DNA from: Haladaptatus sp. QDMS2
Lineage (GTDB): Archaea > Halobacteriota > Halobacteria > Halobacteriales > Halococcaceae
Assembly: GCF_029338295.1 (NCBI RefSeq)
Contig: NZ_CP119791.1
Location: forward strand, 1,922,001-1,986,000
Reading direction: 5' to 3'
DNA: 64,000 nucleotides
Positions within the stretch are counted from its first letter, which is position 1. Each line of letters starts with the position of its first letter. Below, piece after piece: positions 1 through 64,000 of the stretch. The translations under genes and the position numbers were made by a program. Below the pieces are notes generated by a model that was not told the origin of the DNA, did not search any database, and saw only the letters and a list, made by a program, of their open reading frames with translations.

Positions 1-266
1 CGCAACTCGTCTACCCCCCACCCGCCAGCGAAGGCCAGGTTCGAGAACACGTCGGCGACGATGGGGCGGAACGTCGCCGCGCAGGTGTGCCACCCGCTCG
101 CGACGAGCCCAGCGAAGGGGCCCTCACGCGCCGCGTCCGGGTCAGTGTGAAACGGCTGGGGGTCGTACTGTTCTGCGAAGGCGACGATGTCCGCCTCGGT
201 GAATTGGACTGGACCCACGTCGTGAGTCTCCCCGACGGAAAGGTCCTCGAAGTAGCGCAGCGGCAT
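1..266 (-). CDS. MaoC-family dehydratase, partial (C-terminal end lies beyond the window)
   Basis: The 88 visible N-terminal residues read MPLRYFEDLSVGE, then YDPQPFHTDP, then GLVASGWH. This is the hot-dog-fold MaoC / (R)-specific enoyl-CoA hydratase signature, with the usual Asp and His of the active-site loop (D35 and H40 region). Such enzymes hydrate or dehydrate acyl-CoA thioesters. The ATG at 266 is the only sensible start because upstream codons lack conserved sequence. It is divergent from the DsbA-like gene across 84 bases. The frame is open to base 1, so roughly half or more of a usual 150-residue protein is missing. The substrate cannot be told. Confidence 0.85.
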   Translation of the reverse strand, partial: MPLRYFEDLSVGETHDVGPVQFTEADIVAFAEQYDPQPFHTDPDAAREGPFAGLVASGWHTCAATFRPIVADVFSNLAFAGGWGVDEL

Positions 267-350
267 GCCAGACGATTGGGTCGTGATACCAAAGCTCTCG
301 GGGAAGCCGAAGCCGTTACGTTCTCCGGTACGTAGTGGCGACACGAACCA

Positions 351-1082
351 ATGTCCCTCACGCGACGACAACTCCTCGTGGCCAGTGGCGCTGTCGGAAC
401 CGCGGCCCTCGCCGGCTGTCTCGGCGGCGGTGGCGGCGGCTACGAACTCGAACCGCGAAGCGACGCAGCCCTCGACTCGCCTGCGGCAAACGCCCCGCTC
501 CCCGAATCGCCGGGCGACCACACCTACGCGACGATGGGGTCGTCCGACGCGCCGAAAATCACCTACTTCGGGAACTGGAAGTGTCCAGCCTGCAAGCTGT
601 TTTCGACCGACGACTCGCGGGCGCTCGGGCTCTCGACAATCGTGACCGACTACGTCGAACCCGGCGATCTGGCACTCGAATTTCGCGCCCTCTCCTACGG
701 GAGCAACGGGAGTCCGTTCCTCGGCGAAGACGCCCCGCGCGCCGCCCAGGCCGGACTCGCGGTGTGGAACGTAGACCCCGAACACTACTGGCCGTTCCAC
801 GAGTACGTGTTCGCGAACCAGCCGCCGGAAGACAAGCAGTGGGCGACCACCGAGAACCTCAAAATTCTCGCAGAGGAGGCGGGCGTCAACTCCATCGACG
901 AGTTCGAATCACAACTCGACTCCGGCCAGTACGAGGACGCCGTGAAGGCAACCACAGACGCGGCCAATCAGGCTAGCGTGAGCGGAACGCCGACGCTCGT
1001 CATCGACGGGACGGGCTACTCGCCGTTCGAAAAGGAACGAACCCGTTCGGCCATCGAATCGCTCGTCAATGGCGGCAACTGA
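351..1082 (+). CDS. DsbA-like thioredoxin-fold lipoprotein (thiol:disulfide oxidoreductase)
   Basis: 243 residues. The N-terminus has a twin arginine at 5-6 followed by a hydrophobic stretch and a lipobox ending at C23 (ALAGC), then a Gly-rich tether. This points to a Tat-exported lipoprotein anchored outside the membrane. The thioredoxin fold carries C78-P-A-C81 and a cis-Pro loop (SGTPTLV) near the C-terminus, as in DsbA/DsbG and the DSBA-like Pfam family. It probably oxidises or shuffles disulfides in secreted proteins. It overlaps the next gene, dsbB, by 14 bases, so the pair is translationally coupled and DsbB would reoxidise this protein. Confidence 0.88.
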   Translation: MSLTRRQLLVASGAVGTAALAGCLGGGGGGYELEPRSDAALDSPAANAPLPESPGDHTYATMGSSDAPKITYFGNWKCPACKLFSTDDSRALGLSTIVTDYVEPGDLALEFRALSYGSNGSPFLGEDAPRAAQAGLAVWNVDPEHYWPFHEYVFANQPPEDKQWATTENLKILAEEAGVNSIDEFESQLDSGQYEDAVKATTDAANQASVSGTPTLVIDGTGYSPFEKERTRSAIESLVNGGN

Positions 1083-1491
1083 ACTGAGGGCGAAACACCT
1101 GCTCGCCGCGGCGACAGCCGTCGCCACCGTCGCCACGGTCGGCAGTCTCTACTTGAGCCTCGGCCTCGGCCTCGTTCCCTGTGAATTGTGCTGGTACCAG
1201 CGCATCCTGATGTACCCGCTCGTCGTGATTCTCGGTGTGGCAACGCTCGAATCTCGCGTCGAGGTGTTCAAGATGGTGCTCCCGCTCTCGGTGCTTGGCC
1301 TTGGAATCGCCGCGTACCACTCCTACATCCAACTCGTCCCGACAGCAGCGGTGACGAGTTGTAGCTTCGACGCCGGCGGGTCGAGTTGCAGCGCGGTGCT
1401 GTTCAAAGTCGCCGGCCTCACCGTCCCGAACCTCTCGCTCATCGCCTTCGTTCTCATCACGGGCCTCGTCGTGGCCGCACTCCGGCGCTGA
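1069..1491 (+). CDS. dsbB: DsbB-family disulfide bond formation membrane protein
   Basis: 140 residues with four predicted membrane helices. The first external loop carries the DsbB signature C38-E-L-C41-W-Y-Q-R, and the second carries a second cysteine pair (C98 and C107). In the family, electrons pass from the DsbA partner through the second pair and the CxxC to quinone. R45 after WYQ is the expected quinone-contact residue. It overlaps the 3' end of the DsbA-like lipoprotein gene, which supports a two-gene oxidative-folding operon. The length is slightly short for DsbB but all four redox cysteines are present. Confidence 0.92.
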   Translation: MAATELRAKHLLAAATAVATVATVGSLYLSLGLGLVPCELCWYQRILMYPLVVILGVATLESRVEVFKMVLPLSVLGLGIAAYHSYIQLVPTAAVTSCSFDAGGSSCSAVLFKVAGLTVPNLSLIAFVLITGLVVAALRR

Positions 1492-1530
1492 GTCGAAGCG
1501 CCTACGGTTGCCTCGGGCTTTTTCTCGCCC

Positions 1531-1947
1531 ATGAGCAACAATCTCGCCGTCGTCTTCGCGCTCGTCGCGATGGTCTCGTGGGGCGTGTGGGCCGTCTTCG
1601 CCGACATGGCGACACGCTCGCTCGAACCCGAGGTGGCCATGATTATCTCCTACATCGTCGGCATCGTCATCGCCCTCGGCTACGTTCTCGCGCTCGGAAA
1701 AGACCTGAGCGTCGGCGGGCCGGGCCTCACCTTCGCCATCGCTGCGGGCGTCTTTTCGGGCATCGCCGCCGTCGCCTTCTACGCCGGGTTGAGTGCGGGG
1801 CGAACTGGCATCGTGACCACCGTGAGTGCGCTGTACTTCGTCGTCGCCGCCATCATCGCGGTTCTCGTCCTTGGCGACTCGATGGACCTCTCTGACATCG
1901 TCGGCGTCGGCTTTGCCATCCTTGCCGTCGTGATGCTGGCGCGGTAG
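1531..1947 (+). CDS. EamA/DMT-family small membrane transporter
   Basis: 138 residues, nearly all hydrophobic, with about five helices (roughly 4-26, 33-55, 65-90, 95-116, 120-137). The pattern WGVWAVFADMA near the N-terminus and the penultimate helix with LGDSM resemble a single EamA repeat of the drug/metabolite transporter superfamily. Full DMT carriers have two repeats, so this one-repeat protein probably works as a dimer. It follows dsbB by 39 bases and could be the last gene of that transcript. The substrate is unknown. Confidence 0.75.
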   Translation: MSNNLAVVFALVAMVSWGVWAVFADMATRSLEPEVAMIISYIVGIVIALGYVLALGKDLSVGGPGLTFAIAAGVFSGIAAVAFYAGLSAGRTGIVTTVSALYFVVAAIIAVLVLGDSMDLSDIVGVGFAILAVVMLAR

Positions 1948-2056
1948 CCCACCGCCCGACGGTTTCAGCCCAGCCACTCGACCAGCAACTCGGTTCGACG
2001 ATACGACGACCTGACTGTCCGAGAATTCGGTAATTCACGTCTAAAACGCTCGTCCT

Positions 2057-2115
2057 GAAAATAATTATCCCCACTCCCGTCGATTTCTCAACTGACGTAA
2101 CCTGTACGTACGTCA
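2057..2115 (+). promoter_or_regulatory. TATA element and TGACGTA dyad before the GYD gene
   Basis: An AT-rich core (AAAATAATTATCC, about 2058-2070) sits 60-70 bases before the GYD start. It is followed in the predicted leader by an inverted repeat, TGACGTA at 2093-2099 and TACGTCA at 2109-2115, with a nine-base spacer that includes GTACGTAC. The core resembles the one before ftsZ1. The dyad could be an operator or a leader hairpin; the sequence alone does not decide. Confidence 0.45.
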
Positions 2116-2129
2116 CAGAGGGGAAAATC

Positions 2130-2438
2130 ATGCCAAAGTTTGCGGTGCTGGCAAAGCGGACTGAGAAAGGGCGGACGATTACGCCCGACGAGAACAAAGA
2201 ACGGCGGCGTATCGGGACCGAGATGATACACGACGTGGGTGGTGAAATCGATACGCTCTACTACGGAACTGGCCCGTACCACTTCGTCCTGATCGTCGAC
2301 TTGCCGGACGCGGCCGCCCTCGCGAAACTCCAGATTGCCTACGAGTCGCTCGGCCTCATGGAGATAGAGGGCTACGAGGTTTTCGACCCGGCACACTGGG
2401 ACGAGATTCTCGAAGGTGCCCCGTCGAAGTCGATGTAG
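2130..2438 (+). CDS. GYD-domain protein
   Basis: 102 residues matching the GYD family of small dimeric ferredoxin-like alpha/beta proteins. It opens with the usual strand (MPKFAVLAKRTEKG) and contains the GEIDTLYYGTGPYHFVLIVD core, where the family has GEVKEVYWTLGEYDFVVI. The function of GYD proteins is unsettled. The start ATG follows an A/G-rich stretch and a palindromic leader. The gene stands alone and is convergent with nth after a 37-base gap. Confidence 0.82.
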   Translation: MPKFAVLAKRTEKGRTITPDENKERRRIGTEMIHDVGGEIDTLYYGTGPYHFVLIVDLPDAAALAKLQIAYESLGLMEIEGYEVFDPAHWDEILEGAPSKSM

Positions 2439-2475
2439 GAGACCGGGCAGTCACGACACGCTTTTTTCGCGATGG

Positions 2476-3276
2476 CTATTCGATGGCCGCAGACGGGTCG
2501 ACGACCTCACCACGTTCCGGATAGACACCGACCTGGTCACAGCGGTCCGCCATCGGACAGGCGTCCGGGTCGTCCAGACACGCCGGTTTTCGTGCTGAAC
2601 AGTACTCCCGGCCGAACTGGATGCTCGCGGTGTGCCCGAAGCCACACTTTTCCGGGGGAACGTCGCGTTCGAGGACGGCTCTGACTTCCTCGTGGTCTGC
2701 GTCAGCAGGCGCGATGCCCAGCCGCCGGTAGATGCGATGGACGTGCGTATCGACGGGGAACACTCCGGTCCGTCCGCCTGCGAACAGGAGGACGCAATCG
2801 GCCGTCTTCGGGCCGACACCGCGAATGTCGAGCAGGTCGTCGCGGACGGTTGCTGGCGCTTCTCCCTTCACCAAGTCGTCGAATTCTGCTGCACTTCCGT
2901 ACTCGTCTACGATTCGTTCTGCGGCCTCGATGATGACCGTCGCCTTCTGGTTGTAGAGACCTGCAGACTGGATTGTCTCCGCCAGTTCGTCGTGTGCTGC
3001 GTCGGCGAGCGAAACGGCGAGGTCCTCACCCCCGTACCGGTCTACGAGCGCGTCGTGGGCGGGTTGACTCGCCACGTCGCTCGTATTCTGGCTGAGAATG
3101 GTGCGGACGAGGCAGGTGAAGGCATCTTGCCCGCCGTACTGTTTCTGCCAGTACAGGTCGCCGAGTCGGTCGACGACGGCCTCGGCGCGGGTGGCTGGTT
3201 CGCCACTGGCGAAGCGGGCCGCGGTTCCGCCACCGTCCGCGCCGCCGCTGATGTTCGCTGCGGGTTCCTCAGGCAT
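2476..3276 (-). CDS. nth: Endonuclease III (DNA glycosylase/AP lyase)
   Basis: 266 residues. It removes oxidised pyrimidines and cleaves the abasic site. The helix-hairpin-helix GVGPKTAD carries the Schiff-base Lys (K157), and VDTHVHR carries the catalytic Asp (D176). Four C-terminal cysteines (C226, C233, C240, C246) would bind a [4Fe-4S] cluster. The spacing is C-x6-C-x6-C-x5-C, four residues longer in the middle than the bacterial C-x6-C-x2-C-x5-C, which I believe is usual for haloarchaea. The first 25 residues are a low-complexity extension, so the start could lie slightly downstream. Confidence 0.95.
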   Translation of the reverse strand: MPEEPAANISGGADGGGTAARFASGEPATRAEAVVDRLGDLYWQKQYGGQDAFTCLVRTILSQNTSDVASQPAHDALVDRYGGEDLAVSLADAAHDELAETIQSAGLYNQKATVIIEAAERIVDEYGSAAEFDDLVKGEAPATVRDDLLDIRGVGPKTADCVLLFAGGRTGVFPVDTHVHRIYRRLGIAPADADHEEVRAVLERDVPPEKCGFGHTASIQFGREYCSARKPACLDDPDACPMADRCDQVGVYPERGEVVDPSAAIE

Positions 3277-3306
3277 ACGAGTGGGTTGTGCGGCCGGGGT
3301 AAAAGG

Positions 3307-3498
3307 TCAGTTGGCGGGCCGCGGCGTCCACTCACAAGCCGCACCAGTCGTGAGTCCCTTCTCCTCGATGTGAGCTGTGAGACAGGCGTAGTTACAGAAC
3401 TGACCGGTTTCGACCCGCGTGCCACCGTCGAATTCCTCGACGAACACCGGGTCGTGGACGTACACGTCCGCCCCGCAGTAGGTACACTGCTCACTCAT
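3307..3498 (-). CDS. Small zinc-finger protein (63 aa)
   Basis: 63 residues beginning MSEQCTYCGADVYVHDP. A CxxC pair at C5/C8 and a second pair, FCNYACLTAHI (C35 and C39 with a following His), resemble the MYM/TRASH-type treble-clef metal sites of small haloarchaeal proteins. The likely metal is zinc; the function is unknown. It lies 30 bases upstream of nth on the same strand and could be cotranscribed with it. Confidence 0.75.
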   Translation of the reverse strand: MSEQCTYCGADVYVHDPVFVEEFDGGTRVETGQFCNYACLTAHIEEKGLTTGAACEWTPRPAN

Positions 3499-3575
3499 AT
3501 ATTTCGATAGTTGTTCGAACGAGGAGACGTTTTCGCCGGTTAGGATGAACAGCGTTCACTCGCGCGTGCGCGGCC

Positions 3576-3989
3576 CTACTCGACCGAGAGGGTGAGCGTA
3601 CAGTCTGTGCCGGCTGCGAGCGCGGCCACGATATCGCGGTCCAGGTCCGCCGCGGCCTTGTCCGCGCCGACCATCACTGTGCGGTCGTCCACGTACTCGC
3701 TCGTTCGGAAGACGAGGCTACGGTCGTTCTCGAAGGTCATATCCGAGTGGCCCCGGCCCGTGACCGTTTCGGTCAGGTCGCCAACGTCGAGCGTTGCCGT
3801 GAGCGTCGCCTCGGCCGACTGGCACGCCTCGACGAAGGCCTCGTCGAAGTCGGCGGGGACGCGGTCGGCTTCGATGCCGAGGATGCAGTCGCCGGCGGGC
3901 GTGAGGAAGTCGTCGCTCGTGAGTTCGAACGTCGAAGAATGGAGCCCTGACACGTTCTCGTGCCCGTGGGCGTGTACAACTTCGTCCAT
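3576..3989 (-). CDS. DUF371 family protein
   Basis: 137 residues with the archaeal DUF371 pattern. It opens with HAHGHENVSGLHSSTFELT, continues with FLTPAGDCILGIEADR, and has a C-terminal core with the GRGHSDMTFENDRSLVFRTS segment. The family is a compact beta-rich protein found across archaea with no assigned function. The start ATG at 3989 fits the conserved N-terminus. It is followed toward the left by the 63-residue zinc protein and nth on the same strand, with no shared role obvious. Confidence 0.85.
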   Translation of the reverse strand: MDEVVHAHGHENVSGLHSSTFELTSDDFLTPAGDCILGIEADRVPADFDEAFVEACQSAEATLTATLDVGDLTETVTGRGHSDMTFENDRSLVFRTSEYVDDRTVMVGADKAAADLDRDIVAALAAGTDCTLTLSVE

Positions 3990-4046
3990 GACCCCGCTTT
4001 TCGGCGGGACTATTTAGGCTACCTGCTGTCGGTCGCGGCGACTCCC

Positions 4047-4199
4047 TTACCGAACGACCGTCACCGTGACCGCACCGCACTCGCACTCGTAGGCGCGACG
4101 TTCGCCGACCTCGGTTCGCATCGAGAGCATGAGGCGGTCGTCGTGCAGCGTGCGACCGCACTCGGGGTTCTCGCAGGTGCAGGTGAGTTTCTCCAACAT
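4047..4199 (-). CDS. Small zinc-ribbon protein (50 aa)
   Basis: 50 residues beginning MLEKLTCTCENPECG and ending ECECGAVTVTVVR. Cysteines at 7, 9 and 14 and the pair at 39 and 41 suggest a rubredoxin-like knuckle or zinc ribbon. A TATA element (minus strand CGATTTAACA, about 4224-4232) lies about 30 bases before the ATG, so the mRNA is probably leaderless. That supports a real gene despite its size. It is one of several tiny zinc proteins in this window. Confidence 0.72.
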   Translation of the reverse strand: MLEKLTCTCENPECGRTLHDDRLMLSMRTEVGERRAYECECGAVTVTVVR

Positions 4200-4307
4200 A
4201 CCTCAGGGATGGCACGCTACCACTGTTAAATCGACCCGTGCGCGGAGTGAAAGTGAAAGTACAGGAGAGCGTCACCGTCACTGGTGAGTTGAACGAAATT
4301 CAAAGCG

Positions 4308-4478
4308 TTTAGGTATCACTCGTATATGCTGGTCGTCCCTCACTACAAGATGAGGGGAGAGGGTGACCTCGATGACGCTCTACGGCTCGTTACGGGGGTA
4401 GCGAGTGGGACTACGATCCGCGGCCAGAGACGGACGCTGCGTTCGGGCTCGTTGGGGGCGGGCCCGTCGGTTCCGTTT
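4308..4478 (+). ncRNA. Candidate structured non-coding RNA
   Basis: This lies in the only gap longer than 300 bases (4200-4766). A TATA-like TTTAGGTA at 4308-4315 predicts a start near 4338. Three hairpins follow: CCCTCA/TGAGGG (4337-4342 with 4351-4356), an eight-pair stem CTCGTTAC/GTAGCGAG (4386-4393 with 4398-4405) capped by GGGG, and GACGG/CCGTC (4429-4433 with 4464-4468). A T-run ends the segment (4475-4478). The second stem needs a U-G pair that works only on the plus strand. No RNase P, SRP or tRNA motif was found, and no convincing ORF. Confidence 0.35.
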
Positions 4479-4606
4479 TCTGGGTATATGAATACGCCGT
4501 ACAGCGCAAGGGTTTGTTTAAATACTGAATTCGTGTCATGCCACACCGTAACGCATCCCCGTATAGCGATTGTTACGTGCTTGCATAGGTCGCAGGATGC
4601 ACAACA

Positions 4607-4749
4607 TTTATAACGTCGCAGTGGGTATTACCGAGTACCAGAACGCCACCGGCGTTTGGCAGTACAGCACGCAGAATGACAGGGACAACGTGTTATCGGC
4701 TGCTTATCATCCCCACTGAGTGGCAACTGCCACGCGCCGGTGCGGTAAT
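4607..4749 (+). promoter_or_regulatory. TATA box and hairpin-rich leader of the COG1340 gene
   Basis: TTTATAA at 4607-4613 is a good TATA box. The start codon is about 130 bases past the predicted start site, unusually far for a haloarchaeon. The leader holds two perfect hairpins: AACGCC-ACC-GGCGTT (4642-4656) and GTGGC-AACT-GCCAC (4720-4733). ATTACCG (4627-4633) and CGGTAAT (4743-4749) are exact complements that could close the whole element. It may be a regulatory leader or a separate small RNA. Confidence 0.4.
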
Positions 4750-4766
4750 GGAATCGTGAGTTAACT

Positions 4767-5657
4767 ATGGTACAAACGCTAGACCAGTCCAAAAACATCG
4801 AACTGACAGAAGACGACCTCGACACTGATTCTAAAGGCCAACTCATCAAACTCGCTGGCCAGCTCCGAGACCGACGAAACGAGCTGAATCAGATGGCCTC
4901 CGAACGCGCAAGCAAGCGCGACGAACTCAACGCGAAGACTCGTGAGGCCGTAGACAAGGCCCAGGAGCACCGCGAACAGCGTGACTCGCTGAACGAGCAG
5001 GTTCAGGAGCACAAGAAGCTCCGCAACGAGCTCAACGCGGAAGCAAACGAGCTGTTCGAGAAGGTCGAGTCGATGAAATCGGACCTCGAACTCGACAACG
5101 GCAAAGGCCTCGAGGAGCTCAAGAAGGAAATCGAGCAACTCGAATTCAAACAGCAGACCGAGGTTCTCTCGACCGAAGACGAGCGCGAACTCATCGAGAA
5201 AATCGAGAACAAGCGCGAGGAGTATCAGGGCCGCAAAGAGAAACTCGACGACAACGACAATCTCGAAGAACTCGTCGCCGAAGCAGAGGAAGTGCGCGCC
5301 GAGGCCAGCCAGCACCACCAGAAGGTGACGGAACTGGCAGACAAGGCCCAGCAGCACCACAACGAGATGATCGAGGCCTACCGCGAGGCCGATGACATCC
5401 GTGACAAAGCAGACGAGATGCACGAGAAGTTCGTCGAGGCCCAGGAAGCGGCCGACCAGCACCACAACGACTTCGTGCGCGTCCAGAAGCGCCTCCGCGA
5501 GATGGACAAGGCAGAGGAGAAAGAACGCCGCTCCGCCCGCGAGGAGAAGCGCGAGGAAGCCAAGGCAGAAGCCGAGGAAATCTATCAGCGCTTCAAGGAC
5601 GGCGAGACCCTCGACACCGAGGACCTCATGAAGCTGCAGAAGACCGGGATGCTCTAA
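4767..5657 (+). CDS. COG1340-type long coiled-coil protein
   Basis: 296 residues, almost entirely charged heptads (Glu, Lys, Arg, Gln with Leu spacing) from about residue 20 to 275. This is the archaeal COG1340 coiled-coil family, sometimes wrongly labelled phosphoserine phosphatase. No membrane segment or catalytic motif is visible. His pairs recur as QHH at spacings of 14 and 35 residues, in heptad register. The C-terminus (EIYQRFKDGETLDTEDLMKLQK) is a conserved short tail. It probably has a structural or scaffold role in the cytoplasm. A T-run (5672-5676) after the stop may terminate it. Confidence 0.82.
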   Translation: MVQTLDQSKNIELTEDDLDTDSKGQLIKLAGQLRDRRNELNQMASERASKRDELNAKTREAVDKAQEHREQRDSLNEQVQEHKKLRNELNAEANELFEKVESMKSDLELDNGKGLEELKKEIEQLEFKQQTEVLSTEDERELIEKIENKREEYQGRKEKLDDNDNLEELVAEAEEVRAEASQHHQKVTELADKAQQHHNEMIEAYREADDIRDKADEMHEKFVEAQEAADQHHNDFVRVQKRLREMDKAEEKERRSAREEKREEAKAEAEEIYQRFKDGETLDTEDLMKLQKTGML

Positions 5658-5671
5658 GTTCGGGAATCGCG

Positions 5672-5676
5672 TTTTT
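5672..5676 (+). terminator. T-run terminator after the coiled-coil gene
   Basis: Five T residues in GC-rich surroundings lie 15 bases after the stop codon. Short T-tracts like this are the usual transcription stop in haloarchaea. Confidence 0.4.
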
Positions 5677-5796
5677 CGGTGCCGTTCACAACCCAGTGAG
5701 CCACAGCACTGTGTCGGCCTGACACGGAAAACTCCACAAGCGTGTCACCGGAAAAGCCACTAAAGGCTTTTCCCTGCGTGGGTCCCACCCCACGAC

Positions 5797-6819
5797 ATGG
5801 CAACAGATAGCGATGACCGACGCGGACAGGTCGGTCGCATCCTCGTTCTTCTCGTCGGCGCGGTCGTGGCGCTCCTCGTCGGCTGGTGGGCGTTCGTCGT
5901 CGTCCCCGGCGGGTCGCTCGGCGGCGTCGTCGGCGTCCTCCTGACGATACTGACCGTCGTCCTCGGCATCCGTCTCGCCGGGCGGGTCGCCCAGTCGCGG
6001 TTTCCCGGTTACAACGTCGCGGAGGTGGCCGTCGAAGGGCCAATCAGCCGCGACGGCGGGGGGCGATTCCCCTCGACGCCAGGCGGGGCGCACGCAGACC
6101 AATTCGTAGACCAGATAGACGCCGCGAACGACGACCAGAACGTAAACGCGCTCATCGTGCGGCTGAACACGCCCGGCGGCGAGGTGGTTCCGAGCGACGA
6201 CATTCGCCTCGCCGTCGAACGCTTCGAGGGGCCAACCGTTGCGTACGCGACCGACGTGTGTGCGAGCGGTGGCTACTGGATTGCCTCCGGCTGTGACGAA
6301 CTCTGGGCGCGGGACGCGAGCATCGTCGGCTCCATCGGCGTCATCGGGTCGCGGGTGAACGCGACCGAGCTAGCCGACAAACTCGGTCTCTCCTACGAGC
6401 GGTTCGCCGCGGGGAAATTCAAGGACGCGGGCACGCCGCTCAAGGAACTCTCCGAGCCAGAACGCGAGTACCTCCAGGGTATCATCGACGACCTCTACGA
6501 CCACTTCGTTTCGCGGGTGACCGCCGCACGCGACCTGACGGAGGCGGAGGTGCGAGCCACGGAGGCGAAGGTGTATCTCGGTGAGGAAGCCCTGAACCTC
6601 GGTCTCGTGGACGCACTCGGCACGCGCGACGACGTAGAAGACCGCGTCGCAGAACTGCTCGGCGTCGAATCCGTGTCGGTCGTCGAGTTCACACCCCAGC
6701 GCAGACTCGTCGAGCGGTTCAGCCTCAGCGCAGAGCGTATCGCCTACGCGGCGGGGGCAGGTGTCGGTCGCGTCCTCACGCAGGATGGCGAACAGGGCGA
6801 GATGAACATCCGGCTGTAG
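5797..6819 (+). CDS. sppA: Signal peptide peptidase SppA (S49 family)
   Basis: 340 residues. Two N-terminal membrane helices (about 13-37 and 42-60) precede an S49 protease domain. The substrate-binding loop NTPGGEV, the nucleophile segment CASGGYWIAS (S157) and the general-base Lys in GKFKDAG (K207 or K209) are all present, so it should be active. SppA degrades leftover signal peptides in the membrane. The length fits the short single-domain archaeal/Bacillus form. A T6 tract at 6825-6830 follows the stop. Confidence 0.92.
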   Translation: MATDSDDRRGQVGRILVLLVGAVVALLVGWWAFVVVPGGSLGGVVGVLLTILTVVLGIRLAGRVAQSRFPGYNVAEVAVEGPISRDGGGRFPSTPGGAHADQFVDQIDAANDDQNVNALIVRLNTPGGEVVPSDDIRLAVERFEGPTVAYATDVCASGGYWIASGCDELWARDASIVGSIGVIGSRVNATELADKLGLSYERFAAGKFKDAGTPLKELSEPEREYLQGIIDDLYDHFVSRVTAARDLTEAEVRATEAKVYLGEEALNLGLVDALGTRDDVEDRVAELLGVESVSVVEFTPQRRLVERFSLSAERIAYAAGAGVGRVLTQDGEQGEMNIRL

Positions 6820-6824
6820 GCAGG

Positions 6825-6830
6825 TTTTTT
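6825..6830 (+). terminator. T-run terminator after sppA
   Basis: A run of six T residues starts six bases after the sppA stop and just before the GTG of the DUF373 gene. It may terminate sppA transcripts or form part of the next promoter (TTTTTTATTCGACC). Confidence 0.35.
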
Positions 6831-6855
6831 ATTCGACCGGCGTCTCGATTTTACC

Positions 6856-7992
6856 GTGACAACGCTGGTCGTCTGTGTCGACCGCGGCGACGTCATCCCG
6901 CAGACTGGAATCGAAACGCCAGTCTCGGGGTGGGAGTCCGTCGCGTCGCTGGTCACCGAAGTGGGAATCGCAGACCCCGAGGACAGCCATGTGAACTGTC
7001 TGCTCGAAGCCCTGCGAATCACCCGCGACCTACGTGATACGAACGAAGACGCCGTCGTCGCCGTCGTCTCCGGAACCGGTGACGCCGTCAACGCAGACCG
7101 TGCCGTCGCCCGACAGGTCGACCAGCTCATCGACCGTTACGACCCCGAATCCGCCGTCGTCGTCATCGACAGCACCGAGGACGAACGCCTCGTCCCTATC
7201 ATCGAGAGTCGGGTACGCGTCGACGCCGTAGACCGCGTCGTGGTCCGGCAAGCCCGCGACCTCGAATCGACCTACTACCTGCTCAAACAGTTCCTCGCGG
7301 ACGAAGAACTGCGCCAGACCATCCTCGTCCCCATCGGGGCGGCCCTGCTCGTCTTCCCGGTTCTCCTGATGCTCGCAGAGAGTCCGACCGTCGCCATCGC
7401 GGCCATCACGGCGGTCATCGGCATCTTCCTGCTCTACAAGGGGCTGGGCATCGACGACGCCATCTCCCGGGCGGCGAGCGGCGTCCGCGACGCGCTCTAC
7501 TCGGGGCAGGTGTCCATCGTGACGTACGTCGTGGCCGCCGGTCTCGCGCTCGTCGGCGTGTTCGCGGGCGCAATCGGCGTCTCCAGCCTCGAAGCGACCG
7601 ACGCCGTCTTCATCCTCGCGATGCAGTTCATCTTCGACAGCGTGCCGTGGCTCGCGATGGCCGCGCTCACCGCGAGTACGGGGCGACTCATCGACGAATC
7701 CATCCGCGAAGACGCGATTCGGTCGTCGTACATGAACCTCCCGTTCGGCGTGGTCGCCGTTGGCCTCGTCGTGCGGGGCTTTTCGGCCTACTTCCTCGAA
7801 CGCGCCGGCATCATCGGCCAGTTCACCGTCCCGGACCTCCAGTTCGGCGCGGTTTCGGTCTCCGGGTTCACGCTCTCTACGGGGACGCGCCTCGCCGTGT
7901 TCGTCATCGGCGGCGTCCTAATCAGCCTCATCGGCGTCCGCCTCACCTCCTACGTGACCGGCGGCAGCCTCCGGGACGAACTGCCCGAATAA
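6856..7992 (+). CDS. DUF373 family membrane protein
   Basis: 378 residues from a GTG start. The first 150 residues form a soluble alpha/beta domain (VVCVDRGDVI, then VVAVVSGTGD and AVVVIDSTEDE). About six membrane helices follow, beginning near residue 155 (ILVPIGAALLVFPVLLML). This is the archaeal DUF373 layout; the function is unknown. The GTG is chosen because TTLVVCVDRGD is the conserved family opening and no ATG precedes it. It follows sppA closely in the same direction. Confidence 0.85.
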   Translation: MTTLVVCVDRGDVIPQTGIETPVSGWESVASLVTEVGIADPEDSHVNCLLEALRITRDLRDTNEDAVVAVVSGTGDAVNADRAVARQVDQLIDRYDPESAVVVIDSTEDERLVPIIESRVRVDAVDRVVVRQARDLESTYYLLKQFLADEELRQTILVPIGAALLVFPVLLMLAESPTVAIAAITAVIGIFLLYKGLGIDDAISRAASGVRDALYSGQVSIVTYVVAAGLALVGVFAGAIGVSSLEATDAVFILAMQFIFDSVPWLAMAALTASTGRLIDESIREDAIRSSYMNLPFGVVAVGLVVRGFSAYFLERAGIIGQFTVPDLQFGAVSVSGFTLSTGTRLAVFVIGGVLISLIGVRLTSYVTGGSLRDELPE

Positions 7993-8031
7993 GTCCGCGG
8001 CGTGTAAATCCCCCCACCGCCAACCACGGGT

Positions 8032-8775
8032 ATGGCAGACGACGCAGCCGGCACGTGGGTCAGCCTCTTCTCGGGCGGGAAGGATTCCTCGTGGGCGCTC
8101 TACCGGGCGCTCGAAGAGGGACTCCCCGTCTCCCATCTCCTCACGGTCCACCCCGAGGGAGATTCCTACATGTACCACGTCCCAGCGACGGACCTCGCCA
8201 CCCTCGCCGCAGAGAGCATCGACATTCCACTCATCGACGTGCATCCGGGCCACCTTGGCGCAGAATCGGCCACCGAGTCGGGCGAGCAGGGCGACGCGGA
8301 GGTCGAACCGCTCGAGGCGGCGCTGCGCGAACTCATGGAAACCGAATCCATCGCGGGCGTAACCGCCGGAGCGATTCAATCTGAGTATCAGACGAGTCGC
8401 ATTCAGGCGATGTGCGACCGCCTCGGCATCGACCTGTTCGCGCCGCTGTGGCAGCGCGACACCGACGAACTCGCGGCCGAAATGCTGGCTGCTGGCTTCG
8501 AAATCACAATCATCCAGGTCGCCGCCTACGGCTTAGACGAATCGTGGCTTGGTCGCACCCTCGACGAAGACGCGCTCGCCGAACTGCGCGAACTCAACGA
8601 CGAGTACGGCGTCCACATCCTCGGAGAAGGCGGCGAGTTCGAGACGTTCGTCGTAGATGGGCCGCACATGGACCGACGCATCGCACTCGAATACGAGACC
8701 GAGTGGGAGGGCACACGGGGCCGCCTTCGGATCACGGACGCGACGCTCGAACCGAGTGCTGTGGAAAATCAGTGA
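8032..8775 (+). CDS. dph6: Diphthine--ammonia ligase Dph6
   Basis: 247 residues of the adenine-nucleotide alpha-hydrolase/PP-loop fold (COG2102). The N-terminal SGGKDS (14-19) binds ATP. The conserved downstream block GEGGEFETFVVDGP is the family hallmark. Dph6 amidates diphthine on elongation factor 2 as the last step of diphthamide synthesis. It lies 39 bases after the DUF373 gene, and its stop overlaps the 3' end of the convergent nucleotidyltransferase gene by 7 bases. No fusion domain is present, in contrast to eukaryotic homologues. Confidence 0.93.
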   Translation: MADDAAGTWVSLFSGGKDSSWALYRALEEGLPVSHLLTVHPEGDSYMYHVPATDLATLAAESIDIPLIDVHPGHLGAESATESGEQGDAEVEPLEAALRELMETESIAGVTAGAIQSEYQTSRIQAMCDRLGIDLFAPLWQRDTDELAAEMLAAGFEITIIQVAAYGLDESWLGRTLDEDALAELRELNDEYGVHILGEGGEFETFVVDGPHMDRRIALEYETEWEGTRGRLRITDATLEPSAVENQ

Positions 8776-9734
8776 CCGTTCGTCAGGTGCGTGTGTGCGC
8801 CGATGAGCGCGCCGGCGAGGTCCACGTTCGCGACGTGGGTTTCCTCGTCGATGATGCACTCTCGGAGGTCGCAGTTCTCGATGGTCGCGTTCGGGAAAAT
8901 GACCGACTGGTCTACATTCACGTTTTCGAGGGTCGCCCCCTCCATGATGAGGACGTTCTCGCCGAGCGTGACGTTGTCGAGCGACGCCGAGTCGGCCACG
9001 ATGTTCTCGCCACCGAGTGACCACGCGATGGCTTCGAGGTAGCTTTCTGGCGTCCCGATGTCGTACCACGCGCCCTCGAAGGTGTAGGCGTTTACCTCCT
9101 GCCGGCTGAACAGCCACTGGATGAACCAGCCGGGTTCGTCGGGGTTGTTGCCGCCGTTTAGGTACTCCTCGAACAGCAATGCGTCCTGCGGGAAGGCGTA
9201 GCAGGCGATGGAGACGAGGGTGCTCTTTGGGTTGTCCGGCTTCTCCTGGAAGTCCACGATGACGTCGCCGTCTATGTCCACGAGGCCGTAGGATTTCGCG
9301 CGGTCGAGCGACCCCACGTCGTAGGCGGCGAGCACCGGATTTCGCTTCTCGTCGAAGAAGTCGATGAACTCGCTGACCTGGAAGGAGATGAGGTTGTCTC
9401 CCGCGATAACGAGCAGGTCGTCGTCGATGCCCTCGCGCTCTACCAGTTGGGCGAGCGCGCCGATGACGCCGAACTTCTCGTCTTCCTCGGTGGTTTCCTC
9501 GACGGAGAGACGCGGTTTTTCGTACGTACTTTCGTCTAAGTGCTGCTCGAAGTCCTCCGCGAACCGCTCGTTCGTGCTCACGTAGACGTGCTCGATGCGG
9601 TCGTCGGCTTCGAGTTGGTCGAATATCCGGTCGATAACCGTCTCTTCGCCGACCGGGAGAAACATCTTGGGCCGATGTTTGGTAATCGGCCAGAGACGCG
9701 TCGCATAGCCACCCGCCAGAACGACTGCTTGCAT
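8769..9734 (-). CDS. NDP-sugar pyrophosphorylase (nucleotidyltransferase with left-handed helix tail)
   Basis: 321 residues. The N-terminal nucleotide-binding signature LAGGYATRLWPITKHRPK is followed by a Rossmann-like transferase domain to about residue 235. A hexapeptide-repeat tail follows (NVTLGENVLIMEGATLENV). It activates a sugar 1-phosphate as the NDP-sugar, and the closest relatives are glucose-1-phosphate thymidylyl/uridylyltransferases. The ATG at 9734 (MQAVVLAGG) matches the family start; a TTG 15 bases upstream is less likely. It could feed the glycosyltransferases later in the window, but no operon link exists. Confidence 0.9.
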   Translation of the reverse strand: MQAVVLAGGYATRLWPITKHRPKMFLPVGEETVIDRIFDQLEADDRIEHVYVSTNERFAEDFEQHLDESTYEKPRLSVEETTEEDEKFGVIGALAQLVEREGIDDDLLVIAGDNLISFQVSEFIDFFDEKRNPVLAAYDVGSLDRAKSYGLVDIDGDVIVDFQEKPDNPKSTLVSIACYAFPQDALLFEEYLNGGNNPDEPGWFIQWLFSRQEVNAYTFEGAWYDIGTPESYLEAIAWSLGGENIVADSASLDNVTLGENVLIMEGATLENVNVDQSVIFPNATIENCDLRECIIDEETHVANVDLAGALIGAHTHLTNGH

Positions 9735-9935
9735 AGTTCGATAACTCAAAGCGAGTGGCTAAGACCTTTTTGCCTCAGGCTGGAAATTCAGGCCGATTGA
9801 AACACGAAAAAAGTGAACGACGAAGCGCGATTCGTCCGATAGCTGGCCAAAAGTTGTATAAAAGCATCACACACCATAGCACGGACAGTTTCCGCCGCCA
9901 ACAAGTAGTTGGTCGCCTGGCACGCACAGTCCTCC

Positions 9936-10232
9936 ATGCGCGAAGCAGAGCAGACGACTCGACAGCGCATCGCCGAGTATCTTCGTGAGGAAACCGCGAC
10001 CGCGAGCGAACTCGCCGTCGCGCTCGACCTCACTCCCCACGCCGTCGTCTCCCACATCGAACACGTCGCCAAAACGCTCGACGGCACCGGCGAGCAACTG
10101 CTCGTCGCCCCGCCGACGTGCAGAGAGTGTGGGTTCGACCGGTTCGACGACCCGGTAAACCTGCCCTCGCGGTGTCCAGAGTGCAAAAGCGAGAGCCTCG
10201 ACCAACCCGCCTTCCGCGTCGAGGCGACCTAA
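9936..10232 (+). CDS. HTH and zinc-ribbon transcriptional regulator (COG3357-like)
   Basis: 98 residues. Residues 8-58 form a winged-helix domain (RQRIAEYLREETATASELAVALDLT region). The C-terminus is a zinc ribbon with CRECGF and CPECKS pairs. Such short proteins resemble archaeal COG3357 regulators. The ATG at 9936 is preferred because the preceding residues from a TTG are not conserved-looking. A TATA box (TATAAAA, about 9857) lies about 80 bases upstream. The stop overlaps the convergent Rieske gene by four bases. Confidence 0.8.
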   Translation: MREAEQTTRQRIAEYLREETATASELAVALDLTPHAVVSHIEHVAKTLDGTGEQLLVAPPTCRECGFDRFDDPVNLPSRCPECKSESLDQPAFRVEAT

Positions 10233-10645
10233 TTTCCGGTGAAGTCGATGCGCCCGCCCGAGGAGAGGTCGTACGCTCCCGACGGCCCGAGGTGTTCGAA
10301 CTCGTAGCGGTCGTCGGTGAGGTACACTACGCCGTCCTCGACGGCCACCTCGACTTCGTTCAGGAACGCGCCCTCGCAGGGACCGAGGGTGCAGCGCCCT
10401 GTGTCGCCTTCGAAATATGCGCCGTGTTTCTCGCAGACGATTTCTCCGTTTCTGACGTACGCGCCGCTGCCCTTGTCGAGGCGCACGTCCGTCCAGTGCT
10501 GGCAGTAGTTTCGCCACGCGGCCACGCCGTCGGCCAGTTCGATGCAAATCACTTCGACTTTGTCGAAGCCCTCGCGGACGGTGAACAGGAGGGTGCTGTC
10601 CGTCGGAATCTCGTCGAGCGACGCGATGCGACTATCCTCGTCCAT
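10229..10645 (-). CDS. Rieske [2Fe-2S] protein
   Basis: 138 residues with both halves of a Rieske site: NYCQHW (C-x-H) and VCEKHGAYF (C-x-x-H), about 22 residues apart. Residues between and after form the expected beta sandwich. There is no signal peptide or membrane anchor, so it is a cytoplasmic Rieske-type ferredoxin rather than a bc1-complex subunit. No dioxygenase subunit is adjacent, and its electron partner is unknown. Confidence 0.88.
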   Translation of the reverse strand: MDEDSRIASLDEIPTDSTLLFTVREGFDKVEVICIELADGVAAWRNYCQHWTDVRLDKGSGAYVRNGEIVCEKHGAYFEGDTGRCTLGPCEGAFLNEVEVAVEDGVVYLTDDRYEFEHLGPSGAYDLSSGGRIDFTGN

Positions 10646-10762
10646 GGACCCGCTTGGGAACCGTCTGGTTCAACTGTTGTGATTGAACGCGAGTGAAACG
10701 GCAACTCTGCGACTGAGAACGATAGCCGACGGCAATGAACCGCACAGCCCTGCAGGTCTGTC

Positions 10763-11644
10763 TCAGCCCTGGTAATTGCGCTCTTCGACGTACTCCTTGA
10801 ACACGAGCGAGAGGAGGTCGGTGACCGGACCGCCGCCGACCTGAATCCCGTCTACCGATTCGACGGGGCGCAGTTCCCACGTCGTGTTCGTGAGGAACGC
10901 CTCGTCCGCGCGGCGAAGCTGGTCGGGGGTATAGGTTCCCTCTTCGACGGGGATTCCCTCCTCGCGGGCGAGTTTGAGTACAATGTCGCGGGTCACGCCG
11001 GGGAGTACCGGGCCGGTCGTCGTCGGCGTGCGGAGGGCGTTGTCGACGACGAAGAAGACGTTGCTCGTCGCGCCCTCGGCGATGTTTCCGTCGGCGTCGC
11101 GGATGAGCGCCTCGTCGGCCTGGTAGGTGTCAGAGGCCGCCTTGCTGAGTTCGAGGCGGGCGAGAATTCCGTTCAGGTAGTTGTGCGTCTTCGCGTCCGC
11201 CGGAACCGCCTCGTTTGGAATCCGCCGGGTCTTCACCGTCTGGACGACCGCCGGGCGGTCCCAGACCGGGGTTCCCGCCGTCCCGCCGCGGGGGAGTTCC
11301 TTCACGATGACGACCACCGTCGGGTCAACTTCGGGCGCGGGCGTCAGTTTTCCCGGTTGGACGCCCCGCGAGATGGAGAGTTTGACGTAGGCGTCTTCGA
11401 GGTCGTTCGCGTCGAGCGTCTCCTGAATGCGGGTGAGCAGGTCGTCGTCCGTAAGCCCGTGGTCGAGCGAGAGCGTCTCGCAGGTGCGACGCAGGCGGGC
11501 GGCGTGGGCCGGCCACTCGAAGACGCTCCCGCCGTAGGCTCTGAGTGTTTCGAAGGCGGCGTCGCCGTACATGAATCCCCGGTCGCGCACCGAGACAGTT
11601 GCCTCCGCTTCCGGAACGAGTTCGCCGTTTACGTGGAAATACAT
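10763..11644 (-). CDS. pabC: Class IV aminotransferase, probable aminodeoxychorismate lyase PabC
   Basis: 293 residues of the class IV PLP fold (IlvE/PabC/D-amino-acid transaminase). The opening [10 protein letters not shown] and DRGFMYGDAAFETLR are typical. The PLP lysine is K152 in AKTHNYLNG, and the phosphate-binding EGATSNVFFV follows. Its place directly after pabB and pabA on the same strand, overlapping pabA by 16 bases, points to ADC lyase, which releases pyruvate to give p-aminobenzoate. Sequence alone does not exclude a branched-chain aminotransferase. Confidence 0.85.
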   Translation of the reverse strand: MYFHVNGELVPEAEATVSVRDRGFMYGDAAFETLRAYGGSVFEWPAHAARLRRTCETLSLDHGLTDDDLLTRIQETLDANDLEDAYVKLSISRGVQPGKLTPAPEVDPTVVVIVKELPRGGTAGTPVWDRPAVVQTVKTRRIPNEAVPADAKTHNYLNGILARLELSKAASDTYQADEALIRDADGNIAEGATSNVFFVVDNALRTPTTTGPVLPGVTRDIVLKLAREEGIPVEEGTYTPDQLRRADEAFLTNTTWELRPVESVDGIQVGGGPVTDLLSLVFKEYVEERNYQG

Positions 11645-12204
11645 TGGTTGACGAAGTTCTCGATGAGTTGTTTGCCCGCGTCGGTCAGGATGCTCTCAGG
11701 ATGAAACTGGACGCCTTCGTGGGGTTTCTCGCGGTGGCGAACCCCCATCACGACGCCGTGTTCGTCCTCCGTGTACGCCGTCTCGATGAGCGTTTCGGGG
11801 AGGTCCTCTCGGCGGACGGCGAGCGAGTGGTATCGCCCCACTTTGAGCGGGTTCGGCAGGCCGCGGTAGATACCTTCGCCGTCGTGGACCATCTGGGAGG
11901 ACTTGCCGTGAATGACCGCCGGGGCGTGGCCCACTGGTGCGCCGTTGGCCGCACAGAGTGCCTGATGGCCGAGACAGACGCCGAGCGTCGGATAGTCGAG
12001 GTCCGCGAAGATAGCCATCGAGATGCCCGCTTCCTCGGGCGTGCCTGGGCCGGGCGAGACGACGATGCCGTCCGGGTCGAGTTCACGAACGTCGGCGACA
12101 GAGAGGGCGTCGTTGCGCCGGACGAGGATGTCGGGGTGGAACTCGCCCACGAACTGAACGAGGTTGTAGGCGAACGAATCGTAGTTGTCGATGACGAGTA
12201 TCAC
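11629..12204 (-). CDS. pabA: Glutamine amidotransferase subunit PabA/TrpG
   Basis: 191 residues of a class I glutamine amidotransferase. The nucleophile is C77 in GVCLGHQAL, the oxyanion segment is PGPGTP, and the His/Glu of the triad sit in QFHPES. It supplies ammonia to the chorismate-binding subunit PabB. It overlaps pabB upstream by four bases (ATGA type) and pabC downstream by 16, so all three should be translated together. TrpG and PabA are hard to separate by sequence. The pabC neighbour favours PabA. Confidence 0.9.
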
Positions 12205-13679
12205 TCTTCGACCTCCATGTCACCCTGTGCGCCGAGCGCCTCGTCTAAGGCGGCGATGAGCGCCCGCCCCTTGTCGAGCGTCTCGTCGTACTCGGCGTCG
12301 GGGACCGAGTCGTGGACGATGCCCGCGCCGACGCGCAGGTAGTAGCGGTCTGCGTGTCGGACGAGCGTGCGGATGATGATGTTGAGCGTCGCCCGGCCGT
12401 CGAACCCGAACACACCCATCGACCCGGTGTAGGGTCCACGGCGGGTGGTTTCGACCTCGTCGATAATCTCCATTGTCCGGGGTTTTGGTGCGCCGGTTAT
12501 CGTCCCGCCGGGGAAGACGGCGGCCACCGCGTCCGCGACCGTCACGTCCTCGCGAAGCGTGCCGCGGACGAGCGAGACGAGGTGCATCACGGCAGAGTAG
12601 CGGTCTACACGTCGGTACTCGCTGACCTCGACGGTCCCGTACTCGCACACTTTCCCGAGGTCGTTTCGCTCCAAGTCGACGAGCATCGCGTGTTCTGCGC
12701 GCTCCTTTTCGTCGCCGAGCAGGTCGGCTTCGAGGCGGACGTCTTCTTCCTCCGTCTCTCCGCGGGGTCGCGTCCCGGCAATCGGTTCCGTCGTCGCACG
12801 TCGGCCATCGACCGAGAGCAACAGTTCGGGACTGGCACTCACGAGATCCACGCCGGGGAACTCCATGAGCCCTGAGTAGGGTGCGGGATTCACCCGTCTG
12901 AGCGCCGCGTAGGCCTCGACGGGGTGAACGGTTGCGGGCGCGGAGAGACGCTGTGAGATGTTCGTTTGGAACGTGTCGCCATCGCGAATGTACTGCTTTA
13001 CGCGACGGACGCGCGCTGCGAACGTCTCGCGGTCGCAGTCGGATTCGAAGGTGACCGGCCCGGCCGTCGAAGTCGGAGACGGCACGGCCGGGTCACCCGA
13101 GAGCGCGGCAGTAGCCAGGTCAATCGCCCGCGCTTTGCCCGCCTCGTAGGCGGCGTCGATGTCGTCACCGACCTCGGGGCAGGCGGTAATGCGGAGGGTC
13201 ACGTCGCCCTCGTGTGGTTCCTCCCACGAGGCCACACAGTCGTAAACGCCGACCTGTAATTGGGGCAGCCCCCGGTCGTCCGTGGTCGTCTCGGGGAGGC
13301 GTTCGAGTTCGCGGGCGAGATCGTAGGAGAGCCAGCCGATTGCCCCGCAGGGATAGGGGACGTCGCAGTCGCCGCGGACGAGCGTCTCGCGGTCGAGGCG
13401 CTCGGCGAGCGCGGTGAGTGATTCAGAGCCAGCCGCCGAGTAGCCAGAAACGTGCGTTTCGAGGTGGTCCACCGGGTCGACCGCGAACAGGCCGAACCCC
13501 GATTGGCCACCCGTCGTTTCGAGAAAGACGCCGCAGGGGCCGTCGCGCGCGCGGCGGTAGGCGAGAAACGGGTCTGAAACCGTGACCTGCACCTCGACCG
13601 GCACGCGCCCGCCGGGAGGGGCGTCGCGTGCCGGTCCCCGGAACGAGGCCCTGTCGGTCACGACGGTTGGCCCAGTCAT
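12201..13679 (-). CDS. pabB: Chorismate-binding synthase subunit PabB (TrpE-like motif)
   Basis: 492 residues. The N-terminal domain runs to about 195. The chorismate-binding domain contains [27 protein letters not shown] and the Mg-binding VDLERND and GAGIVHDS segments. It should aminate chorismate to 4-amino-4-deoxychorismate with PabA. Residue 301 in [10 protein letters not shown] is Ala. Classic PabB has Lys there (PIKGT) and anthranilate synthase TrpE has Ala, so an anthranilate-synthase-like chemistry must be considered. Operon with pabA and pabC argues for PabB. Confidence 0.85.
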
Positions 13680-13727
13680 GCAGTCAGAAAGTCGGTGTGC
13701 GACTAACCCTCTTGTGGTTTGGTGCGT

Positions 13728-14324
13728 CTATACGCGGTGTTTGGCGCGCTCGATCCAGCGGCCGACGCGCTTTGGTGACACGTCGATTGCCTCGCCGATT
13801 TCCTTCGCATCCGCGGCCGCGAGGTCCGCAATCGAGCCGATACCGACCTCTTCGAGACGGTCTGCGTAGGCCGGGCCGATGCCCTTGATGACGGTGAGGG
13901 GTTCCTCCGTATCTCCACCCACGGGACCGACGGCCTCCGCTGGTTCTGCCGCGCCGACTTCCTCGTCGGCCTCGTCGGTCATCGTTTCCGTGGAGGCTGT
14001 CGCCTCGGTGTCGGTCGCCGCTGCGTCGGCTTCCTCGTCCGGTTCCGCGTCAGGCTCCACTTCCTCTACGGACGCGGTGGCGTCCTGCGTCGTCGTGTCG
14101 GCGGGTCCGACCGCCTCGGCCGGTTCTGTAGCGCCGGGCGTCTCGTCCGCCTCGTCAGTCAGCGATTCCGTAGATGCCGCAGCGTCGGTGTCACTCGAAA
14201 CGGACGACGCTTGAGACTCCTCCTCGCTGTCCGAGATAGGAACCCCAACACCGTCGTTGCCGCGCCGTTCGGGGCGCGACTCGTTCATACCGAGCAACGA
14301 TTTCAGCCAGTCAAACAGACCCAT
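13728..14324 (-). CDS. Acidic-linker protein with C-terminal helix-hairpin-helix domain
   Basis: 198 residues. An amphipathic start (MGLFDWLKSLLG) leads into about 120 residues of Ala/Glu/Asp/Thr-rich linker. The C-terminal 55-residue HhH domain opens TVIKGIGPAYADRLEEVG, as in DUF4332/HhH_5 proteins that contact DNA or act as adaptors. The linker holds two copies of a 24-residue segment (51-74 and 111-134, 19 of 24 identical) exactly 60 residues apart. The ATG at 14324 is chosen because MGLFDWL recurs in haloarchaeal small proteins. The role is unknown. Confidence 0.8.
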   Translation of the reverse strand: MGLFDWLKSLLGMNESRPERRGNDGVGVPISDSEEESQASSVSSDTDAAASTESLTDEADETPGATEPAEAVGPADTTTQDATASVEEVEPDAEPDEEADAAATDTEATASTETMTDEADEEVGAAEPAEAVGPVGGDTEEPLTVIKGIGPAYADRLEEVGIGSIADLAAADAKEIGEAIDVSPKRVGRWIERAKHRV

Positions 14325-14349
14325 GTCATTCGATAGAAAGGCTTCGCAC

Positions 14350-15147
14350 TTAAAGACGTTCACGTAACGCGGTATTCATCTCGGCGACAGGCGCGTCACG
14401 ACCGGTCCACCGTTCGAAGGCTTCGACGCCTTGATAGAGCAACATCCACGCGCCGTCGACCGTCGTCGCCCCGACCGCCGCGGCGTCCCGGAGCAAGCGA
14501 GTTTCGAGCGGTCGATAGACAGCATCCAGAACCGCGAGGTCTGCGTGGAGCGCGTCGCGCGGGACGGGCGTCTCGTCGCTCTCCATGCCGACGCTCGTCG
14601 CGTTCACGAGCACGGACGCCGATTCGAGTAGCGCGGGAAGTTCAGAGAGCGCGTGGCCAGTCGCGTTCGGGACCACCGCCGCGAGGTCGTGGGCGGTCTG
14701 TTCGGTTCGGTTTGCGATGCGGACGGTCACCCCCTCGTCCGCGAGGCCGAACGCGACGGCCCGGCCCGCGCCGCCCGCGCCAACCACGACCGCTTCGCCC
14801 GACAGGTTTACGTCGTGGTCGCGCAGTGCCCGAACCGCGCCGACGGCGTCCGTGTTGTGGCCCGTCGGCGTCTCGCCCGAGAAGTCGATGGTGTTGACCG
14901 CGCCGATGCGCGCGGCGAGGTCGTCAGGTTCGACGAGTTCCAGAACGTCCTGTTTGAACGGAATCGTCACGTTGAGCCCTGCAATGCCGAGAGCGTCCGC
15001 GCCCCGAATCGCGGTTTCGAGGTCGCTCGGCGCTGGTTCGAAGGTGACGTAGCGCGCGTCCATTCCCAGCGCCGCGTAGCCTGCTTCGTGCATCGGCGGG
15101 GACAGCGAGTGCCCGACGGGGTTCCCGAGAAGTCCAAACACCTGCAT
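14350..15147 (-). CDS. aroE: Shikimate dehydrogenase
   Basis: 265 residues. The N-terminal substrate domain has [14 protein letters not shown] and the catalytic Lys in NVTIPFKQ, with the partner Asp in GHNTDAVG. The NADP domain has [11 protein letters not shown] and the NRT motif that favours NADPH. It reduces 3-dehydroshikimate to shikimate. The ATG at 15147 (MQVFGLLG) fits the family better than a GTG 12 bases upstream. It lies just upstream of the HhH gene on the same strand and is distant from the other aro genes at the right end. Confidence 0.94.
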
Positions 15148-15191
15148 GGCAGTGGCCACGCGGTAGGCCGGAATAAAACGGTCGTCTCGCG

Positions 15192-16364
15192 TCAGTTTCC
15201 GCCGGTCACGCTAAGTCCCAGAAACAGAACGTGGTAGACGAGCACGACGATGAACAGCAGGTAGAACGCGCCGCCAATGAGGAACGGCAGTGGCTTCATG
15301 TTGCCCTCGTTTACAGTTCTCGCGCGCAGGTACAGGAGGACGCCCGAGAGGATGGCGAGGACGGCAGAGAAGGCGTTCAAGAAGCCAGCAGACCCCCACT
15401 CGAGCGAGAGATTCCACGAGGTGAACACGATGCCGAGCGTAACCGGGAGCGTCCCCTGAAACGCCATCGCGCCGGTGATGTTCCCGATGGCGAGCGTGTC
15501 CTTGTCCTGTGAAATCCAGATGATGCTGTTGAACTTCTCCGGGAGTTCGGTCGCGAGCGGTGCGAGCAGGAGAGCGACCACGGCCGCCGGAATGGTGAGG
15601 ACCTCCTCTGAGAAGAACTCGACTTCTGTGACGAACAACTGCGCCCCCGCGACGATGAACACCAGCGCGAGGAAGGTCTGGACGAGAACGAGTTTCTTCG
15701 AGGGGTCGTCGCTGTAGTTTTTCGCGGCGTCGCCGATACCGGGGATGGGACCCCACCCGCGCTCGATGAACAAGCCAAGGTGGAGGTCGTCCAGGTCGCC
15801 ACCCTCGATGAGTTCGCCGCTCTTGAGCGAGCGATAGACGTAGACGCCGTAAAGGACGAGCAACGAGGCAGCGATAGCCAGTTGAATCGGCCGCCAGCGG
15901 ACGAGCGCGGCGGTGAACGCGAGCGTGTAGCCCACGAGGAAGAAACTCAGGTCCCGGCGGGTCGAAACTTCGTTGAAGTGAAACTCCGGGCCGTACGACC
16001 GTCGCCGGGAGAAGTAGAGCACGCTCACGCCGATGAGGAACATCGCGATGGTCGCGAGCATGAACGGTGCGCCGAGAATCGCGCCGACGCCGACTTCGTC
16101 CGCGCCAGACGTGTCGCCGGTCGCGAGGCCGTGGACGATTGCGATGAGCGGTATCATCGTCTCAGGGAGCGCGGTTCCAACGGCCGCGAGGATGCTCCCA
16201 GTCGCGCTCTCGGAGACGCCGAGTCGATGGCCGAGCCACTCGACGCCGTTCGTGAACACTTCCGCACCGAGCAAGAGCAACAGAAACGATCCGAGCAAGA
16301 GAATCCCGTTTTCGAGTGCCCGCGACGAAATTGGGAGAGAGACTATTGCAGGATGCAGCGCCAT
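15192..16364 (-). CDS. Sodium/calcium exchanger family membrane protein
   Basis: 390 residues with about eleven membrane helices. Two alpha repeats carry the ion-binding signatures: [13 protein letters not shown] (about 65-77) and [16 protein letters not shown] (about 267-282). These are the acidic ion ligands of the CaCA superfamily. It probably exchanges calcium or another cation against sodium or protons across the membrane. A hydrophilic loop ([12 protein letters not shown]) separates the two halves. It lies 44 bases upstream of aroE, so separate or shared transcription is possible. Confidence 0.88.
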
Positions 16365-16447
16365 TGTTCACCGTTTCTCGCTCGGTTTATTAAGCCGTTC
16401 TCTCCAACTCCGACGGCTTTTATTTCTCGCCCGCAGGACCAACGTGT

Positions 16448-17773
16448 GTGATTGGAATCGTCGTCAGCCGCGCCGACCACGCCTCCGTCCACATCGGCGA
16501 GCAGTTGCACGCGCTCGCAGACTGGACCGAATCGACCGACGAGCGCCGACCCGACGGGGCTGGCGGCGGAACCGTCTACCATACCGATGGGTTCGAACTT
16601 CGGGAGTTCGACGACCTGCACATCGAACTCGAAGACGCAGCGGGGGCCTTCGACGACCCCGACTACCTCGTGTTCGCCTCCCGGCACGCGGGCGACACCG
16701 GCCCGCTTTTGACCGCCCACTTCACCGGGAACTTCGGACCTGCGGAGTACGGCGGCGTCGAGGGGGGGCTGGCCCGCGCCTGCCCGAACGCGCACAAGGC
16801 GGTCGTCGCGGCCCTCGCAGAGCACGCACCAGACGGCTACGACGTAGGCATGGAGTGTACCCACCACGGCCCCTCCGAAGTAGGCGTCCCGTCGATGTTC
16901 GTCGAACTCGGCAGCGGCGACGAACAATGGGAGGACGCAGAGGCCGCACGCGCCGTGGCCGAAGCGATTCTCAGCCTCGACGGCGTCCCGACCGACCGCG
17001 AGCGCCAACTCGTCGCGTTCGGCGGCGGCCACTACGTCCCGCGGCCGACGCGCATCGTCACGGAAACGGACTGGGCAGTCGGGCACATCGCTGCAGACTG
17101 GTGTCTCGCCGACATGGGAACCCCCGAACAAAACCGCGAGACCATTGCGCGCGCCTTCGAGCAAAGCAACGCCGCGCACGCCGTCGTGGACGGCGAGAAA
17201 CCGGACCTCGTCGCGGTTATCGAGTCCCTCGGTTTCCGCGTCGTCAGCGAAAGATGGGTGCGCGAGACGGACGCCGTGGCGCTCGACGCGGTCAGCGCTC
17301 TCGAAACCGCGCTCTGTTCAGTGGACGACGGCCTCCGATTCGGCACCGCGCGCGAGGCGTGGACCGACGACTTCACTACTGTCTCGCTGCCCGCGGACCT
17401 CGTCCAGGAAGCGGAAGGTATCGACCGCGAGGCCGTTCGGACGGCCGCAGAATCGACACTGCTCGCGTTCACGACTGAGGAAGCGGGCACGCGCGTCGGC
17501 GCGCAGGCAGCCGTTTCCGACCCCGCGAACCGCCGCGAGTTCGTCGAAGCATTGGTGGCTGTTCTCCGACAGAAATACGACGAGGTGACGATTCAGGAGG
17601 ACGCGGTCGTCGCCCAAATATCGACGTTCGACCCGTCGAAGGCAGAAACGCTCGGGATTCCCGAAGGGCCCGCATTTGGGAAGCTGGCAAGTGGGCAACC
17701 TGTCACAATTCGTGGTCGTGAGATACCACCCGCCGAAGTCCAGACGCGACGCGAACATCGGTTCGTCCTCTGA
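16448..17773 (+). CDS. dtdA: D-aminoacyl-tRNA deacylase DtdA
   Basis: 441 residues from a GTG start. The DtdA (GEK1-like, zinc-dependent) blocks are present: FASRHAGDTGPLLTAHFTGN, the metal motif CTHHGPSEVGVPSMFVELGS, and FGGGHYVPRPT. It removes D-amino acids mischarged to tRNA, replacing bacterial Dtd in archaea. The protein is longer than the roughly 280-residue core; from about 290 onward is a C-terminal extension, which I believe is common in haloarchaea. It is divergent from the exchanger gene across 83 bases. Confidence 0.93.
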   Translation: MIGIVVSRADHASVHIGEQLHALADWTESTDERRPDGAGGGTVYHTDGFELREFDDLHIELEDAAGAFDDPDYLVFASRHAGDTGPLLTAHFTGNFGPAEYGGVEGGLARACPNAHKAVVAALAEHAPDGYDVGMECTHHGPSEVGVPSMFVELGSGDEQWEDAEAARAVAEAILSLDGVPTDRERQLVAFGGGHYVPRPTRIVTETDWAVGHIAADWCLADMGTPEQNRETIARAFEQSNAAHAVVDGEKPDLVAVIESLGFRVVSERWVRETDAVALDAVSALETALCSVDDGLRFGTAREAWTDDFTTVSLPADLVQEAEGIDREAVRTAAESTLLAFTTEEAGTRVGAQAAVSDPANRREFVEALVAVLRQKYDEVTIQEDAVVAQISTFDPSKAETLGIPEGPAFGKLASGQPVTIRGREIPPAEVQTRREHRFVL

Positions 17774-17785
17774 TTTTGTCAGTCA

Positions 17786-17791
17786 TTTTTT
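17786..17791 (+). terminator. T-run terminator after dtdA
   Basis: A six-T run lies 13 bases after the dtdA stop, preceded by a shorter TTTT at 17773-17776. It probably separates dtdA from ftsZ1 transcription. Confidence 0.45.
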
Positions 17792-17805
17792 CGAGGGTAA
17801 ATTAC

Positions 17806-17842
17806 GTCTGACGTCAGTCAGACAAGAGGGGAAAAATAATTA
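17806..17842 (+). promoter_or_regulatory. ftsZ1 promoter with upstream inverted repeat
   Basis: GTCTGAC (17806-17812) and GTCAGAC (17817-17823) form a perfect seven-base inverted repeat with a GTCA spacer. The inner CTGACGTCAG is itself a palindrome. Directly downstream lie a purine-rich GGGGAAA and the TATA core AAATAATTA (about 17834-17842), about 33 bases before the ATG. The layout is that of an operator just upstream of the factor-binding site. The cognate regulator is unknown. Confidence 0.5.
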
Positions 17843-17870
17843 CCTCTCGTCTTGAACCACTCCGTATTAC

Positions 17871-19025
17871 ATGGACTCAATTATTGAGGACGCTATCGAG
17901 GAAGCCGAGCAAGACCGAGGCGAGGAGGCACCTCAGGGGGCACAGAATGGAGCGAACGGGCAGGGTATGAAGACGTCCGGGACGATGACCGACGAGGAGC
18001 TGCTCTCGGTCGTCGACGACCTGAAGACGGAGATTACGGTCGTTGGCTGCGGTGGCGCGGGGAGTAACACGGTGACGCGCATGGCCGAGGAGGGCATTCT
18101 CGGTGCGACACTCGTCGCCGCGAACACGGATGCCCAACACCTCGTCAACAACACGAAAGCGGACACCAAGATTCTCATCGGTCGGCAGCGCACCGGCGGC
18201 CGCGGTGCTGGCTCCGTTCCGAAAATCGGCGAAGAAGCCGCCCAGGAGGACATCGAGGACATCAACGAAGCCGTCACCGGGTCCGACATGGTGTTCATCA
18301 CCGCTGGTCTCGGCGGCGGCACCGGGACCGGGTCTGCGCCCGTCGTCGCGCAGGCCGCTCAGGACGCGGGCGCGCTCACCATCGCCATCGTGACGATTCC
18401 GTTCACCGCAGAGGGTGAACGTCGCCGTGCGAACGCGGACGCCGGCTTAGAGCGCCTGCGCTCGGTCGCAGACACCGTCATCGTCATCCCGAACGACCGA
18501 CTGCTCGACTACGCGCCGAACATGCCACTGCAGGACGCCTTCAAAATCTGTGACCGCGTGCTCATGCGCTCGGTCAAAGGCATGACCGAGCTCATCACCC
18601 GACCAGGGCTGGTCAACGTGGACTTCGCCGACGTTCGCACCATCATGGAGAACGGCGGCGTCGCCATGATTGGGCTCGGCGAGAGCGACACCGAAAGCAA
18701 GGCGAAAGACTCCGTGCGCTCTGCACTGCGCTCGCCACTGCTCGACGTCGAATTCAAGGGCGCGAACTCTGCGCTCGTCAACGTCGTTGGTGGTCCCGAC
18801 ATGAGCATCGAAGAGGCAGAGGGCGTCGTCGAAGAAATCTACGACCGCATCGACCCAGACGCCCGCATCATCTGGGGCGCGACGGTCAACGACGAATACG
18901 AGGGCAAGATGGAGACGATGATCGTCGTCACCGGCGTCGAATCGCCGCAGATTTACGGCAAGAGCGAAGCAGAACGCGAAAAAGCCTCACAGCAGGTTCG
19001 CGACGACATCGATTTCGTCGAATAA
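17871..19025 (+). CDS. ftsZ1: Cell division protein FtsZ1
   Basis: 384 residues. A 40-residue acidic N-terminal tail precedes the tubulin/FtsZ fold: [12 protein letters not shown], the GTP signature [10 protein letters not shown] (148-157), and the T7-like NADAGLERL and NDRLLDYAP segments. Haloarchaea use FtsZ1 and FtsZ2 together at midcell; the extended acidic N-terminus and the secE/spt5 neighbourhood identify FtsZ1. It polymerises with GTP at the cytoplasmic face. It has its own promoter with an inverted repeat upstream. Confidence 0.95.
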
Positions 19026-19091
19026 TCGCGAACGTCCCCCGTTTCTGTACAGTCTAGCGAACCTCATATAGCAGGGGTACCCAGTATCTAC

Positions 19092-19892
19092 ATGGACCAC
19101 CCGCTGGCCGACATCGAGTTTCTGGCTCGTTCGAACAACCGGGTGGTAATCTTGGATACACTCGCGACGCGACCGTGTACCCGCGACGAACTGCGCGAGG
19201 CGACGGGTGCCTCACGGGTCACCCTCGGACGAATTCTCGGCGACTTCACCGCTCGTGGGTGGATACGCCAGGAAGACGGCGAGTTCCGCGCGACGGCCAT
19301 CGGCCGACTGGTCGCGACCCAGTTCAACCGACTCATCGCGACGATGGAGACAGCCGACAATCTCCACGACATCATCCAGTGGCTGCCGGCCGACGACTTC
19401 GATTTCCAGCTTACATGTTTCAACGATGCGACCATCGTACGGCCCACGCAGAGCGACCCGCTCGCACCGGTCAGACGAGCCGCCGCCTACCTCCGGCAGG
19501 CAGACTACGTCGAAGTGCTCACCCACTCGGTGGCCGCGGAGAATCTCGAAGCGGACTGGCAGGCCGTCGTCAACGGAACCCAGCGGTTCGATGGCGTGCT
19601 CACGACGGCGGTCATCGAGACCATCCGTGCAGACCCGGTGCTCGCCACGCAGATGGCCGAGATGGTTGAGACGGGGAACGCGACCGTCCACAGGTACGAG
19701 GACGACGTGCCGTACGTGGTCATGTTGGCGGACGAACTGACCCTGCTCGGTATTACCGACGACCAGCGAATGCCGCGGGCGCTCATCGTCACCGACGACG
19801 AGCAAGTACGGATGTGGGCAACCGAGATAATCGACGCATATCGCCAGACTGCGAGCGCGGTCACCCCCGAATTGTTCACCATCGGCGGGTGA
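19092..19892 (+). CDS. Winged-helix regulator with DUF1724-like domain
   Basis: 266 residues. The N-terminal 70 residues form a winged helix (SNNRVVILDTLATRP, then TRDELREATGASRVTLGRIL). The C-terminal two thirds resemble the DUF1724/MdMT-type domain of archaeal regulators, with no membrane segment. It is probably a ligand-responsive repressor or activator. It lies between ftsZ1 and secE with its own TATA-like CATATAG about 20-27 bases before the ATG, so its mRNA is probably leaderless and separate from ftsZ1. Targets are unknown. Confidence 0.82.
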   Translation: MDHPLADIEFLARSNNRVVILDTLATRPCTRDELREATGASRVTLGRILGDFTARGWIRQEDGEFRATAIGRLVATQFNRLIATMETADNLHDIIQWLPADDFDFQLTCFNDATIVRPTQSDPLAPVRRAAAYLRQADYVEVLTHSVAAENLEADWQAVVNGTQRFDGVLTTAVIETIRADPVLATQMAEMVETGNATVHRYEDDVPYVVMLADELTLLGITDDQRMPRALIVTDDEQVRMWATEIIDAYRQTASAVTPELFTIGG

Positions 19893-19902
19893 GGCTGTAA
19901 GC

Positions 19903-19910
19903 AATAAATA
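19903..19910 (+). promoter_or_regulatory. TATA box of the secE-spt5 operon
   Basis: AATAAATA lies 29-36 bases before the secE ATG, predicting a leaderless secE-spt5 transcript that is independent of the regulator gene upstream. Confidence 0.55.
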
Positions 19911-19938
19911 GAAAAAGGCGGAGAGGTAACACCTCGAC

Positions 19939-20112
19939 ATGGAAGTTCCGTTTAAGCTCTCGTCGTACACACGAGTGCTCAAGCTTGCGAGTACGCCATC
20001 GCGAGAGGAGTTCTCTCAGATTGCGAAGATCGCCGGTGCGGGCATCGTGTTGGTCGGTCTGCTCGGATTCATTATCTTCGTAATCATGAGTTTCGTCCCA
20101 GGCGGTGCATAA
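19939..20112 (+). CDS. secE: Preprotein translocase subunit SecE (Sec61 gamma)
   Basis: 57 residues: an N-terminal amphipathic helix (SSYTRVLKLASTPSREEF) followed by a single membrane helix (about 33-53, IVLVGLLGFIIFVIMSF). This is the Sec61-gamma family layout. It clamps SecY in the translocon. It lies three bases before spt5, an arrangement conserved in many archaea (SecE-NusG). The leaderless ATG sits at the expected distance from a TATA box. Confidence 0.93.
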   Translation: MEVPFKLSSYTRVLKLASTPSREEFSQIAKIAGAGIVLVGLLGFIIFVIMSFVPGGA

Positions 20113-20115
20113 GCG

Positions 20116-20553
20116 ATGCCGATTTACGCCGTAAAGACGACCGCGAGCCAGGAGCGGACGGTCGCAGACATGATTATCAACCGTGAAGAAGACGAGATTC
20201 ACGCTGCGCTCGCTCCCGACTCCCTCACGAGCTATGTGATGGTCGAAGCCGACAACGACGCCGTCATCAAGCGCGTCTTAGAAGACATCCCACACGCCAG
20301 AACTATCGTCCCCGGGGAGAGTTCTATCGGCGAAGTAGAACACTTCCTCTCGCCGAAACCGGACGTCGAAGGGATTGCGGAGGGCGACATCGTCGAACTC
20401 ATCGCCGGGCCGTTCAAGGGCGAGAAGGCACAGGTCCAGCGCATCGACGAAGGCAAAGACCAGGTGACGGTCGAACTCTACGAGGCAACCGTTCCGATTC
20501 CCGTGACCGTGCGCGGCGACCAGATTCGCGTCCTCGACTCAGAAGAGCGCTAG
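20116..20553 (+). CDS. spt5: Transcription elongation factor Spt5 (NusG homologue)
   Basis: 145 residues. The NGN domain (1-85) opens [20 protein letters not shown], and the KOW domain (about 88-140) contains [22 protein letters not shown]. It binds the RNA polymerase clamp with Spt4 to raise processivity. It sits three bases after secE in the same transcript. Length and domains are typical of archaeal Spt5, with no insertion. Confidence 0.95.
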
Positions 20554-20610
20554 TCCGCCGCTCGTTTTCAGCCGTTCCAGCAATCGAGAAGCAACAGGAA
20601 GAGATTAACG

Positions 20611-20916
20611 TCAGGCAGGGTTGCCGGCCTGTTCGATACGCGCGAGCACTTCGTCTAAATCGACGGCCGATTCGATATCGTCGAGGATGCTCTCGCGGCG
20701 GCGAACGTCAGCCGCGTTCGCATCGTAGGCTCGGACGTATTCAGCCCGCGTGTGTTCTTCGAACGCGTGTTTGATGGCGAAGTAACCATCTGGCAACGTC
20801 GTTCCACAAACCTGACAGGCGTGGTGGTCGTGGTCGGTAGCCTGATGGACAGCTGCACTTTCTACGCGCTCAAACTGCTCGCCGCAGCCATCGATGGCGC
20901 ACTCCCAAGGTGACAT
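20611..20916 (-). CDS. Haloarchaeal C2H2-type zinc-finger protein
   Basis: 101 residues. A first finger (ECAIDGCGEQFERVESAAVHQATDH) is followed by CQVCGTTLPDGYFAIKHAFEEH, each giving a Cys2His2-like ligand set. An acidic helical tail follows. The ATG at 20916 is chosen because a strong TATA stretch (minus-strand TGTATATATCAC, 20940-20950) lies 24-34 bases before it; the longer frame would run through that TATA box. Function is unknown; nucleic-acid or protein binding is plausible. Confidence 0.78.
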   Translation of the reverse strand: MSPWECAIDGCGEQFERVESAAVHQATDHDHHACQVCGTTLPDGYFAIKHAFEEHTRAEYVRAYDANAADVRRRESILDDIESAVDLDEVLARIEQAGNPA

Positions 20917-21010
20917 CCGTACAGAATTCATGGATATAGTGATATATACAGTTTCCTCCACTGTCGAGCAAATCAGAATCGATTAATCCCCTACCACCGA
21001 ACCAGCGGAC

Positions 21011-21772
21011 GTGAGTCGCGACGAGTTCCGTGTCGATATGCACGTGAAGATTCTCGACGAGAAGGTCGTAGCGCGGGCCAAAGCCCGCGGTATCGACGCA
21101 CTCGTCTATGCACCCCACTTTACCCGTCTCTCTACCATCGAAGCACGCGCGACGCGGTACTCAGACGAGGACCTGCTCGTCGTTCCCGCCCGCGAAATCT
21201 TCACTGGCGACTGGAAGACGCGCAAACACATCCTCGCCCTCGGTCTCACCGAGCCAGTTCCTGACTTCATCACGCTCGAAGGCGCGATGACGGAACTCGC
21301 ACGGCAGGGTGCTGCCGTCCTCGTCCCACACCCCGAATTTCTCACGGTCAGTATGGAACAGCCGGACATAGAACGGTTTACAGACCGCATTCACGGCATC
21401 GAAGCCTACAATCCCAAACACTGGCCCCACCAGAACCGGCGTGCCGCCGAACTGGTCAGAGACCTGTCGCTGCCCGGATTCACCTCCTCGTACGCACACC
21501 TCCGCGGGACCATCGGGGAGGCGTGGACTGCGTTCGACTCATCGTTCGAATCCGCAGACGACCTCGTCACCGCCCTCAAAGAACAGGTCACTCGACGCGT
21601 GGTTTATCGGACGGGACTCGGCCATCGGCTTCGCTGTCTGGCGGAGTTCGCCCATCTCGGCTACGAGAACAGCTACGGGAAGATAGACCGCCTCTTTCTC
21701 TCCGGCACCGAACCGACCCACCCGGACAACATCGCCTACGACGGCCGGTTCGACGACGTCAGCGTCTACTAG
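21011..21772 (+). CDS. PHP-domain protein with degenerate metal site
   Basis: 253 residues from a GTG start. The PHP fold is recognisable: RVDMHVK at the first strand, YAPHFTRL, PAREIF, KHILALG, VLVPHPEF and GIEAYNPKH. Two canonical ligands are changed: the first motif is D9-x-H11-x-K13 rather than D-x-H-x-H, and the last is S-Y161-A-H163 where D-x-H is usual. It may still be a phosphoesterase with fewer metals, or it may have lost catalysis. Its stop overlaps the next gene's end by four bases (convergent). Confidence 0.78.
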   Translation: MSRDEFRVDMHVKILDEKVVARAKARGIDALVYAPHFTRLSTIEARATRYSDEDLLVVPAREIFTGDWKTRKHILALGLTEPVPDFITLEGAMTELARQGAAVLVPHPEFLTVSMEQPDIERFTDRIHGIEAYNPKHWPHQNRRAAELVRDLSLPGFTSSYAHLRGTIGEAWTAFDSSFESADDLVTALKEQVTRRVVYRTGLGHRLRCLAEFAHLGYENSYGKIDRLFLSGTEPTHPDNIAYDGRFDDVSVY

Positions 21773-22248
21773 GCAATCCCAAGTGACTGGAGGCCGAGTT
21801 GCGCGAGCGGTTCTCGATAGACGATGACCGCCGCCGCGACGAGTTCGACAGCGGTCACCGCGAGCATCACCGCGTCGGCGTAGCGACTGCTCACGGGCAC
21901 CCCGACGGGGAGATTGTACTCCTTCTCGAACGGGTAGAACAGCGCGATGCCACGCCGCGACCCGAGAACGTCCAGAACGTAGTGGGTGAGAATTCCAATC
22001 CAGACGTAGTGGAGATTGCCAAAGTACGTCGGCCACGCCGCGAAGATGCCGAGGACGAGCAGGTTGTGCAGCGTTTTCCGGTGGCGGCCGAAGGCCGTGT
22101 CCACGTCGGGAAAGAGCGCACCGAGGACCACGGGGACGCTCACCTCGGCGATAGTTCGGAGCGTCTCTACGTCGCCGCTCGGATGAAGGATGTATCCGAG
22201 CCCGATGCTCAGCAACAGGGCGTTCAGCACATGACCACGTTTGTTCAT
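21769..22248 (-). CDS. YdjM-like membrane-bound metal-dependent hydrolase (DUF457)
   Basis: 159 residues with four predicted membrane helices. The YdjM/DUF457 signature residues are present: the opening MNKRGHVLNALL, LGALFPDVDTAFGRHRKTLHN (Asp/His cluster), and the HYVLDVLGSRRGIALFYPF segment with its His and Asp. The metal-hydrolase activity is assumed from the family and not shown. It lies 27 bases downstream of cinA on the same strand. Confidence 0.82.
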   Translation of the reverse strand: MNKRGHVLNALLLSIGLGYILHPSGDVETLRTIAEVSVPVVLGALFPDVDTAFGRHRKTLHNLLVLGIFAAWPTYFGNLHYVWIGILTHYVLDVLGSRRGIALFYPFEKEYNLPVGVPVSSRYADAVMLAVTAVELVAAAVIVYREPLAQLGLQSLGIA

Positions 22249-22275
22249 CGACAGCGGAGTGGACGGAGCGACTGC

Positions 22276-22791
22276 CTACAAGGCTTTCCGTTTTTCTGTC
22301 ACAGCGGCAAGCACGTCTTCGAGCGCCTGGATTGCGATGTGTCGTTTTATCTCCGTGCGCGTCCCATCGAACTGGTGGCGGACGACCGTCGTCTGGGAAG
22401 TTTGCGTGCCCCACTCGCCGGCGTAGGCAACGCCGATGAACACCGTCCCCACGGGTTTCTCCGGTGTGCCGCCGTCTGGCCCCGCGATACCTGTCGTCGC
22501 GACGCCCCACGTCGTGTCAGCCGTGTCGCGAATGCCCTGTGCCATCTCGCGAGCGACCGGTTCGCTCACCGCCCCGTGTTCGTCGAGCGTCTCGCGGTTG
22601 ACGGCGAGCAGTGCGCGCTTGGCGTCGTAGGAGTAGGAGACGACGCTCCGGTCGAAGTAGTCACTGGAGCCCGGCACGTCCGTCAGAAGCGACCCGACGA
22701 GCCCGCCGGTACAGGACTCCGCAACGGCGATGGTTCCGCCAGTCTCTCGGAGTGTGTCACCCAAGCGAGCCTCGATTGCGTCGTCGGTCAT
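22276..22791 (-). CDS. cinA: CinA C-terminal domain protein (nicotinamide-nucleotide amidohydrolase, PncC type)
   Basis: 171 residues equal to the stand-alone CinA C-terminal domain. The catalytic Ser/Lys region is in AVAESCTGGLVGSLL, and the conserved ATTGIAGPDGGTPEKPVGTV block follows. It deamidates NMN to nicotinate mononucleotide in NAD recycling. The ATG at 22791 gives the family opening (MTDDAIEARLGDTL). A much longer open frame upstream on this strand is antisense to two real genes and is not part of the protein. Confidence 0.92.
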   Translation of the reverse strand: MTDDAIEARLGDTLRETGGTIAVAESCTGGLVGSLLTDVPGSSDYFDRSVVSYSYDAKRALLAVNRETLDEHGAVSEPVAREMAQGIRDTADTTWGVATTGIAGPDGGTPEKPVGTVFIGVAYAGEWGTQTSQTTVVRHQFDGTRTEIKRHIAIQALEDVLAAVTEKRKAL

Positions 22792-22866
22792 GCTCGAACC
22801 AAGGGTCGCTTCGCGCAAGAAACTACAGGGCGAAAGAAACAACCATCCCCTCCGATGAGGTGAGAC

Positions 22867-23964
22867 ATGGACTACGAAGAGCCGCTGTTCTTCCGGGTCA
22901 TGCAGTACGCCGGAAACGCGGACAGGGACGTTATCGACATGGTGAGTGGGAATCCCGATTGGGGCGCTCCACCCGCCATCAGCGACGGCCTCCACGAGTA
23001 CGCTGACCTCGGTGGCGAGGCCTTCCAGTACCCGCCGAGCGACGGGATGGTAGCGCTCCGTGAAGAGATTGCGAAGCGCCAAAGCGTCGCTGCAGAGCGC
23101 GTGGTCATCGCCAACGGCGGCGGCGAGGCGAACTATCTGGCCATGGCTGGCGCGCTGGAGCAAGCCACGGGCAACGAAGTGATTCTCACCGACCCCGTCT
23201 ATCCCTACTATCCGGGCAAGACGCAGATGCTCGGGGGCACGCCACGATACGTTCCCGTCGCCGAAGACGGCACGCTCGAGCCGGATGCGGTTCGGGCCAT
23301 CGCGAGCGAGGAGACAGCGCTCATCATGGTTAACACGCCGAACAATCCCACTGGGGCCGTGTACGACCACGACATCATGGCCGAACTGGTCGCGATTGCA
23401 GAGGAACACGACGCCTTCCTCGTGAGCGACGAAGTCTACGACGAGTTCGACCATTCGGGGACGTTCACAAGCGCGCTCTCGTTCGAATCTGACAACTGCA
23501 TTATCACGAAGTCTTTCTCGAAGTCGTTTGCCATCACGGGTTTTCGCGTCGGCTATTCGATTTTCCCGGACGAACTGGTCGCCGCTGCGCGGACGCGACA
23601 CATGCTCGTGAACGTCACCAGCCCGCATCCCTCCCAGTACGCCGTTCTGCGGGCGCTCAAAGAAACCCCCGAGTCCTACCACGAAGAGACGCGAGAACTG
23701 CTTGGAGAGCGCATCGAGACGTTCACCGCTGCGCTCGACGAAGCCGGGGCTACCTACACGCGTCCCGCGGGCGGCTTCTACGTCATGGCGCGATTCGACG
23801 GCTTCCCGGGCACGCTGGATAACGTGTTCCGACTCATCGACGAAGCCGGCGTCGCGGGGATGCCTGGCGAAGCGTTCGGCGAGGAGCGAAGCGACTGGCT
23901 GCGTTTCGCGCTCGTGACGCCGCGAGCGACTGAAGCGGCCACCCGACTGGCTGACTTCTTCTAG
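22867..23964 (+). CDS. Class I/II PLP-dependent aminotransferase
   Basis: 365 residues. The substrate-binding VSGNPDWGAPP, the cofactor-binding ANGGGEANYLAM, NTPNNPTGAVYD, SDEVYDEF and the PLP lysine in TKSFSKSFAITGFRVGY are all in order. Fold type I enzymes of this group act on aspartate, aromatic amino acids or related donors; the substrate is not decidable here. There is no neighbouring pathway gene. Length is a little short but complete, ending at a TAG inside a CTAG. Confidence 0.9.
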   Translation: MDYEEPLFFRVMQYAGNADRDVIDMVSGNPDWGAPPAISDGLHEYADLGGEAFQYPPSDGMVALREEIAKRQSVAAERVVIANGGGEANYLAMAGALEQATGNEVILTDPVYPYYPGKTQMLGGTPRYVPVAEDGTLEPDAVRAIASEETALIMVNTPNNPTGAVYDHDIMAELVAIAEEHDAFLVSDEVYDEFDHSGTFTSALSFESDNCIITKSFSKSFAITGFRVGYSIFPDELVAAARTRHMLVNVTSPHPSQYAVLRALKETPESYHEETRELLGERIETFTAALDEAGATYTRPAGGFYVMARFDGFPGTLDNVFRLIDEAGVAGMPGEAFGEERSDWLRFALVTPRATEAATRLADFF

Positions 23965-24124
23965 CGACTCCCGCTTGGGATACTCGGACTCGTAGTTGGT
24001 GGTTGCGACTACGCCGCGCCAGACGGGGAGCGCGGGAGCGTCCGTGGCGGACTGGTACCGACATCGTATTTGAAACCTTGGAGCGACCGAGAAGTACACA
24101 AGTCCCCGCCGGTAACGGGCGCGT

Positions 24125-25177
24125 ATGAGTGACCTGACGGTCGAGCCGGTGGAGTCGATCGATGACGCAGACGTTCCCGTTGGCATCGACGCCCCCGAAT
24201 ACGTGCTGTACGGCGGCAAGGGCGGCGTCGGGAAGACGACGATGGCGGCGGCGACGGCGCTCGCGAGCGCCCGCGATGGAACGTCGACCCTCGTCGTTTC
24301 GACGGACCCGGCCCACTCGCTCTCCGACACCTTCGAGACGCAAATCGCCGCGGAGCCGGCTCGTATCCGCGACGACGTCCCGCTCTACGGCGCGGAAATC
24401 GATCCAGACGCCGCGATGGAAGACGGCATCTTCGGCGAAGGCGGAGCCGGGGGAATGGGCGGCATGGGCGGCCTCGGCGAACTGCTCGGCGGCGAAGACG
24501 GTGACGACGCGAACCCACTGATGGGCGGGACGATGCCCGGCGCGGACGAGGCGGCGGCGATGCGCCTCCTGCTCCAGTACATGGACGATGAGCGATTCGA
24601 CCGCGTCGTCATCGACACCGCGCCGACGGGGCACACCCTGCGACTGCTCGAACTGCCGGAGGTTCTGGACTCGATGGTGGGCCGCTTCATCAAACTCCGC
24701 CAGCGATTCAGCGGGATGATGGACGGACTGAAGGGGATGTTCGGCGAAGGGCAGGATCCCGAAGCCGGTATCGGCGATTTAGAGGCGTTCGCCGCCCGCA
24801 TCGAACGCCTCCGGGCGACGCTTCGCGACCCGCAGAAGACCGATTTCCGCATCGTGATGGTGCCAGAAGAGATGAGCGTCGTCGAATCCCAGCGGCTGCT
24901 CGCCCGGCTTCGAGAGTACCAGATTCCCGTCGGAACGGTCGTGGTCAATCAGGTGATGGAAGACCTGACGGACGTGACCGGCATCGAGACCGACTGGTTC
25001 ATCTCGCCGAACCTCGACTCCTGTGAGTTCTGCCAGCGACGCTGGAAGGTCCAGCAGAACGCACTCACGAAGGCACAGGACCTGTTTATGGGTCACGACG
25101 TGAAGCGTGTGCCACTCTTTGCTGACGAAGTTCGCGGAGAACGGATGTTACGAGTCGTCGCCGCCTGCCTCGACTAG
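24125..25177 (+). CDS. Get3/ArsA-family ATPase
   Basis: 350 residues. The deviant P-loop GKGGVGKTT (31-39), STDPAHSLSDTF and DTAPTGHTLRLLELPEVLD match ArsA/Get3/TRC40. A CEFCQRRW motif supplies the zinc-binding dimer CxxC. Two Met/Gly-rich segments occur: GAGGMGGMGGLGELLGG at about 107-124, and a GMMDGLKGMFGEG stretch at about 198-210 where TRC40 has its insert. No arsenite operon is adjacent, so tail-anchored-protein targeting is the more likely job. The stop overlaps the convergent SDR gene by four bases. Confidence 0.9.
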   Translation: MSDLTVEPVESIDDADVPVGIDAPEYVLYGGKGGVGKTTMAAATALASARDGTSTLVVSTDPAHSLSDTFETQIAAEPARIRDDVPLYGAEIDPDAAMEDGIFGEGGAGGMGGMGGLGELLGGEDGDDANPLMGGTMPGADEAAAMRLLLQYMDDERFDRVVIDTAPTGHTLRLLELPEVLDSMVGRFIKLRQRFSGMMDGLKGMFGEGQDPEAGIGDLEAFAARIERLRATLRDPQKTDFRIVMVPEEMSVVESQRLLARLREYQIPVGTVVVNQVMEDLTDVTGIETDWFISPNLDSCEFCQRRWKVQQNALTKAQDLFMGHDVKRVPLFADEVRGERMLRVVAACLD

Positions 25178-25995
25178 AGGAAACGACGCGCCTGGCGGTA
25201 CAGGAAGTCGATCCAGTTCGCAGGGATAAACCGGGCGTATTCGCCCAACTCGGCGGGTTTGCCGACCTGGTAACGAGTGTGTGGATTCGGTGAGAACGCC
25301 GCCTCGACAATGTCTTCTGCCACGCGCTCTGGTGTGACTGCGCCGAAGGTGTCACTGCCGATGAGCACGGTGTCGTCGAACAGTTCGTAGAACCCTTCGT
25401 AGGCTGCCGTTCGTTCGAGTTCGTCGAGTTCGTCTTCGACGCGGTCGTTGAATTTCGTCTTGACCGGACCGGGTTCGACGAGGACGACATCGATTCCGAA
25501 CTCGTCTACTTCGACGCGAAGCGCGTCGGACATGGCTTCGAGGGCGAACTTCGACCCGCTGTAGATGCCGGTTCCGGGCATGGAGATGCGCCCGAGTACC
25601 GAGGAGACGTTGATGATGGTTCCGTCGCCCTCCTCGCGCATGTGCGGCAGGACGGAGCGGATGAGGCGGTGGGGGCCAAAGACGTTCACGTCAAACTGTT
25701 GTTGAGCCTCCTGTGGTGTCACGTCCTCTACCGGGCCGAGTTTCCCGTAGCCGGCGTTGTTGACCAGACAGTCGATGCGTCCCTGTTCTTCGACGATGCG
25801 TTCGACGACGCGTTCGACGTGCGCACTGCGGGTGACGTCGAGGCGAGCAGTGTGAGCACCGGCGGTTTCGAGCCCCTCGATGTCTTCTGTGTCGCGGGCC
25901 GTGGCGTACACTTCCCACTCCGTATCGAGAAACTCCTGTGCGGTGGCACGGCCGATGCCGGAAGAACACCCAGTGATGAGGACCGTCTTCGTCAT
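25174..25995 (-). CDS. Short-chain dehydrogenase/reductase
   Basis: 273 residues of a classical SDR. The cofactor motif is TGCSSGIG; the NNAGYG block, the catalytic Ser in NVSSVLG and the YSGSK motif follow, with EPGPVKTKF after the active site. The Asp/Arg pattern after the second strand (ATARD) suggests NADP. The substrate is unknown; relatives are annotated as generic oxidoreductases. The ATG at 25995 (MTKTVLITG) is preferred to a GTG four codons upstream. It lies 25 bases downstream of nfi in the same direction. Confidence 0.9.
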   Translation of the reverse strand: MTKTVLITGCSSGIGRATAQEFLDTEWEVYATARDTEDIEGLETAGAHTARLDVTRSAHVERVVERIVEEQGRIDCLVNNAGYGKLGPVEDVTPQEAQQQFDVNVFGPHRLIRSVLPHMREEGDGTIINVSSVLGRISMPGTGIYSGSKFALEAMSDALRVEVDEFGIDVVLVEPGPVKTKFNDRVEDELDELERTAAYEGFYELFDDTVLIGSDTFGAVTPERVAEDIVEAAFSPNPHTRYQVGKPAELGEYARFIPANWIDFLYRQARRFL

Positions 25996-26020
25996 GCCCT
26001 CACTCACTGGCCGGGGATAG

Positions 26021-26746
26021 TTAACTGTCCGTGGTTCGCTTCACTTCTGCCGCATAGTTGTCGGCGAGTCGCGTCGGTTCCGGCAACTTGTACTCGGTCG
26101 CCGTCGCCGCCACGAGGTCTGCGGCCGTCTCCGCGCTCACGCGGTGGCCAGCGCTCACGTATAGCGGATTTATCTTCATCGAGTTCGGGTACTGGCGGGT
26201 CTGGACGGCGTAACCGATGAGTTCGCCCGCAGGCGCGGTCACCGAGTCGTCAGCCTCGATGGGGACGCGAGCGCCCTCGGGGAGGCCATCGAGCGACCCG
26301 GTCGGATGCCCGCAGAGCAGACTCTTCGCCACGCCAATCGACGGCACGTCAAGGGTCACGCCGATGTGTGTGGCGATGCCCGCCTCCCGAAAGTGGATGC
26401 GCCCGCTGCCGTCGAACATGATGAGGTCGGGCGTCAGTTCCAGTTTCTCGAAGGCGTCGAGGATGGACCGCCCTTCGCGGAACGACAGGAGGCCCGGAAT
26501 GTACGGGATTTCGACCGGTGAGATGGCGTACACCTTCTCGATGACCGCACCGTTTCGCATCAGGACGATGGCGCTCACTGCCGTCTCGTCGTCGAGGAAC
26601 GCCTGATCTACGCCTGCAATGATGGCCGTCGTCGGGTCGATTTCAGTGTCGTCTTCGAAAATTGCGGTTGCCGCGATGTCGCGCTGGAGTTGCTCCATCT
26701 CCCCGCGCGAGAGCGACGGGTCGGGGACGAATTCGGGGTGCTTCAC
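26021..26746 (-). CDS. nfi: Endonuclease V
   Basis: 241 residues. The EndoV motifs are present: AGVDQAF with the catalytic Asp (D47), EIPYIPGLLSFREG (the YIPG wedge and catalytic Glu), and MFDGSGRIHFREAG (second Asp). It cleaves one phosphodiester beyond deoxyinosine in DNA or inosine in RNA. It follows the rhomboid gene by two bases on the same strand and is followed by the SDR gene, so the three may share a transcript. Confidence 0.95.
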   Translation of the reverse strand: MKHPEFVPDPSLSRGEMEQLQRDIAATAIFEDDTEIDPTTAIIAGVDQAFLDDETAVSAIVLMRNGAVIEKVYAISPVEIPYIPGLLSFREGRSILDAFEKLELTPDLIMFDGSGRIHFREAGIATHIGVTLDVPSIGVAKSLLCGHPTGSLDGLPEGARVPIEADDSVTAPAGELIGYAVQTRQYPNSMKINPLYVSAGHRVSAETAADLVAATATEYKLPEPTRLADNYAAEVKRTTDS

Positions 26747-26748
26747 GC

Positions 26749-27675
26749 TCAGAATGGGCCGCGCCCCCGGCCAGGTCCGCGTCCACCACCGCCGCCGAAC
26801 TGGAGTTGCTCTGGCGCGCTTTCACCGCGCTGTTTCAGGATGTAGCCGTAGAGGAGACCGATGCCGAGGCCCGAAAGGTGGGCGAGCTGGGCGACGCCGC
26901 CCGCGCCGATACCGAACGAGGCGGAGACGAGCGCCGAGTAGCCCGCGAACAGCGCCGTGGCAATCCACAGCGGCATCGGGATGATGAAGTACAGATAGAT
27001 GCGCAGATTCGGATTCAGCACCGTCAGAACGCCCATGAGCGCAGCGATAGCGCCACTCGCGCCAACGACGCCGCCGCCGAGTGCGCCCGGCGAGGCAATA
27101 ATCGTCGCCCCAATCTGTGCCAGCCCGGCGACCATCCCCGCGCCCAGGAACAGCGCGACGAACTTCGTCGAACCAACGCGGCGTTCGACGATGGGGCCAA
27201 AGAAGTACAGCACGATGCTGTTGATTGCGATGTGCGTGAAGCCGCCGTGGGAGAAGATGGAGGTAATCCACGTCCAGACGAACTCCGGATTTTGCGGCGT
27301 GAGAACGAAGACGGCCCGCCACAGCGGGGAGTTCTGGGGTGCGACGAGCAGCGGGAAGAGGGCGATTTCGATGATGAACCAGATCCACATCAGCCCGAGG
27401 AAGACGTAGGTCATGTTGCCCCGGAAATAGCCGAGTGGACCGCCGGTCCCGGTGTTCACGCCCACGCGGTCGAACACGGACTCTGAGCGCCCGCCCTCGT
27501 ACCGGACGCTGTCGTCGAAGTCACTCGCGAAGATGCCCTTCGGGTCGTTCCAATTATCTAAGCCCGGACAGGCGTGGTTCTCGGGCAGCCGGTGCTCCGA
27601 GCAGTAGGTCCCACCACAGTGTCGGCAGTTGTAGGGTAGATTCTCGTGTCTGCCACACTGGTCACACGTCGCCAT
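26749..27675 (-). CDS. Rhomboid intramembrane serine protease with N-terminal AN1 zinc finger
   Basis: 308 residues. Residues 1-40 form an AN1-type zinc finger (C4, C7, C17, C20, C25, H28, H34, C36). About six membrane helices follow. The catalytic Ser is S207 in GASGAIAALMG and the His is H266 in AQLAHLSG, with the HIAINSIVLYFFGP helix as in active rhomboids. It should cleave membrane proteins. The C-terminus is Gly/Arg-rich. The AN1 domain may recruit substrates or partners. It precedes nfi by two bases. Confidence 0.92.
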   Translation of the reverse strand: MATCDQCGRHENLPYNCRHCGGTYCSEHRLPENHACPGLDNWNDPKGIFASDFDDSVRYEGGRSESVFDRVGVNTGTGGPLGYFRGNMTYVFLGLMWIWFIIEIALFPLLVAPQNSPLWRAVFVLTPQNPEFVWTWITSIFSHGGFTHIAINSIVLYFFGPIVERRVGSTKFVALFLGAGMVAGLAQIGATIIASPGALGGGVVGASGAIAALMGVLTVLNPNLRIYLYFIIPMPLWIATALFAGYSALVSASFGIGAGGVAQLAHLSGLGIGLLYGYILKQRGESAPEQLQFGGGGGRGPGRGRGPF

Positions 27676-27779
27676 TGGTGGCGATAAGCACCCGAGCATA
27701 AAAAGGGGTTGGGGTGATTCCGTCGGCACACACAGGCGCGGGGCTGTAGATTTTTGCCTGTCGACCCTGTAGACAACCT

Positions 27780-28214
27780 GTGAAAGAGTTCGAGCGAAAA
27801 CAGCGCCTTGAACGCGTAGAACGCGAGGGCGCGACGGTGGGTGCGGACATCCCCGACCGCATCACGGTACAGGGCGAGCCGCTCGACCTGCGGTCGTTCG
27901 TCTTCGAAATCAAGCGCCTCGATACGATTCCCGACGGCAAACAGGCCGAGGTCGACGAGGCGAAAAAGAACCTCCGACGCGAGCGAAACGAGCGGTTGGC
28001 CCGTCTCGAAGACGGTGACATCACGGTCGAGGAGGCAGACGAGCTGGTAAACACGATTATCGGCATCGACCGGGCGTTGAACGCGCTCGAACAGCTCGGG
28101 CCGGCAAACTTAGAGCAGAAGATGTCGGTCCAGCAGGCCGCAGACCAGAAACGGTGGATGAACTTCCTGAAACAGGCCCTCGGCAAGGAGAAGAGTCAGG
28201 GGCGGGGTCGATGA
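27780..28214 (+). CDS. DUF5788-like protein
   Basis: 144 residues from a GTG start, highly charged and helical (KEFERKQRLERVEREGATVGADIPDRITVQGEPLDLRSF is the conserved opening, seen here from residue 2). No catalytic motif is apparent. It resembles the haloarchaeal DUF5788 family. Its TGA overlaps the ATG of polX by four bases, so it is translationally coupled to a DNA polymerase and could have a role in repair; this is inference from position. Confidence 0.8.
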   Translation: MKEFERKQRLERVEREGATVGADIPDRITVQGEPLDLRSFVFEIKRLDTIPDGKQAEVDEAKKNLRRERNERLARLEDGDITVEEADELVNTIIGIDRALNALEQLGPANLEQKMSVQQAADQKRWMNFLKQALGKEKSQGRGR

Positions 28215-29950
28215 GCCGAAACGACGAGGTGGCGACGCTGTTCGAGGAGTTCGCAGACCTCCTCGACGCGAATGACGTGGCGTACAAACCCCGTTCGTAC
28301 CGGAACGCCGCAGAGAACATCCGAGAGCACCACCGCGACATCGAAGCGCTCGCAGCAGACGGACAGGACACCGTCGAAGAGATTTCGGGCGTCGGCGACG
28401 CCATCTCCTCGAAGATCATCGAGTACTTCGAGACGGGGGAAATCGCGGAGCTCGAAGCACTCAGAGCAGAGCTGCCGGTCGATATGGCGGAACTCACCGC
28501 CGTCGAAGGCGTCGGGCCGAAAACCGTCGGCAAACTCTACGAAGCACTCGGCATCACCACGCTCGACGAACTGGAGGAGGCCGCGAAAGCCGGAAAGATT
28601 CAGGAGGTCTCGGGATTCGGCGCGAAGACGGAGGAGAACATCCTCGAAAACATCCCCTTCGCCCGCGAGTCCCAGCAGCGCGAACTGCTCGGGGACGCCC
28701 GCCCGCTCGCCGAATCGATTCTCGCGTACTTCGAGGACGTCGCCGAGGCCGAAAAGTGGGAGGTCGCAGGCTCCCTCAGACGCTGGAAAGCCACCATCGG
28801 CGACATCGACATCCTCGCGGGCAGCGACGACCCCGAAGCCCTCATCGAGGCGTTCACCGGGTGGCCCGACGTAGACGTCGTCATCGAATCCGGGACCAAG
28901 AAGGCCTCGGTGCGCTCGTCGGGTCTCAGAATCGACCTTCGCGTGGTCGACGTCGCCGACTTCGGCGCGGCGCTCCAGTACTTCACTGGGAGTAAGGCCC
29001 ACAACGTTCACCTCCGCAACGTCGCCATCGACCAGGACCTCAAAATGAACGAGTACGGCGTGTTCGACGTGAGCGGCGTAGACGACCCGGATGCGGGCCA
29101 GCGCGTCGGCGAGCGCATTGCTGGGGAAACAGAAGAGAGCATGTACGACGCTGTCGGCGTCCCGTGGATGCCACCCGAACTCCGGGAGGACCGCGGCGAG
29201 ATCGAGGCCGCCCTCGATGGCACCCTCCCGACGCTCGTAGAAGAGCGCGACATCAGAGGAGACCTGCACCTCCACACCGAGTGGTCGGACGGAAACAACA
29301 CCATCGCCGAGATGGTCGAAGGGGCCGCAGAATTCGGCCACGAGTACCTCTGTATCTCCGACCACGCGACCGGTCCCGGCATGGTCGGTGGGGTCGGTCT
29401 CGACGACGAGGAGTTGCTCGAACAGCTCGAGGAGATTCGCTCGGTGGCTGCAGACGCCGATATCGAGGTGTTCGCGGGCGTCGAAGCAAACATCGACGCA
29501 GACGGCGGCATCTCCATCGGCGACGAGGTTGCAGAGGCACTGGACATCGTCGTCGCCTCGCCGCACAGCGGCCTCGACGGGGACGCCACAGACCGCCTCG
29601 TCACGGCCGTCTCGAATCCGGACGTGAACATCCTCGGCCACCCAACCGGTCGGTTGCTCAACCAGCGATCGGGTCTCGAATTTGACATCGAGGCGGTTGC
29701 GAAAGCCGCCGCAAAACACGAGACTGCCCTCGAAATCAACGCGAATCCCCACCGCCTCGACCTCTCTGGGAGCATGGTCCAGCAAGCGTTGAAACACGGC
29801 GCGACAATCTCCATCAACACCGACGCCCACAGCCCGGCGAGCTACTCGCTCATTCGCTACGGCGTCCACACGGCCCGTCGCGGGTGGGCTGAGGCAGACG
29901 ACGTGGTCAACACCTGGCCGACCGACGACGTGCGCGAGTTCATCGAGTGA
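28211..29950 (+). CDS. polX: Family X DNA polymerase with PHP exonuclease domain
   Basis: 579 residues. The N-terminal 8-kDa-like and HhH region (ISGVGDAIS, VEGVGPKTVGKLY, VSGFGAKTEENIL) precedes the palm with all three metal Asp residues (D198 and D200 in GDIDIL, D242 in RIDLRVV). The C-terminal PHP domain from about 345 has DLHLHTEWSDG, CISDHATG, SPHSG and NTDAHSP, so 3'-5' exonuclease activity is expected. It fills short gaps in base excision repair. The ATG at 28211 overlaps the upstream stop, and its own stop overlaps the next ATG. Confidence 0.95.
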   Translation: MSRNDEVATLFEEFADLLDANDVAYKPRSYRNAAENIREHHRDIEALAADGQDTVEEISGVGDAISSKIIEYFETGEIAELEALRAELPVDMAELTAVEGVGPKTVGKLYEALGITTLDELEEAAKAGKIQEVSGFGAKTEENILENIPFARESQQRELLGDARPLAESILAYFEDVAEAEKWEVAGSLRRWKATIGDIDILAGSDDPEALIEAFTGWPDVDVVIESGTKKASVRSSGLRIDLRVVDVADFGAALQYFTGSKAHNVHLRNVAIDQDLKMNEYGVFDVSGVDDPDAGQRVGERIAGETEESMYDAVGVPWMPPELREDRGEIEAALDGTLPTLVEERDIRGDLHLHTEWSDGNNTIAEMVEGAAEFGHEYLCISDHATGPGMVGGVGLDDEELLEQLEEIRSVAADADIEVFAGVEANIDADGGISIGDEVAEALDIVVASPHSGLDGDATDRLVTAVSNPDVNILGHPTGRLLNQRSGLEFDIEAVAKAAAKHETALEINANPHRLDLSGSMVQQALKHGATISINTDAHSPASYSLIRYGVHTARRGWAEADDVVNTWPTDDVREFIE

Positions 29951-30390
29951 TGGCACCGCGGCTGCTGCTCGACGTGATGCTTGGCCGACTCGCGAGCTAT
30001 CTGCGCATGTGCGGCTACGACACCGTCTACGCGCTCGACCGTAACATCGAAGCGGACGACGAACTACTCGCGCTTGCCCGCGAGGAAGACCGGAGACTGC
30101 TCACGCGAGACGTTTTACTCGCAGCGCAAAGCCACGCGAGTATCCTCCTTCGAGAACGCGACGTACACGAGCAGTTGCGCGAACTCGAGGCCGCCGGCCT
30201 CACGCTTGAGCTCGCAGAACCGGCGTACTGCGGGCGGTGTAACGGCTCGCTCGAACCGAGTACATCCGATTCACGCCCCGAATACGTCCCGGACGAGGTG
30301 ACCGCATTGTGGCGGTGTCGTGACTGCGGGCAGTTCTTCTGGAAAGGGAGCCACTGGGACCGCGTCGAACAGACGCTCGAATCGCTCTAA
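29950..30390 (+). CDS. Mut7-C RNase-domain protein with zinc ribbon
   Basis: 146 residues. The PIN-like Mut7-C fold has LLLDVMLGRLASYLRMCGYDT and LLTRDVLL with acidic active-site residues. The zinc ribbon has CGRC and CRDCGQFFWKGSHW. The family is thought to be an RNase related to the C-terminal domain of eukaryotic Mut-7. It starts at an ATG that shares a base with the polX stop (TGATG), so DUF5788, polX and this gene look like one coupled operon. Its end overlaps a convergent gene by four bases. Confidence 0.88.
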   Translation: MAPRLLLDVMLGRLASYLRMCGYDTVYALDRNIEADDELLALAREEDRRLLTRDVLLAAQSHASILLRERDVHEQLRELEAAGLTLELAEPAYCGRCNGSLEPSTSDSRPEYVPDEVTALWRCRDCGQFFWKGSHWDRVEQTLESL

Positions 30391-31244
30391 TCGTCGAGAT
30401 TCGACTGCCACTGAGCACACGGTTCCATGTCGCTCATCAGTTCGTCGTGCGCCCCACAATAGGGCTTGCGTCCCTGCGTGGTCTGGACGTACTGGAAATG
30501 CGCGCAGTTGCCACAGTACGGGTCGGCGGGTCGCTGCTGGCGTGGCTGGTCCAGTAGTTCTGCGCCGTCGTCGAACGACATGTCCCGTCGCTGACGGGCG
30601 TCCGCGCCGCCGTCGCTCATCTGGCGAGCGTGCCGGGAGGTTTGTCGGGACTTCTGTACGGCCGTCTGCGTCTCGACTTCGCCGTCCGGCTGTGCACCGA
30701 GCAGGCCAATGCCACCGAGGCCACCGGACAGCGCAGGGCCATCGACGGCGACAATGCGCGTCTTGCCCTCCTTGGTTACTTCGAGTTTGACCGTTCCGCC
30801 CGGCTTGTTGCGAACTTTGAAGTTCGTCACGCCGGCGAACAGACACCAGAGTGTGGTCATCGTACCGAGGAAGTAGACCGCGACGACGGGGAGCGTGAGG
30901 TCGACCGGGTCCTGGAACCACATCTTCGGGAACGCATACCAGAAGAGTGCGACACCGAGCAACGAGACGCTCGCGCCAAGGGTGGCGAGTACCCGAGTGC
31001 GCCGTCCCGCCGGCAGGACGCTGAAGATGCCCACGAAGACGGCAGGCAGGCCAATGCCCGCGAGGACGCCCGCGACCTCCCGCGATTGCCAGAGGATATC
31101 GCCGACGACCTGCGTCGTGGCGACGATGATGCCGAGGACAACGAGGACCGCGCCGACGCCGAACAGCCCGAGGCCGAGATACAGCCGTTGGAGGCTCGCT
31201 TCAGTGCCCACGTTCCTCTCGTACACCTCCGTAAGGCTGGTCAT
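30387..31244 (-). CDS. Haloarchaeal membrane protein with C-terminal Cys motif (DUF7139-like)
   Basis: 285 residues. About four membrane helices lie between residues 20 and 150. A cytoplasmic region follows with an RNKPGGTVKLEVTKEGKTR beta segment and a charged linker. The C-terminal module has CGNCAHF and later CGAH and C residues (SDMEPCAQW), which look like a metal-binding site. It matches in outline the haloarchaeal DUF7139 family; the function is unknown. The ATG at 31244 is preferred over a GTG nine codons upstream. Confidence 0.78.
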   Translation of the reverse strand: MTSLTEVYERNVGTEASLQRLYLGLGLFGVGAVLVVLGIIVATTQVVGDILWQSREVAGVLAGIGLPAVFVGIFSVLPAGRRTRVLATLGASVSLLGVALFWYAFPKMWFQDPVDLTLPVVAVYFLGTMTTLWCLFAGVTNFKVRNKPGGTVKLEVTKEGKTRIVAVDGPALSGGLGGIGLLGAQPDGEVETQTAVQKSRQTSRHARQMSDGGADARQRRDMSFDDGAELLDQPRQQRPADPYCGNCAHFQYVQTTQGRKPYCGAHDELMSDMEPCAQWQSNLDD

Positions 31245-31397
31245 GACGAGGTCTACACTTCCCCTCCACAAAACAGTACGTCAGACATTGCCCTATTTAT
31301 TGTCACTATGCGCGACTTGCGCGTGTACGCGATGCTAGAGCGTGCGAAAACGCCGCGAGTCGAAAGGTCTAATCACGGGGCAAGCAAACGTCGTCCC

Positions 31398-31682
31398 ATG
31401 GCAGACGAAGTGGAAGAAGAGACTGGGCCGGCAGTCGAACTCGGCGAGGGTGAAGCCGTCGAAGGCATCCCGCTCGCTCGCGTCGCGTCCCGACTGACGT
31501 GGGGCATCGAGCACAGTGAAATCGAACGCCGCGAGGGCGACACGGTCATCCGGACGCCGGACGGGCCACAGTCGCTCGCCGACGTCCTCGCGAAGATCGA
31601 CACGCCGTACTTCTCCACCCGGCAGGAGTTCGTAGACGACGTCCGCACGGCAATCGGCACCGGCCCGGTCCCGACCGAATAA
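31398..31682 (+). CDS. DUF5789 family protein
   Basis: 94 residues. The conserved core VEGIPLARVASRLTWGIEHSEIERREG is followed by DTVIRTPDGPQSLADVL and YFSTRQEFVDDVR, as in haloarchaeal DUF5789 proteins. There is an acidic N-terminus and no known function. The ATG at 31398 gives a compact protein matching the family; an upstream frame extension has no conserved content. It is separated by one base from the next gene (CPBP-like), so the two are probably cotranscribed. Confidence 0.82.
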   Translation: MADEVEEETGPAVELGEGEAVEGIPLARVASRLTWGIEHSEIERREGDTVIRTPDGPQSLADVLAKIDTPYFSTRQEFVDDVRTAIGTGPVPTE

Positions 31683-31683
31683 G

Positions 31684-32361
31684 GTGGCAACCGAGGCGCT
31701 GCGACGGCGACTCCCATCGCTGTCCTGGGTGCAACTCGCACTTCTCTGGGGAGCCATCCTCACCATCGTCTGGATGGAGTGGGAGACCACCGGCCTCAAC
31801 CAGCGGGTAGTCCGCGAGTCGGTCGTGTACATCGTCGGCCCAGCCACGCTTGCACTGTTCTACGGCAAGCACCTCGGCTGGCGCGTCGACCGCCTCGCGC
31901 TCAAGAACACCGTCCTGCTCGCGCTGTTCGTGTTACCCTTCTACATCGTCGGTTCCTCACTCCCCTCGGTCAGAACCTACTACCCGATGTGGGAGACGGG
32001 GGCTGCACTCGGCGAGTTTCTCCCACACACTGTAAAGCAATTCGTCGTGGTAGTCGCCGCAGAGACCTACTACCGTGGCCTCCTGTGCGTCAGCGTTCGC
32101 GAGATTGGCTTTAAGAGCGTGTTCATCAGCCCAATCGTATACACCTTCCACCACCTCGGCAAGCCGCCAATCGAGATTCTCCTCTCCGGGCCGACGGACG
32201 TGCTGTTCGGTGCCGTAGACTACAAGAGCAACTCCATTCTCCCCTCTATCGTCGCCCACGGGATGGGGCTCGCGCTGCTCGATTGGCTCGTCCTGCACGA
32301 CCCGCTCATCCCGCCCGAGCAGGTGCTCTCGTGGTTGCGCTGGCTTCCGATTCCACTCTAG
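31684..32361 (+). CDS. CPBP-family membrane protein with altered catalytic motif
   Basis: 225 residues from a GTG start, with about six membrane helices. It resembles CPBP/CAAX-type glutamic metalloproteases in its three motif positions: AAETYYRG (126-132), VYTFHHLG and VAHGMG. The first motif is normally EExxxR; here it reads A126-E127-x3-R131, so the first, catalytic Glu is replaced by Ala. The protein may be inactive or use another residue. It follows the DUF5789 gene by one base. A T5 tract at 32371-32375 follows. Confidence 0.68.
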   Translation: MATEALRRRLPSLSWVQLALLWGAILTIVWMEWETTGLNQRVVRESVVYIVGPATLALFYGKHLGWRVDRLALKNTVLLALFVLPFYIVGSSLPSVRTYYPMWETGAALGEFLPHTVKQFVVVVAAETYYRGLLCVSVREIGFKSVFISPIVYTFHHLGKPPIEILLSGPTDVLFGAVDYKSNSILPSIVAHGMGLALLDWLVLHDPLIPPEQVLSWLRWLPIPL

Positions 32362-32399
32362 CGAGAAGCCTTTTTGCTCTGCCGTCCGTCCCCCCGGCT

Positions 32400-32849
32400 A
32401 TGAGCCCAACGTTCGACCCGTCAGAACTCGACCCTAAGGCCATCGGCGAGGAGACGGCGACGCTCCGGATGGACCACGACGAAGCAATCGAGCACGTTCG
32501 TGAGGCGTTCACGAGCGCTGGATTCGGCGTCGCCACCGAATTTTCGCCATCCGAACTGCTGAACGAGAAGGTGGATGCAGGCCGCGACCCGTACTACGTC
32601 CTCGGCGCGTGCAACCCGAAGATGGCGGACTGGGCGCTCGACGCGAGCGACAACAAGATTGGGGCGCTGTTCCCCTGCAACGTCGTCATCTGGGAGGAAG
32701 AACCCGGCGTCCAACAGGTCTACCACGTGAGCATCATGCGAGCAGCGCGCCTGCTCGGCATGGCTCCAGATAACGAGGAGTGGGAGGAACTGGTCGCAGA
32801 GACGGGCGAACTCGTCGACGAGGCGTTCGCGAACCTCGACAGCGAGTGA
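32400..32849 (+). CDS. DUF302 family protein
   Basis: 149 residues. DUF302 features include DHDEAIEHVREAFTSAGFGVATEF and the core YYVLGACNPKMADWALDAS. The domain is small, alpha/beta and soluble. Relatives occur across bacteria and archaea with uncertain function. An ATG at 32400 fits the family opening. Its stop is directly adjacent to the end of convergent nreA with no gap. Confidence 0.88.
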   Translation: MSPTFDPSELDPKAIGEETATLRMDHDEAIEHVREAFTSAGFGVATEFSPSELLNEKVDAGRDPYYVLGACNPKMADWALDASDNKIGALFPCNVVIWEEEPGVQQVYHVSIMRAARLLGMAPDNEEWEELVAETGELVDEAFANLDSE

Positions 32850-34112
32850 TCAGGAGAAGTCGGTGAGGTTCGCCTGAATCCCCGACACCATCGACGATTT
32901 TCTGCGGAGGTCGTTGAGCGAGACCGGCAAGAGCGGTGCGACCTGTCGAACCGCATCGTGGAACGACTCAGCCTCACCGTGGTCGCCGTCGAAGGCGTTT
33001 CGCACGCTCTCTCTGACCTGCCAGACGCCCACCGGCCCCCAGTAGTCGTCGGAGACGTGCCGAAGGACGAGACACTTCGCCTGCCGCCCGATGGACTCCA
33101 GATGTTCGAGGACGCCGAGCCGGGCGGCGTAGTACGCCCCGGACGTTTCGTCGACGTAGGCCATGCGGCCCTCGTAGCCCTCAGAATCGGCCCCCATCCA
33201 GAGTGCGCCACCGGGGTCGGGGTTCCAGATGCTTCCCGGTGCTTTCATCTCGACGAGTTCGAACTCCCAGCTGCCCGGCGCGAGGACGACCCAGAACTGA
33301 TTGCCCATGTACTCGTTCGTCCACACCTGCACCGAGTCGATGCTCGGCGCGTTGCGGATGCGCCCTCGCAGATACTGGCCGACCGTGTCGTCGACGGCGG
33401 TAATCGACCAGCGCGTCGGAACCAGCTTCCGTGTCTGAGCCTGCCCGAGTGCCCCCGCCGAGAGAATCTTGTTGATGTCGTAGACGTCGAATCCGCGACG
33501 GTAGAGATAGTTCATCGCCCCTTGTGCCTGCCAGTCGTCGTCTTCGAGCGTCTTCTGGACCGGCCGCGGAATGTAGGGATTCTCGGCGAGGTCGGCCGAC
33601 CGAGCGCGAGCTCGCGGGCCTGTCGGGGTCGAAATCTCGTCGATGGTCGGCTGTAAGTCGAGCGAGGAAGCGTTGTCGAGACCGATTTCCACATCGACCG
33701 GGCGGCCCGCGATTGCCACCTCTCGCTGGACGCCGACGAAGCCGTCCCACACGTCGTTGACGTCGACGGCCGCAGAGCGCGTCGAGTTGAGGAGACCGGT
33801 TCGACGCTGGAACACGTCGTCGATGCTCAGCCCCTGGCGGTACCACTCGCCGCTGGTCGCGAAGTCTGCGGCGTTCGACTCGGGATCCATCGGAGAGAGC
33901 AGGCCCGTCGAAACGCGGGGGTAATTAGACCGGCCGACGAAGATAGACGGGGCACTGCTCCCGAACAGCGAATCGCCCTGTAACACCTCGTTGAACGACC
34001 GCTGGGCATTGTCGATGTAGTCGAGGATTTCGTAGGATTTCTCGGCCGCGAGCCGCCGTCGCTCGGCGTCGGGGTCGCGTTCGAGTCCCTCGATGAATTC
34101 GTCGAGCCGCAT
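32850..34112 (-). CDS. nreA: DNA repair protein NreA
   Basis: 420 residues of the archaeal Nre family (DUF650/DUF651). The core is recognisable in SAPSIFVGRSNYPRVSTGLLSP and RPVDVEIGLDNASSL. The C-terminus ends QANLTDFS (413-420), which fits a PCNA-interacting PIP box (Q-x-x-L-x-x-F). Nre proteins help repair DNA damage together with PCNA, possibly with Holliday junction resolvases. The N-terminal zinc finger of some homologues is absent, as in other haloarchaea. The ATG at 34112 (MRLDEFIEGLERD) matches the family start. Confidence 0.9.
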   Translation of the reverse strand: MRLDEFIEGLERDPDAERRRLAAEKSYEILDYIDNAQRSFNEVLQGDSLFGSSAPSIFVGRSNYPRVSTGLLSPMDPESNAADFATSGEWYRQGLSIDDVFQRRTGLLNSTRSAAVDVNDVWDGFVGVQREVAIAGRPVDVEIGLDNASSLDLQPTIDEISTPTGPRARARSADLAENPYIPRPVQKTLEDDDWQAQGAMNYLYRRGFDVYDINKILSAGALGQAQTRKLVPTRWSITAVDDTVGQYLRGRIRNAPSIDSVQVWTNEYMGNQFWVVLAPGSWEFELVEMKAPGSIWNPDPGGALWMGADSEGYEGRMAYVDETSGAYYAARLGVLEHLESIGRQAKCLVLRHVSDDYWGPVGVWQVRESVRNAFDGDHGEAESFHDAVRQVAPLLPVSLNDLRRKSSMVSGIQANLTDFS

Positions 34113-34285
34113 TCGAGTAAACCGACGGCTGGGACGGCCTTCAATGTTCGTTCGTGGCGAGCAGGCGACACCGAATCCGCCCACGAGACGGCGTGTCGCA
34201 CGACCGCAGTGCGTCCCGTGGCTGGCGTGCAGGTGATGTCACTCCGTGGTCGCGGCTTCGGTGATAAAAGGCAGGGTGGACGGGC

Positions 34286-35251
34286 CTAGTTGTGGATGCC
34301 CATCGCTTCGATCTGTTCTTGGTAGCGGTTCCGGATGGTGACCTCGGTGACCTGCGCGACGTCTGCGACTTCTCGCTGGGTCTTCTTCTCGTTGCAGAGC
34401 AGCGAAGCGGCGTAGATAGCAGCGGCGGCGTAACCGGTCGGCGATTTGCCGGACAGCAGGCCTTTTTCGGCGGTCGTCTCGATAATCTCGTTTGCCTTCG
34501 ACTGAACTTCTTCAGAGAGGTTGAGTTCAGAGCAGAACCGGGGGACGTACTTCTTCGGGTCCACTGGACGCATTTCGAGACCGAGTTCCTGTGAGATGTA
34601 GCGATAGGTGCGGCCAATCTCCTTGCGTTCGACACGCGAGACCTCGGAAATCTCCTCTAAGCTACGCGGGATGCCTTCCTTGCGGCAGGCGGCGTAGAGT
34701 GCGGACGTGGCGACCCCCTCAATCGAACGTCCGCGAATGAGGTCTTCTTTCAATGCGCGGCGGTAGATAACACTCGCAACTTCGCGGACTGACCGTGGCA
34801 CACCGAGCGCGGAGGCCATGCGGTCGATTTCGGAGAGCGCGAACTGCAGGTTCCGTTCGCCCGCATCCTTCGTGCGAATGCGCTCTTGCCACTTGCGGAG
34901 TCGGTGCATCTGACTGCGCTTTTTCGACGAAATAGAGCGGCCGTAGGCGTCCTTGTCTTTCCAGTCGATGGTCGTCGTAAGCCCCTTGTCGTGCATCGTC
35001 TGCGTCGTCGGTGCACCTACACGCGACTTTTGCTGGCGTTCCTGGTGGTTGAACGCCCGCCACTCCGGACCTGGGTCGATGTTTTCCTCTTCGACGACTA
35101 AGCCACAGTCGTCACAGACAATCTCCCCCCGGTCTGTACTCTTGACAAGATTCTCAGATTCACATTCAGGACAAGTGCGAACCCCCTCTCGCTCCTCCCC
35201 GGTTGATTCCTCCTCGAGCGTACGCTCCCGTGTTCGGGTGGACCGTGTCAT
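34286..35251 (-). CDS. tfb: Transcription initiation factor TFB
   Basis: 321 residues. An N-terminal zinc ribbon (C27, C30, C46, C49) is followed by the B-reader/finger region ([21 protein letters not shown]) and two cyclin repeats (about 125-215 and 220-310, with [17 protein letters not shown] and [18 protein letters not shown]). It recruits RNA polymerase to TBP-bound promoters. A minus-strand TATA element (TTTAAG, 35281-35286) lies 30-35 bases before the ATG. A second tfb occurs at 57.1 kb; haloarchaea usually carry several. Confidence 0.95.
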
Positions 35252-35280
35252 CGCATTTTTATAGTAGTAACACCGAGCTA

Positions 35281-35286
35281 CTTAAA
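35281..35286 (-). promoter_or_regulatory. TATA box of the first tfb gene
   Basis: TTTAAG on the minus strand, 30-35 bases before the tfb ATG, predicts a leaderless mRNA. The second AT-rich stretch next to the start (TATAAAAATG) is too close to be the TATA box. Confidence 0.45.
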
Positions 35287-35391
35287 CCCTTGGTGTGGAT
35301 CTTGTGGCTCGTCCGAGGACAGGTACAGATCACACCAGCGAAAAACCGCAGTACAGCGCCGATGTGAGACTGTGTTGCCGGAAAGATAAAC

Positions 35392-35408
35392 CGGAAATCG
35401 TATATTAG
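35392..35408 (+). promoter_or_regulatory. BRE and TATA box of the rnhA operon
   Basis: CGGAAAT followed by TATATTAG (35401-35408), 23-30 bases before the rnhA ATG, gives a typical leaderless haloarchaeal promoter. Confidence 0.55.
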
Positions 35409-35430
35409 ACTATCAGTGACTTCACCTCCA

Positions 35431-36024
35431 ATGCCAGTCATCGAGTGCGATGTAGCAGAGGCCCGAGACCGCCTGCAAGCGGCGGGTATCGAAGTGCAAG
35501 CAGGCAACACAGACCACGAGCAGTGGCGGGCCTCCTACGAGGGCGCGACGGCCGTCGCCTACGCGGACAAGGTCGTGATTCAGGGAACGAACACCGCTCG
35601 ACTGGCTGGCCTCCTCGAAGGTGGTGGCGGCCGCGCGCACCTCTACTTCGACGGCGCGAGCCGCGGGAATCCCGGTCCGGCTTCCGTCGGCTGGGTCATC
35701 GTGACCGGCGACGGTATCGTCGCGGAGGGGAGCGAACGAATCGGTGAGACGACCAACAACCGAGCCGAGTACGAGGCGCTCATCACGGTACTCGAAGTCG
35801 CCGCCGATTACGGATTCGACGAGATACACGTTCGCGGTGACTCCCAACTCGTCGTCAAGCAGGTTCGCGGCGAGTGGAACGCAAACGACCCCGGGATGCG
35901 CGAACGACGAGTACGCGTCCACGAACTGCTCGGAAACTTCGGCGAGTGGTCGCTCGACCACGTTCCGCGAGAGATAAACGAACACGCTGACAAGCTTGCG
36001 AACGAGGCCCTCGACGATGCCTGA
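35431..36024 (+). CDS. rnhA: Ribonuclease HI with N-terminal extension
   Basis: 197 residues. The RNase H fold occupies about 68-195 with all four catalytic acids: D74 (YFDGASRGNPG), E113 (NNRAEYEAL), D137 (VRGDSQLVV) and D187 (HADKLA). It cleaves RNA in RNA-DNA hybrids. The first 65 residues are a separate small domain ending ADKVVIQGTNTARLAGLLE, which recalls the strand-helix pattern of the TBP-like N-domain in RNase HIII (weak). Its TGA overlaps the next ATG by eight bases. Confidence 0.92.
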   Translation: MPVIECDVAEARDRLQAAGIEVQAGNTDHEQWRASYEGATAVAYADKVVIQGTNTARLAGLLEGGGGRAHLYFDGASRGNPGPASVGWVIVTGDGIVAEGSERIGETTNNRAEYEALITVLEVAADYGFDEIHVRGDSQLVVKQVRGEWNANDPGMRERRVRVHELLGNFGEWSLDHVPREINEHADKLANEALDDA

Positions 36025-36571
36025 AGTACCTGACGACGTGATAGCTGAGGCAGAGCGACTGACGAGACTGGCGCTTTCAGTCGTCGACGAAAACGAGGCG
36101 GCGGCTCACCGAGCACGGCGAGACCAGCTCGTCGCCGGATACGATTTCGTCGCTCGCGTCCGCGAGGAAGGAACGCGCCACACGCTGGTGCTGTACCCGA
36201 CCGAGTGGGTCGAAGACGACGAGGTGCAGTTCGACCGCATCCGGGATACGTCGCGGGCGATAGAGCGCGTCATCGACGGCACCGGCGCGGAGAGCGAGTG
36301 GGAAGCCGTCGAAGCGCACAATCAGGCTCTCGTCGAACAGATCAGCACCGAGTTCGGTGACGACCACGCGGCGAACGTCCGGAAGTTCGCCGATTTCATG
36401 GGCAACCACTACGTTCGGCGGCTGGACTCCGCGACGACCGCAGAGGTAGAAGAATTCCTCTCAGAGTACTATCTGCGCAACACGTGGCCGACCGACGCGC
36501 AAAAAACGATTGTGCGAGCGAGTCTGGCGCGAGCGTTCGAACTCGCGGGCAGAGAGTCGCCGCCGTTATAG
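36017..36571 (+). CDS. rnhA-operon protein (DUF7108-like)
   Basis: 184 residues, acidic, with helical segments and a central beta part (RHTLVLYPTEWVEDDEVQFDRIRDT). It matches the haloarchaeal protein usually found after rnhA (DUF7108 type). No motif suggests an enzyme. Overlap with rnhA by eight bases implies translational coupling, so a role tied to RNase HI is likely but unproven. Its end overlaps convergent padR by six bases. Confidence 0.8.
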   Translation: MPEVPDDVIAEAERLTRLALSVVDENEAAAHRARRDQLVAGYDFVARVREEGTRHTLVLYPTEWVEDDEVQFDRIRDTSRAIERVIDGTGAESEWEAVEAHNQALVEQISTEFGDDHAANVRKFADFMGNHYVRRLDSATTAEVEEFLSEYYLRNTWPTDAQKTIVRASLARAFELAGRESPPL

Positions 36572-36925
36572 CTGCTTGTTGATGATGTCGCGAACGGTTG
36601 ACGCCCGGTCGTCCTCGTTCACGAACTTCGAGAGAATCCACTCGAGTTTGTCGACGACCGCGCCCTCACCCTTGCTGGTGAGTGCGTACTGGTTGGTGCG
36701 CTTGTCGAGTTCACTCTTCTCTACGAGTCCCATCTCCACGAGGTCGTCTAAGTTGGGGTAGAGACGCCCGTGGTTCACCTCTGAGCCGTAGTACGACTCG
36801 AGTTCCCGCTTGATTGCGAGCCCGTACATCGGTTTTTCGCTCAGGATGACGAGAATGTTCTGTTGGAACGCTGTCAGGTTCCGGACCATGCCCAGGTCAT
36901 TCGATACTGCTTGTGCCTCTGACAT
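36566..36925 (-). CDS. PadR-family transcriptional regulator
   Basis: 119 residues. The winged-helix core NLTAFQQNILVILSEKPMYGLAIKRELESYYGSEV is followed by the HGRLYPNLDDLVEMGLVEKSE wing of PadR proteins and a short C-terminal helix for dimerisation. The ATG at 36925 sits 24-31 bases after a minus-strand TATA (GTTAAATGG). An inverted repeat, GACATA/TATGTC, spans the start codon, so autorepression is likely. It may also control the divergent ppa gene. Confidence 0.88.
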   Translation of the reverse strand: MSEAQAVSNDLGMVRNLTAFQQNILVILSEKPMYGLAIKRELESYYGSEVNHGRLYPNLDDLVEMGLVEKSELDKRTNQYALTSKGEGAVVDKLEWILSKFVNEDDRASTVRDIINKQL

Positions 36926-36940
36926 AGGGGATGATATGTC
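36921..36940. promoter_or_regulatory. Inverted repeat over the padR start codon (probable operator)
   Basis: GACATA (36921-36926) and TATGTC (36935-36940) are exact inverted repeats with an eight-base spacer and overlap the ATG of a probably leaderless padR mRNA. PadR-family sites are often ATGT/ACAT dyads, which these arms contain. Confidence 0.5.
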
Positions 36941-37115
36941 ACCAATCCATTTAACACTTCTCAACCAATCAGCGGGTTTCACGCCGGCTACCGGTGCTTA
37001 TTGCCGACAGATTGGTGGGAACCGGCGTGCTGTGGAGCAGATAGGGTCAGCGTGTGGCGCCACCTCGCGGGCATGCCGAAAGGACTTTTTTCCCCCCTCA
37101 CCGACACGCAGGTGC

Positions 37116-37649
37116 ATGGCGAATCTCTGGGAAGATCTGCAGACAGGGCCGAACTCGCCCGAAGTGATCAACGTCGTCGTCGAGTGTCTCAAAGGTGAAC
37201 GCAACAAGTACGAGTACGACAAGGACATCCCCGGTGTCGTCCTCGACCGCGTACTTCACTCGAACGTCCACTACCCGAGCGACTACGGGTTCATCCCGCG
37301 CTCGTACTACGACGACGAAGACCCATTCGACGCGCTCGTCCTCGTAGAGGACGCGACGTTCCCCGGGTGCATCATCGAAGCCCGTCCGGTCGCCCTCATG
37401 AAGATGGACGACGATGGCGAACAGGACGACAAGGTCATCGCTGTTCCGAACGAGGACCCACGCTTCGACCACATCGAGGACTTAGAAGACATCCCACAGC
37501 ACCTGCGCGACGAAATTGACGAGTTCTTCTCGACGTACAAAAACCTAGAGAAGGGCAAGGAAGTCACGACGCAGGGCTGGGAAGACAAGCAGGCGGCGTA
37601 CGACGCCATCGAACACGCACGCGACCTCTACGCACAGCACTTCGGCTGA
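37116..37649 (+). CDS. ppa: Inorganic pyrophosphatase (family I)
   Basis: 177 residues. Family I blocks are complete: KGERNKYEYDKD, HYPSDYGFIPRSYYDDEDPFDALVL with the metal-binding Asp residues, and VIAVPNEDPRFDHI. It hydrolyses pyrophosphate and drives biosynthesis forward. The start at 37116 (MANLWEDLQTGP) is the family opening. It lies 190 bases from divergent padR, a gap containing three CCAAT-type words (two forward, one reverse) whose meaning is unclear. Confidence 0.95.
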   Translation: MANLWEDLQTGPNSPEVINVVVECLKGERNKYEYDKDIPGVVLDRVLHSNVHYPSDYGFIPRSYYDDEDPFDALVLVEDATFPGCIIEARPVALMKMDDDGEQDDKVIAVPNEDPRFDHIEDLEDIPQHLRDEIDEFFSTYKNLEKGKEVTTQGWEDKQAAYDAIEHARDLYAQHFG

Positions 37650-37819
37650 ACGGTCGCTGTCGGCGACACCGCCAACACCCTCACGTTTTCGGCTGTGTTC
37701 GATTACCCGACCCACGGGTGTGGCGCGGGTCGCCGTCACGAATTGCCGCAATCGACGAGTCCACCTGATTTTCGCAGTCGAAACGAAACTTCTTGTGCCC
37801 CACGACGGAATGGGTGGGT

Positions 37820-39163
37820 ATGGGTTTGTTCGACCGGCTCCGTGGCGACGATGCTCCTCGCGTCGCTTTCTTCGGTATCGACGGCGTACCGTACAGCCTT
37901 CTCGCAGAACACGAGGACGAATTTCCGAACCTCGCCGCACTCGCGGACGAGGGGGCGTCCGGTGCAATCGACAGCATCGTCCCGCCCGAATCGAGCGCCT
38001 GCTGGCCATCGCTTACCACGGGGAAGAATCCCGGTGAGACTGGTGTCTACGGGTTCCAGGACCGCGAGGTCGGTTCCTACGACACGTACGTCCCGATGGG
38101 GCGCGACGTGCAGGCGGAACGCCTCTGGGACCGCGTGACCTCCGAGGGACGCAACGCGACGGTGATGAACGTCCCCGTCACGTTCCCACCCCAGCGCAAC
38201 GTCCAGCGCATGGTCTCCGGGTTCCTCTCACCGAGCCTCGACAAAGCGAGCTATCCAGACGATCTGGAATCGACGCTCGCCGACTTCGGCTACCGAATCG
38301 ACGTGAACGCCAAACTGGGCCACGACGACGACAAGACCGCCTTCATCGAGGACGCCCACAAGACCCTCGACGGACGGTTCAAGGCGTTCAAGCACTTCGT
38401 CGAGCAGGACGACTGGGACCTCTTCTTCGGCGTCTTCATGACGACCGACCGGGTGAATCACTTCCTGTTCAAGGACTACGAACACGACGGCGAGTACAAG
38501 GAGGAGTTCATGGAGTTCTACCGGAAGGTAGACCGCTACCTCGGCGAACTCCGCAACGCGCTTGCAGACGACGTGACGATGGTGGTCGCGAGCGACCACG
38601 GCTTTACCACCCTTAACTACGAGGTTCACTGCAACGCCTGGCTCAACGAAGAAGGGTGGCTCGATTACCAGGATGACGACCACTCCGGACTCGACGACAT
38701 CTCCGGGGACACGAAGGCCTACTCGCTCATTCCCGGCCGCTTCTACATCAACTTAGAGGGGCGCGAACCCCGCGGCAGCGTCCCACAGGACGAATACGAA
38801 GCCGTCCGCGACGAACTCAAGTCGAAGCTCGAAGCACTCGAAGGCCCCGACGGCAAGAAGGTTGCACAGCGCGTGGTCAAGAAGGAAGAGGCTTTCCGCG
38901 GCGACCACGAGGACATCGCTCCCGACCTCGTCGTCATCCCGAACCACGGCTACGACCTGAAATCCGGGTTCAAGCCACACGGCGACGTCTTCGACGTCGG
39001 ACCACGAAACGGGATGCACAGTTTCGACAACGCCTCGCTCTACATCGACGACCAGAACGCGACCATCCGCGACGCGGACCTCTTCGACATCACGCCGACC
39101 ATCCTCGACCTGATGGATATCGACTTCGCCCGCGACGCCTACGACGGCGCGAGCCTGCTCTAA
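37820..39163 (+). CDS. Alkaline phosphatase superfamily / nucleotide pyrophosphatase-like enzyme
   Basis: 447 residues of the type I phosphodiesterase/nucleotide pyrophosphatase fold. The first metal Asp is in FFGIDGVPYSLL, the nucleophile is probably in SSACWPSLTTGKNPG, the distal metal site is VVASDHGFTTLNYEVH, and HSFDNASLYI closes the site. No signal peptide is present, so it is cytoplasmic. Related haloarchaeal and archaeal proteins occur near nucleotide and sulfur genes; the substrate is unknown. It is convergent with cetZ, overlapping by four bases. Confidence 0.87.
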   Translation: MGLFDRLRGDDAPRVAFFGIDGVPYSLLAEHEDEFPNLAALADEGASGAIDSIVPPESSACWPSLTTGKNPGETGVYGFQDREVGSYDTYVPMGRDVQAERLWDRVTSEGRNATVMNVPVTFPPQRNVQRMVSGFLSPSLDKASYPDDLESTLADFGYRIDVNAKLGHDDDKTAFIEDAHKTLDGRFKAFKHFVEQDDWDLFFGVFMTTDRVNHFLFKDYEHDGEYKEEFMEFYRKVDRYLGELRNALADDVTMVVASDHGFTTLNYEVHCNAWLNEEGWLDYQDDDHSGLDDISGDTKAYSLIPGRFYINLEGREPRGSVPQDEYEAVRDELKSKLEALEGPDGKKVAQRVVKKEEAFRGDHEDIAPDLVVIPNHGYDLKSGFKPHGDVFDVGPRNGMHSFDNASLYIDDQNATIRDADLFDITPTILDLMDIDFARDAYDGASLL

Positions 39164-40239
39164 AACAGGTCCTCTAACTGGTCGTTTTTGAACGCGGCCG
39201 CCGGGTCCGCCCGCTTCTCTGGGCGCGACTCGTGGGCCACTTTCGCCCGCTCCATGAACTCCCTGAGCCGTGGCGACCGCTCGACGCCACACACGAGCAC
39301 CAGCACCGCGATGCGCTCGCTGTCGAGCGGGAAGTCGCCACCACGAACCTGCATGCTCCCCGTCTCGTCTTCGAGCCACCGCCGCGCCTTTTCGACGCCC
39401 TTCCTCGAAAGTCGGTCGGGCTTACCCGCGACGACGAGCAGCGCAGCTTCAGCGTCCACCGCGTTCGGCAGACTTGACCCGGTGAGCAGCGCGTTCCGGG
39501 CAACACTCGTGATAACGGTCAGATTCTCGCCCGCGTCTGGACTCGCCGTCGCACTGGCGTAGCCGAGGGCAGCAATACCGCCCGCCCGGAGGGTGTTGAT
39601 GACCTCGCTCGAATCGACGACGCTCTCCCCGACACCCTCCGTCGCCTCGCCCGCCGCGAGCAGGAGGCCGACTCGCTGGGCGATGTGCTCGTTTATCGTC
39701 CCGAACCCTTCTTCGACGCTCTCGCCCGTTGCGTGCCACGCGTCGTTGTCGATGAGCAACACGGCGTCTGCCTCGCGGGCCACCGTCTTCAGCGACCGAC
39801 CTGCGTTCGCCTGATAAAGCGACCCCTCGCTACGCCCGGGGAGCACACCGATGACGTACACTGGAATGTCGTAGATTCGTTTCAGGTGGCGGGCGAGAAC
39901 CGGCGCACCGCCGCTGCCCGTGCCCCCGCCGAGTCCAGCGACGATGAACAGTGCCTCCGCCTCCGAGGTGATGCGCCCGTCGAGCGCGTCCATCACTTCC
40001 GGAGCGTCTTCGTCCATGATTTTCGCGCCGAGTTCGTTGTCGCCACCGACGCCGTGGCCCTTCACCCGCTCCTGGCCGATGAGTAGTGTATCGATGGAGA
40101 GTCCCTGGAGGTCCGCGTGCGCGGAGTTCACCGCGAGTGCTCCGCGAATCGCGTCGAACCCCATTCTGGCGTCGAACTCGGCCATTCGTTGCGTGAGTTT
40201 CCCCCCGGCCTGTCCGACCCCGATGAGAACGGCTTTCAT
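39160..40239 (-). CDS. cetZ: CetZ tubulin-like protein
   Basis: 359 residues. The opening MKAVLIGVGQAGGKL and the GTP signature GGGTGSG (104-110) are those of the haloarchaeal CetZ family, intermediate between FtsZ and tubulin. CetZ proteins shape cells and support motility rather than dividing them. The position between a phosphatase gene and the HVO_0758-containing block resembles Haloferax cetZ2, so a CetZ2-type paralogue is possible. The C-terminal tail carries the helical RADPAAAFKNDQLEDLF end. Confidence 0.93.
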   Translation of the reverse strand: MKAVLIGVGQAGGKLTQRMAEFDARMGFDAIRGALAVNSAHADLQGLSIDTLLIGQERVKGHGVGGDNELGAKIMDEDAPEVMDALDGRITSEAEALFIVAGLGGGTGSGGAPVLARHLKRIYDIPVYVIGVLPGRSEGSLYQANAGRSLKTVAREADAVLLIDNDAWHATGESVEEGFGTINEHIAQRVGLLLAAGEATEGVGESVVDSSEVINTLRAGGIAALGYASATASPDAGENLTVITSVARNALLTGSSLPNAVDAEAALLVVAGKPDRLSRKGVEKARRWLEDETGSMQVRGGDFPLDSERIAVLVLVCGVERSPRLREFMERAKVAHESRPEKRADPAAAFKNDQLEDLF

Positions 40240-40313
40240 ACGAGAATGTCGATTGCTGAACTAATCAACGTTGTCCCGGACATTCAAAGCAGATGGCGCG
40301 ACCAGCGTCGGCT

Positions 40314-41513
40314 ATGGTCGATACAGAAACGCTCGAAACCCGGTTGCAAGCCGTCGAACGCGCACTCACCGATTCCGACCACTCCGTCGCCGCGATTCTC
40401 AACGCTCAGCGGGAGGTGACGGCAGAGCCATCCCGACCCATCGAAGGGTCGGTGACGGGACCAGTCACGCTCTCGGTGGACGGAGCACCCTCGTATCTCA
40501 CACTGGCGGCGGTCACCCACGAGTCCGTACCCGCCGTGAACCGAGGCGAGACGACGCATCCGCTCGTCGCTCGAAATCAAAATCTGTTCACCATTCCGTA
40601 CGGCGATGTCGCGAATACGGTGACTGCGGGACTTGGAGGCAATGAGGAGCGGACAGGCCTCCGAACCGCCGCACAGGTCCTGAAAGCGGCGCGTTCCGTC
40701 TCAGCCGCCACCGCGAACGAATCGCTCGCCACGAACCGTCGTGAACTCGAAGCGTCGGTGTCTACGGGGACAGGTCACGTCACCTCACGCCTCGTCACGG
40801 CCCTGAGACGGGAGGGAGTTGGGGCGAGCGACGACGCCCGGGAGCAACTCGTCGAGGATGCGCTCGGTCGATGGCAGACACCAGCGGGCAGGGCGCTCGC
40901 ACTGGCAAACGGGTCGGCTACCCGGGCAGTGGCACGGGCGGGTGCGGCCGAAGACGACTCCCGCACCGCGGAGCGACTCGCCGTTCGGTTGGACGTGGCA
41001 GTCGCAGAATCGCTGCAAGAACAGGCATCCCGACCGACCGAGGAAGTGGTGAATACCACGCTTCAGACGACCAGAACCGTCTCCCAGACGGTGGCGAAAG
41101 AGGTCATCGCGAACGCGACAGAGCACCACAGCAAAGCGGTGCTCGAACGGCGACTCAACCGCTCGTTCGCCCGGCTTCCGGCTGGCCTTCCGGTCGCGCC
41201 GGTGCCGGGGTACTGGTACGCGACGACGAACCTCTGGACGGTCGATGTCGCTGGAGCATACACTCGATTCACAGTCGCGTCGTCCACTGGACCCCGGGGA
41301 ATCGCCTACACCCGGGCGGGTCAGACAGTAACGCTCGACGTCGATGACGACGGCGTCGTCGAACAGTTTGGACGCGCTCCGAAAATGTCGTTCACCGTCG
41401 AAACGGCTGTCGTGGTCGTCGTCCCACCGGGTCGCGCCGGCGTCGGCGATATCGACGGCGACGCGGACGAACGCTCTCCGGGCTGGCCCACCAGCAGTAC
41501 CGGTGGCAAGTGA
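40314..41513 (+). CDS. Apparent chimera: DUF7310-like N-terminus fused to DUF7286-like C-terminus
   Basis: 399 residues (an ATG at 40293 would add seven). Residues 1-30 (VDTETLETRLQAVERALTD) look like the start of haloarchaeal DUF7310 coiled-coil proteins. From about residue 45 on (SVTGPVTLSVDGAPSYLTL, and GLPVAPVPGYWYATTNLW near the end), the sequence looks like the C-terminal part of DUF7286 proteins. In other haloarchaea those families flank a Tad-like pilus/secretion cluster, as I recall. No signal peptide or membrane helix is present, although DUF7286 proteins are membrane-associated. It may be a deletion relic, though the frame is intact. Confidence 0.6.
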   Translation: MVDTETLETRLQAVERALTDSDHSVAAILNAQREVTAEPSRPIEGSVTGPVTLSVDGAPSYLTLAAVTHESVPAVNRGETTHPLVARNQNLFTIPYGDVANTVTAGLGGNEERTGLRTAAQVLKAARSVSAATANESLATNRRELEASVSTGTGHVTSRLVTALRREGVGASDDAREQLVEDALGRWQTPAGRALALANGSATRAVARAGAAEDDSRTAERLAVRLDVAVAESLQEQASRPTEEVVNTTLQTTRTVSQTVAKEVIANATEHHSKAVLERRLNRSFARLPAGLPVAPVPGYWYATTNLWTVDVAGAYTRFTVASSTGPRGIAYTRAGQTVTLDVDDDGVVEQFGRAPKMSFTVETAVVVVVPPGRAGVGDIDGDADERSPGWPTSSTGGK

Positions 41514-41547
41514 CAACCACTTGTACCGGGAGGTTCTACAGAGGCGC

Positions 41548-41976
41548 ATGTTGTACGACGTGAGCGACGAGCCGGGCGAACTGTCGCCCACCGAACTGCG
41601 AGCCCTCTACGAAGCTGAGTTGCGCGAGACGATTTCTGCGGTCGGCATCGAGTCCGTGGCCGCAGCGAGCGACGTGGACATAGAAACCGTCGAGGCGCTG
41701 GCTGGCGGCGAGTCACCCGCACTGACGCTCGAAGACGCAGCGGCGATTCTCGCCTGTGACGACGCGCTCCCCGACAAACGAACCATCCTGATGGAGGTCC
41801 GCGACCACCTGCTCATGGGAATGACCACGGCCATCCTCGACGTGGAAGCCATCGAGTCCGGGCTGAACAACCACCTCGACGCGCGCGACATCCAGCAGAA
41901 AGTCGAGGGTCGTGCGCCGATGACGCTGAGCGAGTTCGCAGCGCTCCACCAGTTCATCGAGAGTCGAAAACGCTGA
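41548..41976 (+). CDS. DUF5791 family protein
   Basis: 142 residues. The core LSPTELRALYEAELRETISAVGIESVAAASDVD and TLEDAAAILACDDALPDKRTILMEVRDHLLMGMTTAILDV match haloarchaeal DUF5791. It is helical with no visible catalytic motif. Its stop overlaps the ATG of the epimerase gene by one base (TGATG), so they are cotranslated. Function is unknown. Confidence 0.85.
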   Translation: MLYDVSDEPGELSPTELRALYEAELRETISAVGIESVAAASDVDIETVEALAGGESPALTLEDAAAILACDDALPDKRTILMEVRDHLLMGMTTAILDVEAIESGLNNHLDARDIQQKVEGRAPMTLSEFAALHQFIESRKR

Positions 41977-42869
41977 TGCGCGTCGCAATCCTCGGCTGTG
42001 GCTACGTCGGGCTGGAACTCGGTCGCCAGCTCACGCCCCGCCAGGAGGTGTGGGGCGTCAGGCGCTCTGCCGAGGGCCGAAACGCCATCGACGCGGCCGG
42101 TTTCGAGCCGATTCGCGCAGACCTGACCGACCCCGACTCACTCGGTGCGATTCCAGACATCGATGCCCTCGTGTTCGCGGCGAGTTCTGGTGGCCGCGGA
42201 GCGGCCGCTGCCCGCCGCATCTTCGTCGAGGGATTACAAGGAGCAATCGACCACTTCGGGGCGAGAGCGAACGCTCCAGACCGACTCGTCTACACCTCGA
42301 GTACAGGCGTCTATGGCGACCACGGCGGCGAGTGGGTGGACGAAGCGACGCCCATCGAGCCGACGACAGAGAAGACGCGTGTGCTCGCCGAAGCAGAACG
42401 AGTCGCCATCGAATCGGCCGCCGACGCGGGAATCGATGGAACAGTCGCACGATTCGCCGGGTTGTACGGCCCAGACCGCTACCGGCTCAACCGTTACCTC
42501 TCGGGCCCGGTCACGGAGGGGTATCTCAACATGGTCCACCGCGACGATGCGGCCGGTGCGCTGGCCTATTTCCTCGAAGCGGACCTTGCACGCGGGGAGG
42601 TAGTGCTGGTCGCAGACGACGAACCGGCCGCGAAGTGGACGTTCGCCGATTGGCTCGCCACGGAGTGCGGCGTGCCGGAACCGGCGAAGCGAACGAAAGC
42701 CGAGCGCCTCGAAGCCGACGCACTCTCCGAGGCGGCGAGGCGGCGGATTCTGACGAGCAAGCGCTGTTCGAACGACTATCTCCGCGCTCTCGGGTACAAA
42801 TTCGCGTTCCCGACGTACCGCGAGGGCTATCGCGCTGCTATCGACGCGTACCGCCAGCAGAACCGGTAG
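41976..42869 (+). CDS. NAD(P)-dependent epimerase/dehydratase-like SDR
   Basis: 297 residues of the extended SDR fold. The Rossmann motif is GCGYVGLELG, followed by LVFAASSGGRG, the YTSSTGVYGDHGGEW active-site segment and RFAGLYGPDRYRLNR. It resembles YeeZ-type proteins acting on nucleotide sugars or glycan precursors; the substrate cannot be told. It starts inside the stop of the DUF5791 gene. Confidence 0.86.
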   Translation: MRVAILGCGYVGLELGRQLTPRQEVWGVRRSAEGRNAIDAAGFEPIRADLTDPDSLGAIPDIDALVFAASSGGRGAAAARRIFVEGLQGAIDHFGARANAPDRLVYTSSTGVYGDHGGEWVDEATPIEPTTEKTRVLAEAERVAIESAADAGIDGTVARFAGLYGPDRYRLNRYLSGPVTEGYLNMVHRDDAAGALAYFLEADLARGEVVLVADDEPAAKWTFADWLATECGVPEPAKRTKAERLEADALSEAARRRILTSKRCSNDYLRALGYKFAFPTYREGYRAAIDAYRQQNR

Positions 42870-42935
42870 CCAGCGAAGAACCCATACCCAGTGTCGTGGT
42901 TGAGGGTAACATACTTACCAATTCGCGTAGAGCGA

Positions 42936-44120
42936 ATGGGTATGTCGAGACAGGCGGTTGTCGCAGGCGAATTCGGTCAACTTACCGATACCGCCTCGGC
43001 ATTCGCCGCGGAGAACCCGTTGCTCGTCGCTGCCGGTGGCGTTCTTCTCCTCGCACTGCTCGTCTTTGCGGTGCGGGCGGGAACGCCTCAACTGCGTCGG
43101 CATCCGAGTTCGAAGTTCTGCAAGCAATTGGCTCGATACGACGAGGTGACGGTGCTGATGCACCCGAACCCCGACCCGGACGCGATGGCGTGTGCGGCGG
43201 CAGTCGAATTCCTCGCAGAGAGCGTCGGGACGCGGGCAACGCTCCAGTATCCGGGAAAGATTCGCCACCAGGAAAACCGAGCGTTCGAGACGGTACTCGA
43301 CCTCGAACTGGTCCACATCGACACCGCAGGCGACCTCGCCTCCGAGAACGTCGTACTCGTAGACCACAACGTCCCACGGGGGTTCAACGGCGCATCAGGA
43401 ATCGTCCCGTTCGCCGTCATCGACCATCATCCGGGGACTGGAACGGGAACCGCCTTCACCGACTGTCGGACGGCCTACGGGGCGTGTTCGACGATTCTCG
43501 CGGAATACCTCGACGAACAGGGCTACGAACCCGACCGCGAGGACGCGGACGTAGAGAAACCGGTTCCCCGAACGCTCGCCACCGGTCTGTTGTACGGAAT
43601 TCAAGCCGACACGAAACATCTGACCAAGGGCTGTAGTGCGGCGGAGTTTCGCGCCTGCAGCTTCCTGTTCCCGGGCGTGGACGAGGATTCGCTCGACCGC
43701 ATCGCCAACCCGCAGGTCGGAGCCAACGTGCTCAAAATCAAGGCTCGCGCCATCACGGAGTGTGACTTAGACCACCCGCCGTTCGCCGTGAGCGACGTGG
43801 GTAACGTCGATATCGTAGACGCCATTCCGCAGGCCGCAGACGAACTCGTTCGCCTGGAAGGCTTTACGGCCGTCGTCGTGCTGGGGTCGAGCAATGGGAC
43901 CATCCACATCTCGGGGCGCTCCCGGGACGATCGGGTTCACATGGGAAAGACCCTCCAGGAGGTCGTAAACGACATCCCGATGTCGAGTGCGGGCGGCCAC
44001 GCGAGAATGGGCGGCGGACAGGTTTCGGTCGAACACATGGAGGGCATCGGCCCTCGAAAGGGGATGAACCGAGAGGAACTGATCGACCGCCTGTACGACG
44101 GCATGGCCGGCGAACTCTAA
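42936..44120 (+). CDS. Membrane-anchored DHH/DHHA1 phosphoesterase
   Basis: 394 residues (an internal ATG two codons later is equally possible). A short N-terminal region is followed by one membrane helix (about 29-45, LLVAAGGVLLLALLVFAV). The DHH domain has VLMHPNPDPDAMACA, LVDHNVPRG and the eponymous VIDHHPGTG. The DHHA1 end has SSAGGHARMGGGQVSVE. The family hydrolyses nano-RNA or cyclic dinucleotides; a membrane anchor recalls GdpP but no PAS/GGDEF module exists. The substrate is unknown. Confidence 0.87.
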   Translation: MGMSRQAVVAGEFGQLTDTASAFAAENPLLVAAGGVLLLALLVFAVRAGTPQLRRHPSSKFCKQLARYDEVTVLMHPNPDPDAMACAAAVEFLAESVGTRATLQYPGKIRHQENRAFETVLDLELVHIDTAGDLASENVVLVDHNVPRGFNGASGIVPFAVIDHHPGTGTGTAFTDCRTAYGACSTILAEYLDEQGYEPDREDADVEKPVPRTLATGLLYGIQADTKHLTKGCSAAEFRACSFLFPGVDEDSLDRIANPQVGANVLKIKARAITECDLDHPPFAVSDVGNVDIVDAIPQAADELVRLEGFTAVVVLGSSNGTIHISGRSRDDRVHMGKTLQEVVNDIPMSSAGGHARMGGGQVSVEHMEGIGPRKGMNREELIDRLYDGMAGEL

Positions 44121-44156
44121 CTGGGGGCTTTTACCCCTCGCGGCGCTACGACAGGC

Positions 44157-45245
44157 ATGGCTACTGCCGACGGCACCTGGCGCTATCGGAATCGCTACTT
44201 CGAGCGGTTCGGCCGCGCCTATTTCCGGCGTTTTGGCGACCAGACCATCACGAGCATCGGCCTCGGAACGTACCTCGGCGACCCGACCGACACGGTGGAC
44301 GAGTCCTACCACGAAGCCATCGTCACGACGCTCGAATCGGGCTGTAACGTCGTGGACACGGCCATCAACTACCGAAATCAGCGAAGCGAGCGCGTGGTCG
44401 GCGCGGCGCTCGCGGATGCGGACGTAGACCGTGAGGAGATTCTCGTTTCGACGAAAGGCGGGTTCGTCCCGTTCGACGGCGACCGCCCGGAAAATCCGGG
44501 CGAGTACGTGAAATCCGAGTACGTCGATTCCGGCCTCGTCTCGCGGGAGGACCTCGCCCACGGCAGCCACTGCATCTCGCCTGCGTATATCGACGACCAG
44601 GTAGACCGGTCGCTCGAAAATCTCGACCTCGATACCATCGACCTCTACTACGTCCACAACCCCGAGACGCAACTCGACGTGCGCTCCCGGGAGACGGTGT
44701 ACGACGCGCTCGAAGCCACGTTCACGCGACTCGAAGAGCGGGCCGCAGCCGGGGACATCAACCACTACGGTGTGGCGACGTGGGACGCCTTCCGCGTACC
44801 GAAAGACCACGACCACTACCTCTCTATCGTGGAGGTCGTCTCGCGAGCACGGAAGGCTGCGAAAGCCGCCGGCAACACGACCACCCACTTCCGGGCGATT
44901 CAACTGCCGTTCAACGTCGGGATGGCCGACGCCTTCACCCAGGAGAGCCACGACGGCCCGGAAGGAGCACAGAGCGTCCTCTGGTTCGCCAGAGAGGCGG
45001 GGCTCAACGTGTTCACGAGCGCGAGTCTGTTACAGGGGCGACTCGCCCGCGACCTGCCGGACGCCGTCGCCGCCCAACTGCCCGGTGAGACGACCGCTCA
45101 ACAGGCACTCAACTTCGCCCGAAGTGCCCCCGGCGTGACCTGCTCGCTCGTCGGAATGTCCTCGCCGGCCCACGTCGAAGAGAATCTCAAGGCCGGCGAA
45201 GGGGACGCGATGGGTGCCCGGGCGTTCGACGCCATCTTCGAATGA
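44157..45245 (+). CDS. Aldo/keto reductase
   Basis: 362 residues of the AKR TIM barrel. The tetrad is visible: Asp and Tyr in VVDTAINYRNQRSE, Lys in VSTKGG, and His in YYVHNPE. C-terminal NADP-binding residues lie in LVGMSSPAHVEENL. It reduces aldehydes or ketones with NADPH. The substrate is not predictable. It ends directly beside the convergent HVO_0758-type zinc gene. Confidence 0.9.
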   Translation: MATADGTWRYRNRYFERFGRAYFRRFGDQTITSIGLGTYLGDPTDTVDESYHEAIVTTLESGCNVVDTAINYRNQRSERVVGAALADADVDREEILVSTKGGFVPFDGDRPENPGEYVKSEYVDSGLVSREDLAHGSHCISPAYIDDQVDRSLENLDLDTIDLYYVHNPETQLDVRSRETVYDALEATFTRLEERAAAGDINHYGVATWDAFRVPKDHDHYLSIVEVVSRARKAAKAAGNTTTHFRAIQLPFNVGMADAFTQESHDGPEGAQSVLWFAREAGLNVFTSASLLQGRLARDLPDAVAAQLPGETTAQQALNFARSAPGVTCSLVGMSSPAHVEENLKAGEGDAMGARAFDAIFE

Positions 45246-45416
45246 TTAGCGCAGTTCGCGCCACTCCGTACCACAGTCCGGGCAGGCCCGTACCGAGCCG
45301 ATTTCGTCCGGGTCGTTTCGCGTCTTGAGTTTCTTGTTGCACTCCGCGCAGGTGAGCCGTTCGTAGGTGTCCTTGACGATGGTCCCCGACCGAAGGCCCT
45401 TGCGAGTCGATTCCAT
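45246..45416 (-). CDS. HVO_0758-family zinc-finger protein (56 aa)
   Basis: 56 residues. A CAEC pair (C23, C26) and a CPDC pair (C45, C48) form a compact zinc ribbon in the RLTCAECNKKLKTRND and ACPDCGTEWREL segments, matching the haloarchaeal family named after Haloferax HVO_0758. Such small zinc proteins are thought to be regulatory or RNA-related. It is convergent with the aldo/keto reductase with no gap. Confidence 0.88.
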   Translation of the reverse strand: MESTRKGLRSGTIVKDTYERLTCAECNKKLKTRNDPDEIGSVRACPDCGTEWRELR

Positions 45417-45549
45417 ACTGCCGGGCTACGGACGGGGAGCCCAAATATACCGGGGTGGCTGTAGAACCGGTAAACCCACTCACGGGACTGCGCGATACGT
45501 GAGTCAGGAGCACGCAACGGGGCACTTCGGAACCTTTGAGAGGGCGAGG

Positions 45550-46743
45550 GTGAAATCCCAGGACGTGTCACGCCGCCAGTTATTCGGCTCACTCTGTGCG
45601 ATGGTGTTCCTCGTCAATCTCGGACGAGTGCTGTTCGCACCGCTCTTAGAGCCGCTCATCGTGGACTTCGAGACGACCCGCACGACGATGGGTCTGGTGG
45701 CAACCCTCGCCTGGATGGGCAGTGCCCTGCCACGGATTCCGACCGGCTACCTCCTCACCCGGGTCCGCCGGCATCGCGTGGTTCTGCTCACGGGCTTCAT
45801 CCTCACCGCCGCGTCGCTGTTCACCGCGGCCGCGTCCTCCGTCGAAATGCTGATGGTCGGGTCGTTCTCGATGGGCGTCGCGAGCGGGGCGTACTTCATC
45901 GCCGCGAATCCACTCGTGAGCGAACTCTACCCCCAGCGCCTCGGGCGCGCCATCGGCGTCCACGGTATGTCGAGCCAGATGGCCGCCGTCCTCGCTCCGC
46001 TGCTCGTGACCGCGGTGCTCTTCGTCGACGACTGGCGGAGCGTGTTCCAACTCGTCGCCGTCGTCGCCCTCCTCGCGACGGCCGTGCTCTTTCTCGTCGC
46101 CCGTCGAACCGACATCCCGCAGGGTGGAGCCTCCGACCGCAATCTGCTCACGGCGGTGAAAAAGCAGTGGCGCATCATCCTCGCAGGCATCGCCTTCGTC
46201 GGCGTCGCCTCGTTCGTCTGGAACGGCCTGTTCAACTGGTATCCATCCTACCTGACGGTGAAAGGGCTGTCGCCTGAAACCTCCCGAACTATGCTCTCGG
46301 TCGTCTTCGCCGCGGGCGTCCCCGCCTTCCTCGTCGGTGGCCGGTTCGCAGACCGCTTCGACACGGTGCGCCTGCAACTCGCCATCGTCGGCGCGTTCGC
46401 ACTGAGCCTCGTGGCTCTGACGTTCGCCGCCGGATTAATACAGATAATCGTCGTGAGCACAATCATCGGCTTCGTCATCCACAGCATGTTTCCGACCGTC
46501 GATACCTTCCTGCTGTCGTCGCTGCCCGACCAGCACCGCGCGAGCGCCTACTCGGTGTACAGCGGGACGATGATGCCGATGCAGGCGACCGGCTCGTACG
46601 TCGTCGGCGGCCTCACCGACGTGGGATACAGTTACGGAACGATTTACCAGTTCTTCGCGGTCTGCCTCGTCGGCGTGATGGTCGTCCTGTTCGTGCTGAA
46701 CCGCGCCGGACGCATCCCGCGGCGCGGCCGAACCGACGCCTGA
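45550..46743 (+). CDS. Major facilitator superfamily transporter
   Basis: 397 residues from a probable GTG, with twelve membrane helices. The loop after helix 2 has a degenerate MFS motif (LPRIPTGYLLTRVRRHRV), and a second such loop is GGRFADRFDTVRLQL. GTGs at 45499 or 45565 are alternative starts. The opening SRRQLFGSLCAMVFLVNLGRVLFAPLLEP is the conserved part. It exports or imports an unknown solute. It lies just before the GpgS-like glycosyltransferase, but no substrate link is evident. Confidence 0.85.
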   Translation: MKSQDVSRRQLFGSLCAMVFLVNLGRVLFAPLLEPLIVDFETTRTTMGLVATLAWMGSALPRIPTGYLLTRVRRHRVVLLTGFILTAASLFTAAASSVEMLMVGSFSMGVASGAYFIAANPLVSELYPQRLGRAIGVHGMSSQMAAVLAPLLVTAVLFVDDWRSVFQLVAVVALLATAVLFLVARRTDIPQGGASDRNLLTAVKKQWRIILAGIAFVGVASFVWNGLFNWYPSYLTVKGLSPETSRTMLSVVFAAGVPAFLVGGRFADRFDTVRLQLAIVGAFALSLVALTFAAGLIQIIVVSTIIGFVIHSMFPTVDTFLLSSLPDQHRASAYSVYSGTMMPMQATGSYVVGGLTDVGYSYGTIYQFFAVCLVGVMVVLFVLNRAGRIPRRGRTDA

Positions 46744-46783
46744 ATGCGGCTGCTTTTTGCGACCCAGAACCTATCAGTCGCCG

Positions 46784-47884
46784 ATGGAGTACGTCCAGGA
46801 GCGCGTGACGACGCTGCACGACCTGACCGGGCACGTCCCCGACGCGCCGACAGACCGGGCCGCCGTCGTCGTTCCGATGACCGAGCGCGAATACGCGGGA
46901 CTGGCCGCAGAACGGGTACTCTCGACGCTAGAGCGCGTCGGCCCCGCCCGCGTGGTGGTCCCGCTCCGGGCGAGTGCGGACCGCGTTGGCGACTTCTGTG
47001 ACTGGTTCGACGCCTTCGAATTGGACGTGGACCTACTCTGGTGTACCGGACCGGGACTGGGAGACCGCCTCGCGGAGGCGGGGCTCTCCGGACCGATGGG
47101 AAAGGGTCGGGACGTGTGGCTCGCCCTCGGCATCGCCGCCCAGGAGGAGTACGTCGTCGTCCACGATGCGGACGCGAAGACCTACGCCGCGAGCCACGTT
47201 CCACGGCTTCTCGCACCGCTCGCGGGCGAGTACGAGTTCACGAAGGGCTACTACGCCCGCGTCGAGAACAACCAGCTCTACGGTCGCCTCGCCCGCCTGT
47301 TCGTCGCGCCCCTGCTTCGGGCGCTCGCCGCCGAACACGACGCCCCGATTCTCGATTACCTGACGGCGTTTCGCTACCCGCTCGCCGGAGAATTCGCAGC
47401 CACCTCGAAACTCGCCCGTCACCTCCGTCCTCAGCGCCAGTGGGGGCTCGAACTCTCGACGCTTGGCGACGCTTTCGGTGCAGTCGGCTTTACTGGCTCT
47501 GCGCAGGTCGATTTGGGGAAACACGAACACGACCACCGCGCCGTCTCCGGTCCGACTGGCCTCTCCGACATGAGCGAAGGAGTCGGCCAGGCGCTCTTTC
47601 AGGTGCTCGCAGACTTCGACGTAAAACCGGATTACGACGCACTGCCGGGGCAGTACCGCGAGACTGCGCTCCAGTTCGTCCGTCAGTACGCCGCCGACGC
47701 CGCGTTCAACGGGCTCGACTACGACCGCGAAGCCGAACGCCGGCAGGTGGGCGTGTACCAGCAGGCAATCGAACCACTGACCGATGACATGCGCCTGCCG
47801 TCGTGGGACGAGAGTTCCCTCGCGCCCGACGAGGTGTGGCACGCCTCGCGAACCGACCTCGAAGCCGCGATGGATGACCATTAA
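46784..47884 (+). CDS. GpgS/MpgS-like glycosyltransferase
   Basis: 366 residues of a GT-A fold related to glucosyl-3-phosphoglycerate and mannosyl-3-phosphoglycerate synthases. The metal motif is D-A-D in VVVHDADAKTY. Conserved PMGKGRDVWLALGIA and the LTAFRYPLAGEFA region follow. Such enzymes begin synthesis of glucosylglycerate-type solutes or related glycans. No phosphatase partner is adjacent, so the product is uncertain. It lies 40 bases after the MFS gene. Confidence 0.83.
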   Translation: MEYVQERVTTLHDLTGHVPDAPTDRAAVVVPMTEREYAGLAAERVLSTLERVGPARVVVPLRASADRVGDFCDWFDAFELDVDLLWCTGPGLGDRLAEAGLSGPMGKGRDVWLALGIAAQEEYVVVHDADAKTYAASHVPRLLAPLAGEYEFTKGYYARVENNQLYGRLARLFVAPLLRALAAEHDAPILDYLTAFRYPLAGEFAATSKLARHLRPQRQWGLELSTLGDAFGAVGFTGSAQVDLGKHEHDHRAVSGPTGLSDMSEGVGQALFQVLADFDVKPDYDALPGQYRETALQFVRQYAADAAFNGLDYDREAERRQVGVYQQAIEPLTDDMRLPSWDESSLAPDEVWHASRTDLEAAMDDH

Positions 47885-47910
47885 GCCGGGGTGGCCAGAA
47901 TGTGGTGACG

Positions 47911-48372
47911 ATGGACCTGAGACACGACGAACTCGCGGGGGTCGTAGACCTCTTTACCGCACTCACCCGTGAGGAACTCACCACTGCGCTCGCCGAACTT
48001 GCCTACCGACAGGGCACGGAGGACGCGGTGTTTACGGACCAAATCGACGCCGCCGTCGAACGCTACTTTCTGGTCGAATTCGAGCGCGACGGAACGGCCT
48101 ACCTCACACCCGGCCCGGTCGCGTTCCCCGAGCTGCCCGACGGCGGCGAGGACCTCCCGCACATTCTCGATGTAGAATTGCGAGAGATAGACCGGAGCGC
48201 GATTGCCACGCCCGTCGAGGCACGATTTCGTCGGGACGCCGCGGCCGCCGTCAACGCGGGCGACGACGAGCGCATCCTCCACCTGCTCGACGTGAGCTAC
48301 GACCTGGAAGCGTGGGGACCGGTCGACTTGGACGCCGCCCGCGACCTGCTCGACGAGGCCCGGGCGAATTAA
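47911..48372 (+). CDS. DUF7109-like haloarchaeal protein
   Basis: 153 residues, acidic and helical at both ends, with a central beta strand set (YFLVEFERDGTAYLTPGPVAFPELP). It fits the haloarchaeal DUF7109 family in my recollection. No catalytic residues stand out. It is 26 bases after the glycosyltransferase and 25 bases before the Nudix gene, in the same direction, so they may share a transcript. Confidence 0.75.
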   Translation: MDLRHDELAGVVDLFTALTREELTTALAELAYRQGTEDAVFTDQIDAAVERYFLVEFERDGTAYLTPGPVAFPELPDGGEDLPHILDVELREIDRSAIATPVEARFRRDAAAAVNAGDDERILHLLDVSYDLEAWGPVDLDAARDLLDEARAN

Positions 48373-48397
48373 GCCGCTCCGTCGCATGACTTCGCAT

Positions 48398-48997
48398 ATG
48401 AATCTCGACCGGGTGGCGCGCTACTCGCCCTCCGAAGTCACGGACGAGGAGCGCGAAGCGGGCGTCCTCGTGCCCATTCTCACCCGTGACGGGGAGCCAC
48501 AGCTTCTCTTTACGAAGCGCGCAGACCACCTCGGCGAACACCCCGGGCAGATGTCGTTTCCCGGCGGCGGGCGCGAGCCCGCGGACGCGGACCTCGAAGC
48601 AACTGCCCTCCGAGAGGCAAACGAGGAGATCGGCTTGGACCCCCGCACCGCAGAAATTGTGGGCCGGCTGGACGACATCAGGACGATTACGAGCTACGCG
48701 GTGCGCCCGTTCGTCGCCACCGTCCCCGACGCCCAGTACACTCCCGACGAGCGCGAGGTGGCCGAAATCGTCGTCCTCAGCCTCGAGGACCTGACCGACC
48801 TCGCGAACTACGAGTCAGAGCGCCGGATGCACCCCCACTACGGCGACATCCGACTGCACTTTTTCCACGTCGATGGCTACACTGTCTGGGGCGCGACGGG
48901 GCGCATCCTGGTGAACTTCCTCGAAGTCGCGACGGATTGGGAGATGCCACGGAAAGTTGATAGGGTGGTTGATCCAGACGCGGACTTGCCCACTTGA
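48398..48997 (+). CDS. Nudix hydrolase (CoA pyrophosphatase type)
   Basis: 199 residues (an ATG four codons upstream is possible). The Nudix box GGGREPADADLEATALREANEEIGL is complete, and the preceding LLFTKRADHLGEHPGQMSFPGG is the UPF0035/CoA-pyrophosphatase signature (PROSITE-type CoA Nudix). It should cleave CoA or a related ADP derivative. It closes a run of co-directional genes from 45.5 kb. Confidence 0.9.
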   Translation: MNLDRVARYSPSEVTDEEREAGVLVPILTRDGEPQLLFTKRADHLGEHPGQMSFPGGGREPADADLEATALREANEEIGLDPRTAEIVGRLDDIRTITSYAVRPFVATVPDAQYTPDEREVAEIVVLSLEDLTDLANYESERRMHPHYGDIRLHFFHVDGYTVWGATGRILVNFLEVATDWEMPRKVDRVVDPDADLPT

Positions 48998-49058
48998 GCG
49001 GTTTATCGCGAAAGAGCGAATCAGCGTCTGTCTGATGCGGACCTTCCCACCTGAGTCC

Positions 49059-49868
49059 TCACGGCGCACGAGGAACTGACTCCGACTCTCGAACGAACGT
49101 GAGCACAGCATCCACGAATTCGTCCGGAGCCGAATTTATCGCGACGTGGCCGTGACCCTCGAACGTGACGATTCGGCTGTTCGGCAGCGTTTCTGCGAGT
49201 GTAGCCGTGGCTTCCCGGAGGAACGGGGCACTCTCGCTGCCGGTCAACAGCAGCGTCGGCATCGTGAGCGCGGCGAGTCGGTCGGCGTCGAATTCGTACG
49301 CGTCTGGGGCCGCCTCCTCTCTCGCGATTGTGTGTGCGGCGGCAACGCGGTCCGGCCAGTTCGGAGCCCTGCGAAGCACGTCAACCTCCGCTGGTGGCAT
49401 CCCGGCGACGTCCTCGAAGAAGCGGACCAGTGCTTGCTCGTTCTGATTGCGGTCTACAAGTGCTTGTATCGCTTCGAGCGTCTCGTGCGACGAGATGACC
49501 TGGCCCGTCGGTGAGAACGGCGGTTCGTACAGGACGAGTTTGCTGACGTTCTCGGTGTGCAGCGCGGCCTCCAGCGAGCAGAGTGCGCCGTACGAATGGC
49601 CGAGCAAGACCACTGGTTCCCCGATCGAGTCGACGACGGCGACCACGTCTTCTACCTCTCGCTCTAAACTATACTCGGGTGCGTCACCGCTCTCGCCGCG
49701 ACCTCGGCGGTCGATGGCGTAGAGCGTGAAGTGTTCTTCGAGCGCCGAGCGGATTGGTTCCCACCGGGTATGGTCAGCCGTCGTCCCGTGAACGAGGACC
49801 ATCGGTGGCCCGTGGCCCGTCTTTTCGTACGCAATCTCGATTCCATCTGCCGAACGAACTGTTTTCAT
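49059..49868 (-). CDS. Alpha/beta hydrolase
   Basis: 269 residues. The fold is standard: VLVHGTTADHTRW near the oxyanion hole, nucleophile S92 in GHSYGAL, and C-terminal His in EGHGHVAI, with an acid in between. It is an esterase or C-C hydrolase; the substrate is unknown. The ATG at 49868 (MKTVRSADGIEIAYEKTG) is the typical family opening. It is divergent from the DUF7388-like gene across 199 bases. Confidence 0.9.
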   Translation of the reverse strand: MKTVRSADGIEIAYEKTGHGPPMVLVHGTTADHTRWEPIRSALEEHFTLYAIDRRGRGESGDAPEYSLEREVEDVVAVVDSIGEPVVLLGHSYGALCSLEAALHTENVSKLVLYEPPFSPTGQVISSHETLEAIQALVDRNQNEQALVRFFEDVAGMPPAEVDVLRRAPNWPDRVAAAHTIAREEAAPDAYEFDADRLAALTMPTLLLTGSESAPFLREATATLAETLPNSRIVTFEGHGHVAINSAPDEFVDAVLTFVRESESVPRAP

Positions 49869-49982
49869 CTGCCTCCCCTCACGAGACTAGACGAGCGCGA
49901 CAGTGCTCTCTGTTTCGCCCGCATTCGAGACAGTCAGCTGGCCGTGACAGGCAATTTCGCCACGAGCGATAACCTTTTGCCG

Positions 49983-50045
49983 GGAACGGCGATAGAAGGT
50001 GTATGGTCGCACAGACGATGGATCGAGTTCCGGAGCGGCGATAGA
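49983..50045 (+). repeat. Direct repeat pair before the DUF7388-like gene
   Basis: GGAACGGCGATAGA (49983-49996) and GGAGCGGCGATAGA (50032-50045) differ at one of 14 bases, with 49 bases between starts. They lie in the 199-base divergent gap, the second 23 bases before the start codon. Either a duplicated regulatory site or chance in a short gap. Confidence 0.35.
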
Positions 50046-50067
50046 CTATTTTCCATGAGAGGTGGCT

Positions 50068-50850
50068 ATGCTAACTGGTGAGACACGTCTCTCTGAGACG
50101 GGTTTGGACGCGGTCGCGCTCAAACCCGCGGAGTGTGACGTGCGCAGAGCGGACGCCCTCTCCGTGGGCGTCGTCACGATAGACTACGAGGGCCGCGAGC
50201 ACCTCCCCGACGTCGACGTACTCGCCGAACTCGCCCGGACGAAGGAGGTCAGACTGACCACGCCCGTTCGCGCAGACGGTTTCGACCCCCTCGGCGACGA
50301 CTCGCGCTACGACGAGATTCCAGATGGAATCAAGCAGGTGCTCGTCGCCGGCCACTCGGCGTACCTCACAGCGGAGGAGCGAAAACGTCCCATAGCGCCC
50401 CGGTTGGCCGCCGCCCTCGAACGTGCGCCCGACTCGTGGGTCGGCACGGAAGGCGTAGAGCGAATCGCGCTCGCCACCGGCGGGACGCAGTTCGACCTGC
50501 TCTCGCGGACGACCCGACGAGACGTGCGGGCGCTTCGGGCCGCCGGCTACGACGGCGAACTCGCCGTCTACGCACCCACGGTGCTCACCGACGACGAGGA
50601 CGAGATTCTGGATGCAGTTGGAGCCTACGCCGCGCGCAGACGGCCCGTCGCCCGGGCGCTGCCCGACGGCGCGGCCACCGACTCGTCGGCCACCGGTCGC
50701 GCTCGGAAGGTGTTGCTCGCGGCGAGTCGCGACTACGCGCTCGTCGGCACGCCCAGCGCGGTCGCAGAACAAATCGAAGCGCTCCGCGCGGTCGGCGTCG
50801 ATACCGTCGTCGGCTACCCCGCCCGGGGCATCGACGAGTTTCTGCGCTGA
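50068..50850 (+). CDS. DUF7388-like protein (luciferase-like C-terminus)
   Basis: 260 residues. The C-terminal ALVGTPSAVAEQIEALRAVGVDTVVGYPARGIDEF resembles the end of bacterial-luciferase-like flavin enzymes, but the N-terminal part (TIDYEGREHLPD, VRLTTPVRADGFDPLGDD) does not show a full luciferase barrel. It may be the haloarchaeal family called DUF7388, unproven. The ATG at 50068 is used. It lies 31 bases before the FAD oxidoreductase and may be coexpressed with it. Confidence 0.75.
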   Translation: MLTGETRLSETGLDAVALKPAECDVRRADALSVGVVTIDYEGREHLPDVDVLAELARTKEVRLTTPVRADGFDPLGDDSRYDEIPDGIKQVLVAGHSAYLTAEERKRPIAPRLAAALERAPDSWVGTEGVERIALATGGTQFDLLSRTTRRDVRALRAAGYDGELAVYAPTVLTDDEDEILDAVGAYAARRRPVARALPDGAATDSSATGRARKVLLAASRDYALVGTPSAVAEQIEALRAVGVDTVVGYPARGIDEFLR

Positions 50851-50881
50851 GAGTTAAGCCCCCGGCCGACGAGGGTTCCGT

Positions 50882-51994
50882 ATGACGTTTCGAGTGGCCG
50901 TCGCCGGCGGCGGCGCAGTTGGCGTGACCACCGCCCACGACCTCGCGGTGCGCGACGCGGACGTGACGCTTTTCGAACGCGACGAACTGGCGAGCGGGTC
51001 GAGCGGCCGCGCCGCTGGCGTGTGTTACTCGCACTTTCCGAACCCGGTTGACGCGCGGATTGCTCGACGGTCGCTCTCCCGATTCCGGGAGTTCGCCGCT
51101 GCGCGCGAGGACTTCGAATTCACGTCCTGTCCGTACGTCTGGTTCGCTCACGAGTCAGACGAGGAGCGGTGCGACCGGCTCGGCGAACAGGTCGAGCGGA
51201 TGAACGCAACCGGCGGCGACGTCTCCCGCGTGACGCCTGCGGAACTAGAAGCCGACTTCCCGGCGTTACGGGCCGCGGACATCGGGGCGGCCGCCCGTGC
51301 CGACGACGCCGGCTATACGGAACCCGCCACCTACGTCCGGGCGATGGGCGAGGCGGCCCGTGAAGCCGGCGTCACCATCGAGGAGAACGCGCCGGTTCGT
51401 CTCGACGACGATGGGAATCTGGAGACACCCCGGGACGCAGGTGCGTTCGACGCCGTGGTTCTCACGACGGGTGTCCAGACGCAGAAGTTACTCGCAGATG
51501 CAGGCATCCAGATTGCGATGAAGCCGTACCGGGTGCAGGCGCTCACTACCGAAAAGGCGGCAGCGAGCGACGAGATTCCGATGACCTATGACGCGACTGA
51601 GGGGTTCTACTTTCGCCCGCGGAAAGGCGGCCTGCTCGTCGGGGACGGGACCGAACTGTTCGAGCGCGATCCGGACGACTACCCCGAGGATGCAGACGAC
51701 GAGTTCGTGGAGACGAACCGGCAACGAGTGGCCCGACGCGTCGCGTTCGAACCGAGAGTTTCCCGAGCGTGGGCGGGGATGTGTGGGGCGACGCCGGACT
51801 ACGACCCACTGGTCGGGGAAGTAAGAGACGACTTGTTCGTCGCCTGTGGCTTCCAGGGCCACGGCTTCATGCGCTCGCCAGGCATCGGAGAACTGCTCGC
51901 AAAACAGGTGCTCGGGGAAACCGACTTCGACGCGTTCGACCCGACACGATTTCGGGGCGACGAGGAGTTCGAAATCGTCGAAGGACTCAGCTGA
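50882..51994 (+). CDS. FAD-dependent oxidoreductase (D-amino-acid oxidase family)
   Basis: 370 residues of the DAO/GlyOx fold. The dinucleotide motif is VAVAGGGAVGVTTAHDLAVRD with the acidic end, then GSSGRAAGVCYS, and near the C-terminus GMCGATPDYDPLVGEV and GFQGHGFMRSPGIGELLA. It oxidises an amine such as glycine, sarcosine or a D-amino acid; the exact substrate is unknown. It is adjacent to the convergent Hsp20 gene with no gap. Confidence 0.9.
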   Translation: MTFRVAVAGGGAVGVTTAHDLAVRDADVTLFERDELASGSSGRAAGVCYSHFPNPVDARIARRSLSRFREFAAAREDFEFTSCPYVWFAHESDEERCDRLGEQVERMNATGGDVSRVTPAELEADFPALRAADIGAAARADDAGYTEPATYVRAMGEAAREAGVTIEENAPVRLDDDGNLETPRDAGAFDAVVLTTGVQTQKLLADAGIQIAMKPYRVQALTTEKAAASDEIPMTYDATEGFYFRPRKGGLLVGDGTELFERDPDDYPEDADDEFVETNRQRVARRVAFEPRVSRAWAGMCGATPDYDPLVGEVRDDLFVACGFQGHGFMRSPGIGELLAKQVLGETDFDAFDPTRFRGDEEFEIVEGLS

Positions 51995-52504
51995 TTACGG
52001 CCGGTCTTCGTCGTCTGCTGCCTCGTCCGTGTCCTTGATGTCGTCCGTGCCTGCCGGCTTGACGTCGGATTCGTCGACGTCGTCCATCTCGATGACCTCG
52101 TCCTCCTCGTCTTCGACCGTGACTTCTGTCTCTTGCACCTTCGGCACGCGGACATGAAGGGTGCCGTTTTTCGTGAGTTTCGCCGTCGCGTCGGTCGTAT
52201 CGACCTCTGCCTCGGGGGGCAGTTTCACGCTGCCGTCGAGCGAGAGGCCGCGGCCGGGAAAGCGCATCTCGTAGCCGTCGTGGAAGTCACGGAAGCGGTC
52301 GACGCGGACGTGGATGGTGTTCTCGGCAAAGCGCACCTGCACGTCGCTCTGGGTCGCCCCGGGAGCGTCGAAGACGGCGAGGAAGGCGTCGTCGCTTTCG
52401 AGTAAATCGACGGGCAGTGGCTTTCGTTCCTGGACGCGACTAGAGGCGCGCCCGACGTTCTCGACGATGACGTTCCCGATGGATTTGCCAAGTTCCTTAA
52501 TCAT
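51995..52504 (-). CDS. Hsp20/alpha-crystallin family small heat shock protein
   Basis: 169 residues. The alpha-crystallin domain runs about 30-125, with VDLLESDDAFLAVFDAPGATQSDVQVRF and the GTLHVRVPKV strand. A long acidic C-terminus (EDEEDEVIEMDDVDESD) follows, with a final TDEAADDEDRP tail. It is a chaperone that holds unfolded proteins. Its ATG overlaps the stop of the upstream DUF7559-like zinc gene (ATGA), so they are coupled. Confidence 0.88.
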   Translation of the reverse strand: MIKELGKSIGNVIVENVGRASSRVQERKPLPVDLLESDDAFLAVFDAPGATQSDVQVRFAENTIHVRVDRFRDFHDGYEMRFPGRGLSLDGSVKLPPEAEVDTTDATAKLTKNGTLHVRVPKVQETEVTVEDEEDEVIEMDDVDESDVKPAGTDDIKDTDEAADDEDRP

Positions 52505-52659
52505 ACCTCGATTTCCTCCAGCGAGTCGTCTCGCTCGCAGTACGGGCAGGAGAAGTCTGCCACGGTGACGCTGTCTGGCATGTCGTAGGTGTAGTGCAAC
52601 TCGAACATGTCGAGCTCGCAGGCGTCGTTCGTGCAGGCTACTTCGAGCGTCTTTGGCAT
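52501..52659 (-). CDS. DUF7559-like zinc-ribbon protein (52 aa)
   Basis: 52 residues. CTNDAC (C9, C14) and CPYC (C38, C41) pairs frame a small zinc ribbon with the FELHYTYDMPD middle. It resembles the haloarchaeal DUF7559 family. The ATG overlaps nothing upstream, and its TGA overlaps the Hsp20 ATG by four bases, so it is the first gene of that pair. Function is unknown. Confidence 0.78.
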   Translation of the reverse strand: MPKTLEVACTNDACELDMFELHYTYDMPDSVTVADFSCPYCERDDSLEEIEV

Positions 52660-52738
52660 GCGAGGAGATAGTGTATCCACGAGTATAAGCGCGCGGGCTT
52701 TCGCATCCGTTTTACCGTTCGACGGGCTAGACTGGCCT

Positions 52739-54466
52739 ATGACTGACCCCGCCGACCTGCAGGTCACCATCGTCGACGGGTACGTAGACGAACCGGCGCA
52801 CTTCGGCGTGCCACCGTACATCTCGACGTATCCGCGGTACACGGCGGGCGCGCTCGTAGACGCCGGCGTTCCCGAGTCCCAGATTACCTACCACACCATC
52901 GACGCACTACGCGACGAAATGACCAACTGGCGCGACGTCGAGGAAGCCGACTTGCTCATCTACGTCGGCGGAATGACCGTCCCCGGGAAGTACGTCGGCG
53001 GCACGTCCGCCGAACCCGACGAGGTCAAACGTCTCGCGTGGACCGCCAGGGGCACGACGCTCATGGGCGGCCCCATCCGATTCGGCGTCGGCGAGAACAA
53101 CGAGGGCGGCAGCGAAATGGAGCGCAAGGACCTCGACTACGACTTCGTCGCCAAGGGCGACATCGAGGCGGCCGCCCACGACCTCGTCGAAAGTGGCCTC
53201 GAAGGCTTCGGCGACCGGATGCGCTCGAACGAGGAAATCGACCGCTGGGCCGCGAACGGCGCGTTCGTCATCGAGAACCACCCGAACTATCCCGAATATC
53301 TCATCTGCGAAATGGAGACCTCCCGGGGCTGTGCTTACCGCTGTTCGTTCTGCACGGAACCACTGTACGGGAACCCAGCGTTCCGCAGCGCAGAGTCCGT
53401 CGTGCGCGAAGTCGAGGAACTCTACACCCGCGGCGCGCGCCACTTTCGCATCGGACGGCAGGCCGACATCCTGGCCTTCGGCGGCGACGGCGAGAAACCG
53501 AACCCGGACGCCCTGCGCGACCTCTACGGCGGCATCCGCGAGGTGGCCCCTGACCTCGGCACGCTCCATCTCGATAACATGAACCCCATTACGGTCGTGA
53601 AGTGGCCGGAACTGTCGAGAGAAGGCATTCGCGTCATCGCGAAGCACAACACGCCCGGTGACACCGCCGCCTTCGGCCTCGAAAGCGCGGACCCGGTCGT
53701 CCAAGAGGAGAACAACCTAAACGTCACAGCAGAGGAGTGTTTCGAGGCAGTCAAAATCGTCAACGAGGAGGCTGGCTGGCGACCCGGTGACGACCCGTCT
53801 GCGGCCCCGACCCACGGCGAGGAGGCGTCTGCACGGTTACCAAAATTGCTGCCCGGCATCAACCTCCTGCACGGGCTGAAAGGCGAGACGAAAGAGACCT
53901 ACCAGCACAATCTCGACTTCCTGCAGCGCGTCTACGACGAGGGCCTGATGGTCCGTCGGGTGAACATCCGGCAAGTGATGGCCTTCGCGGGCACCGAAAT
54001 GTCGGAGACAGGGTCGGCAATCGCGAAGGACCACAAGAAATTGTTCAAGAAGTACAAAAAGCAGGTGCGCGAGGAGATCGACAACCCGATGCTAAAACGA
54101 GTCGCGCCGGCGGGAACTATTCTCCCCCACGTCCACCTCGAATACCACAAGGACGGCAAGACGTTCGGCCGTCAACTCGGAACCTACCCGCTGCTCGTCG
54201 CGGTTCCCGGCGAGCGGGAACTCGGGCGGACCGTAGACATCGTCGTGACCGACCACGGCTATCGCTCGATTTCCGGCGTCCCACACCCCCTCGACGTGAA
54301 CGAGGCGACCATGGACGAACTGATGGCCATTCCCGGCCTCGGTCGAGGGCGGGCGGGAGACATCATCGTCAACCGACCGTACACGACGCCCGACCAGCTC
54401 AAATCGCAAGTGGGCGCGGACGTGGGACCGTTCATCGACACCCTTCTTCCCGGGCAGTCGAAATAA
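52739..54466 (+). CDS. COG1031-type radical SAM protein with C-terminal HhH
   Basis: 575 residues. An N-terminal B12-binding-like region (about 10-130, IVDGYVDEPAHFG then LLIYVGGMTVPGKYVGGT) precedes the radical SAM cluster C198-x3-C202-x2-C205 in GCAYRCSFC. A TIM-barrel region follows with HLDNMNPITV and the ANVPGD-like KHNTPGDTAAFGLE block. A C-terminal helix-hairpin-helix (about 510-570, IPGLGRGRAGDIIVNRP) ends it. This is COG1031, whose substrate is unknown. A T-run follows at 54470-54475. Confidence 0.88.
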   Translation: MTDPADLQVTIVDGYVDEPAHFGVPPYISTYPRYTAGALVDAGVPESQITYHTIDALRDEMTNWRDVEEADLLIYVGGMTVPGKYVGGTSAEPDEVKRLAWTARGTTLMGGPIRFGVGENNEGGSEMERKDLDYDFVAKGDIEAAAHDLVESGLEGFGDRMRSNEEIDRWAANGAFVIENHPNYPEYLICEMETSRGCAYRCSFCTEPLYGNPAFRSAESVVREVEELYTRGARHFRIGRQADILAFGGDGEKPNPDALRDLYGGIREVAPDLGTLHLDNMNPITVVKWPELSREGIRVIAKHNTPGDTAAFGLESADPVVQEENNLNVTAEECFEAVKIVNEEAGWRPGDDPSAAPTHGEEASARLPKLLPGINLLHGLKGETKETYQHNLDFLQRVYDEGLMVRRVNIRQVMAFAGTEMSETGSAIAKDHKKLFKKYKKQVREEIDNPMLKRVAPAGTILPHVHLEYHKDGKTFGRQLGTYPLLVAVPGERELGRTVDIVVTDHGYRSISGVPHPLDVNEATMDELMAIPGLGRGRAGDIIVNRPYTTPDQLKSQVGADVGPFIDTLLPGQSK

Positions 54467-54469
54467 CAG

Positions 54470-54475
54470 TTTTTT
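54470..54475 (+). terminator. T-run terminator after the COG1031 gene
   Basis: A six-T run lies three bases after the stop codon of the radical SAM gene. Confidence 0.4.
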
Positions 54476-54540
54476 CGACTGGTCTTCGCAGTGAGAGCAG
54501 GCCAGAAGTGCTTTAGGAGTCGGTGGACGAAACTCCGGTA

Positions 54541-56361
54541 ATGAGCCAAGACGTTGAAGTGAGCGTGGTTCTCCCCGCCTACAACGAGGAGAAAACCATC
54601 GAGCACACGGTGAAAACCACGCTCGACACGCTCGCGACGTTCCTCCCCCCAGGCTCGTTCGAAGTCATCGTCGCCGAAGACGGGTGTGACGACCGTACCC
54701 CTGAAATCGCAGACGAGATGGAAGCGGAGTTCCCCGCCGTCCGCCACTTCCACAGCGATGAACGACTCGGCCGCGGTGGCGCGTTAGAACGGGCATTCGA
54801 AGCCTCCCACGGTCGCACGCTGGTCTACTTCGATACGGACCTTGCGACGGACATGAAGCACCTGGAAGAACTCGTAGAGAGCGTTCGCTCCGGCGAGTAC
54901 GACATCGCGACCGGGTCGCGGTGGATGCCAGGCAAAGAGATAGACCGCCCCGCAAAGCGCGGAATTCCGAGCAAGGGCTTCAACGGCCTCACGCGGTTTT
55001 TCCTGCGCTCTGACTTGCTCGACCACCAGTGTGGGTTCAAAGCGTTCGACCGCGAGGCGTTGTTCGACATCATGGACGACGTCGAGGACAACCACTGGTT
55101 CTGGGACACGGAGGTTCTCGTTCGCGCCCAGAAGAAGGGCTACCGCATCAACGAGTTCGCCGTCGAATGGACGCCCATGGAGGACACGAAAGTGGACCTC
55201 GTCCGCGACGTGTTCGGGATGGGCAGCCAGATTCTGCGGGTCTGGTACGAGTTCTCCGTCAGCCCGAAAATCAACCGCAAGACGACGCTCGGCGCGGGGA
55301 CGCTGCTGACCATCGTCGCCCTCCTCCTCATGACCCAGTACATCGACTTCAGTCAGGTCATCACGGAGATGCAGGGCGCAGACCCCGTTCTCATCGGCGT
55401 CGCCGCGGTCATTTACCTCGTCTCGTGGCCGCTCCGCGGCGCGCGGTACAAGGACATCTTGAACAAACTCGGCTTCCGCGAAAAGACCGGCTTCCTGACC
55501 GGTGCCATCTTCATCAGTCAGACCGGGAACCTCGTGTTCCCCGCCCGTGCCGGTGACGCGGTGCGTGCCTACGTGGTGAAGACCCGCCGGAAAGTGCCGT
55601 ACCCCTCCGGGTTCGCGTCGCTTACCGTCGAGCGTGTCTTCGACCTGCTCACCATCACGGTGCTCGCGGGCGCGGTGTTCATCCTGCTCGCACTGACCGG
55701 GTTTACGAGCGTCGAAGGCCTGAGCCAGGCCATCACGCAGATTAGCGGCGAGCGCGGACAGAGCGGCCGGTACGCCCTCTACCTCGCCGGATTCGTCGGC
55801 GTGGCCGCCATCTCCGCGACGGCGCTCATCGTCGCCTCCGCGCGGACGGAGAGCAACCACATCCGGAGTTTCGTCACCCGCATCAGCAACGACTCCTACG
55901 CCGACTACGTCGCGGGCGTCTTAGAACGGTTCGCCGGAGACGTGCAGGTCGTGGCGAGCGACAAGCGCGCCTTCGCCCGCGTCGGCGCGAGCAGCCTGCT
56001 CATCTGGACGCTCGACGTGCTGACCGCAGTCGTCGTGTTCGCCGCCTTCGGCGTGGATCTCCCGTTCACCACGCTGCTCGCCGTTGGGTTCTTCGCAGTG
56101 AGCGTCGGGAACCTGGCGAAGGTTCTCCCCCTCTCGCCCGGCGGCGTCGGCCTCTACGAGGGGGCCTTTTCGCTGCTCGTGGTGGCGCTGCTCCCCGTCT
56201 CGTGGGAAGTCGCACTCGGCGCGGCCATCGTCGACCACGCCGTGAAGAACATCGTGACGGTGCTCGGCGGCGTCGCCTCGATGCTGCTGCTCAACGTCTC
56301 GCTCACGACGGCAGTAAAAGAGAGCCGCGACGTACCTGACGTCGAAGCCGTCGAGAACTAG
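54541..56361 (+). CDS. AglD-like glycosyltransferase fused to UPF0104/flippase-like membrane domain
   Basis: 606 residues. A GT-2 domain (1-225) has VVLPAYNEEKTIE, AEDGCDD and the D98-T-D100 metal motif in VYFDTDLATD. About eight membrane helices (about 255-595) of the lysylphosphatidylglycerol synthase/UPF0104 type follow, ending in KVLPLSPGGVGLYEGAFS. Haloferax AglD, a dolichol-phosphate mannose charging enzyme of S-layer N-glycosylation, has this architecture. It probably charges dolichol phosphate with a sugar on the cytoplasmic side. The ATG at 54541 is preferred to a GTG six codons upstream. Confidence 0.86.
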   Translation: MSQDVEVSVVLPAYNEEKTIEHTVKTTLDTLATFLPPGSFEVIVAEDGCDDRTPEIADEMEAEFPAVRHFHSDERLGRGGALERAFEASHGRTLVYFDTDLATDMKHLEELVESVRSGEYDIATGSRWMPGKEIDRPAKRGIPSKGFNGLTRFFLRSDLLDHQCGFKAFDREALFDIMDDVEDNHWFWDTEVLVRAQKKGYRINEFAVEWTPMEDTKVDLVRDVFGMGSQILRVWYEFSVSPKINRKTTLGAGTLLTIVALLLMTQYIDFSQVITEMQGADPVLIGVAAVIYLVSWPLRGARYKDILNKLGFREKTGFLTGAIFISQTGNLVFPARAGDAVRAYVVKTRRKVPYPSGFASLTVERVFDLLTITVLAGAVFILLALTGFTSVEGLSQAITQISGERGQSGRYALYLAGFVGVAAISATALIVASARTESNHIRSFVTRISNDSYADYVAGVLERFAGDVQVVASDKRAFARVGASSLLIWTLDVLTAVVVFAAFGVDLPFTTLLAVGFFAVSVGNLAKVLPLSPGGVGLYEGAFSLLVVALLPVSWEVALGAAIVDHAVKNIVTVLGGVASMLLLNVSLTTAVKESRDVPDVEAVEN

Positions 56362-56867
56362 TACAGGTCGGTGACGAAGGGGCCGAGCGCCCCCGCTACA
56401 GCCTGCGTCAATGCCGCTTCGCGGTCCACGATACCGGCCGTGAGCGCCCCTGCTGCACCCTGTTTTTTCGCCACGTTGTTCATATCGAGTACGTCGTCCA
56501 TCACGGGGCCGAGTTCCTCGCCCACCTCGATTCGTGCGGCGATATCTTCGGGGAGCGCGAGACTCGGTCCCGCGCCGCGCCCGACGCGCTCACCGTCCGT
56601 GACGGCCGCCCACATCACGAGGTAGAGACGGTCGTCGACCGTCGCGACGCCACCCTCGATGCCGATACCGAGGTCGAACTCACCCGCGTCGAGCACGGCT
56701 CGCGCCCGGTTTTCGGCTCCCGAGATGGTCTCCTGAAGACCGCGCGGCTGTTCTGACACGCCCGATTCGACGGCGACGGGTTCGACCGTCGCGTCCAACA
56801 CGTTCGCGAGTGCCTGTTCGGTGGCCCTGACTTTGACCGGATTCTGACTGCCGACGCCGACGCGCAT
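56358..56867 (-). CDS. yjjX: Inosine/xanthosine triphosphatase (YjjX/NTPase family)
   Basis: 169 residues. The opening MRVGVGSQNPVKVRATEQA and the conserved SGVSEQPRGLQETISGAENRA and DLGIGIEGGV segments match the YjjX ITPase/XTPase family. It hydrolyses non-canonical purine triphosphates to limit mutation. It is convergent with the AglD-like gene, overlapping by four bases at a shared CTAG, and divergent from tfb2. Confidence 0.93.
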   Translation of the reverse strand: MRVGVGSQNPVKVRATEQALANVLDATVEPVAVESGVSEQPRGLQETISGAENRARAVLDAGEFDLGIGIEGGVATVDDRLYLVMWAAVTDGERVGRGAGPSLALPEDIAARIEVGEELGPVMDDVLDMNNVAKKQGAAGALTAGIVDREAALTQAVAGALGPFVTDLY

Positions 56868-57005
56868 GGCAGTGAGAAGCCGCGTCGGTCACTTGGGAAT
56901 TACCATCCGCGGCTCGACGCATGACAATATATAACATTTGTGCCGGCAGAACCTGAAACGGCCATTTGTTCCTGTTTCGCGGCGATACCGTAGCGTAAAC
57001 CAAAA

Positions 57006-57079
57006 CCCTTAAATGACTTTCGTCCGAAGCCCGGGCCACGGACAGCCATCCGGGATTTCTCCAGATACGCTTCCCGGAT
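57006..57079 (+). promoter_or_regulatory. tfb2 promoter region and leader hairpin
   Basis: CCCTTAAATG (about 57006-57015) is a TATA candidate about 90 bases before the tfb2 ATG, with another at 56927-56936 (AATATATAAC). The implied leader contains ATCCGGGA (57048-57055) and TCCCGGAT (57072-57079), an exact eight-base inverted repeat with 16 bases between. A leader this long is unusual beside the many leaderless genes here. Confidence 0.45.
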
Positions 57080-57101
57080 AGCCCCCGCCAGCGCTACACC
57101 C

Positions 57102-58079
57102 ATGAGAGAACACACCCGCACGCGAACCCGAGCACAAACAGAAGAGAGCGAGAACGAACAGGAATCGAGCAACAACAAGCTCAACTGCCCAGAATGTGGC
57201 TCCGGCAAACTCGTCGGCGACTCCACCCACGGCGAGACGGTCTGTCAGGACTGTGGTCTCGTCGTAGACGAGAAAGAAATCGACCGCGGCCCAGAGTGGC
57301 GCGCCTTCGACTCCCGAGAGAAGGATAAAAAATCGCGCGTCGGCGCCCCGACGACCAACACGATGCACGACAAGGGGCTCTCGACCAACATCGACTGGCG
57401 CGACAAGGACGCCTACGGGAAGTCCCTCGGCAGCCGCCAGCGCGCGAAGATGCAGCGCCTTCGCAAGTGGAACGAACGATTCCGCACCCGCGACAGCAAA
57501 GAGCGCAACCTCAAACAGGCACTTGGGGAAATCGACCGCATGGCCTCGGCCCTCGGCCTCCCGAACAACGTCCGGGAAACCGCCTCGGTCATCTACCGCC
57601 GCGCGCTCTCCGAGAACCTCCTTCCCGGCCGCTCCATCGAAGGCGTCGCAACCTCGGCGGTCTACGCCGCCGCCCGCCAGGCGAGCATGCCGCGCAGTCT
57701 CGACGAAATTGCGGAGGTCTCCCGTGTCGAGAAGAGCGAGATTGCCCGCACGTACCGCTACGTCGTCCGCGAACTCGGCCTCGAAGTGCGCCCCGCGGAC
57801 CCAGAGAGCTACGTGCCGCGCTTTGCCTCCTCGCTCGACCTCTCCGAGGAAGCAGAACACCGCGCCCGCCAGCTCCTGCGCAACGCCAAGGAGCAGGGCG
57901 TCCACAGCGGCAAGTCGCCGGTCGGCCTCGCCGCCGCCGCCGTCTACGCCGCCGCGCTGCTCACCAACGAGAAGACGACGCAGGCCGCCGTGAGCGAAGT
58001 CGCAGACATCAGCGAGGTCACCATCCGCAACCGCTACCACGAACTGCTCGAAGCCGAGCAGGACGTGCCGATGGCGTAA
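57102..58079 (+). CDS. tfb2: Second transcription initiation factor TFB
   Basis: 325 residues. The zinc ribbon (C29, C32, C48, C51) is followed by the finger RGPEWRAFDSREKDKKSRVGAP and two cyclin repeats (about 125-215, [17 protein letters not shown]; about 220-310, GKSPVGLAAAAVYAAALL). It is clearly paralogous to the first tfb at 34.3 kb, with a more hydrophilic 25-residue N-terminus. Haloarchaea use paralogous TFBs to specialise promoter sets. It has a long structured leader and is followed by a T-rich repeat tract. Confidence 0.94.
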   Translation: MREHTRTRTRAQTEESENEQESSNNKLNCPECGSGKLVGDSTHGETVCQDCGLVVDEKEIDRGPEWRAFDSREKDKKSRVGAPTTNTMHDKGLSTNIDWRDKDAYGKSLGSRQRAKMQRLRKWNERFRTRDSKERNLKQALGEIDRMASALGLPNNVRETASVIYRRALSENLLPGRSIEGVATSAVYAAARQASMPRSLDEIAEVSRVEKSEIARTYRYVVRELGLEVRPADPESYVPRFASSLDLSEEAEHRARQLLRNAKEQGVHSGKSPVGLAAAAVYAAALLTNEKTTQAAVSEVADISEVTIRNRYHELLEAEQDVPMA

Positions 58080-58090
58080 CTCCTGCCACC

Positions 58091-58112
58091 CGTTTTCCGT
58101 TTTCCGTTTTCC
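58091..58112 (+). terminator. Triplicated GTTTTCC terminator after tfb2
   Basis: Three tandem copies of the seven-base unit CGTTTTC (58091-58112) form three T4 tracts, 11 bases after the tfb2 stop. Multiple short T-tracts are a strong termination signal in archaea, and the tandem form is distinctive. Confidence 0.55.
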
Positions 58113-58171
58113 ACCCGCCGACGAGTCATGAGACCGCAAGAAACGTACCCCCGGCCCGCGACTGACCGTCC

Positions 58172-59209
58172 ATGCAGACCGAACACGTCATCTACGCGTC
58201 CGACGCCCGCGAGATGACATACGTAGACGACGGGACGGTCGACCTCGTCGTCACATCCCCGCCCTACCCCATGATAGAGATGTGGGACGGTCTCTTCACG
58301 TCGCTCGACGCGACCATCGACGAGTACCTCGACTCAGGGGCCGGCGACGCCGCCTTCGAGGCCATGCACGAGGCGCTTGCCCCCTGCTGGGACGAACTCG
58401 CCCGCGTGTTGCGCCCCGGCGGCATCGCGTGCATCAACGTCGGCGACGCCACCCGTTCTATCGGCGGCGATTTCCAGTTGTTCCCGAACCACGTCGCCGT
58501 CGTCGACGCGATGCGCGACCGCGGCTTTTCGGTGCTCCCGGACATTCTCTGGCGAAAGCCGTCGAACCGCCTGACGAAGTTCATGGGCTCTGGAATGCTC
58601 CCGACGAACGCCTACGCGACACTCGAACACGAGTACATCCTCGTGTTTCGCAAGGGTGGCACCCGCGAATTTGACCCCGGCTGTGCGGAACGCTACGAGA
58701 GCGCCTTCTTCTGGGAGGAGCGAAACGAGTGGTTCTCAGACCTCTGGACCGACGTGCGCGGAACCGGGCAACTGCTCTCCGATGCGAATCGCGACCGCTC
58801 TGGGGCGTTCCCCCTCGAAATCCCACTCCGGCTGATTCGAATGTTCTCCGTCTACGACGACACCGTCTTAGACCCCTTCTGGGGAACCGGAACGACGACG
58901 CTCGCGGCGATGCTCGCCGGGCGAAACTCACTCGGCTACGAACTCGACGCGGACCTCGTCGCCCAGTTCGACGAGCGAGTAGAAGGTGCGCCGGAACTCT
59001 CTCGCAAGCGCACGAGGGCGCGACTCGACGCTCATCGAGACTTCGTCGCCGCCCGAAAAGCCGACGCAGACCCGCCCGACTACGAAGCCACCCACTACGA
59101 TTTCCCGGTCGTCACTCGTCAAGAACGCGAAATTCGGTTCTACGTCGTCGCCGGGGTCGAACCGGATGAAGACGGCTATCTGGTTACCCACGAACCCCAT
59201 TCCTCGTAG
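58172..59209 (+). CDS. N4-cytosine (CTAG-type) DNA methyltransferase, orphan
   Basis: 345 residues of an N6/N4 DNA methylase. The catalytic motif is TSPPYPM (SPPY at 29-32), and the SAM-binding loop DPFWGTGTTTLAA lies near residue 232, so motif IV precedes motif I in beta-group order. SPPY indicates N4-cytosine. There is no restriction endonuclease next to it, so it is an orphan methylase. The position next to the AglD-like and aro/trp genes matches Haloferax HVO_0794, which is known to methylate CTAG; this assignment is inference. Confidence 0.88.
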   Translation: MQTEHVIYASDAREMTYVDDGTVDLVVTSPPYPMIEMWDGLFTSLDATIDEYLDSGAGDAAFEAMHEALAPCWDELARVLRPGGIACINVGDATRSIGGDFQLFPNHVAVVDAMRDRGFSVLPDILWRKPSNRLTKFMGSGMLPTNAYATLEHEYILVFRKGGTREFDPGCAERYESAFFWEERNEWFSDLWTDVRGTGQLLSDANRDRSGAFPLEIPLRLIRMFSVYDDTVLDPFWGTGTTTLAAMLAGRNSLGYELDADLVAQFDERVEGAPELSRKRTRARLDAHRDFVAARKADADPPDYEATHYDFPVVTRQEREIRFYVVAGVEPDEDGYLVTHEPHSS

Positions 59210-59246
59210 GGGTATGCTTTTTTTACAGGGGCGTGTATCCCCTGCC

Positions 59247-59927
59247 ATGGATTTCGACGAGTTCGTCCTCGCCGCGAGTACCGCGGTGCTGGACGACGAG
59301 CCGGATGCCCGGCCCCACGCCGACGCCGTCGAATTCCGGATGGACCTCGCCGCCGACCCGCTCGCGGCACTCCGGAACTACGGCGGCACCCTCCCCATCA
59401 TCGCGACCAACCGCGTGAACTGGGAAGGCGGCCAGGCTGAGGACGACGCCACTCGGCTCGATACGCTCTGTGCGGCCGCCGCCGAAACCGCCGTGGAGGC
59501 GGTAGACATCGAACTCGCCGCGATACTGAACGGGGACGGGGCGCGGGTGGTAGACGCCGCCCGCGAGTCGGACACGAAGGTCATCGTCTCGGTCCACGAC
59601 TTCGAGGAGACCCCTCGCATCGCCGAACTGCGCCACCTGCTCAAGGAGGCGACCGACCACGGCGACGTGGGCAAACTCGCGTGCACGGCGACGAGCGTCG
59701 ACGACGTCCTCGACCTCCTGTTCGCGACGCGGACGTTTTCGATGAACGGTCGCCCGGTGGCGACGATGGCGATGGGGAAACTCGGCCGTCACTCCCGGGT
59801 CGTCGCGCCGCTGTACGGGTCGTGTCTCGGTTTCGCGCCCATCAGACCGGAAGATGCGACGGCTCCGGGCCAGTACGACCTCGGGACGTTACGCCAGCTG
59901 CTAACCCAGCTGCAGGGCGATGGCTAA
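59247..59927 (+). CDS. aroD: 3-dehydroquinate dehydratase, type I
   Basis: 226 residues. The type I barrel has AVEFRMDL, the catalytic His in VIVSVHDFEETP and the Schiff-base Lys in VGKLACTAT, then MGKLGRHSRVVAPLYGSCLGFAP. It dehydrates 3-dehydroquinate to 3-dehydroshikimate. It is close to the genes of the archaeal upper pathway (DHQ synthase II and ADH synthase), which supply its substrate, although those lie on the other strand. Confidence 0.94.
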   Translation: MDFDEFVLAASTAVLDDEPDARPHADAVEFRMDLAADPLAALRNYGGTLPIIATNRVNWEGGQAEDDATRLDTLCAAAAETAVEAVDIELAAILNGDGARVVDAARESDTKVIVSVHDFEETPRIAELRHLLKEATDHGDVGKLACTATSVDDVLDLLFATRTFSMNGRPVATMAMGKLGRHSRVVAPLYGSCLGFAPIRPEDATAPGQYDLGTLRQLLTQLQGDG

Positions 59928-59956
59928 AACGGGGTCGTTCGGAAGTTTAACAAACA

Positions 59957-60400
59957 GTGACAACCGAGACGGAGGAAGTGATGGGGCAGACTATGCGTAA
60001 GCGCCCGTGGCTCGCTGCACTCCTCGCGTTCATCTACCCTGGCCTCGGCCACGTCTACATTCGGGAGTGGCTCAGAGCTCTCCTCTGGTTCGGGTTGATG
60101 ATTGCGACGGCGTCGTTCGTCATCCCCGAGCAGGCCGTCCAGACGGCGGACCTCTCGCTCTCTGCGCTCTCCCGCGCGAGCGAGCAGTTGCCGCTGGAAG
60201 CGGCCCTCTCGGTGCTGTTCATTACGGCATTGAGCATGATCGACGCCTACCGACTCGCAGCGACGAAAAATCAGGAAGTGAAAGCCGTCGTAGAAGGGAC
60301 GCGCTGTCCGAACTGCGGGCGCGACGTCGACCCCGAACTCGGCTTCTGTCACTGGTGTACGACGGAACTCCCACAGACGACCGCGCCGGAAAACCAGTAA
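59957..60400 (+). CDS. Small membrane protein with C-terminal zinc ribbon
   Basis: 147 residues from a GTG; an ATG at 59981 (MGQTMRKRPWLA) is an alternative. Two or three membrane helices (about 17-40, 41-60 and 80-100, with the LAFIYPGLGHVYIREW motif like other small 'TM2/PRC-like' proteins) precede a zinc ribbon with CPNC and CHWC pairs. The role is unknown. It separates aroD from DHQ synthase II, its end lying nine bases from the convergent neighbour's stop. Confidence 0.78.
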   Translation: MTTETEEVMGQTMRKRPWLAALLAFIYPGLGHVYIREWLRALLWFGLMIATASFVIPEQAVQTADLSLSALSRASEQLPLEAALSVLFITALSMIDAYRLAATKNQEVKAVVEGTRCPNCGRDVDPELGFCHWCTTELPQTTAPENQ

Positions 60401-60409
60401 GTCCGCCGG

Positions 60410-61582
60410 TTACTTCTCGATGATGCTCTCTTCTACAGCCTCGCCGAAGTGGCGAGCCGTGTCCTCATAGTAGATTTTCACCTCGTCGCCGACCGCGAGG
60501 TCCGTGACCGCCTTGCGGCCTTCGGCGGTGGCGACCTTGATGGTCTCTGCGTTCTGCAGGAGCGTCTCGATGCGGTCGCCGTTTTCTGTCTCGGCTTCGA
60601 CCCGGAACATCGGGCGCTTCTCGATTTTCGCCCGGCCGACGATGGCCTCGCGGGTGTGTCCCGCCGTATCGACGACCTGCACCTCGTCGCCGCTTTTGAG
60701 TTCCGCGAGGTACTTCGTGCCGCCGTCTGGCGTCCGGACGTAGGCGTGGACCGCCCCAGCGTTCACGCGGAACGGGCGAGAGGCGACGTACGGCGACTCT
60801 GCGGTCTCCGCGTGGACGAAAAAGAGGCCGCGGCTCATGCTGCCGACCAACATCCCCTCGTCGTGTTCGAACAGCGACCCCGTGTCGACGCAGACGCGGT
60901 CTGCGGACCCCGTCTGTTCGATGGCGGTGACGGTCGCCCACTGGAGGTCGAGCGACTCACGGGCGGCGTCGTCGCGCACTTCGACCGTGCGACGAATCTC
61001 GTCGGGGTCGTCGGTGTCGAGCAACACGGCGTCTGCGCCGAGTTCGAGCGTCTCGAAGGCCGTCTTCGCCTCTGCGGCTGTTTGGACGCCCGCGACGAGT
61101 TCCGTCTCCTCGCCGATGCGGGCGATGAGGTTTTCGAGCGGGATGATGGTCCAGTCCTCGCCGATGACGATGGTGTAGTCTGCGTCCTGGGCGGCGGCCT
61201 CGGCGAACGACTCGTAGTCCTTGTTCAGAATGCGGACGTACGCACCGTGAGCGCGGTCGTCGCTGCGCCGCAGTGTAGAGAGGTCAGCAGACCCGGAGAA
61301 GTCGTTTGGCAGGTCGACGGTTCCGTCACCTTCGCCTTCCTTGCCGACGATGGTCGCGTCGGGTAGGTCCTCGATGCCTTCGGGTTCTGCGTCCATGACG
61401 TGGACGTCGCCGTTTGTGAACGCCGCGACGTTCACCTGGCCGAGTTCGCGAACCTTCGCGACGTCTTCGCTGTCTACGAGTACCCAGTCGACGCCGGCCT
61501 CGAGCCCAGCGGTGATTCGTTTCCGGCGCGCCTCCCAGTCGCCGACGGTGTCGTCGGCTTTGAGCCAAACGGAGCGTGTCAT
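60410..61582 (-). CDS. 3-dehydroquinate synthase II (archaeal DHQ synthase)
   Basis: 390 residues. This is the archaeal DHQ synthase of the aspartate-semialdehyde-derived aromatic route, not bacterial AroB. The opening MTRSVWLKADDTVGDWEARRKRI and conserved FRVNAGAVHAYVRTPDGGTKYLAELKSGDEV are family features. It oxidatively deaminates and cyclises ADH to 3-dehydroquinate. The ATG at 61582 is preferred over an upstream start. It is downstream of the ADH synthase gene on the same strand with a 117-base gap. Confidence 0.95.
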   Translation of the reverse strand: MTRSVWLKADDTVGDWEARRKRITAGLEAGVDWVLVDSEDVAKVRELGQVNVAAFTNGDVHVMDAEPEGIEDLPDATIVGKEGEGDGTVDLPNDFSGSADLSTLRRSDDRAHGAYVRILNKDYESFAEAAAQDADYTIVIGEDWTIIPLENLIARIGEETELVAGVQTAAEAKTAFETLELGADAVLLDTDDPDEIRRTVEVRDDAARESLDLQWATVTAIEQTGSADRVCVDTGSLFEHDEGMLVGSMSRGLFFVHAETAESPYVASRPFRVNAGAVHAYVRTPDGGTKYLAELKSGDEVQVVDTAGHTREAIVGRAKIEKRPMFRVEAETENGDRIETLLQNAETIKVATAEGRKAVTDLAVGDEVKIYYEDTARHFGEAVEESIIEK

Positions 61583-61699
61583 ACTCTGACGCTCGCGGCG
61601 GGGATTCTTGAACGTGGCGGAAGTGGCCACTGTCTCCCCGCCGGCCGGTTTCGTGGCCGTCGCTGGAGAAGGCTGGAGACGTGATGAAACACCGCTTCG

Positions 61700-62494
61700 T
61701 CAGGCTTTAACGGCGAGGCCGGCGCGTTCGAGCGCGTCCGCGGCGGGTGCGTCGTTGTGTACCACGTCCGCGACGGCGCGGGCGATGGCCTCTGGGTTCT
61801 CGTGCTGGAAGATAGACCGACCCATTGAGACGCCGGCCGCGCCGCCGTCCATCGCGCCGCGGACCATCTCGATGGTTTCTAAATCAGTTCCTCTGGAGCC
61901 GCCGGCGATGACGACGGGGAGGCGGGTCGATTCGGTGACGTGACGGAAGCTTTCGGGGTCGCCCGAGTAGGCCGTCTTGATGATGTCCGCGCCGAGTTCT
62001 TCGCCGAAGCGGACGGCGTGGCCGAGGGCTTCTGCGTCGTGTTCGTCGATGCCGGGGCCGCGTGCGTAGGTCATCGCAAGGACAGGGATGCCGAGTCGGT
62101 CAGCCTCGGAGGTGACCCGTGCGAGGTCTTCCATCTGTTTCGGTTCGTGGTCTGACCCGACGTTGATGTGCAACGAGACGGCGTCAGCGCCGGCGCGAAC
62201 TGCGTCTTCGACGGTGCTCGTCATGCGTTTGTCGTTTTCGTCGGGACCGATTGTCGTAGAAGCGTTGAGGTGGACGACGTAGCCTTTGTCGTTCTTGTTC
62301 GCGTGGACGCGGGGGGCGATTCCCTTCTGGGTGAGGACGCAATCTGCGCCGCCGCGTGTCACCGCGTCGATGGTCGATTCGATGTCTTTGAGGCCCTGTA
62401 CGGCCCCGAGTGTAATGCCGTGGTCCATAGGGACGATGACGTATCGACCCCGTGTGCCGATTCGCTCGAGACGAGCTGTTTTTCCGATACTCAT
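61700..62494 (-). CDS. 2-amino-3,7-dideoxy-D-threo-hept-6-ulosonate (ADH) synthase
   Basis: 264 residues of the archaeal class I aldolase family. IVPMDHGITLGAVQGLKD, THE Schiff-base region and the phosphate-binding VVIAGGSRGTDLETIE and GAAGVSMGRSIFQHENP are present. In haloarchaea with the DHQ synthase II neighbour, this fructose-bisphosphate aldolase homologue acts as ADH synthase, joining a ketose phosphate to aspartate semialdehyde. Sequence alone cannot exclude a fructose-bisphosphate aldolase. It is 28 bases from trpA on the same strand. Confidence 0.9.
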   Translation of the reverse strand: MSIGKTARLERIGTRGRYVIVPMDHGITLGAVQGLKDIESTIDAVTRGGADCVLTQKGIAPRVHANKNDKGYVVHLNASTTIGPDENDKRMTSTVEDAVRAGADAVSLHINVGSDHEPKQMEDLARVTSEADRLGIPVLAMTYARGPGIDEHDAEALGHAVRFGEELGADIIKTAYSGDPESFRHVTESTRLPVVIAGGSRGTDLETIEMVRGAMDGGAAGVSMGRSIFQHENPEAIARAVADVVHNDAPAADALERAGLAVKA

Positions 62495-62522
62495 TGGTAT
62501 GTTAGTGTGTAGCAAGCGTTAT

Positions 62523-63335
62523 TTAAGTGCGTTCCGGTCGCGGCACACGTTGGGAGTATCCCGTCCGTGCGCCCTCGGCCAGTTCTGCCGCCTTCTGTTC
62601 CAGTTTCGTCGCCACTTCGTCCCCAGCGGCAATGAGGTCAACGAAGACGCTTCCGGCGACGACGCCGTCCGCGCCCGCGGCGACGATTTCGCGAGCGTGG
62701 TGACGCTCGCTCACCCCGAAGCCGACCGCCTTCGGCACGTCGTAGTCCGCGAGGCGGCCGAGACTGTCGTGGGTCTGCGAACTCACGTCCGCCTGCGCCC
62801 CGGTGGTCCCGAGGCGCGCCTGGACGTAGACGAATCCGGAGACCTGTTCCATCACCCGGTCGAGTCGGTCGCCCCGGGTCGTCGGCGCGACGATGAAGAT
62901 GAGGTCGAGGCCGAACTCGTCGCAGGCCGCCCGCAGGACGCCCGACTCCTCGACCGGGAGGTCCGGAACGATGAGGCCAGCGATGCCAGCCGCGGCGGCC
63001 GCCTCGACGAACGCGCGGACGGGCTCGTCGCCGAACTGGTAGATGAGGTTGTAGTAGGTCATGCAGACGATGGGCACGTCCACGTCGAGGTCGGCCACCA
63101 GGTCGAGGTACGACCGCGGCGTCATCCCCGCATCCAGCGACCGCTGGATAGCGTTTTGAATCGTCGGGCCGTCCGCGATTGGCTCCGAGAAGGGCAGGCC
63201 GAGTTCGATGACATCCGCCCCACCGCGGGCGAGCGCGCGGACCTGTTCTTTGGTCGCCGCCGCGTCCGGGTCGCCGGCGGTGATGTACGGCACGAGCCCG
63301 GGCCCCTCGCGGAAGGCGTCGCCAATCTCGCTCAT
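62523..63335 (-). CDS. trpA: Tryptophan synthase alpha chain
   Basis: 270 residues of the TrpA barrel. Conserved [12 protein letters not shown], the catalytic Glu in [20 protein letters not shown], Asp in [12 protein letters not shown], and the phosphate site [14 protein letters not shown] are in place. It cleaves indole-3-glycerol phosphate and channels indole to TrpB. Its ATG overlaps the trpB stop by four bases (ATGA), so the pair is coupled. Confidence 0.95.
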
Positions 63336-64000
63336 TCGAACACCCCCATCTCCGGGGCGTTCGCAAGGTCACGCTGGGCAGTCTCCTCTAACACCGATTC
63401 TAAGTCCTTGTCGCCCCGGCCTGAGACGTTCACGATGACCGAGTCACCGAGGTCGTCTGCCGTTTCGAGGTAGGCGATGGCGTGGGCGGTTTCGAGGGCC
63501 GGAATGACGCCCTCCTCCTGGGAGAAGCGGTGGAACGCTTCGAGGGCGGCGTCGTCGGGGACCGTCACCGGCGTCACACGCCCGCTGTCGACGAGGTAGG
63601 CGAGTTCCGGGCCGACGCCGGCGTAGTCGAGGCCCGAACTGATGCTGTGGGATTCGAGAATCTGGCCGTCGCGCGACTGGAGCAGGCGAGTGCACGCGCC
63701 GTGGAGCACGCCGACAGACCCCGTCGAGAGCGACGCGGAGTTCGGGGCGACGCCTGCCTCTTCGTCCACGTCGAGGCTGGAGCCACCGGCTTCGACGGCG
63801 TAGAGGGATACGTTCTCGTCGGGGACGAAGTTGTGGAACGCGCCCATCGTGTTCGACCCGCCGCCAGCGCAGGCGACGACGCTGTCGGGCAGGCCACCGG
63901 TTTTCTCGCGAATTTGCTCGCGCGCCTCTTCGCTGATGACCGACTGGAAGTCACGGACCATCCGCGGGAAGGGGTGGGGACCGACCACCGAGCCGATGAC
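63332..64000 (-). CDS. trpB: Tryptophan synthase beta chain, partial (N-terminus outside window)
   Basis: The visible C-terminal 222 residues include [15 protein letters not shown] (PLP phosphate site), [14 protein letters not shown] and [15 protein letters not shown], diagnostic of TrpB. It condenses indole with serine. The upstream part, including the PLP lysine, is beyond the window's right edge; the frame is open to base 64000. It is the first gene before trpA in the trp operon. Confidence 0.93.

Follow-up and report, generated by a model that had tools for sequence, protein, structure and literature searches.

The longest gap between open reading frames in the 64,000-nucleotide stretch of Haladaptatus sp. 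QDMS2 DNA analysed here (the window) is best read as having, for its functional element, the 5' leader of the mRNA of the downstream gene, DUF7121, an undescribed structured RNA. This leader is a probable cis-acting structured element, as two of its helices, P1 and P2, covary, and its position is fixed upstream of a single gene family. It also holds a short open reading frame (mini-ORF), and translation of this frame would, with a probability of roughly 0.64, melt the leader hairpin and couple translation to that of DUF7121.

Position and Conservation of the Leader

The gap (4200-4766), which was measured at 567 bases and is the longest in the window, as the preliminary description had stated, is flanked by a zinc-ribbon ORF at 4047-4199 on the minus strand and by the DUF7121/COG1340 ORF at 4767-5657 on the plus strand. 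The features of the region are as follows:

4308-4478, plus strand: earlier candidate, with a promoter-like block, three hairpins and a T-run; genus-specific, structure mostly unconserved
4607-4613, plus strand: TATA-like TTTATAA, presumed own promoter of the leader, 29 nt ahead of the conserved UACCAGAACGCC
4634-4766, plus strand: 5' leader of the DUF7121 mRNA, structured; the coordinates are those of the homologous region, and the transcript probably begins near 4632-4636
4638-4640, plus strand: P0 5' arm, CCA, nearly invariant, predicted to pair with UGG at 4749-4751 in single-sequence and consensus folds
4642-4656, plus strand: hairpin H1, AACGCC-ACC-GGCGUU, which excludes P1; possible alternative state
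4647-4654, plus strand: P1 5' arm, CACCGGCG, pairs with 4735-4742
4658-4663, plus strand: P2 5' arm, GGCAGU, pairs with 4726-4731
4676-4759, plus strand: mini-ORF (uORF) of 27 codons and a stop, MTGTTCYRLLIIPTEWQLPRAGAVMES, the 3' half of which spans the 3' arms of P2, P1 and P0
4726-4731, plus strand: P2 3' arm, ACUGCC, pairs with 4658-4663
4735-4742, plus strand: P1 3' arm, CGCCGGUG, pairs with 4647-4654
4749-4751, plus strand: P0 3' arm, UGG, predicted to pair with 4638-4640
4767-5657, plus strand: gene of the DUF7121 (PF23435) coiled-coil protein, Pfam E 2.2e-144

Conservation in the gap is strong at 4632-4766, which is 97-98% identical to both congeners, while in the same alignment the third codon positions of the DUF7121 gene reach 80-84% and two spacers of the gap 41-58%. 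This conserved block starts some 20-25 nt past TTTATAA and extends to the DUF7121 start codon, and the spacing from the TATA-like element points to transcription starting near 4632-4636. In the other leaders inspected, TATA-like elements were seen by eye at about the same distance ahead of the same UACCAGAACGCC sequence.

Two promoter-like blocks, at 4306-4330 (GTTTAGGTATCAC) and 4511-4545 (TTTAAATAC), lie upstream of the TATA element of the leader and exceed the neighbouring spacers in their conservation within the genus; the promoters of DUF7121 may be in tandem. Towards the zinc-ribbon gene, GGAGTGAAAGTGAAAGT (4244-4260) lies inside a block (4219-4262) with 95% identity to both congeners; it occurs at three places in its own genome with at most one mismatch and may be the site of a regulator.

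The preliminary description had recognised no known RNA motif, and this was borne out by Rfam 15, which gave no match at the gathering threshold in the whole window or in six leader-bearing loci, and by ARAGORN, which found no tRNA. A permissive Rfam scan of 4000-4900 returned one chance-level hit (11.3 bits against 48), and a simple bacterial-type scan of the window placed no terminator-like site within 4634-4766. Among open-licence PMC papers, the term 'DUF7121' was not found, nor was anything on such a leader in titles and the beginnings of abstracts.

Covarying Helices

Folded singly, eight leaders largely take one shape, a long imperfect hairpin with P0 (CCA/UGG), P1 and P2, and in one of the eight (L159) H1 forms in place of P1. 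The leader of the window folds better than any of 200 shuffled sequences (z -3.9), and the other leaders range from -4.6 to -0.4 (the last being L104). Because these z-scores vary so widely, the argument rests on covariation and not on stability alone.

A covariation scan of the whole MAFFT alignment, which used 64 of the 69 rows (five were left out for a wrongly picked start), proved less sensitive and yielded just one pair at a tree-based E below 0.5, located in P1, and the helices were therefore tested as units. In 51 leaders, changes on both sides were present in seven of the eight pairs of P1 and four of the six pairs of P2, and the covariation scores of both helices were reached by none of 500 structure-free alignments simulated along the leader tree. 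Against 500 nulls, the two-sided-change measure of P2 was reached once; its G statistic was not above the null (229/500 reach it). When the arms were swapped among 64 leaders, P1 gave a z of -11.8 and P2 of -8.7, with none of 5000 permutations as good in either case, and six control pairings gave values between -0.8 and 0.7.

The second pair of P1 illustrates the pattern, being UA in 24, AU in 18 and GC in three of the 51 leaders, with at least five double changes on an independent tree of 42 proteins. A further helix, P3, and an apical pairing were put through arm permutation and tree-simulated nulls and found unsupported, the covariation of P3 not being raised (68/500 nulls reach it).

H1 and P1 are mutually exclusive, having nucleotides in common, which makes it conceivable, if only suggestive, that H1 is an alternative state to P1. 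The duplex permutation of H1 (z -3.4; 7/5000 as good) supports it less than P1 is supported, both-side changes occur in just two of its four tested pairs, in one sequence each, and in the window P1 is favoured over H1 by about 12 kcal/mol.

The Mini-ORF within the Leader

The apical part of the leader carries a near-invariant GAAUGA, and the AUG(A) within it is conserved in 193 of 198 leaders. In the window, the frame that it opens stops 7 nt ahead of the DUF7121 start at 4767 (+7). The exceptions are natural start-codon variants, with ACG in four genomes (G041, G052, G053 and G028; leaders L180, L175, L232 and L234) and CUG in a fifth (G026).

The frame counts are based on 88 leaders dereplicated at 88% identity, kinship being handled by this dereplication alone. 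The mini-ORF frame stays open until at most 15 nt remain before the DUF7121 start in 87 of the 88; the two other frames do so in 53 and 54, and 300 base shuffles in a mean of 37 (maximum 48). The stop falls between -10 and +13 nt from the DUF7121 start in 81 leaders, against 23 and 22 in the other frames, and the seven leaders outside this range are L034, L041, L044, L083, L099, L126 and L197, among them a Haloferax leader (L126) with its stop 22 nt upstream of the DUF7121 start. Within -8 to +6 there are 62 of the 88 (other frames, 19 and 20), the window, at +7, being outside. The spacing is -4 in three leaders and -1 in none, a gap of +1 to +22 nt is seen in 50, and all three phases of the mini-ORF to the main gene occur (48/20/20).

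Three further counts, on long leaders, on pN/pS and on Shine-Dalgarno (SD)-like matches, come from an earlier leader set, from which six leaders were set aside for a wrongly picked main start and in which a non-homologous AUG was used in L062, L115, L173, L232 and L234. In the mini-ORF frame, every one of the 18 leaders above 170 nt in length is open, against 11 and five of the 18 in the other frames. Over 201 close pairs, which are not independent, codons 2-9 have a pN/pS ratio of about 0.4, where the other frames give 0.6 and 1.0, and constraint on the RNA may explain this mild constraint on the early codons. The codons from the tenth on have a ratio of about 1.1, where the other frames give 0.6 and 0.4. 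Of 86 leaders, 73 have an SD-like match of at least 4 nt ahead of the start, where shuffles give 53 (sd 4).

The peptides vary from about 20 to 75 residues. Their N-termini follow a weak pattern, M-[TI]-G-N-x(3)-R, and their C-termini are unrelated, since all three frames of the same conserved 3' RNA are used. What is mainly kept is thus translatability from the conserved AUG to the main start, and not the peptide made, because the frame is open, the codons from the tenth on are free and the C-termini are unrelated. A conserved AUGG in the 3' part was also considered as the start of a tiny uORF and was dropped, as its U is an A or C in some leaders (by eye).

Distribution among Haloarchaea

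The regions upstream of DUF7121 were gathered from 208 loci (80 named haloarchaeal, 48 obtained via genome searches and 80 fetched directly), which may contain one species twice, under a named and an unnamed record. A motif-based extraction recovered the leader in 198 of them. Those without an extracted leader were L049, where the gene is at the contig start, L068, where the leader is truncated, and L203, L227, L229, L236, L237, L238, L239 and L240; the covariance model matches L203 and L229, L227 at an E of 0.36 only, and none of L236-L240 at E 1 or better.

The covariance model (R1) was built from 51 of the 64 dereplicated leaders (alignment A1), with 13 more divergent ones left out. It matches 104 of 117 Halobacteriales genomes, 16 of which had supplied sequences to it, leaving 13 without a match, and 93 of the 96 that are of good quality. 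It occurs once per genome, except for three second matches at E 0.01-0.1, and in all 104 genomes the best match is on the contig of DUF7121 and adjoins its start. Relative to the start of the DUF7121 profile match, the R1 matches range from 16 nt inside it to 258 nt ahead of it, 100 of the 104 being no more than 46 nt ahead and the other four, at 78-258 nt, owing this in part to a profile match that begins inside the protein.

In a sample of the phylum, R1 matched 23 of 148 genomes; these are all but one of the 24 Halobacteriales, and the 124 others gave no match. DUF7121 is present in 145 of the 148. Within the order sample, no R1 match was obtained in families f2, f9 and f11; the large runs used stricter filters, by which weak matches are lost. 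Five Haloferax loci (L104, L106, L107, L112 and L113) have the leader, and DUF7121 was detected in H. volcanii as a control. In Natronorubrum bangense, DUF7121 is found on both chromosome and plasmid (L065 and L067), with leaders of equal length and identical mini-ORF peptides.

The Candidate at 4308-4478

The preliminary description had placed an unknown plus-strand structured RNA in the gap, at 4308-4478. Such an RNA does exist in the gap, but at 4634-4766 and as a leader, not as a free RNA. The three hairpins and the T-run that it listed are present in the sequence at 4308-4479: the first pairs CCCTCA (4337-4342) with TGAGGG (4351-4356), the middle stem joins 4386-4393 to 4398-4405 in eight pairs with a GGGG loop and one U-G, and the T-run is at 4476-4479. 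The plus strand of 4330-4480 folds moderately better than chance (z -1.77; 8/200 shuffles as good), and the minus strand does no better than chance (z -0.39; 69/200).

The genus comparison for the gap covers three genomes in all, so two congeners. The pairs kept in the two, by alignment, are 4/6 and 6/6 in hairpin 1, 2/8 and 2/8 in hairpin 2, and 12/22 and 11/22 in hairpin 3; over the whole candidate they are 24 and 25 of 54 predicted pairs, with three and five changed on both sides. The conservation with compensatory changes that was expected of the orthologous gap is thus lacking, hairpin 1 excepted, and the argument for a plus-strand RNA from the U-G pair concerns a stem that is absent from both congeners.

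An independent structured small RNA at 4308-4478 is, given this, distinctly improbable. In its favour are the promoter-like block (4306-4330), which is 76-80% identical to the two congeners, the position of hairpin 1, the hairpin and T-run at the 3' end, present in all three genomes, and a terminator-like site with its tail (4460-4473), the one found there by a simple bacterial-type scan, where shuffles would give 0.5 (sd 0.6). Set against these, the body (4333-4478) is just 55-59% identical, the fold z-score and the losses in hairpins 2 and 3 are as given above, and, of the listed matches in 57 genomes outside the genus, those that touch the region are all short. Because the promoter-like block and the 3' hairpin with its T-run are common to the genus, the candidate could be a fast-evolving transcript, and a genus-specific one of about 4335-4478 is possible given these two features and the shared position of the first hairpin.

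Proposed Mechanism and Its Rivals

In the mechanism proposed for the leader at 4634-4766, the RNA folds into one long imperfect hairpin (P0-P1-P2), of which covariation shows P1 and P2. The mini-ORF, which is evident as a constraint on the sequence, opens with the start codon in the apical part, passes through the 3' arms of P2, P1 and P0, and ends roughly a dozen nt or less from the start of DUF7121. Ribosomes on the mini-ORF would melt the hairpin and, after termination, either restart at the DUF7121 start codon or make it available for initiation, while with the mini-ORF untranslated the hairpin would stay closed and DUF7121 would presumably be poorly translated. The peptide itself would seem not to matter, the first codons perhaps excepted, and the natural points of control would be initiation at the mini-ORF or an exchange between P1 and H1.

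Coupling is proposed because frames in H. volcanii couple by reinitiation and SD-like matches precede most of the starts. According to PMC6728339 and PMC3986360, haloarchaeal SD motifs serve reinitiation and not de novo initiation. As for the distances, PMC10666635 gives -8 to +6 nt as its authors' window for efficient stop/start coupling in Haloferax volcanii, a separation of about 20 nt that almost abolished coupling there, and -4 as the commonest overlap reported for its gene pairs; it also cites a study that saw a roughly tenfold loss of coupling at +3 nt, and for two E. coli pairs it found the final 15 nt of the upstream gene to be enough.

Overlaps of -4 and -1 are rare among the leaders and the +7 of the window is outside the -8 to +6 range, and confidence in the coupling model was therefore lowered. 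Larger gaps between stop and start would be tolerable, on the other hand, under hairpin melting, a second mode of coupling described in PMC6728339.

One alternative to this model is a regulatory leader whose structure acts like a riboswitch or is recognised by a protein, perhaps by DUF7121 itself; the AUG would then be part of a conserved loop motif and the open frame a by-product. The covariation of P1 and P2 speaks for it, the near-invariant loop around GAAUGACAGGG could be an RNA or ligand motif, the mutually exclusive H1 and P1 resemble a two-state switch, the AUG gives way to ACG or CUG in 5/198 leaders and the spacing to the main start is often outside the usual overlaps. Such a leader leaves unexplained, however, why the AUG frame, unlike the others, is open in 87/88, why the stops lie near the main start (81/88) in all three phases, and why 18/18 long leaders are open, and it is judged unlikely for these reasons.

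A functional micro-protein co-expressed with DUF7121 would account for the conserved start, the N-terminal pattern and the pN/pS of about 0.4 in codons 2-9, but it is at odds with a ratio of about 1.1 from codon 10 and with a three-frame reading of the conserved 3' RNA that yields unrelated C-termini and lengths of about 20 to 75 residues, so that it seems very unlikely. That a trans-acting small RNA is cut from the leader, or that the leader also serves as one, would agree with a compact element present in one clear copy per genome and with a presumed promoter of its own; yet the simple bacterial-type scan placed no terminator-like site within 4634-4766, the best match adjoins the same gene in 104/104 genomes and the frame constraint suggests translation, which leaves this reading hardly credible.

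DUF7121 and the Probable History of the Upstream Gene

An AlphaFold2 model of DUF7121 is a coiled coil of almost all helix (mean pLDDT 87, pTM 0.58). The top matches of a Foldseek search with it, for the most part further coiled coils and bundles of helices, reached an E of 0.05 at best and were uninformative. Solved structures were found neither for the RNA nor for DUF7121, the best PDB sequence match having an E of 0.12.

The gene order upstream of DUF7121 was surveyed in 40 regions of genomes for which a leader match was either not obtained or not to be expected. A SerB-like tail, recognised by eye, lies directly upstream in 14 of the 40, and the families with a SerB-like gene before DUF7121 are f9, f18, f19, f23, f24, f25, f31 and f32; six of six tested examples were above the serB cut-off. 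In f9, which belongs to the same order, the serB stop and the DUF7121 start overlap as ATGA (-4) in three of three genomes (two by script, one by eye), and in the present genome serB is about 0.79 Mb from DUF7121.

Other arrangements were also seen among these regions. In one locus of f24 (L278, genome G152), serB and DUF7121 form a single open reading frame, a natural fusion that suggests a functional link between the two. In f19 (L273, L290, L300 and L307), a conserved TCGTGCATTAGAAATGCATGAAATGCCAGC stands between serB and DUF7121, followed by GCTGG where visible, with only the last part of the stretch in L307, and this stretch is possibly a different leader element. A different tail, perhaps of a gene for serine hydroxymethyltransferase, precedes DUF7121 in L275, L276, L282, L291, L301 and L304 (f21, f22 and f30).

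To judge from the gene order, the mini-ORF leader probably replaced an upstream serB that had once been coupled to DUF7121 by a stop/start overlap, and the simplest account of the mini-ORF would be that of a stand-in for the lost upstream gene.

Significance

A wider reading, which is possible and is put forward tentatively, is that of a haloarchaea-wide ribosome-gated switch, in which a mini-ORF with a nearly free peptide sequence would have taken over from serB, once that gene was separated from DUF7121, the delivery of terminating ribosomes to DUF7121, and the H1/P1 exchange would sense a signal, such as the translation state, ion strength or DUF7121 itself. If true, this would place a conserved cis-regulatory RNA among organisms whose structured leaders have been judged not typical. 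About 70% of the transcripts of two model haloarchaea are leaderless according to PMC8303175 and PMC6728339. Present in single copy in 104/117 Halobacteriales, and better conserved within the genus than the third codon positions of DUF7121, the leader clearly departs from this.

The Haloferax loci that carry the leader provide a ready test case, and the leader offers a simple way to study translational coupling once a gene pair has been broken. It also gives a handle on DUF7121, a coiled-coil family of 145/148 genomes on which no functional study was found among open-licence PMC papers.

Comparison with Known Systems

The likeness to coupled translation is better supported than any claim of membership in a class. 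As in the termination-reinitiation pairs of Haloferax volcanii and E. coli (PMC6728339, PMC10666635), an upstream stop lies close to the next start, but those pairs are real genes, mostly with overlaps of -4 or -1. The leader, on the other hand, has a mini-ORF with little constraint on its peptide, a conserved fold and a spacing that is often +1 to +13. The serB-DUF7121 pair has the same downstream gene, with the -4 nt overlap in f9, and its upstream partner is an enzyme frame of 215-250 codons.

Coupling through the melting of structure, as described in PMC6728339, is similar in that translating the upstream frame would open up a long-range RNA structure and uncover the start behind it; it differs in that the present case is a dedicated leader and that, in the window, the 3' arm ends 15 nt before the start codon and does not cover it. 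The S15 leader of Halobacteria, which is among the archaeal ribosomal-protein leaders of PMC7247131, is likewise a covarying cis-acting leader. The DUF7121 leader differs from it in that it precedes a non-ribosomal gene, carries a mini-ORF and has no Rfam match.

In leader-peptide or uORF attenuators, a short frame in a folded leader controls the next gene, and in one study a uORF was reportedly combined with a B12 riboswitch. The DUF7121 leader has the same arrangement of a short frame in a folded leader before the next gene, but with no clear stalling peptide, the frame being open and the amino acids free from codon 10. Coupled translation and structured leaders are thus both of known kinds, and what is new is their combination in a conserved mini-ORF leader across most of the sampled Halobacteria.

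Follow-up and report, generated by a model that had tools for sequence, protein, structure and literature searches.

An in-frame DUF7310-DUF7286 fusion beside cetZ in Haladaptatus sp. QDMS2, the probable scar of a deleted type IV pilus operon

Why should an open reading frame next to cetZ begin like one haloarchaeal protein family and continue as the C-terminal part of another? The frame in question (40293-41513, 406 aa) lies in the window, the 64,000-nucleotide stretch of the Haladaptatus sp. QDMS2 genome that was analysed. The original prediction took it for a chimera left when one deletion removed a secretion-type cluster and fused its outermost genes in frame. From the comparisons presented here we consider it likely that the fusion is a scar, left by a single recent deletion of about 8 kb that took out a cetZ2-linked, pilB2/C2-type type IV pilus operon.

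Both parts of the chimera can be traced to their parent families. A Pfam search matched the ORF to positions 614-1000 of the 1000 positions of DUF7286 (PF23957) with 394 bits (E 2e-117) against a curated cut-off of 27, and the greater part of the frame is indeed the C-terminal portion of this family, as predicted. Residues 14-39 match positions 1-26 of the 83 positions of DUF7310 (PF23991), but the score of 24.3 bits (E 4e-5) stays below the curated cut-off of 40 because the N-terminal piece is truncated. Its origin is secured by nucleotide alignment: the fusion N-terminus and the DNA upstream of it align with their counterparts in the congener G002, where DUF7310 is intact, which bears out the earlier assignment of some 30 N-terminal residues to DUF7310. 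From DUF7310 the fusion thus keeps the region around the start codon and profile positions 1-26, and lacks the other 57. Of DUF7286 it retains about 387 of the 1000 profile positions, a part with 59% identity to the congener, and lacks the N-terminal 613, including the membrane segment. The intact G002 protein spans positions 1-1000 and starts with the hydrophobic segment VPFALVGVLLLVSSAALS, whereas no membrane segment is found in the fusion, a discrepancy that had been pointed out from the ORF itself. An AlphaFold model, with a mean pLDDT of 55 and values below 50 in the C-terminal part, was too poor for fold comparison.

The chimera is real, but the predicted start requires correction. In the homologous leader of both congeners (G001 and G002) an in-frame stop precedes the second ATG, so the fusion most likely starts at its own second ATG (M8), giving 399 aa, and the ATG at 40293 is likely unused. 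Two apparent homologues were set aside. A congener match to query residues 1-35 contains a stop and is merely conserved leader DNA, and L007 (Halorarius), matched over residues 10-403, is an ordinary 1008-aa DUF7286 rather than a fusion.

Features of the cetZ-DUF5791 region, in window coordinates.
Feature	Position	Strand	Basis
cetZ, CetZ2-like position, left flank of the deletion	39160..40239	-	Pfam CetZ_C and Tubulin
Divergent cetZ/DUF7310 intergenic region, TCAACGTTGTCCCG..CATTCAAA..	40240..40313	.	Conserved in both congeners, alignments
In-frame DUF7310::DUF7286 fusion ORF, 399 aa	40314..41513	+	Homology to DUF7310 start, Pfam
DUF7310-derived part, coiled-coil start, ~24-25 codons	40314..40385	+	Pfam, alignment
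Deletion junction, GTC common to both parents	40386..40392	+	Two-parent alignment
DUF7286-derived part, profile ~614-1000; 372 alignable codons, no frameshift	40393..41510	+	Pfam, codon alignment
DUF5791 gene, right flank, kept in all scars	41548..41976	+	Pfam, 165 bits
NAD-dependent epimerase/dehydratase, flank	41976..42869	+	Pfam
DHH/DHHA1 phosphoesterase-like gene, flank	42891..44120	+	Pfam

The missing genes are present in G002, where an intact cluster of about eight genes occupies the gap between cetZ and DUF5791 (locus L041, reverse strand). Their order is DUF7310 (100 bits in Pfam), DUF7311, a PilB-like ATPase of the T2SSE family (631 aa), a TadC/PilC-like protein (567 aa, with a weak T2SSF match under the cut-off), small pilin-like genes (two frames), DUF7284 and a full DUF7286 (1006 aa). 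DUF7310 and DUF7286 therefore do flank an ATPase and membrane-protein cluster beside cetZ, as the original prediction stated for many haloarchaea. The window and G002 are collinear on both sides of the cluster, the left flank being ~85% identical and the right ~78-80%. The alignment runs at ~85% until window position 40327 and resumes past the DUF7286-derived sequence to 46977. In a two-parent alignment the junction falls at residues 32-34, close to the predicted end of the DUF7310-like part at residue 30, with GTC as microhomology, and 7,967 bp are missing from the window relative to G002. Between 40239 and 41548 there is no T2SSE/VirB11 ATPase and no PilC/TadC-like protein. The window genome (G000) was also searched for the cluster elsewhere: it has no further DUF7286 or DUF7310 and no close PilB2 copy, and its best remaining ATPases are paralogues with 26-32% identity to the lost one. 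With an intact locus in a close relative, collinear flanks and a clean junction, sequence comparison supports a single deletion between DUF7310 and DUF7286 as the explanation of the window, and the gene-order comparison that the original prediction called for comes out in its favour.

The surroundings are those of the cetZ2-linked pilB2/C2 regulon, with an adjoining cetZ and, on the other flank, DUF5791 and the epimerase. DUF5791, which 120 of 122 good genomes in the order sample possess, is probably arCOG04674, a predicted transcription-factor-like protein, judging by position and description. The cetZ orthologues of G001 and G002 are 92% identical and occupy the same place. Conservation of the cetZ/DUF7310 intergenic region suggests that the lost operon's presumed promoter is still in place. 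The regulon has been described beside cetZ2 in Haloferacales and Halobacteriales, not in Natrialbales (PMC9856176); an ftsZ-like gene is reported near subclade 4F loci, and the coiled-coil arCOG07564 in related loci (PMC4858521). No mention of DUF7286, DUF7310, DUF7311 or DUF7284 was found in the literature searched. Of this regulon the window keeps the place beside cetZ and pieces of the two terminal genes (opening codons of the first, 3' portion of the last), but it lacks the ATPase, PilC/TadC-like, pilin-like, DUF7284 and DUF7311 genes.

The other congener has lost the cluster as well. Relative to G002, G001 lacks 8,374 bp, a stretch that begins within DUF7311 and ends at DUF7286 position ~950. 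Its DUF7310 is complete, unlike that of the window, but of DUF7286 only positions 952-1000 are left, without the segment 614-950 that is present in the window. The two deletions are non-nested, so that neither derives from the other, and since G001 groups with the intact G002 as its sister in the flank tree (100% support), the losses were independent. Among 392 genomes of the order at least nine, from four families, carry such scars (G000, G001, G068, G102, G135, G151, G169, G179 and G189), a minimum count from a screen that used DUF7286 alone. Three of the nine (G000, G068 and G102) are in frame; the others are broken or short remnants.

Several scars lie in genus g26, which belongs to another family (family and genus labels are survey labels, with names attached by inference). 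Beside cetZ, G068 (L053:3520-4318) carries an in-frame DUF7310::DUF7286(745-1000) chimera. The same domain order in an unrelated haloarchaeon had been named in the original prediction as evidence against a deletion, and in form it exists here, yet as a second, independent event, because the junction differs (DUF7286 from 745, not 614) and the sister G042 is intact. For the same reasons G068 was rejected as evidence for an ancestral fusion gene. In G102 the start of DUF7311 is joined in frame to DUF7286 757-1000, in G135 an out-of-frame junction links the ATPase start to DUF7286 802-1000, and G075 has a clean gap of ~150 bp. Four members of the genus (G147, G042, G089 and G112) are intact and interleaved with the scars in the tree. 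Elsewhere, G151 has cetZ followed by a frameshifted DUF7286 (596-813/912-997), G189 has DUF7286 274-620 and a truncated cetZ, and G169 and G179 have the last 30-70 DUF7286 residues left. All nine scars keep the DUF7286 3' end beside DUF5791, G189 only its last residues (DERSPGW). DUF5791 is nearly universal and its 5' region is presumably needed and under selection, with deletions stopping before the gene. The short common bases at the junctions fit illegitimate recombination. As in deletion-generated fusion genes and pseudogenes of bacteria and archaea, one deletion joins two operon genes through short junction homology; the difference is that here one locus was struck many times, three times in frame.

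Other kinds of change were also seen at this locus. In G243 (L103:6105-16363) ~7.5 kb of other DNA lies inside DUF7286 near position 910, and the DUF7286 of G224 (G224:C1:1998797-2001895) is full-length apart from one in-frame TAG, which may mark the onset of decay. In the window's own family f1, fifteen genomes of other genera (g2, g3 and g4) have neither a cetZ2-like gene (E<=1e-60) nor DUF7286, with DUF5791 in 14 of the 15; a joint loss of cetZ2 and the pilus locus may have taken place there. In G085, G122 and G142 (genus g38) a long distance separates DUF7286 from cetZ, and either the regulon or cetZ has moved. L061 (G118) is a rearranged locus with cetZ and DUF7310 ~9 kb from DUF7284/DUF7286 and a DUF7286 frame broken near ~110.

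Does the open frame mean that the fusion is used? The DUF7286 C-terminal domain (pattern PAGLPVAPVPGYWYATxNxW...GVGDxDGxADERSxGW) could have a pilus-independent role, in-frame fusions behind operon starts being kept by selection, and convergent chimeric genes would then exist beside cetZ in unrelated haloarchaea. We regard this as rather unlikely. It would account for the fact that operon starts were fused in frame three times independently, twice that of DUF7310 and once that of DUF7311 (G102), but three in nine is also the chance expectation, other scars retain just the last 10-70 residues, and the kept part would be misplaced without the N-terminal membrane segment. A custom codon model (MG94-type, F3x4) gave a dN/dS of 0.18 for the G000 branch against a background of 0.21, with 1 rejected (p=5e-5), and of 0.114 for the g26 scar branches against 0.125, with 1 rejected at 2e-13. 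Bayes factors for neutrality since a uniformly random branch time versus constant constraint were 0.10 for G000, i.e., random-time neutrality is ~10-fold less likely than constraint, 0.22 for G068, 0.06 for G102 and 0.10 for G135, and these three show the same low-dN/dS pattern as G000. These values speak against a neutral scar. However, the out-of-frame G135 and the frameshifted control G151 (dN/dS 0.18) are equally low, so the statistic can reflect recency alone and was rejected as proof of function; recognisable surviving scars are biased toward the young. The G000 value is that of the broken control, and as a measure of relaxed selection after deletion it depends on when the deletion occurred. 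Relaxation was detected in G189 (dN/dS 0.65, p=0.013). On the protein level the G000 branch is shorter than the branch leading to the intact G002 gene. The probability of an open frame under neutrality is 0.12 for a deletion at the last 10% of the G000 branch and 0.013 at 20%, and the expected stop gains would confine a neutral scar to roughly the last 10%. The codon statistics are compatible with either alternative, and the original wording, recent or used, stands.

The regulon has also been suggested to be a mobile element, acquired relatively recently and retained in some orders only (PMC9856176). If it was gained recently at cetZ2, the window could show an old partial insertion, or incomplete gain. 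Outside the regulon, gene neighbourhoods look the same whether pili are present or absent (PMC9856176), and family f7 (Natrialbaceae-like by inference) often has cetZ directly adjoining DUF5791, a bare arrangement that may be ancestral in that family. Yet the scars hold both terminal genes with broken ends, and an ancestral site that was never filled cannot contain these. The losses fall on terminal branches of clades in which intact loci occur, and sequences of the sampled families (f1, f4, f6, f10, f12 and f17) cluster by family in the DUF7286 tree, some deep nodes having low support; such a gain is very improbable as an explanation of the window, and for this genus the congeners settle the question. 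It is just as hard to believe that the cluster is present in the cell and was collapsed in the assembly. The junction lies inside a 2.95-Mb contig, the ends of the intact locus have merely ~3 nt in common, the divergence of the fragment from G002 matches its long branch, and like scars occur in other, independent assemblies.

The intact congener locus, collinear flanks, junction, absence of the cluster elsewhere in the genome and losses in sister lineages all speak for deletion, and on balance a young, non-functional scar is the best reading. In such a deletion the break would have used a few bases of homology within DUF7310 and DUF7286, the first and last genes of the operon, and the reading frame would have been preserved by a one-in-three chance. 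The fusion would be transcribed from the old operon promoter, which would now lead into the DUF5791-epimerase genes. Its product, with neither the DUF7286 membrane anchor nor any partner, is probably a cytoplasmic by-product deprived of its old role, and its frame may be open only because the event is young. The locus itself appears to be prone to recurrent microhomology deletion.

The scars give a direction to the change, contrary to the suggestion of a mobile, recent acquisition (PMC9856176). Together with a DUF7286 tree that follows families, and with losses on terminal branches beside intact sisters in two genera, they favour an old regulon, inherited mainly vertically and repeatedly lost, at least outside f7, and argue that its patchy distribution reflects loss and not recent gain. 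As cetZ usually stays when the regulon is lost, CetZ2 probably has a job that does not require this pilus. With natural deletion lineages and intact congeners side by side, the link between CetZ2 and the pilus can be tested directly.
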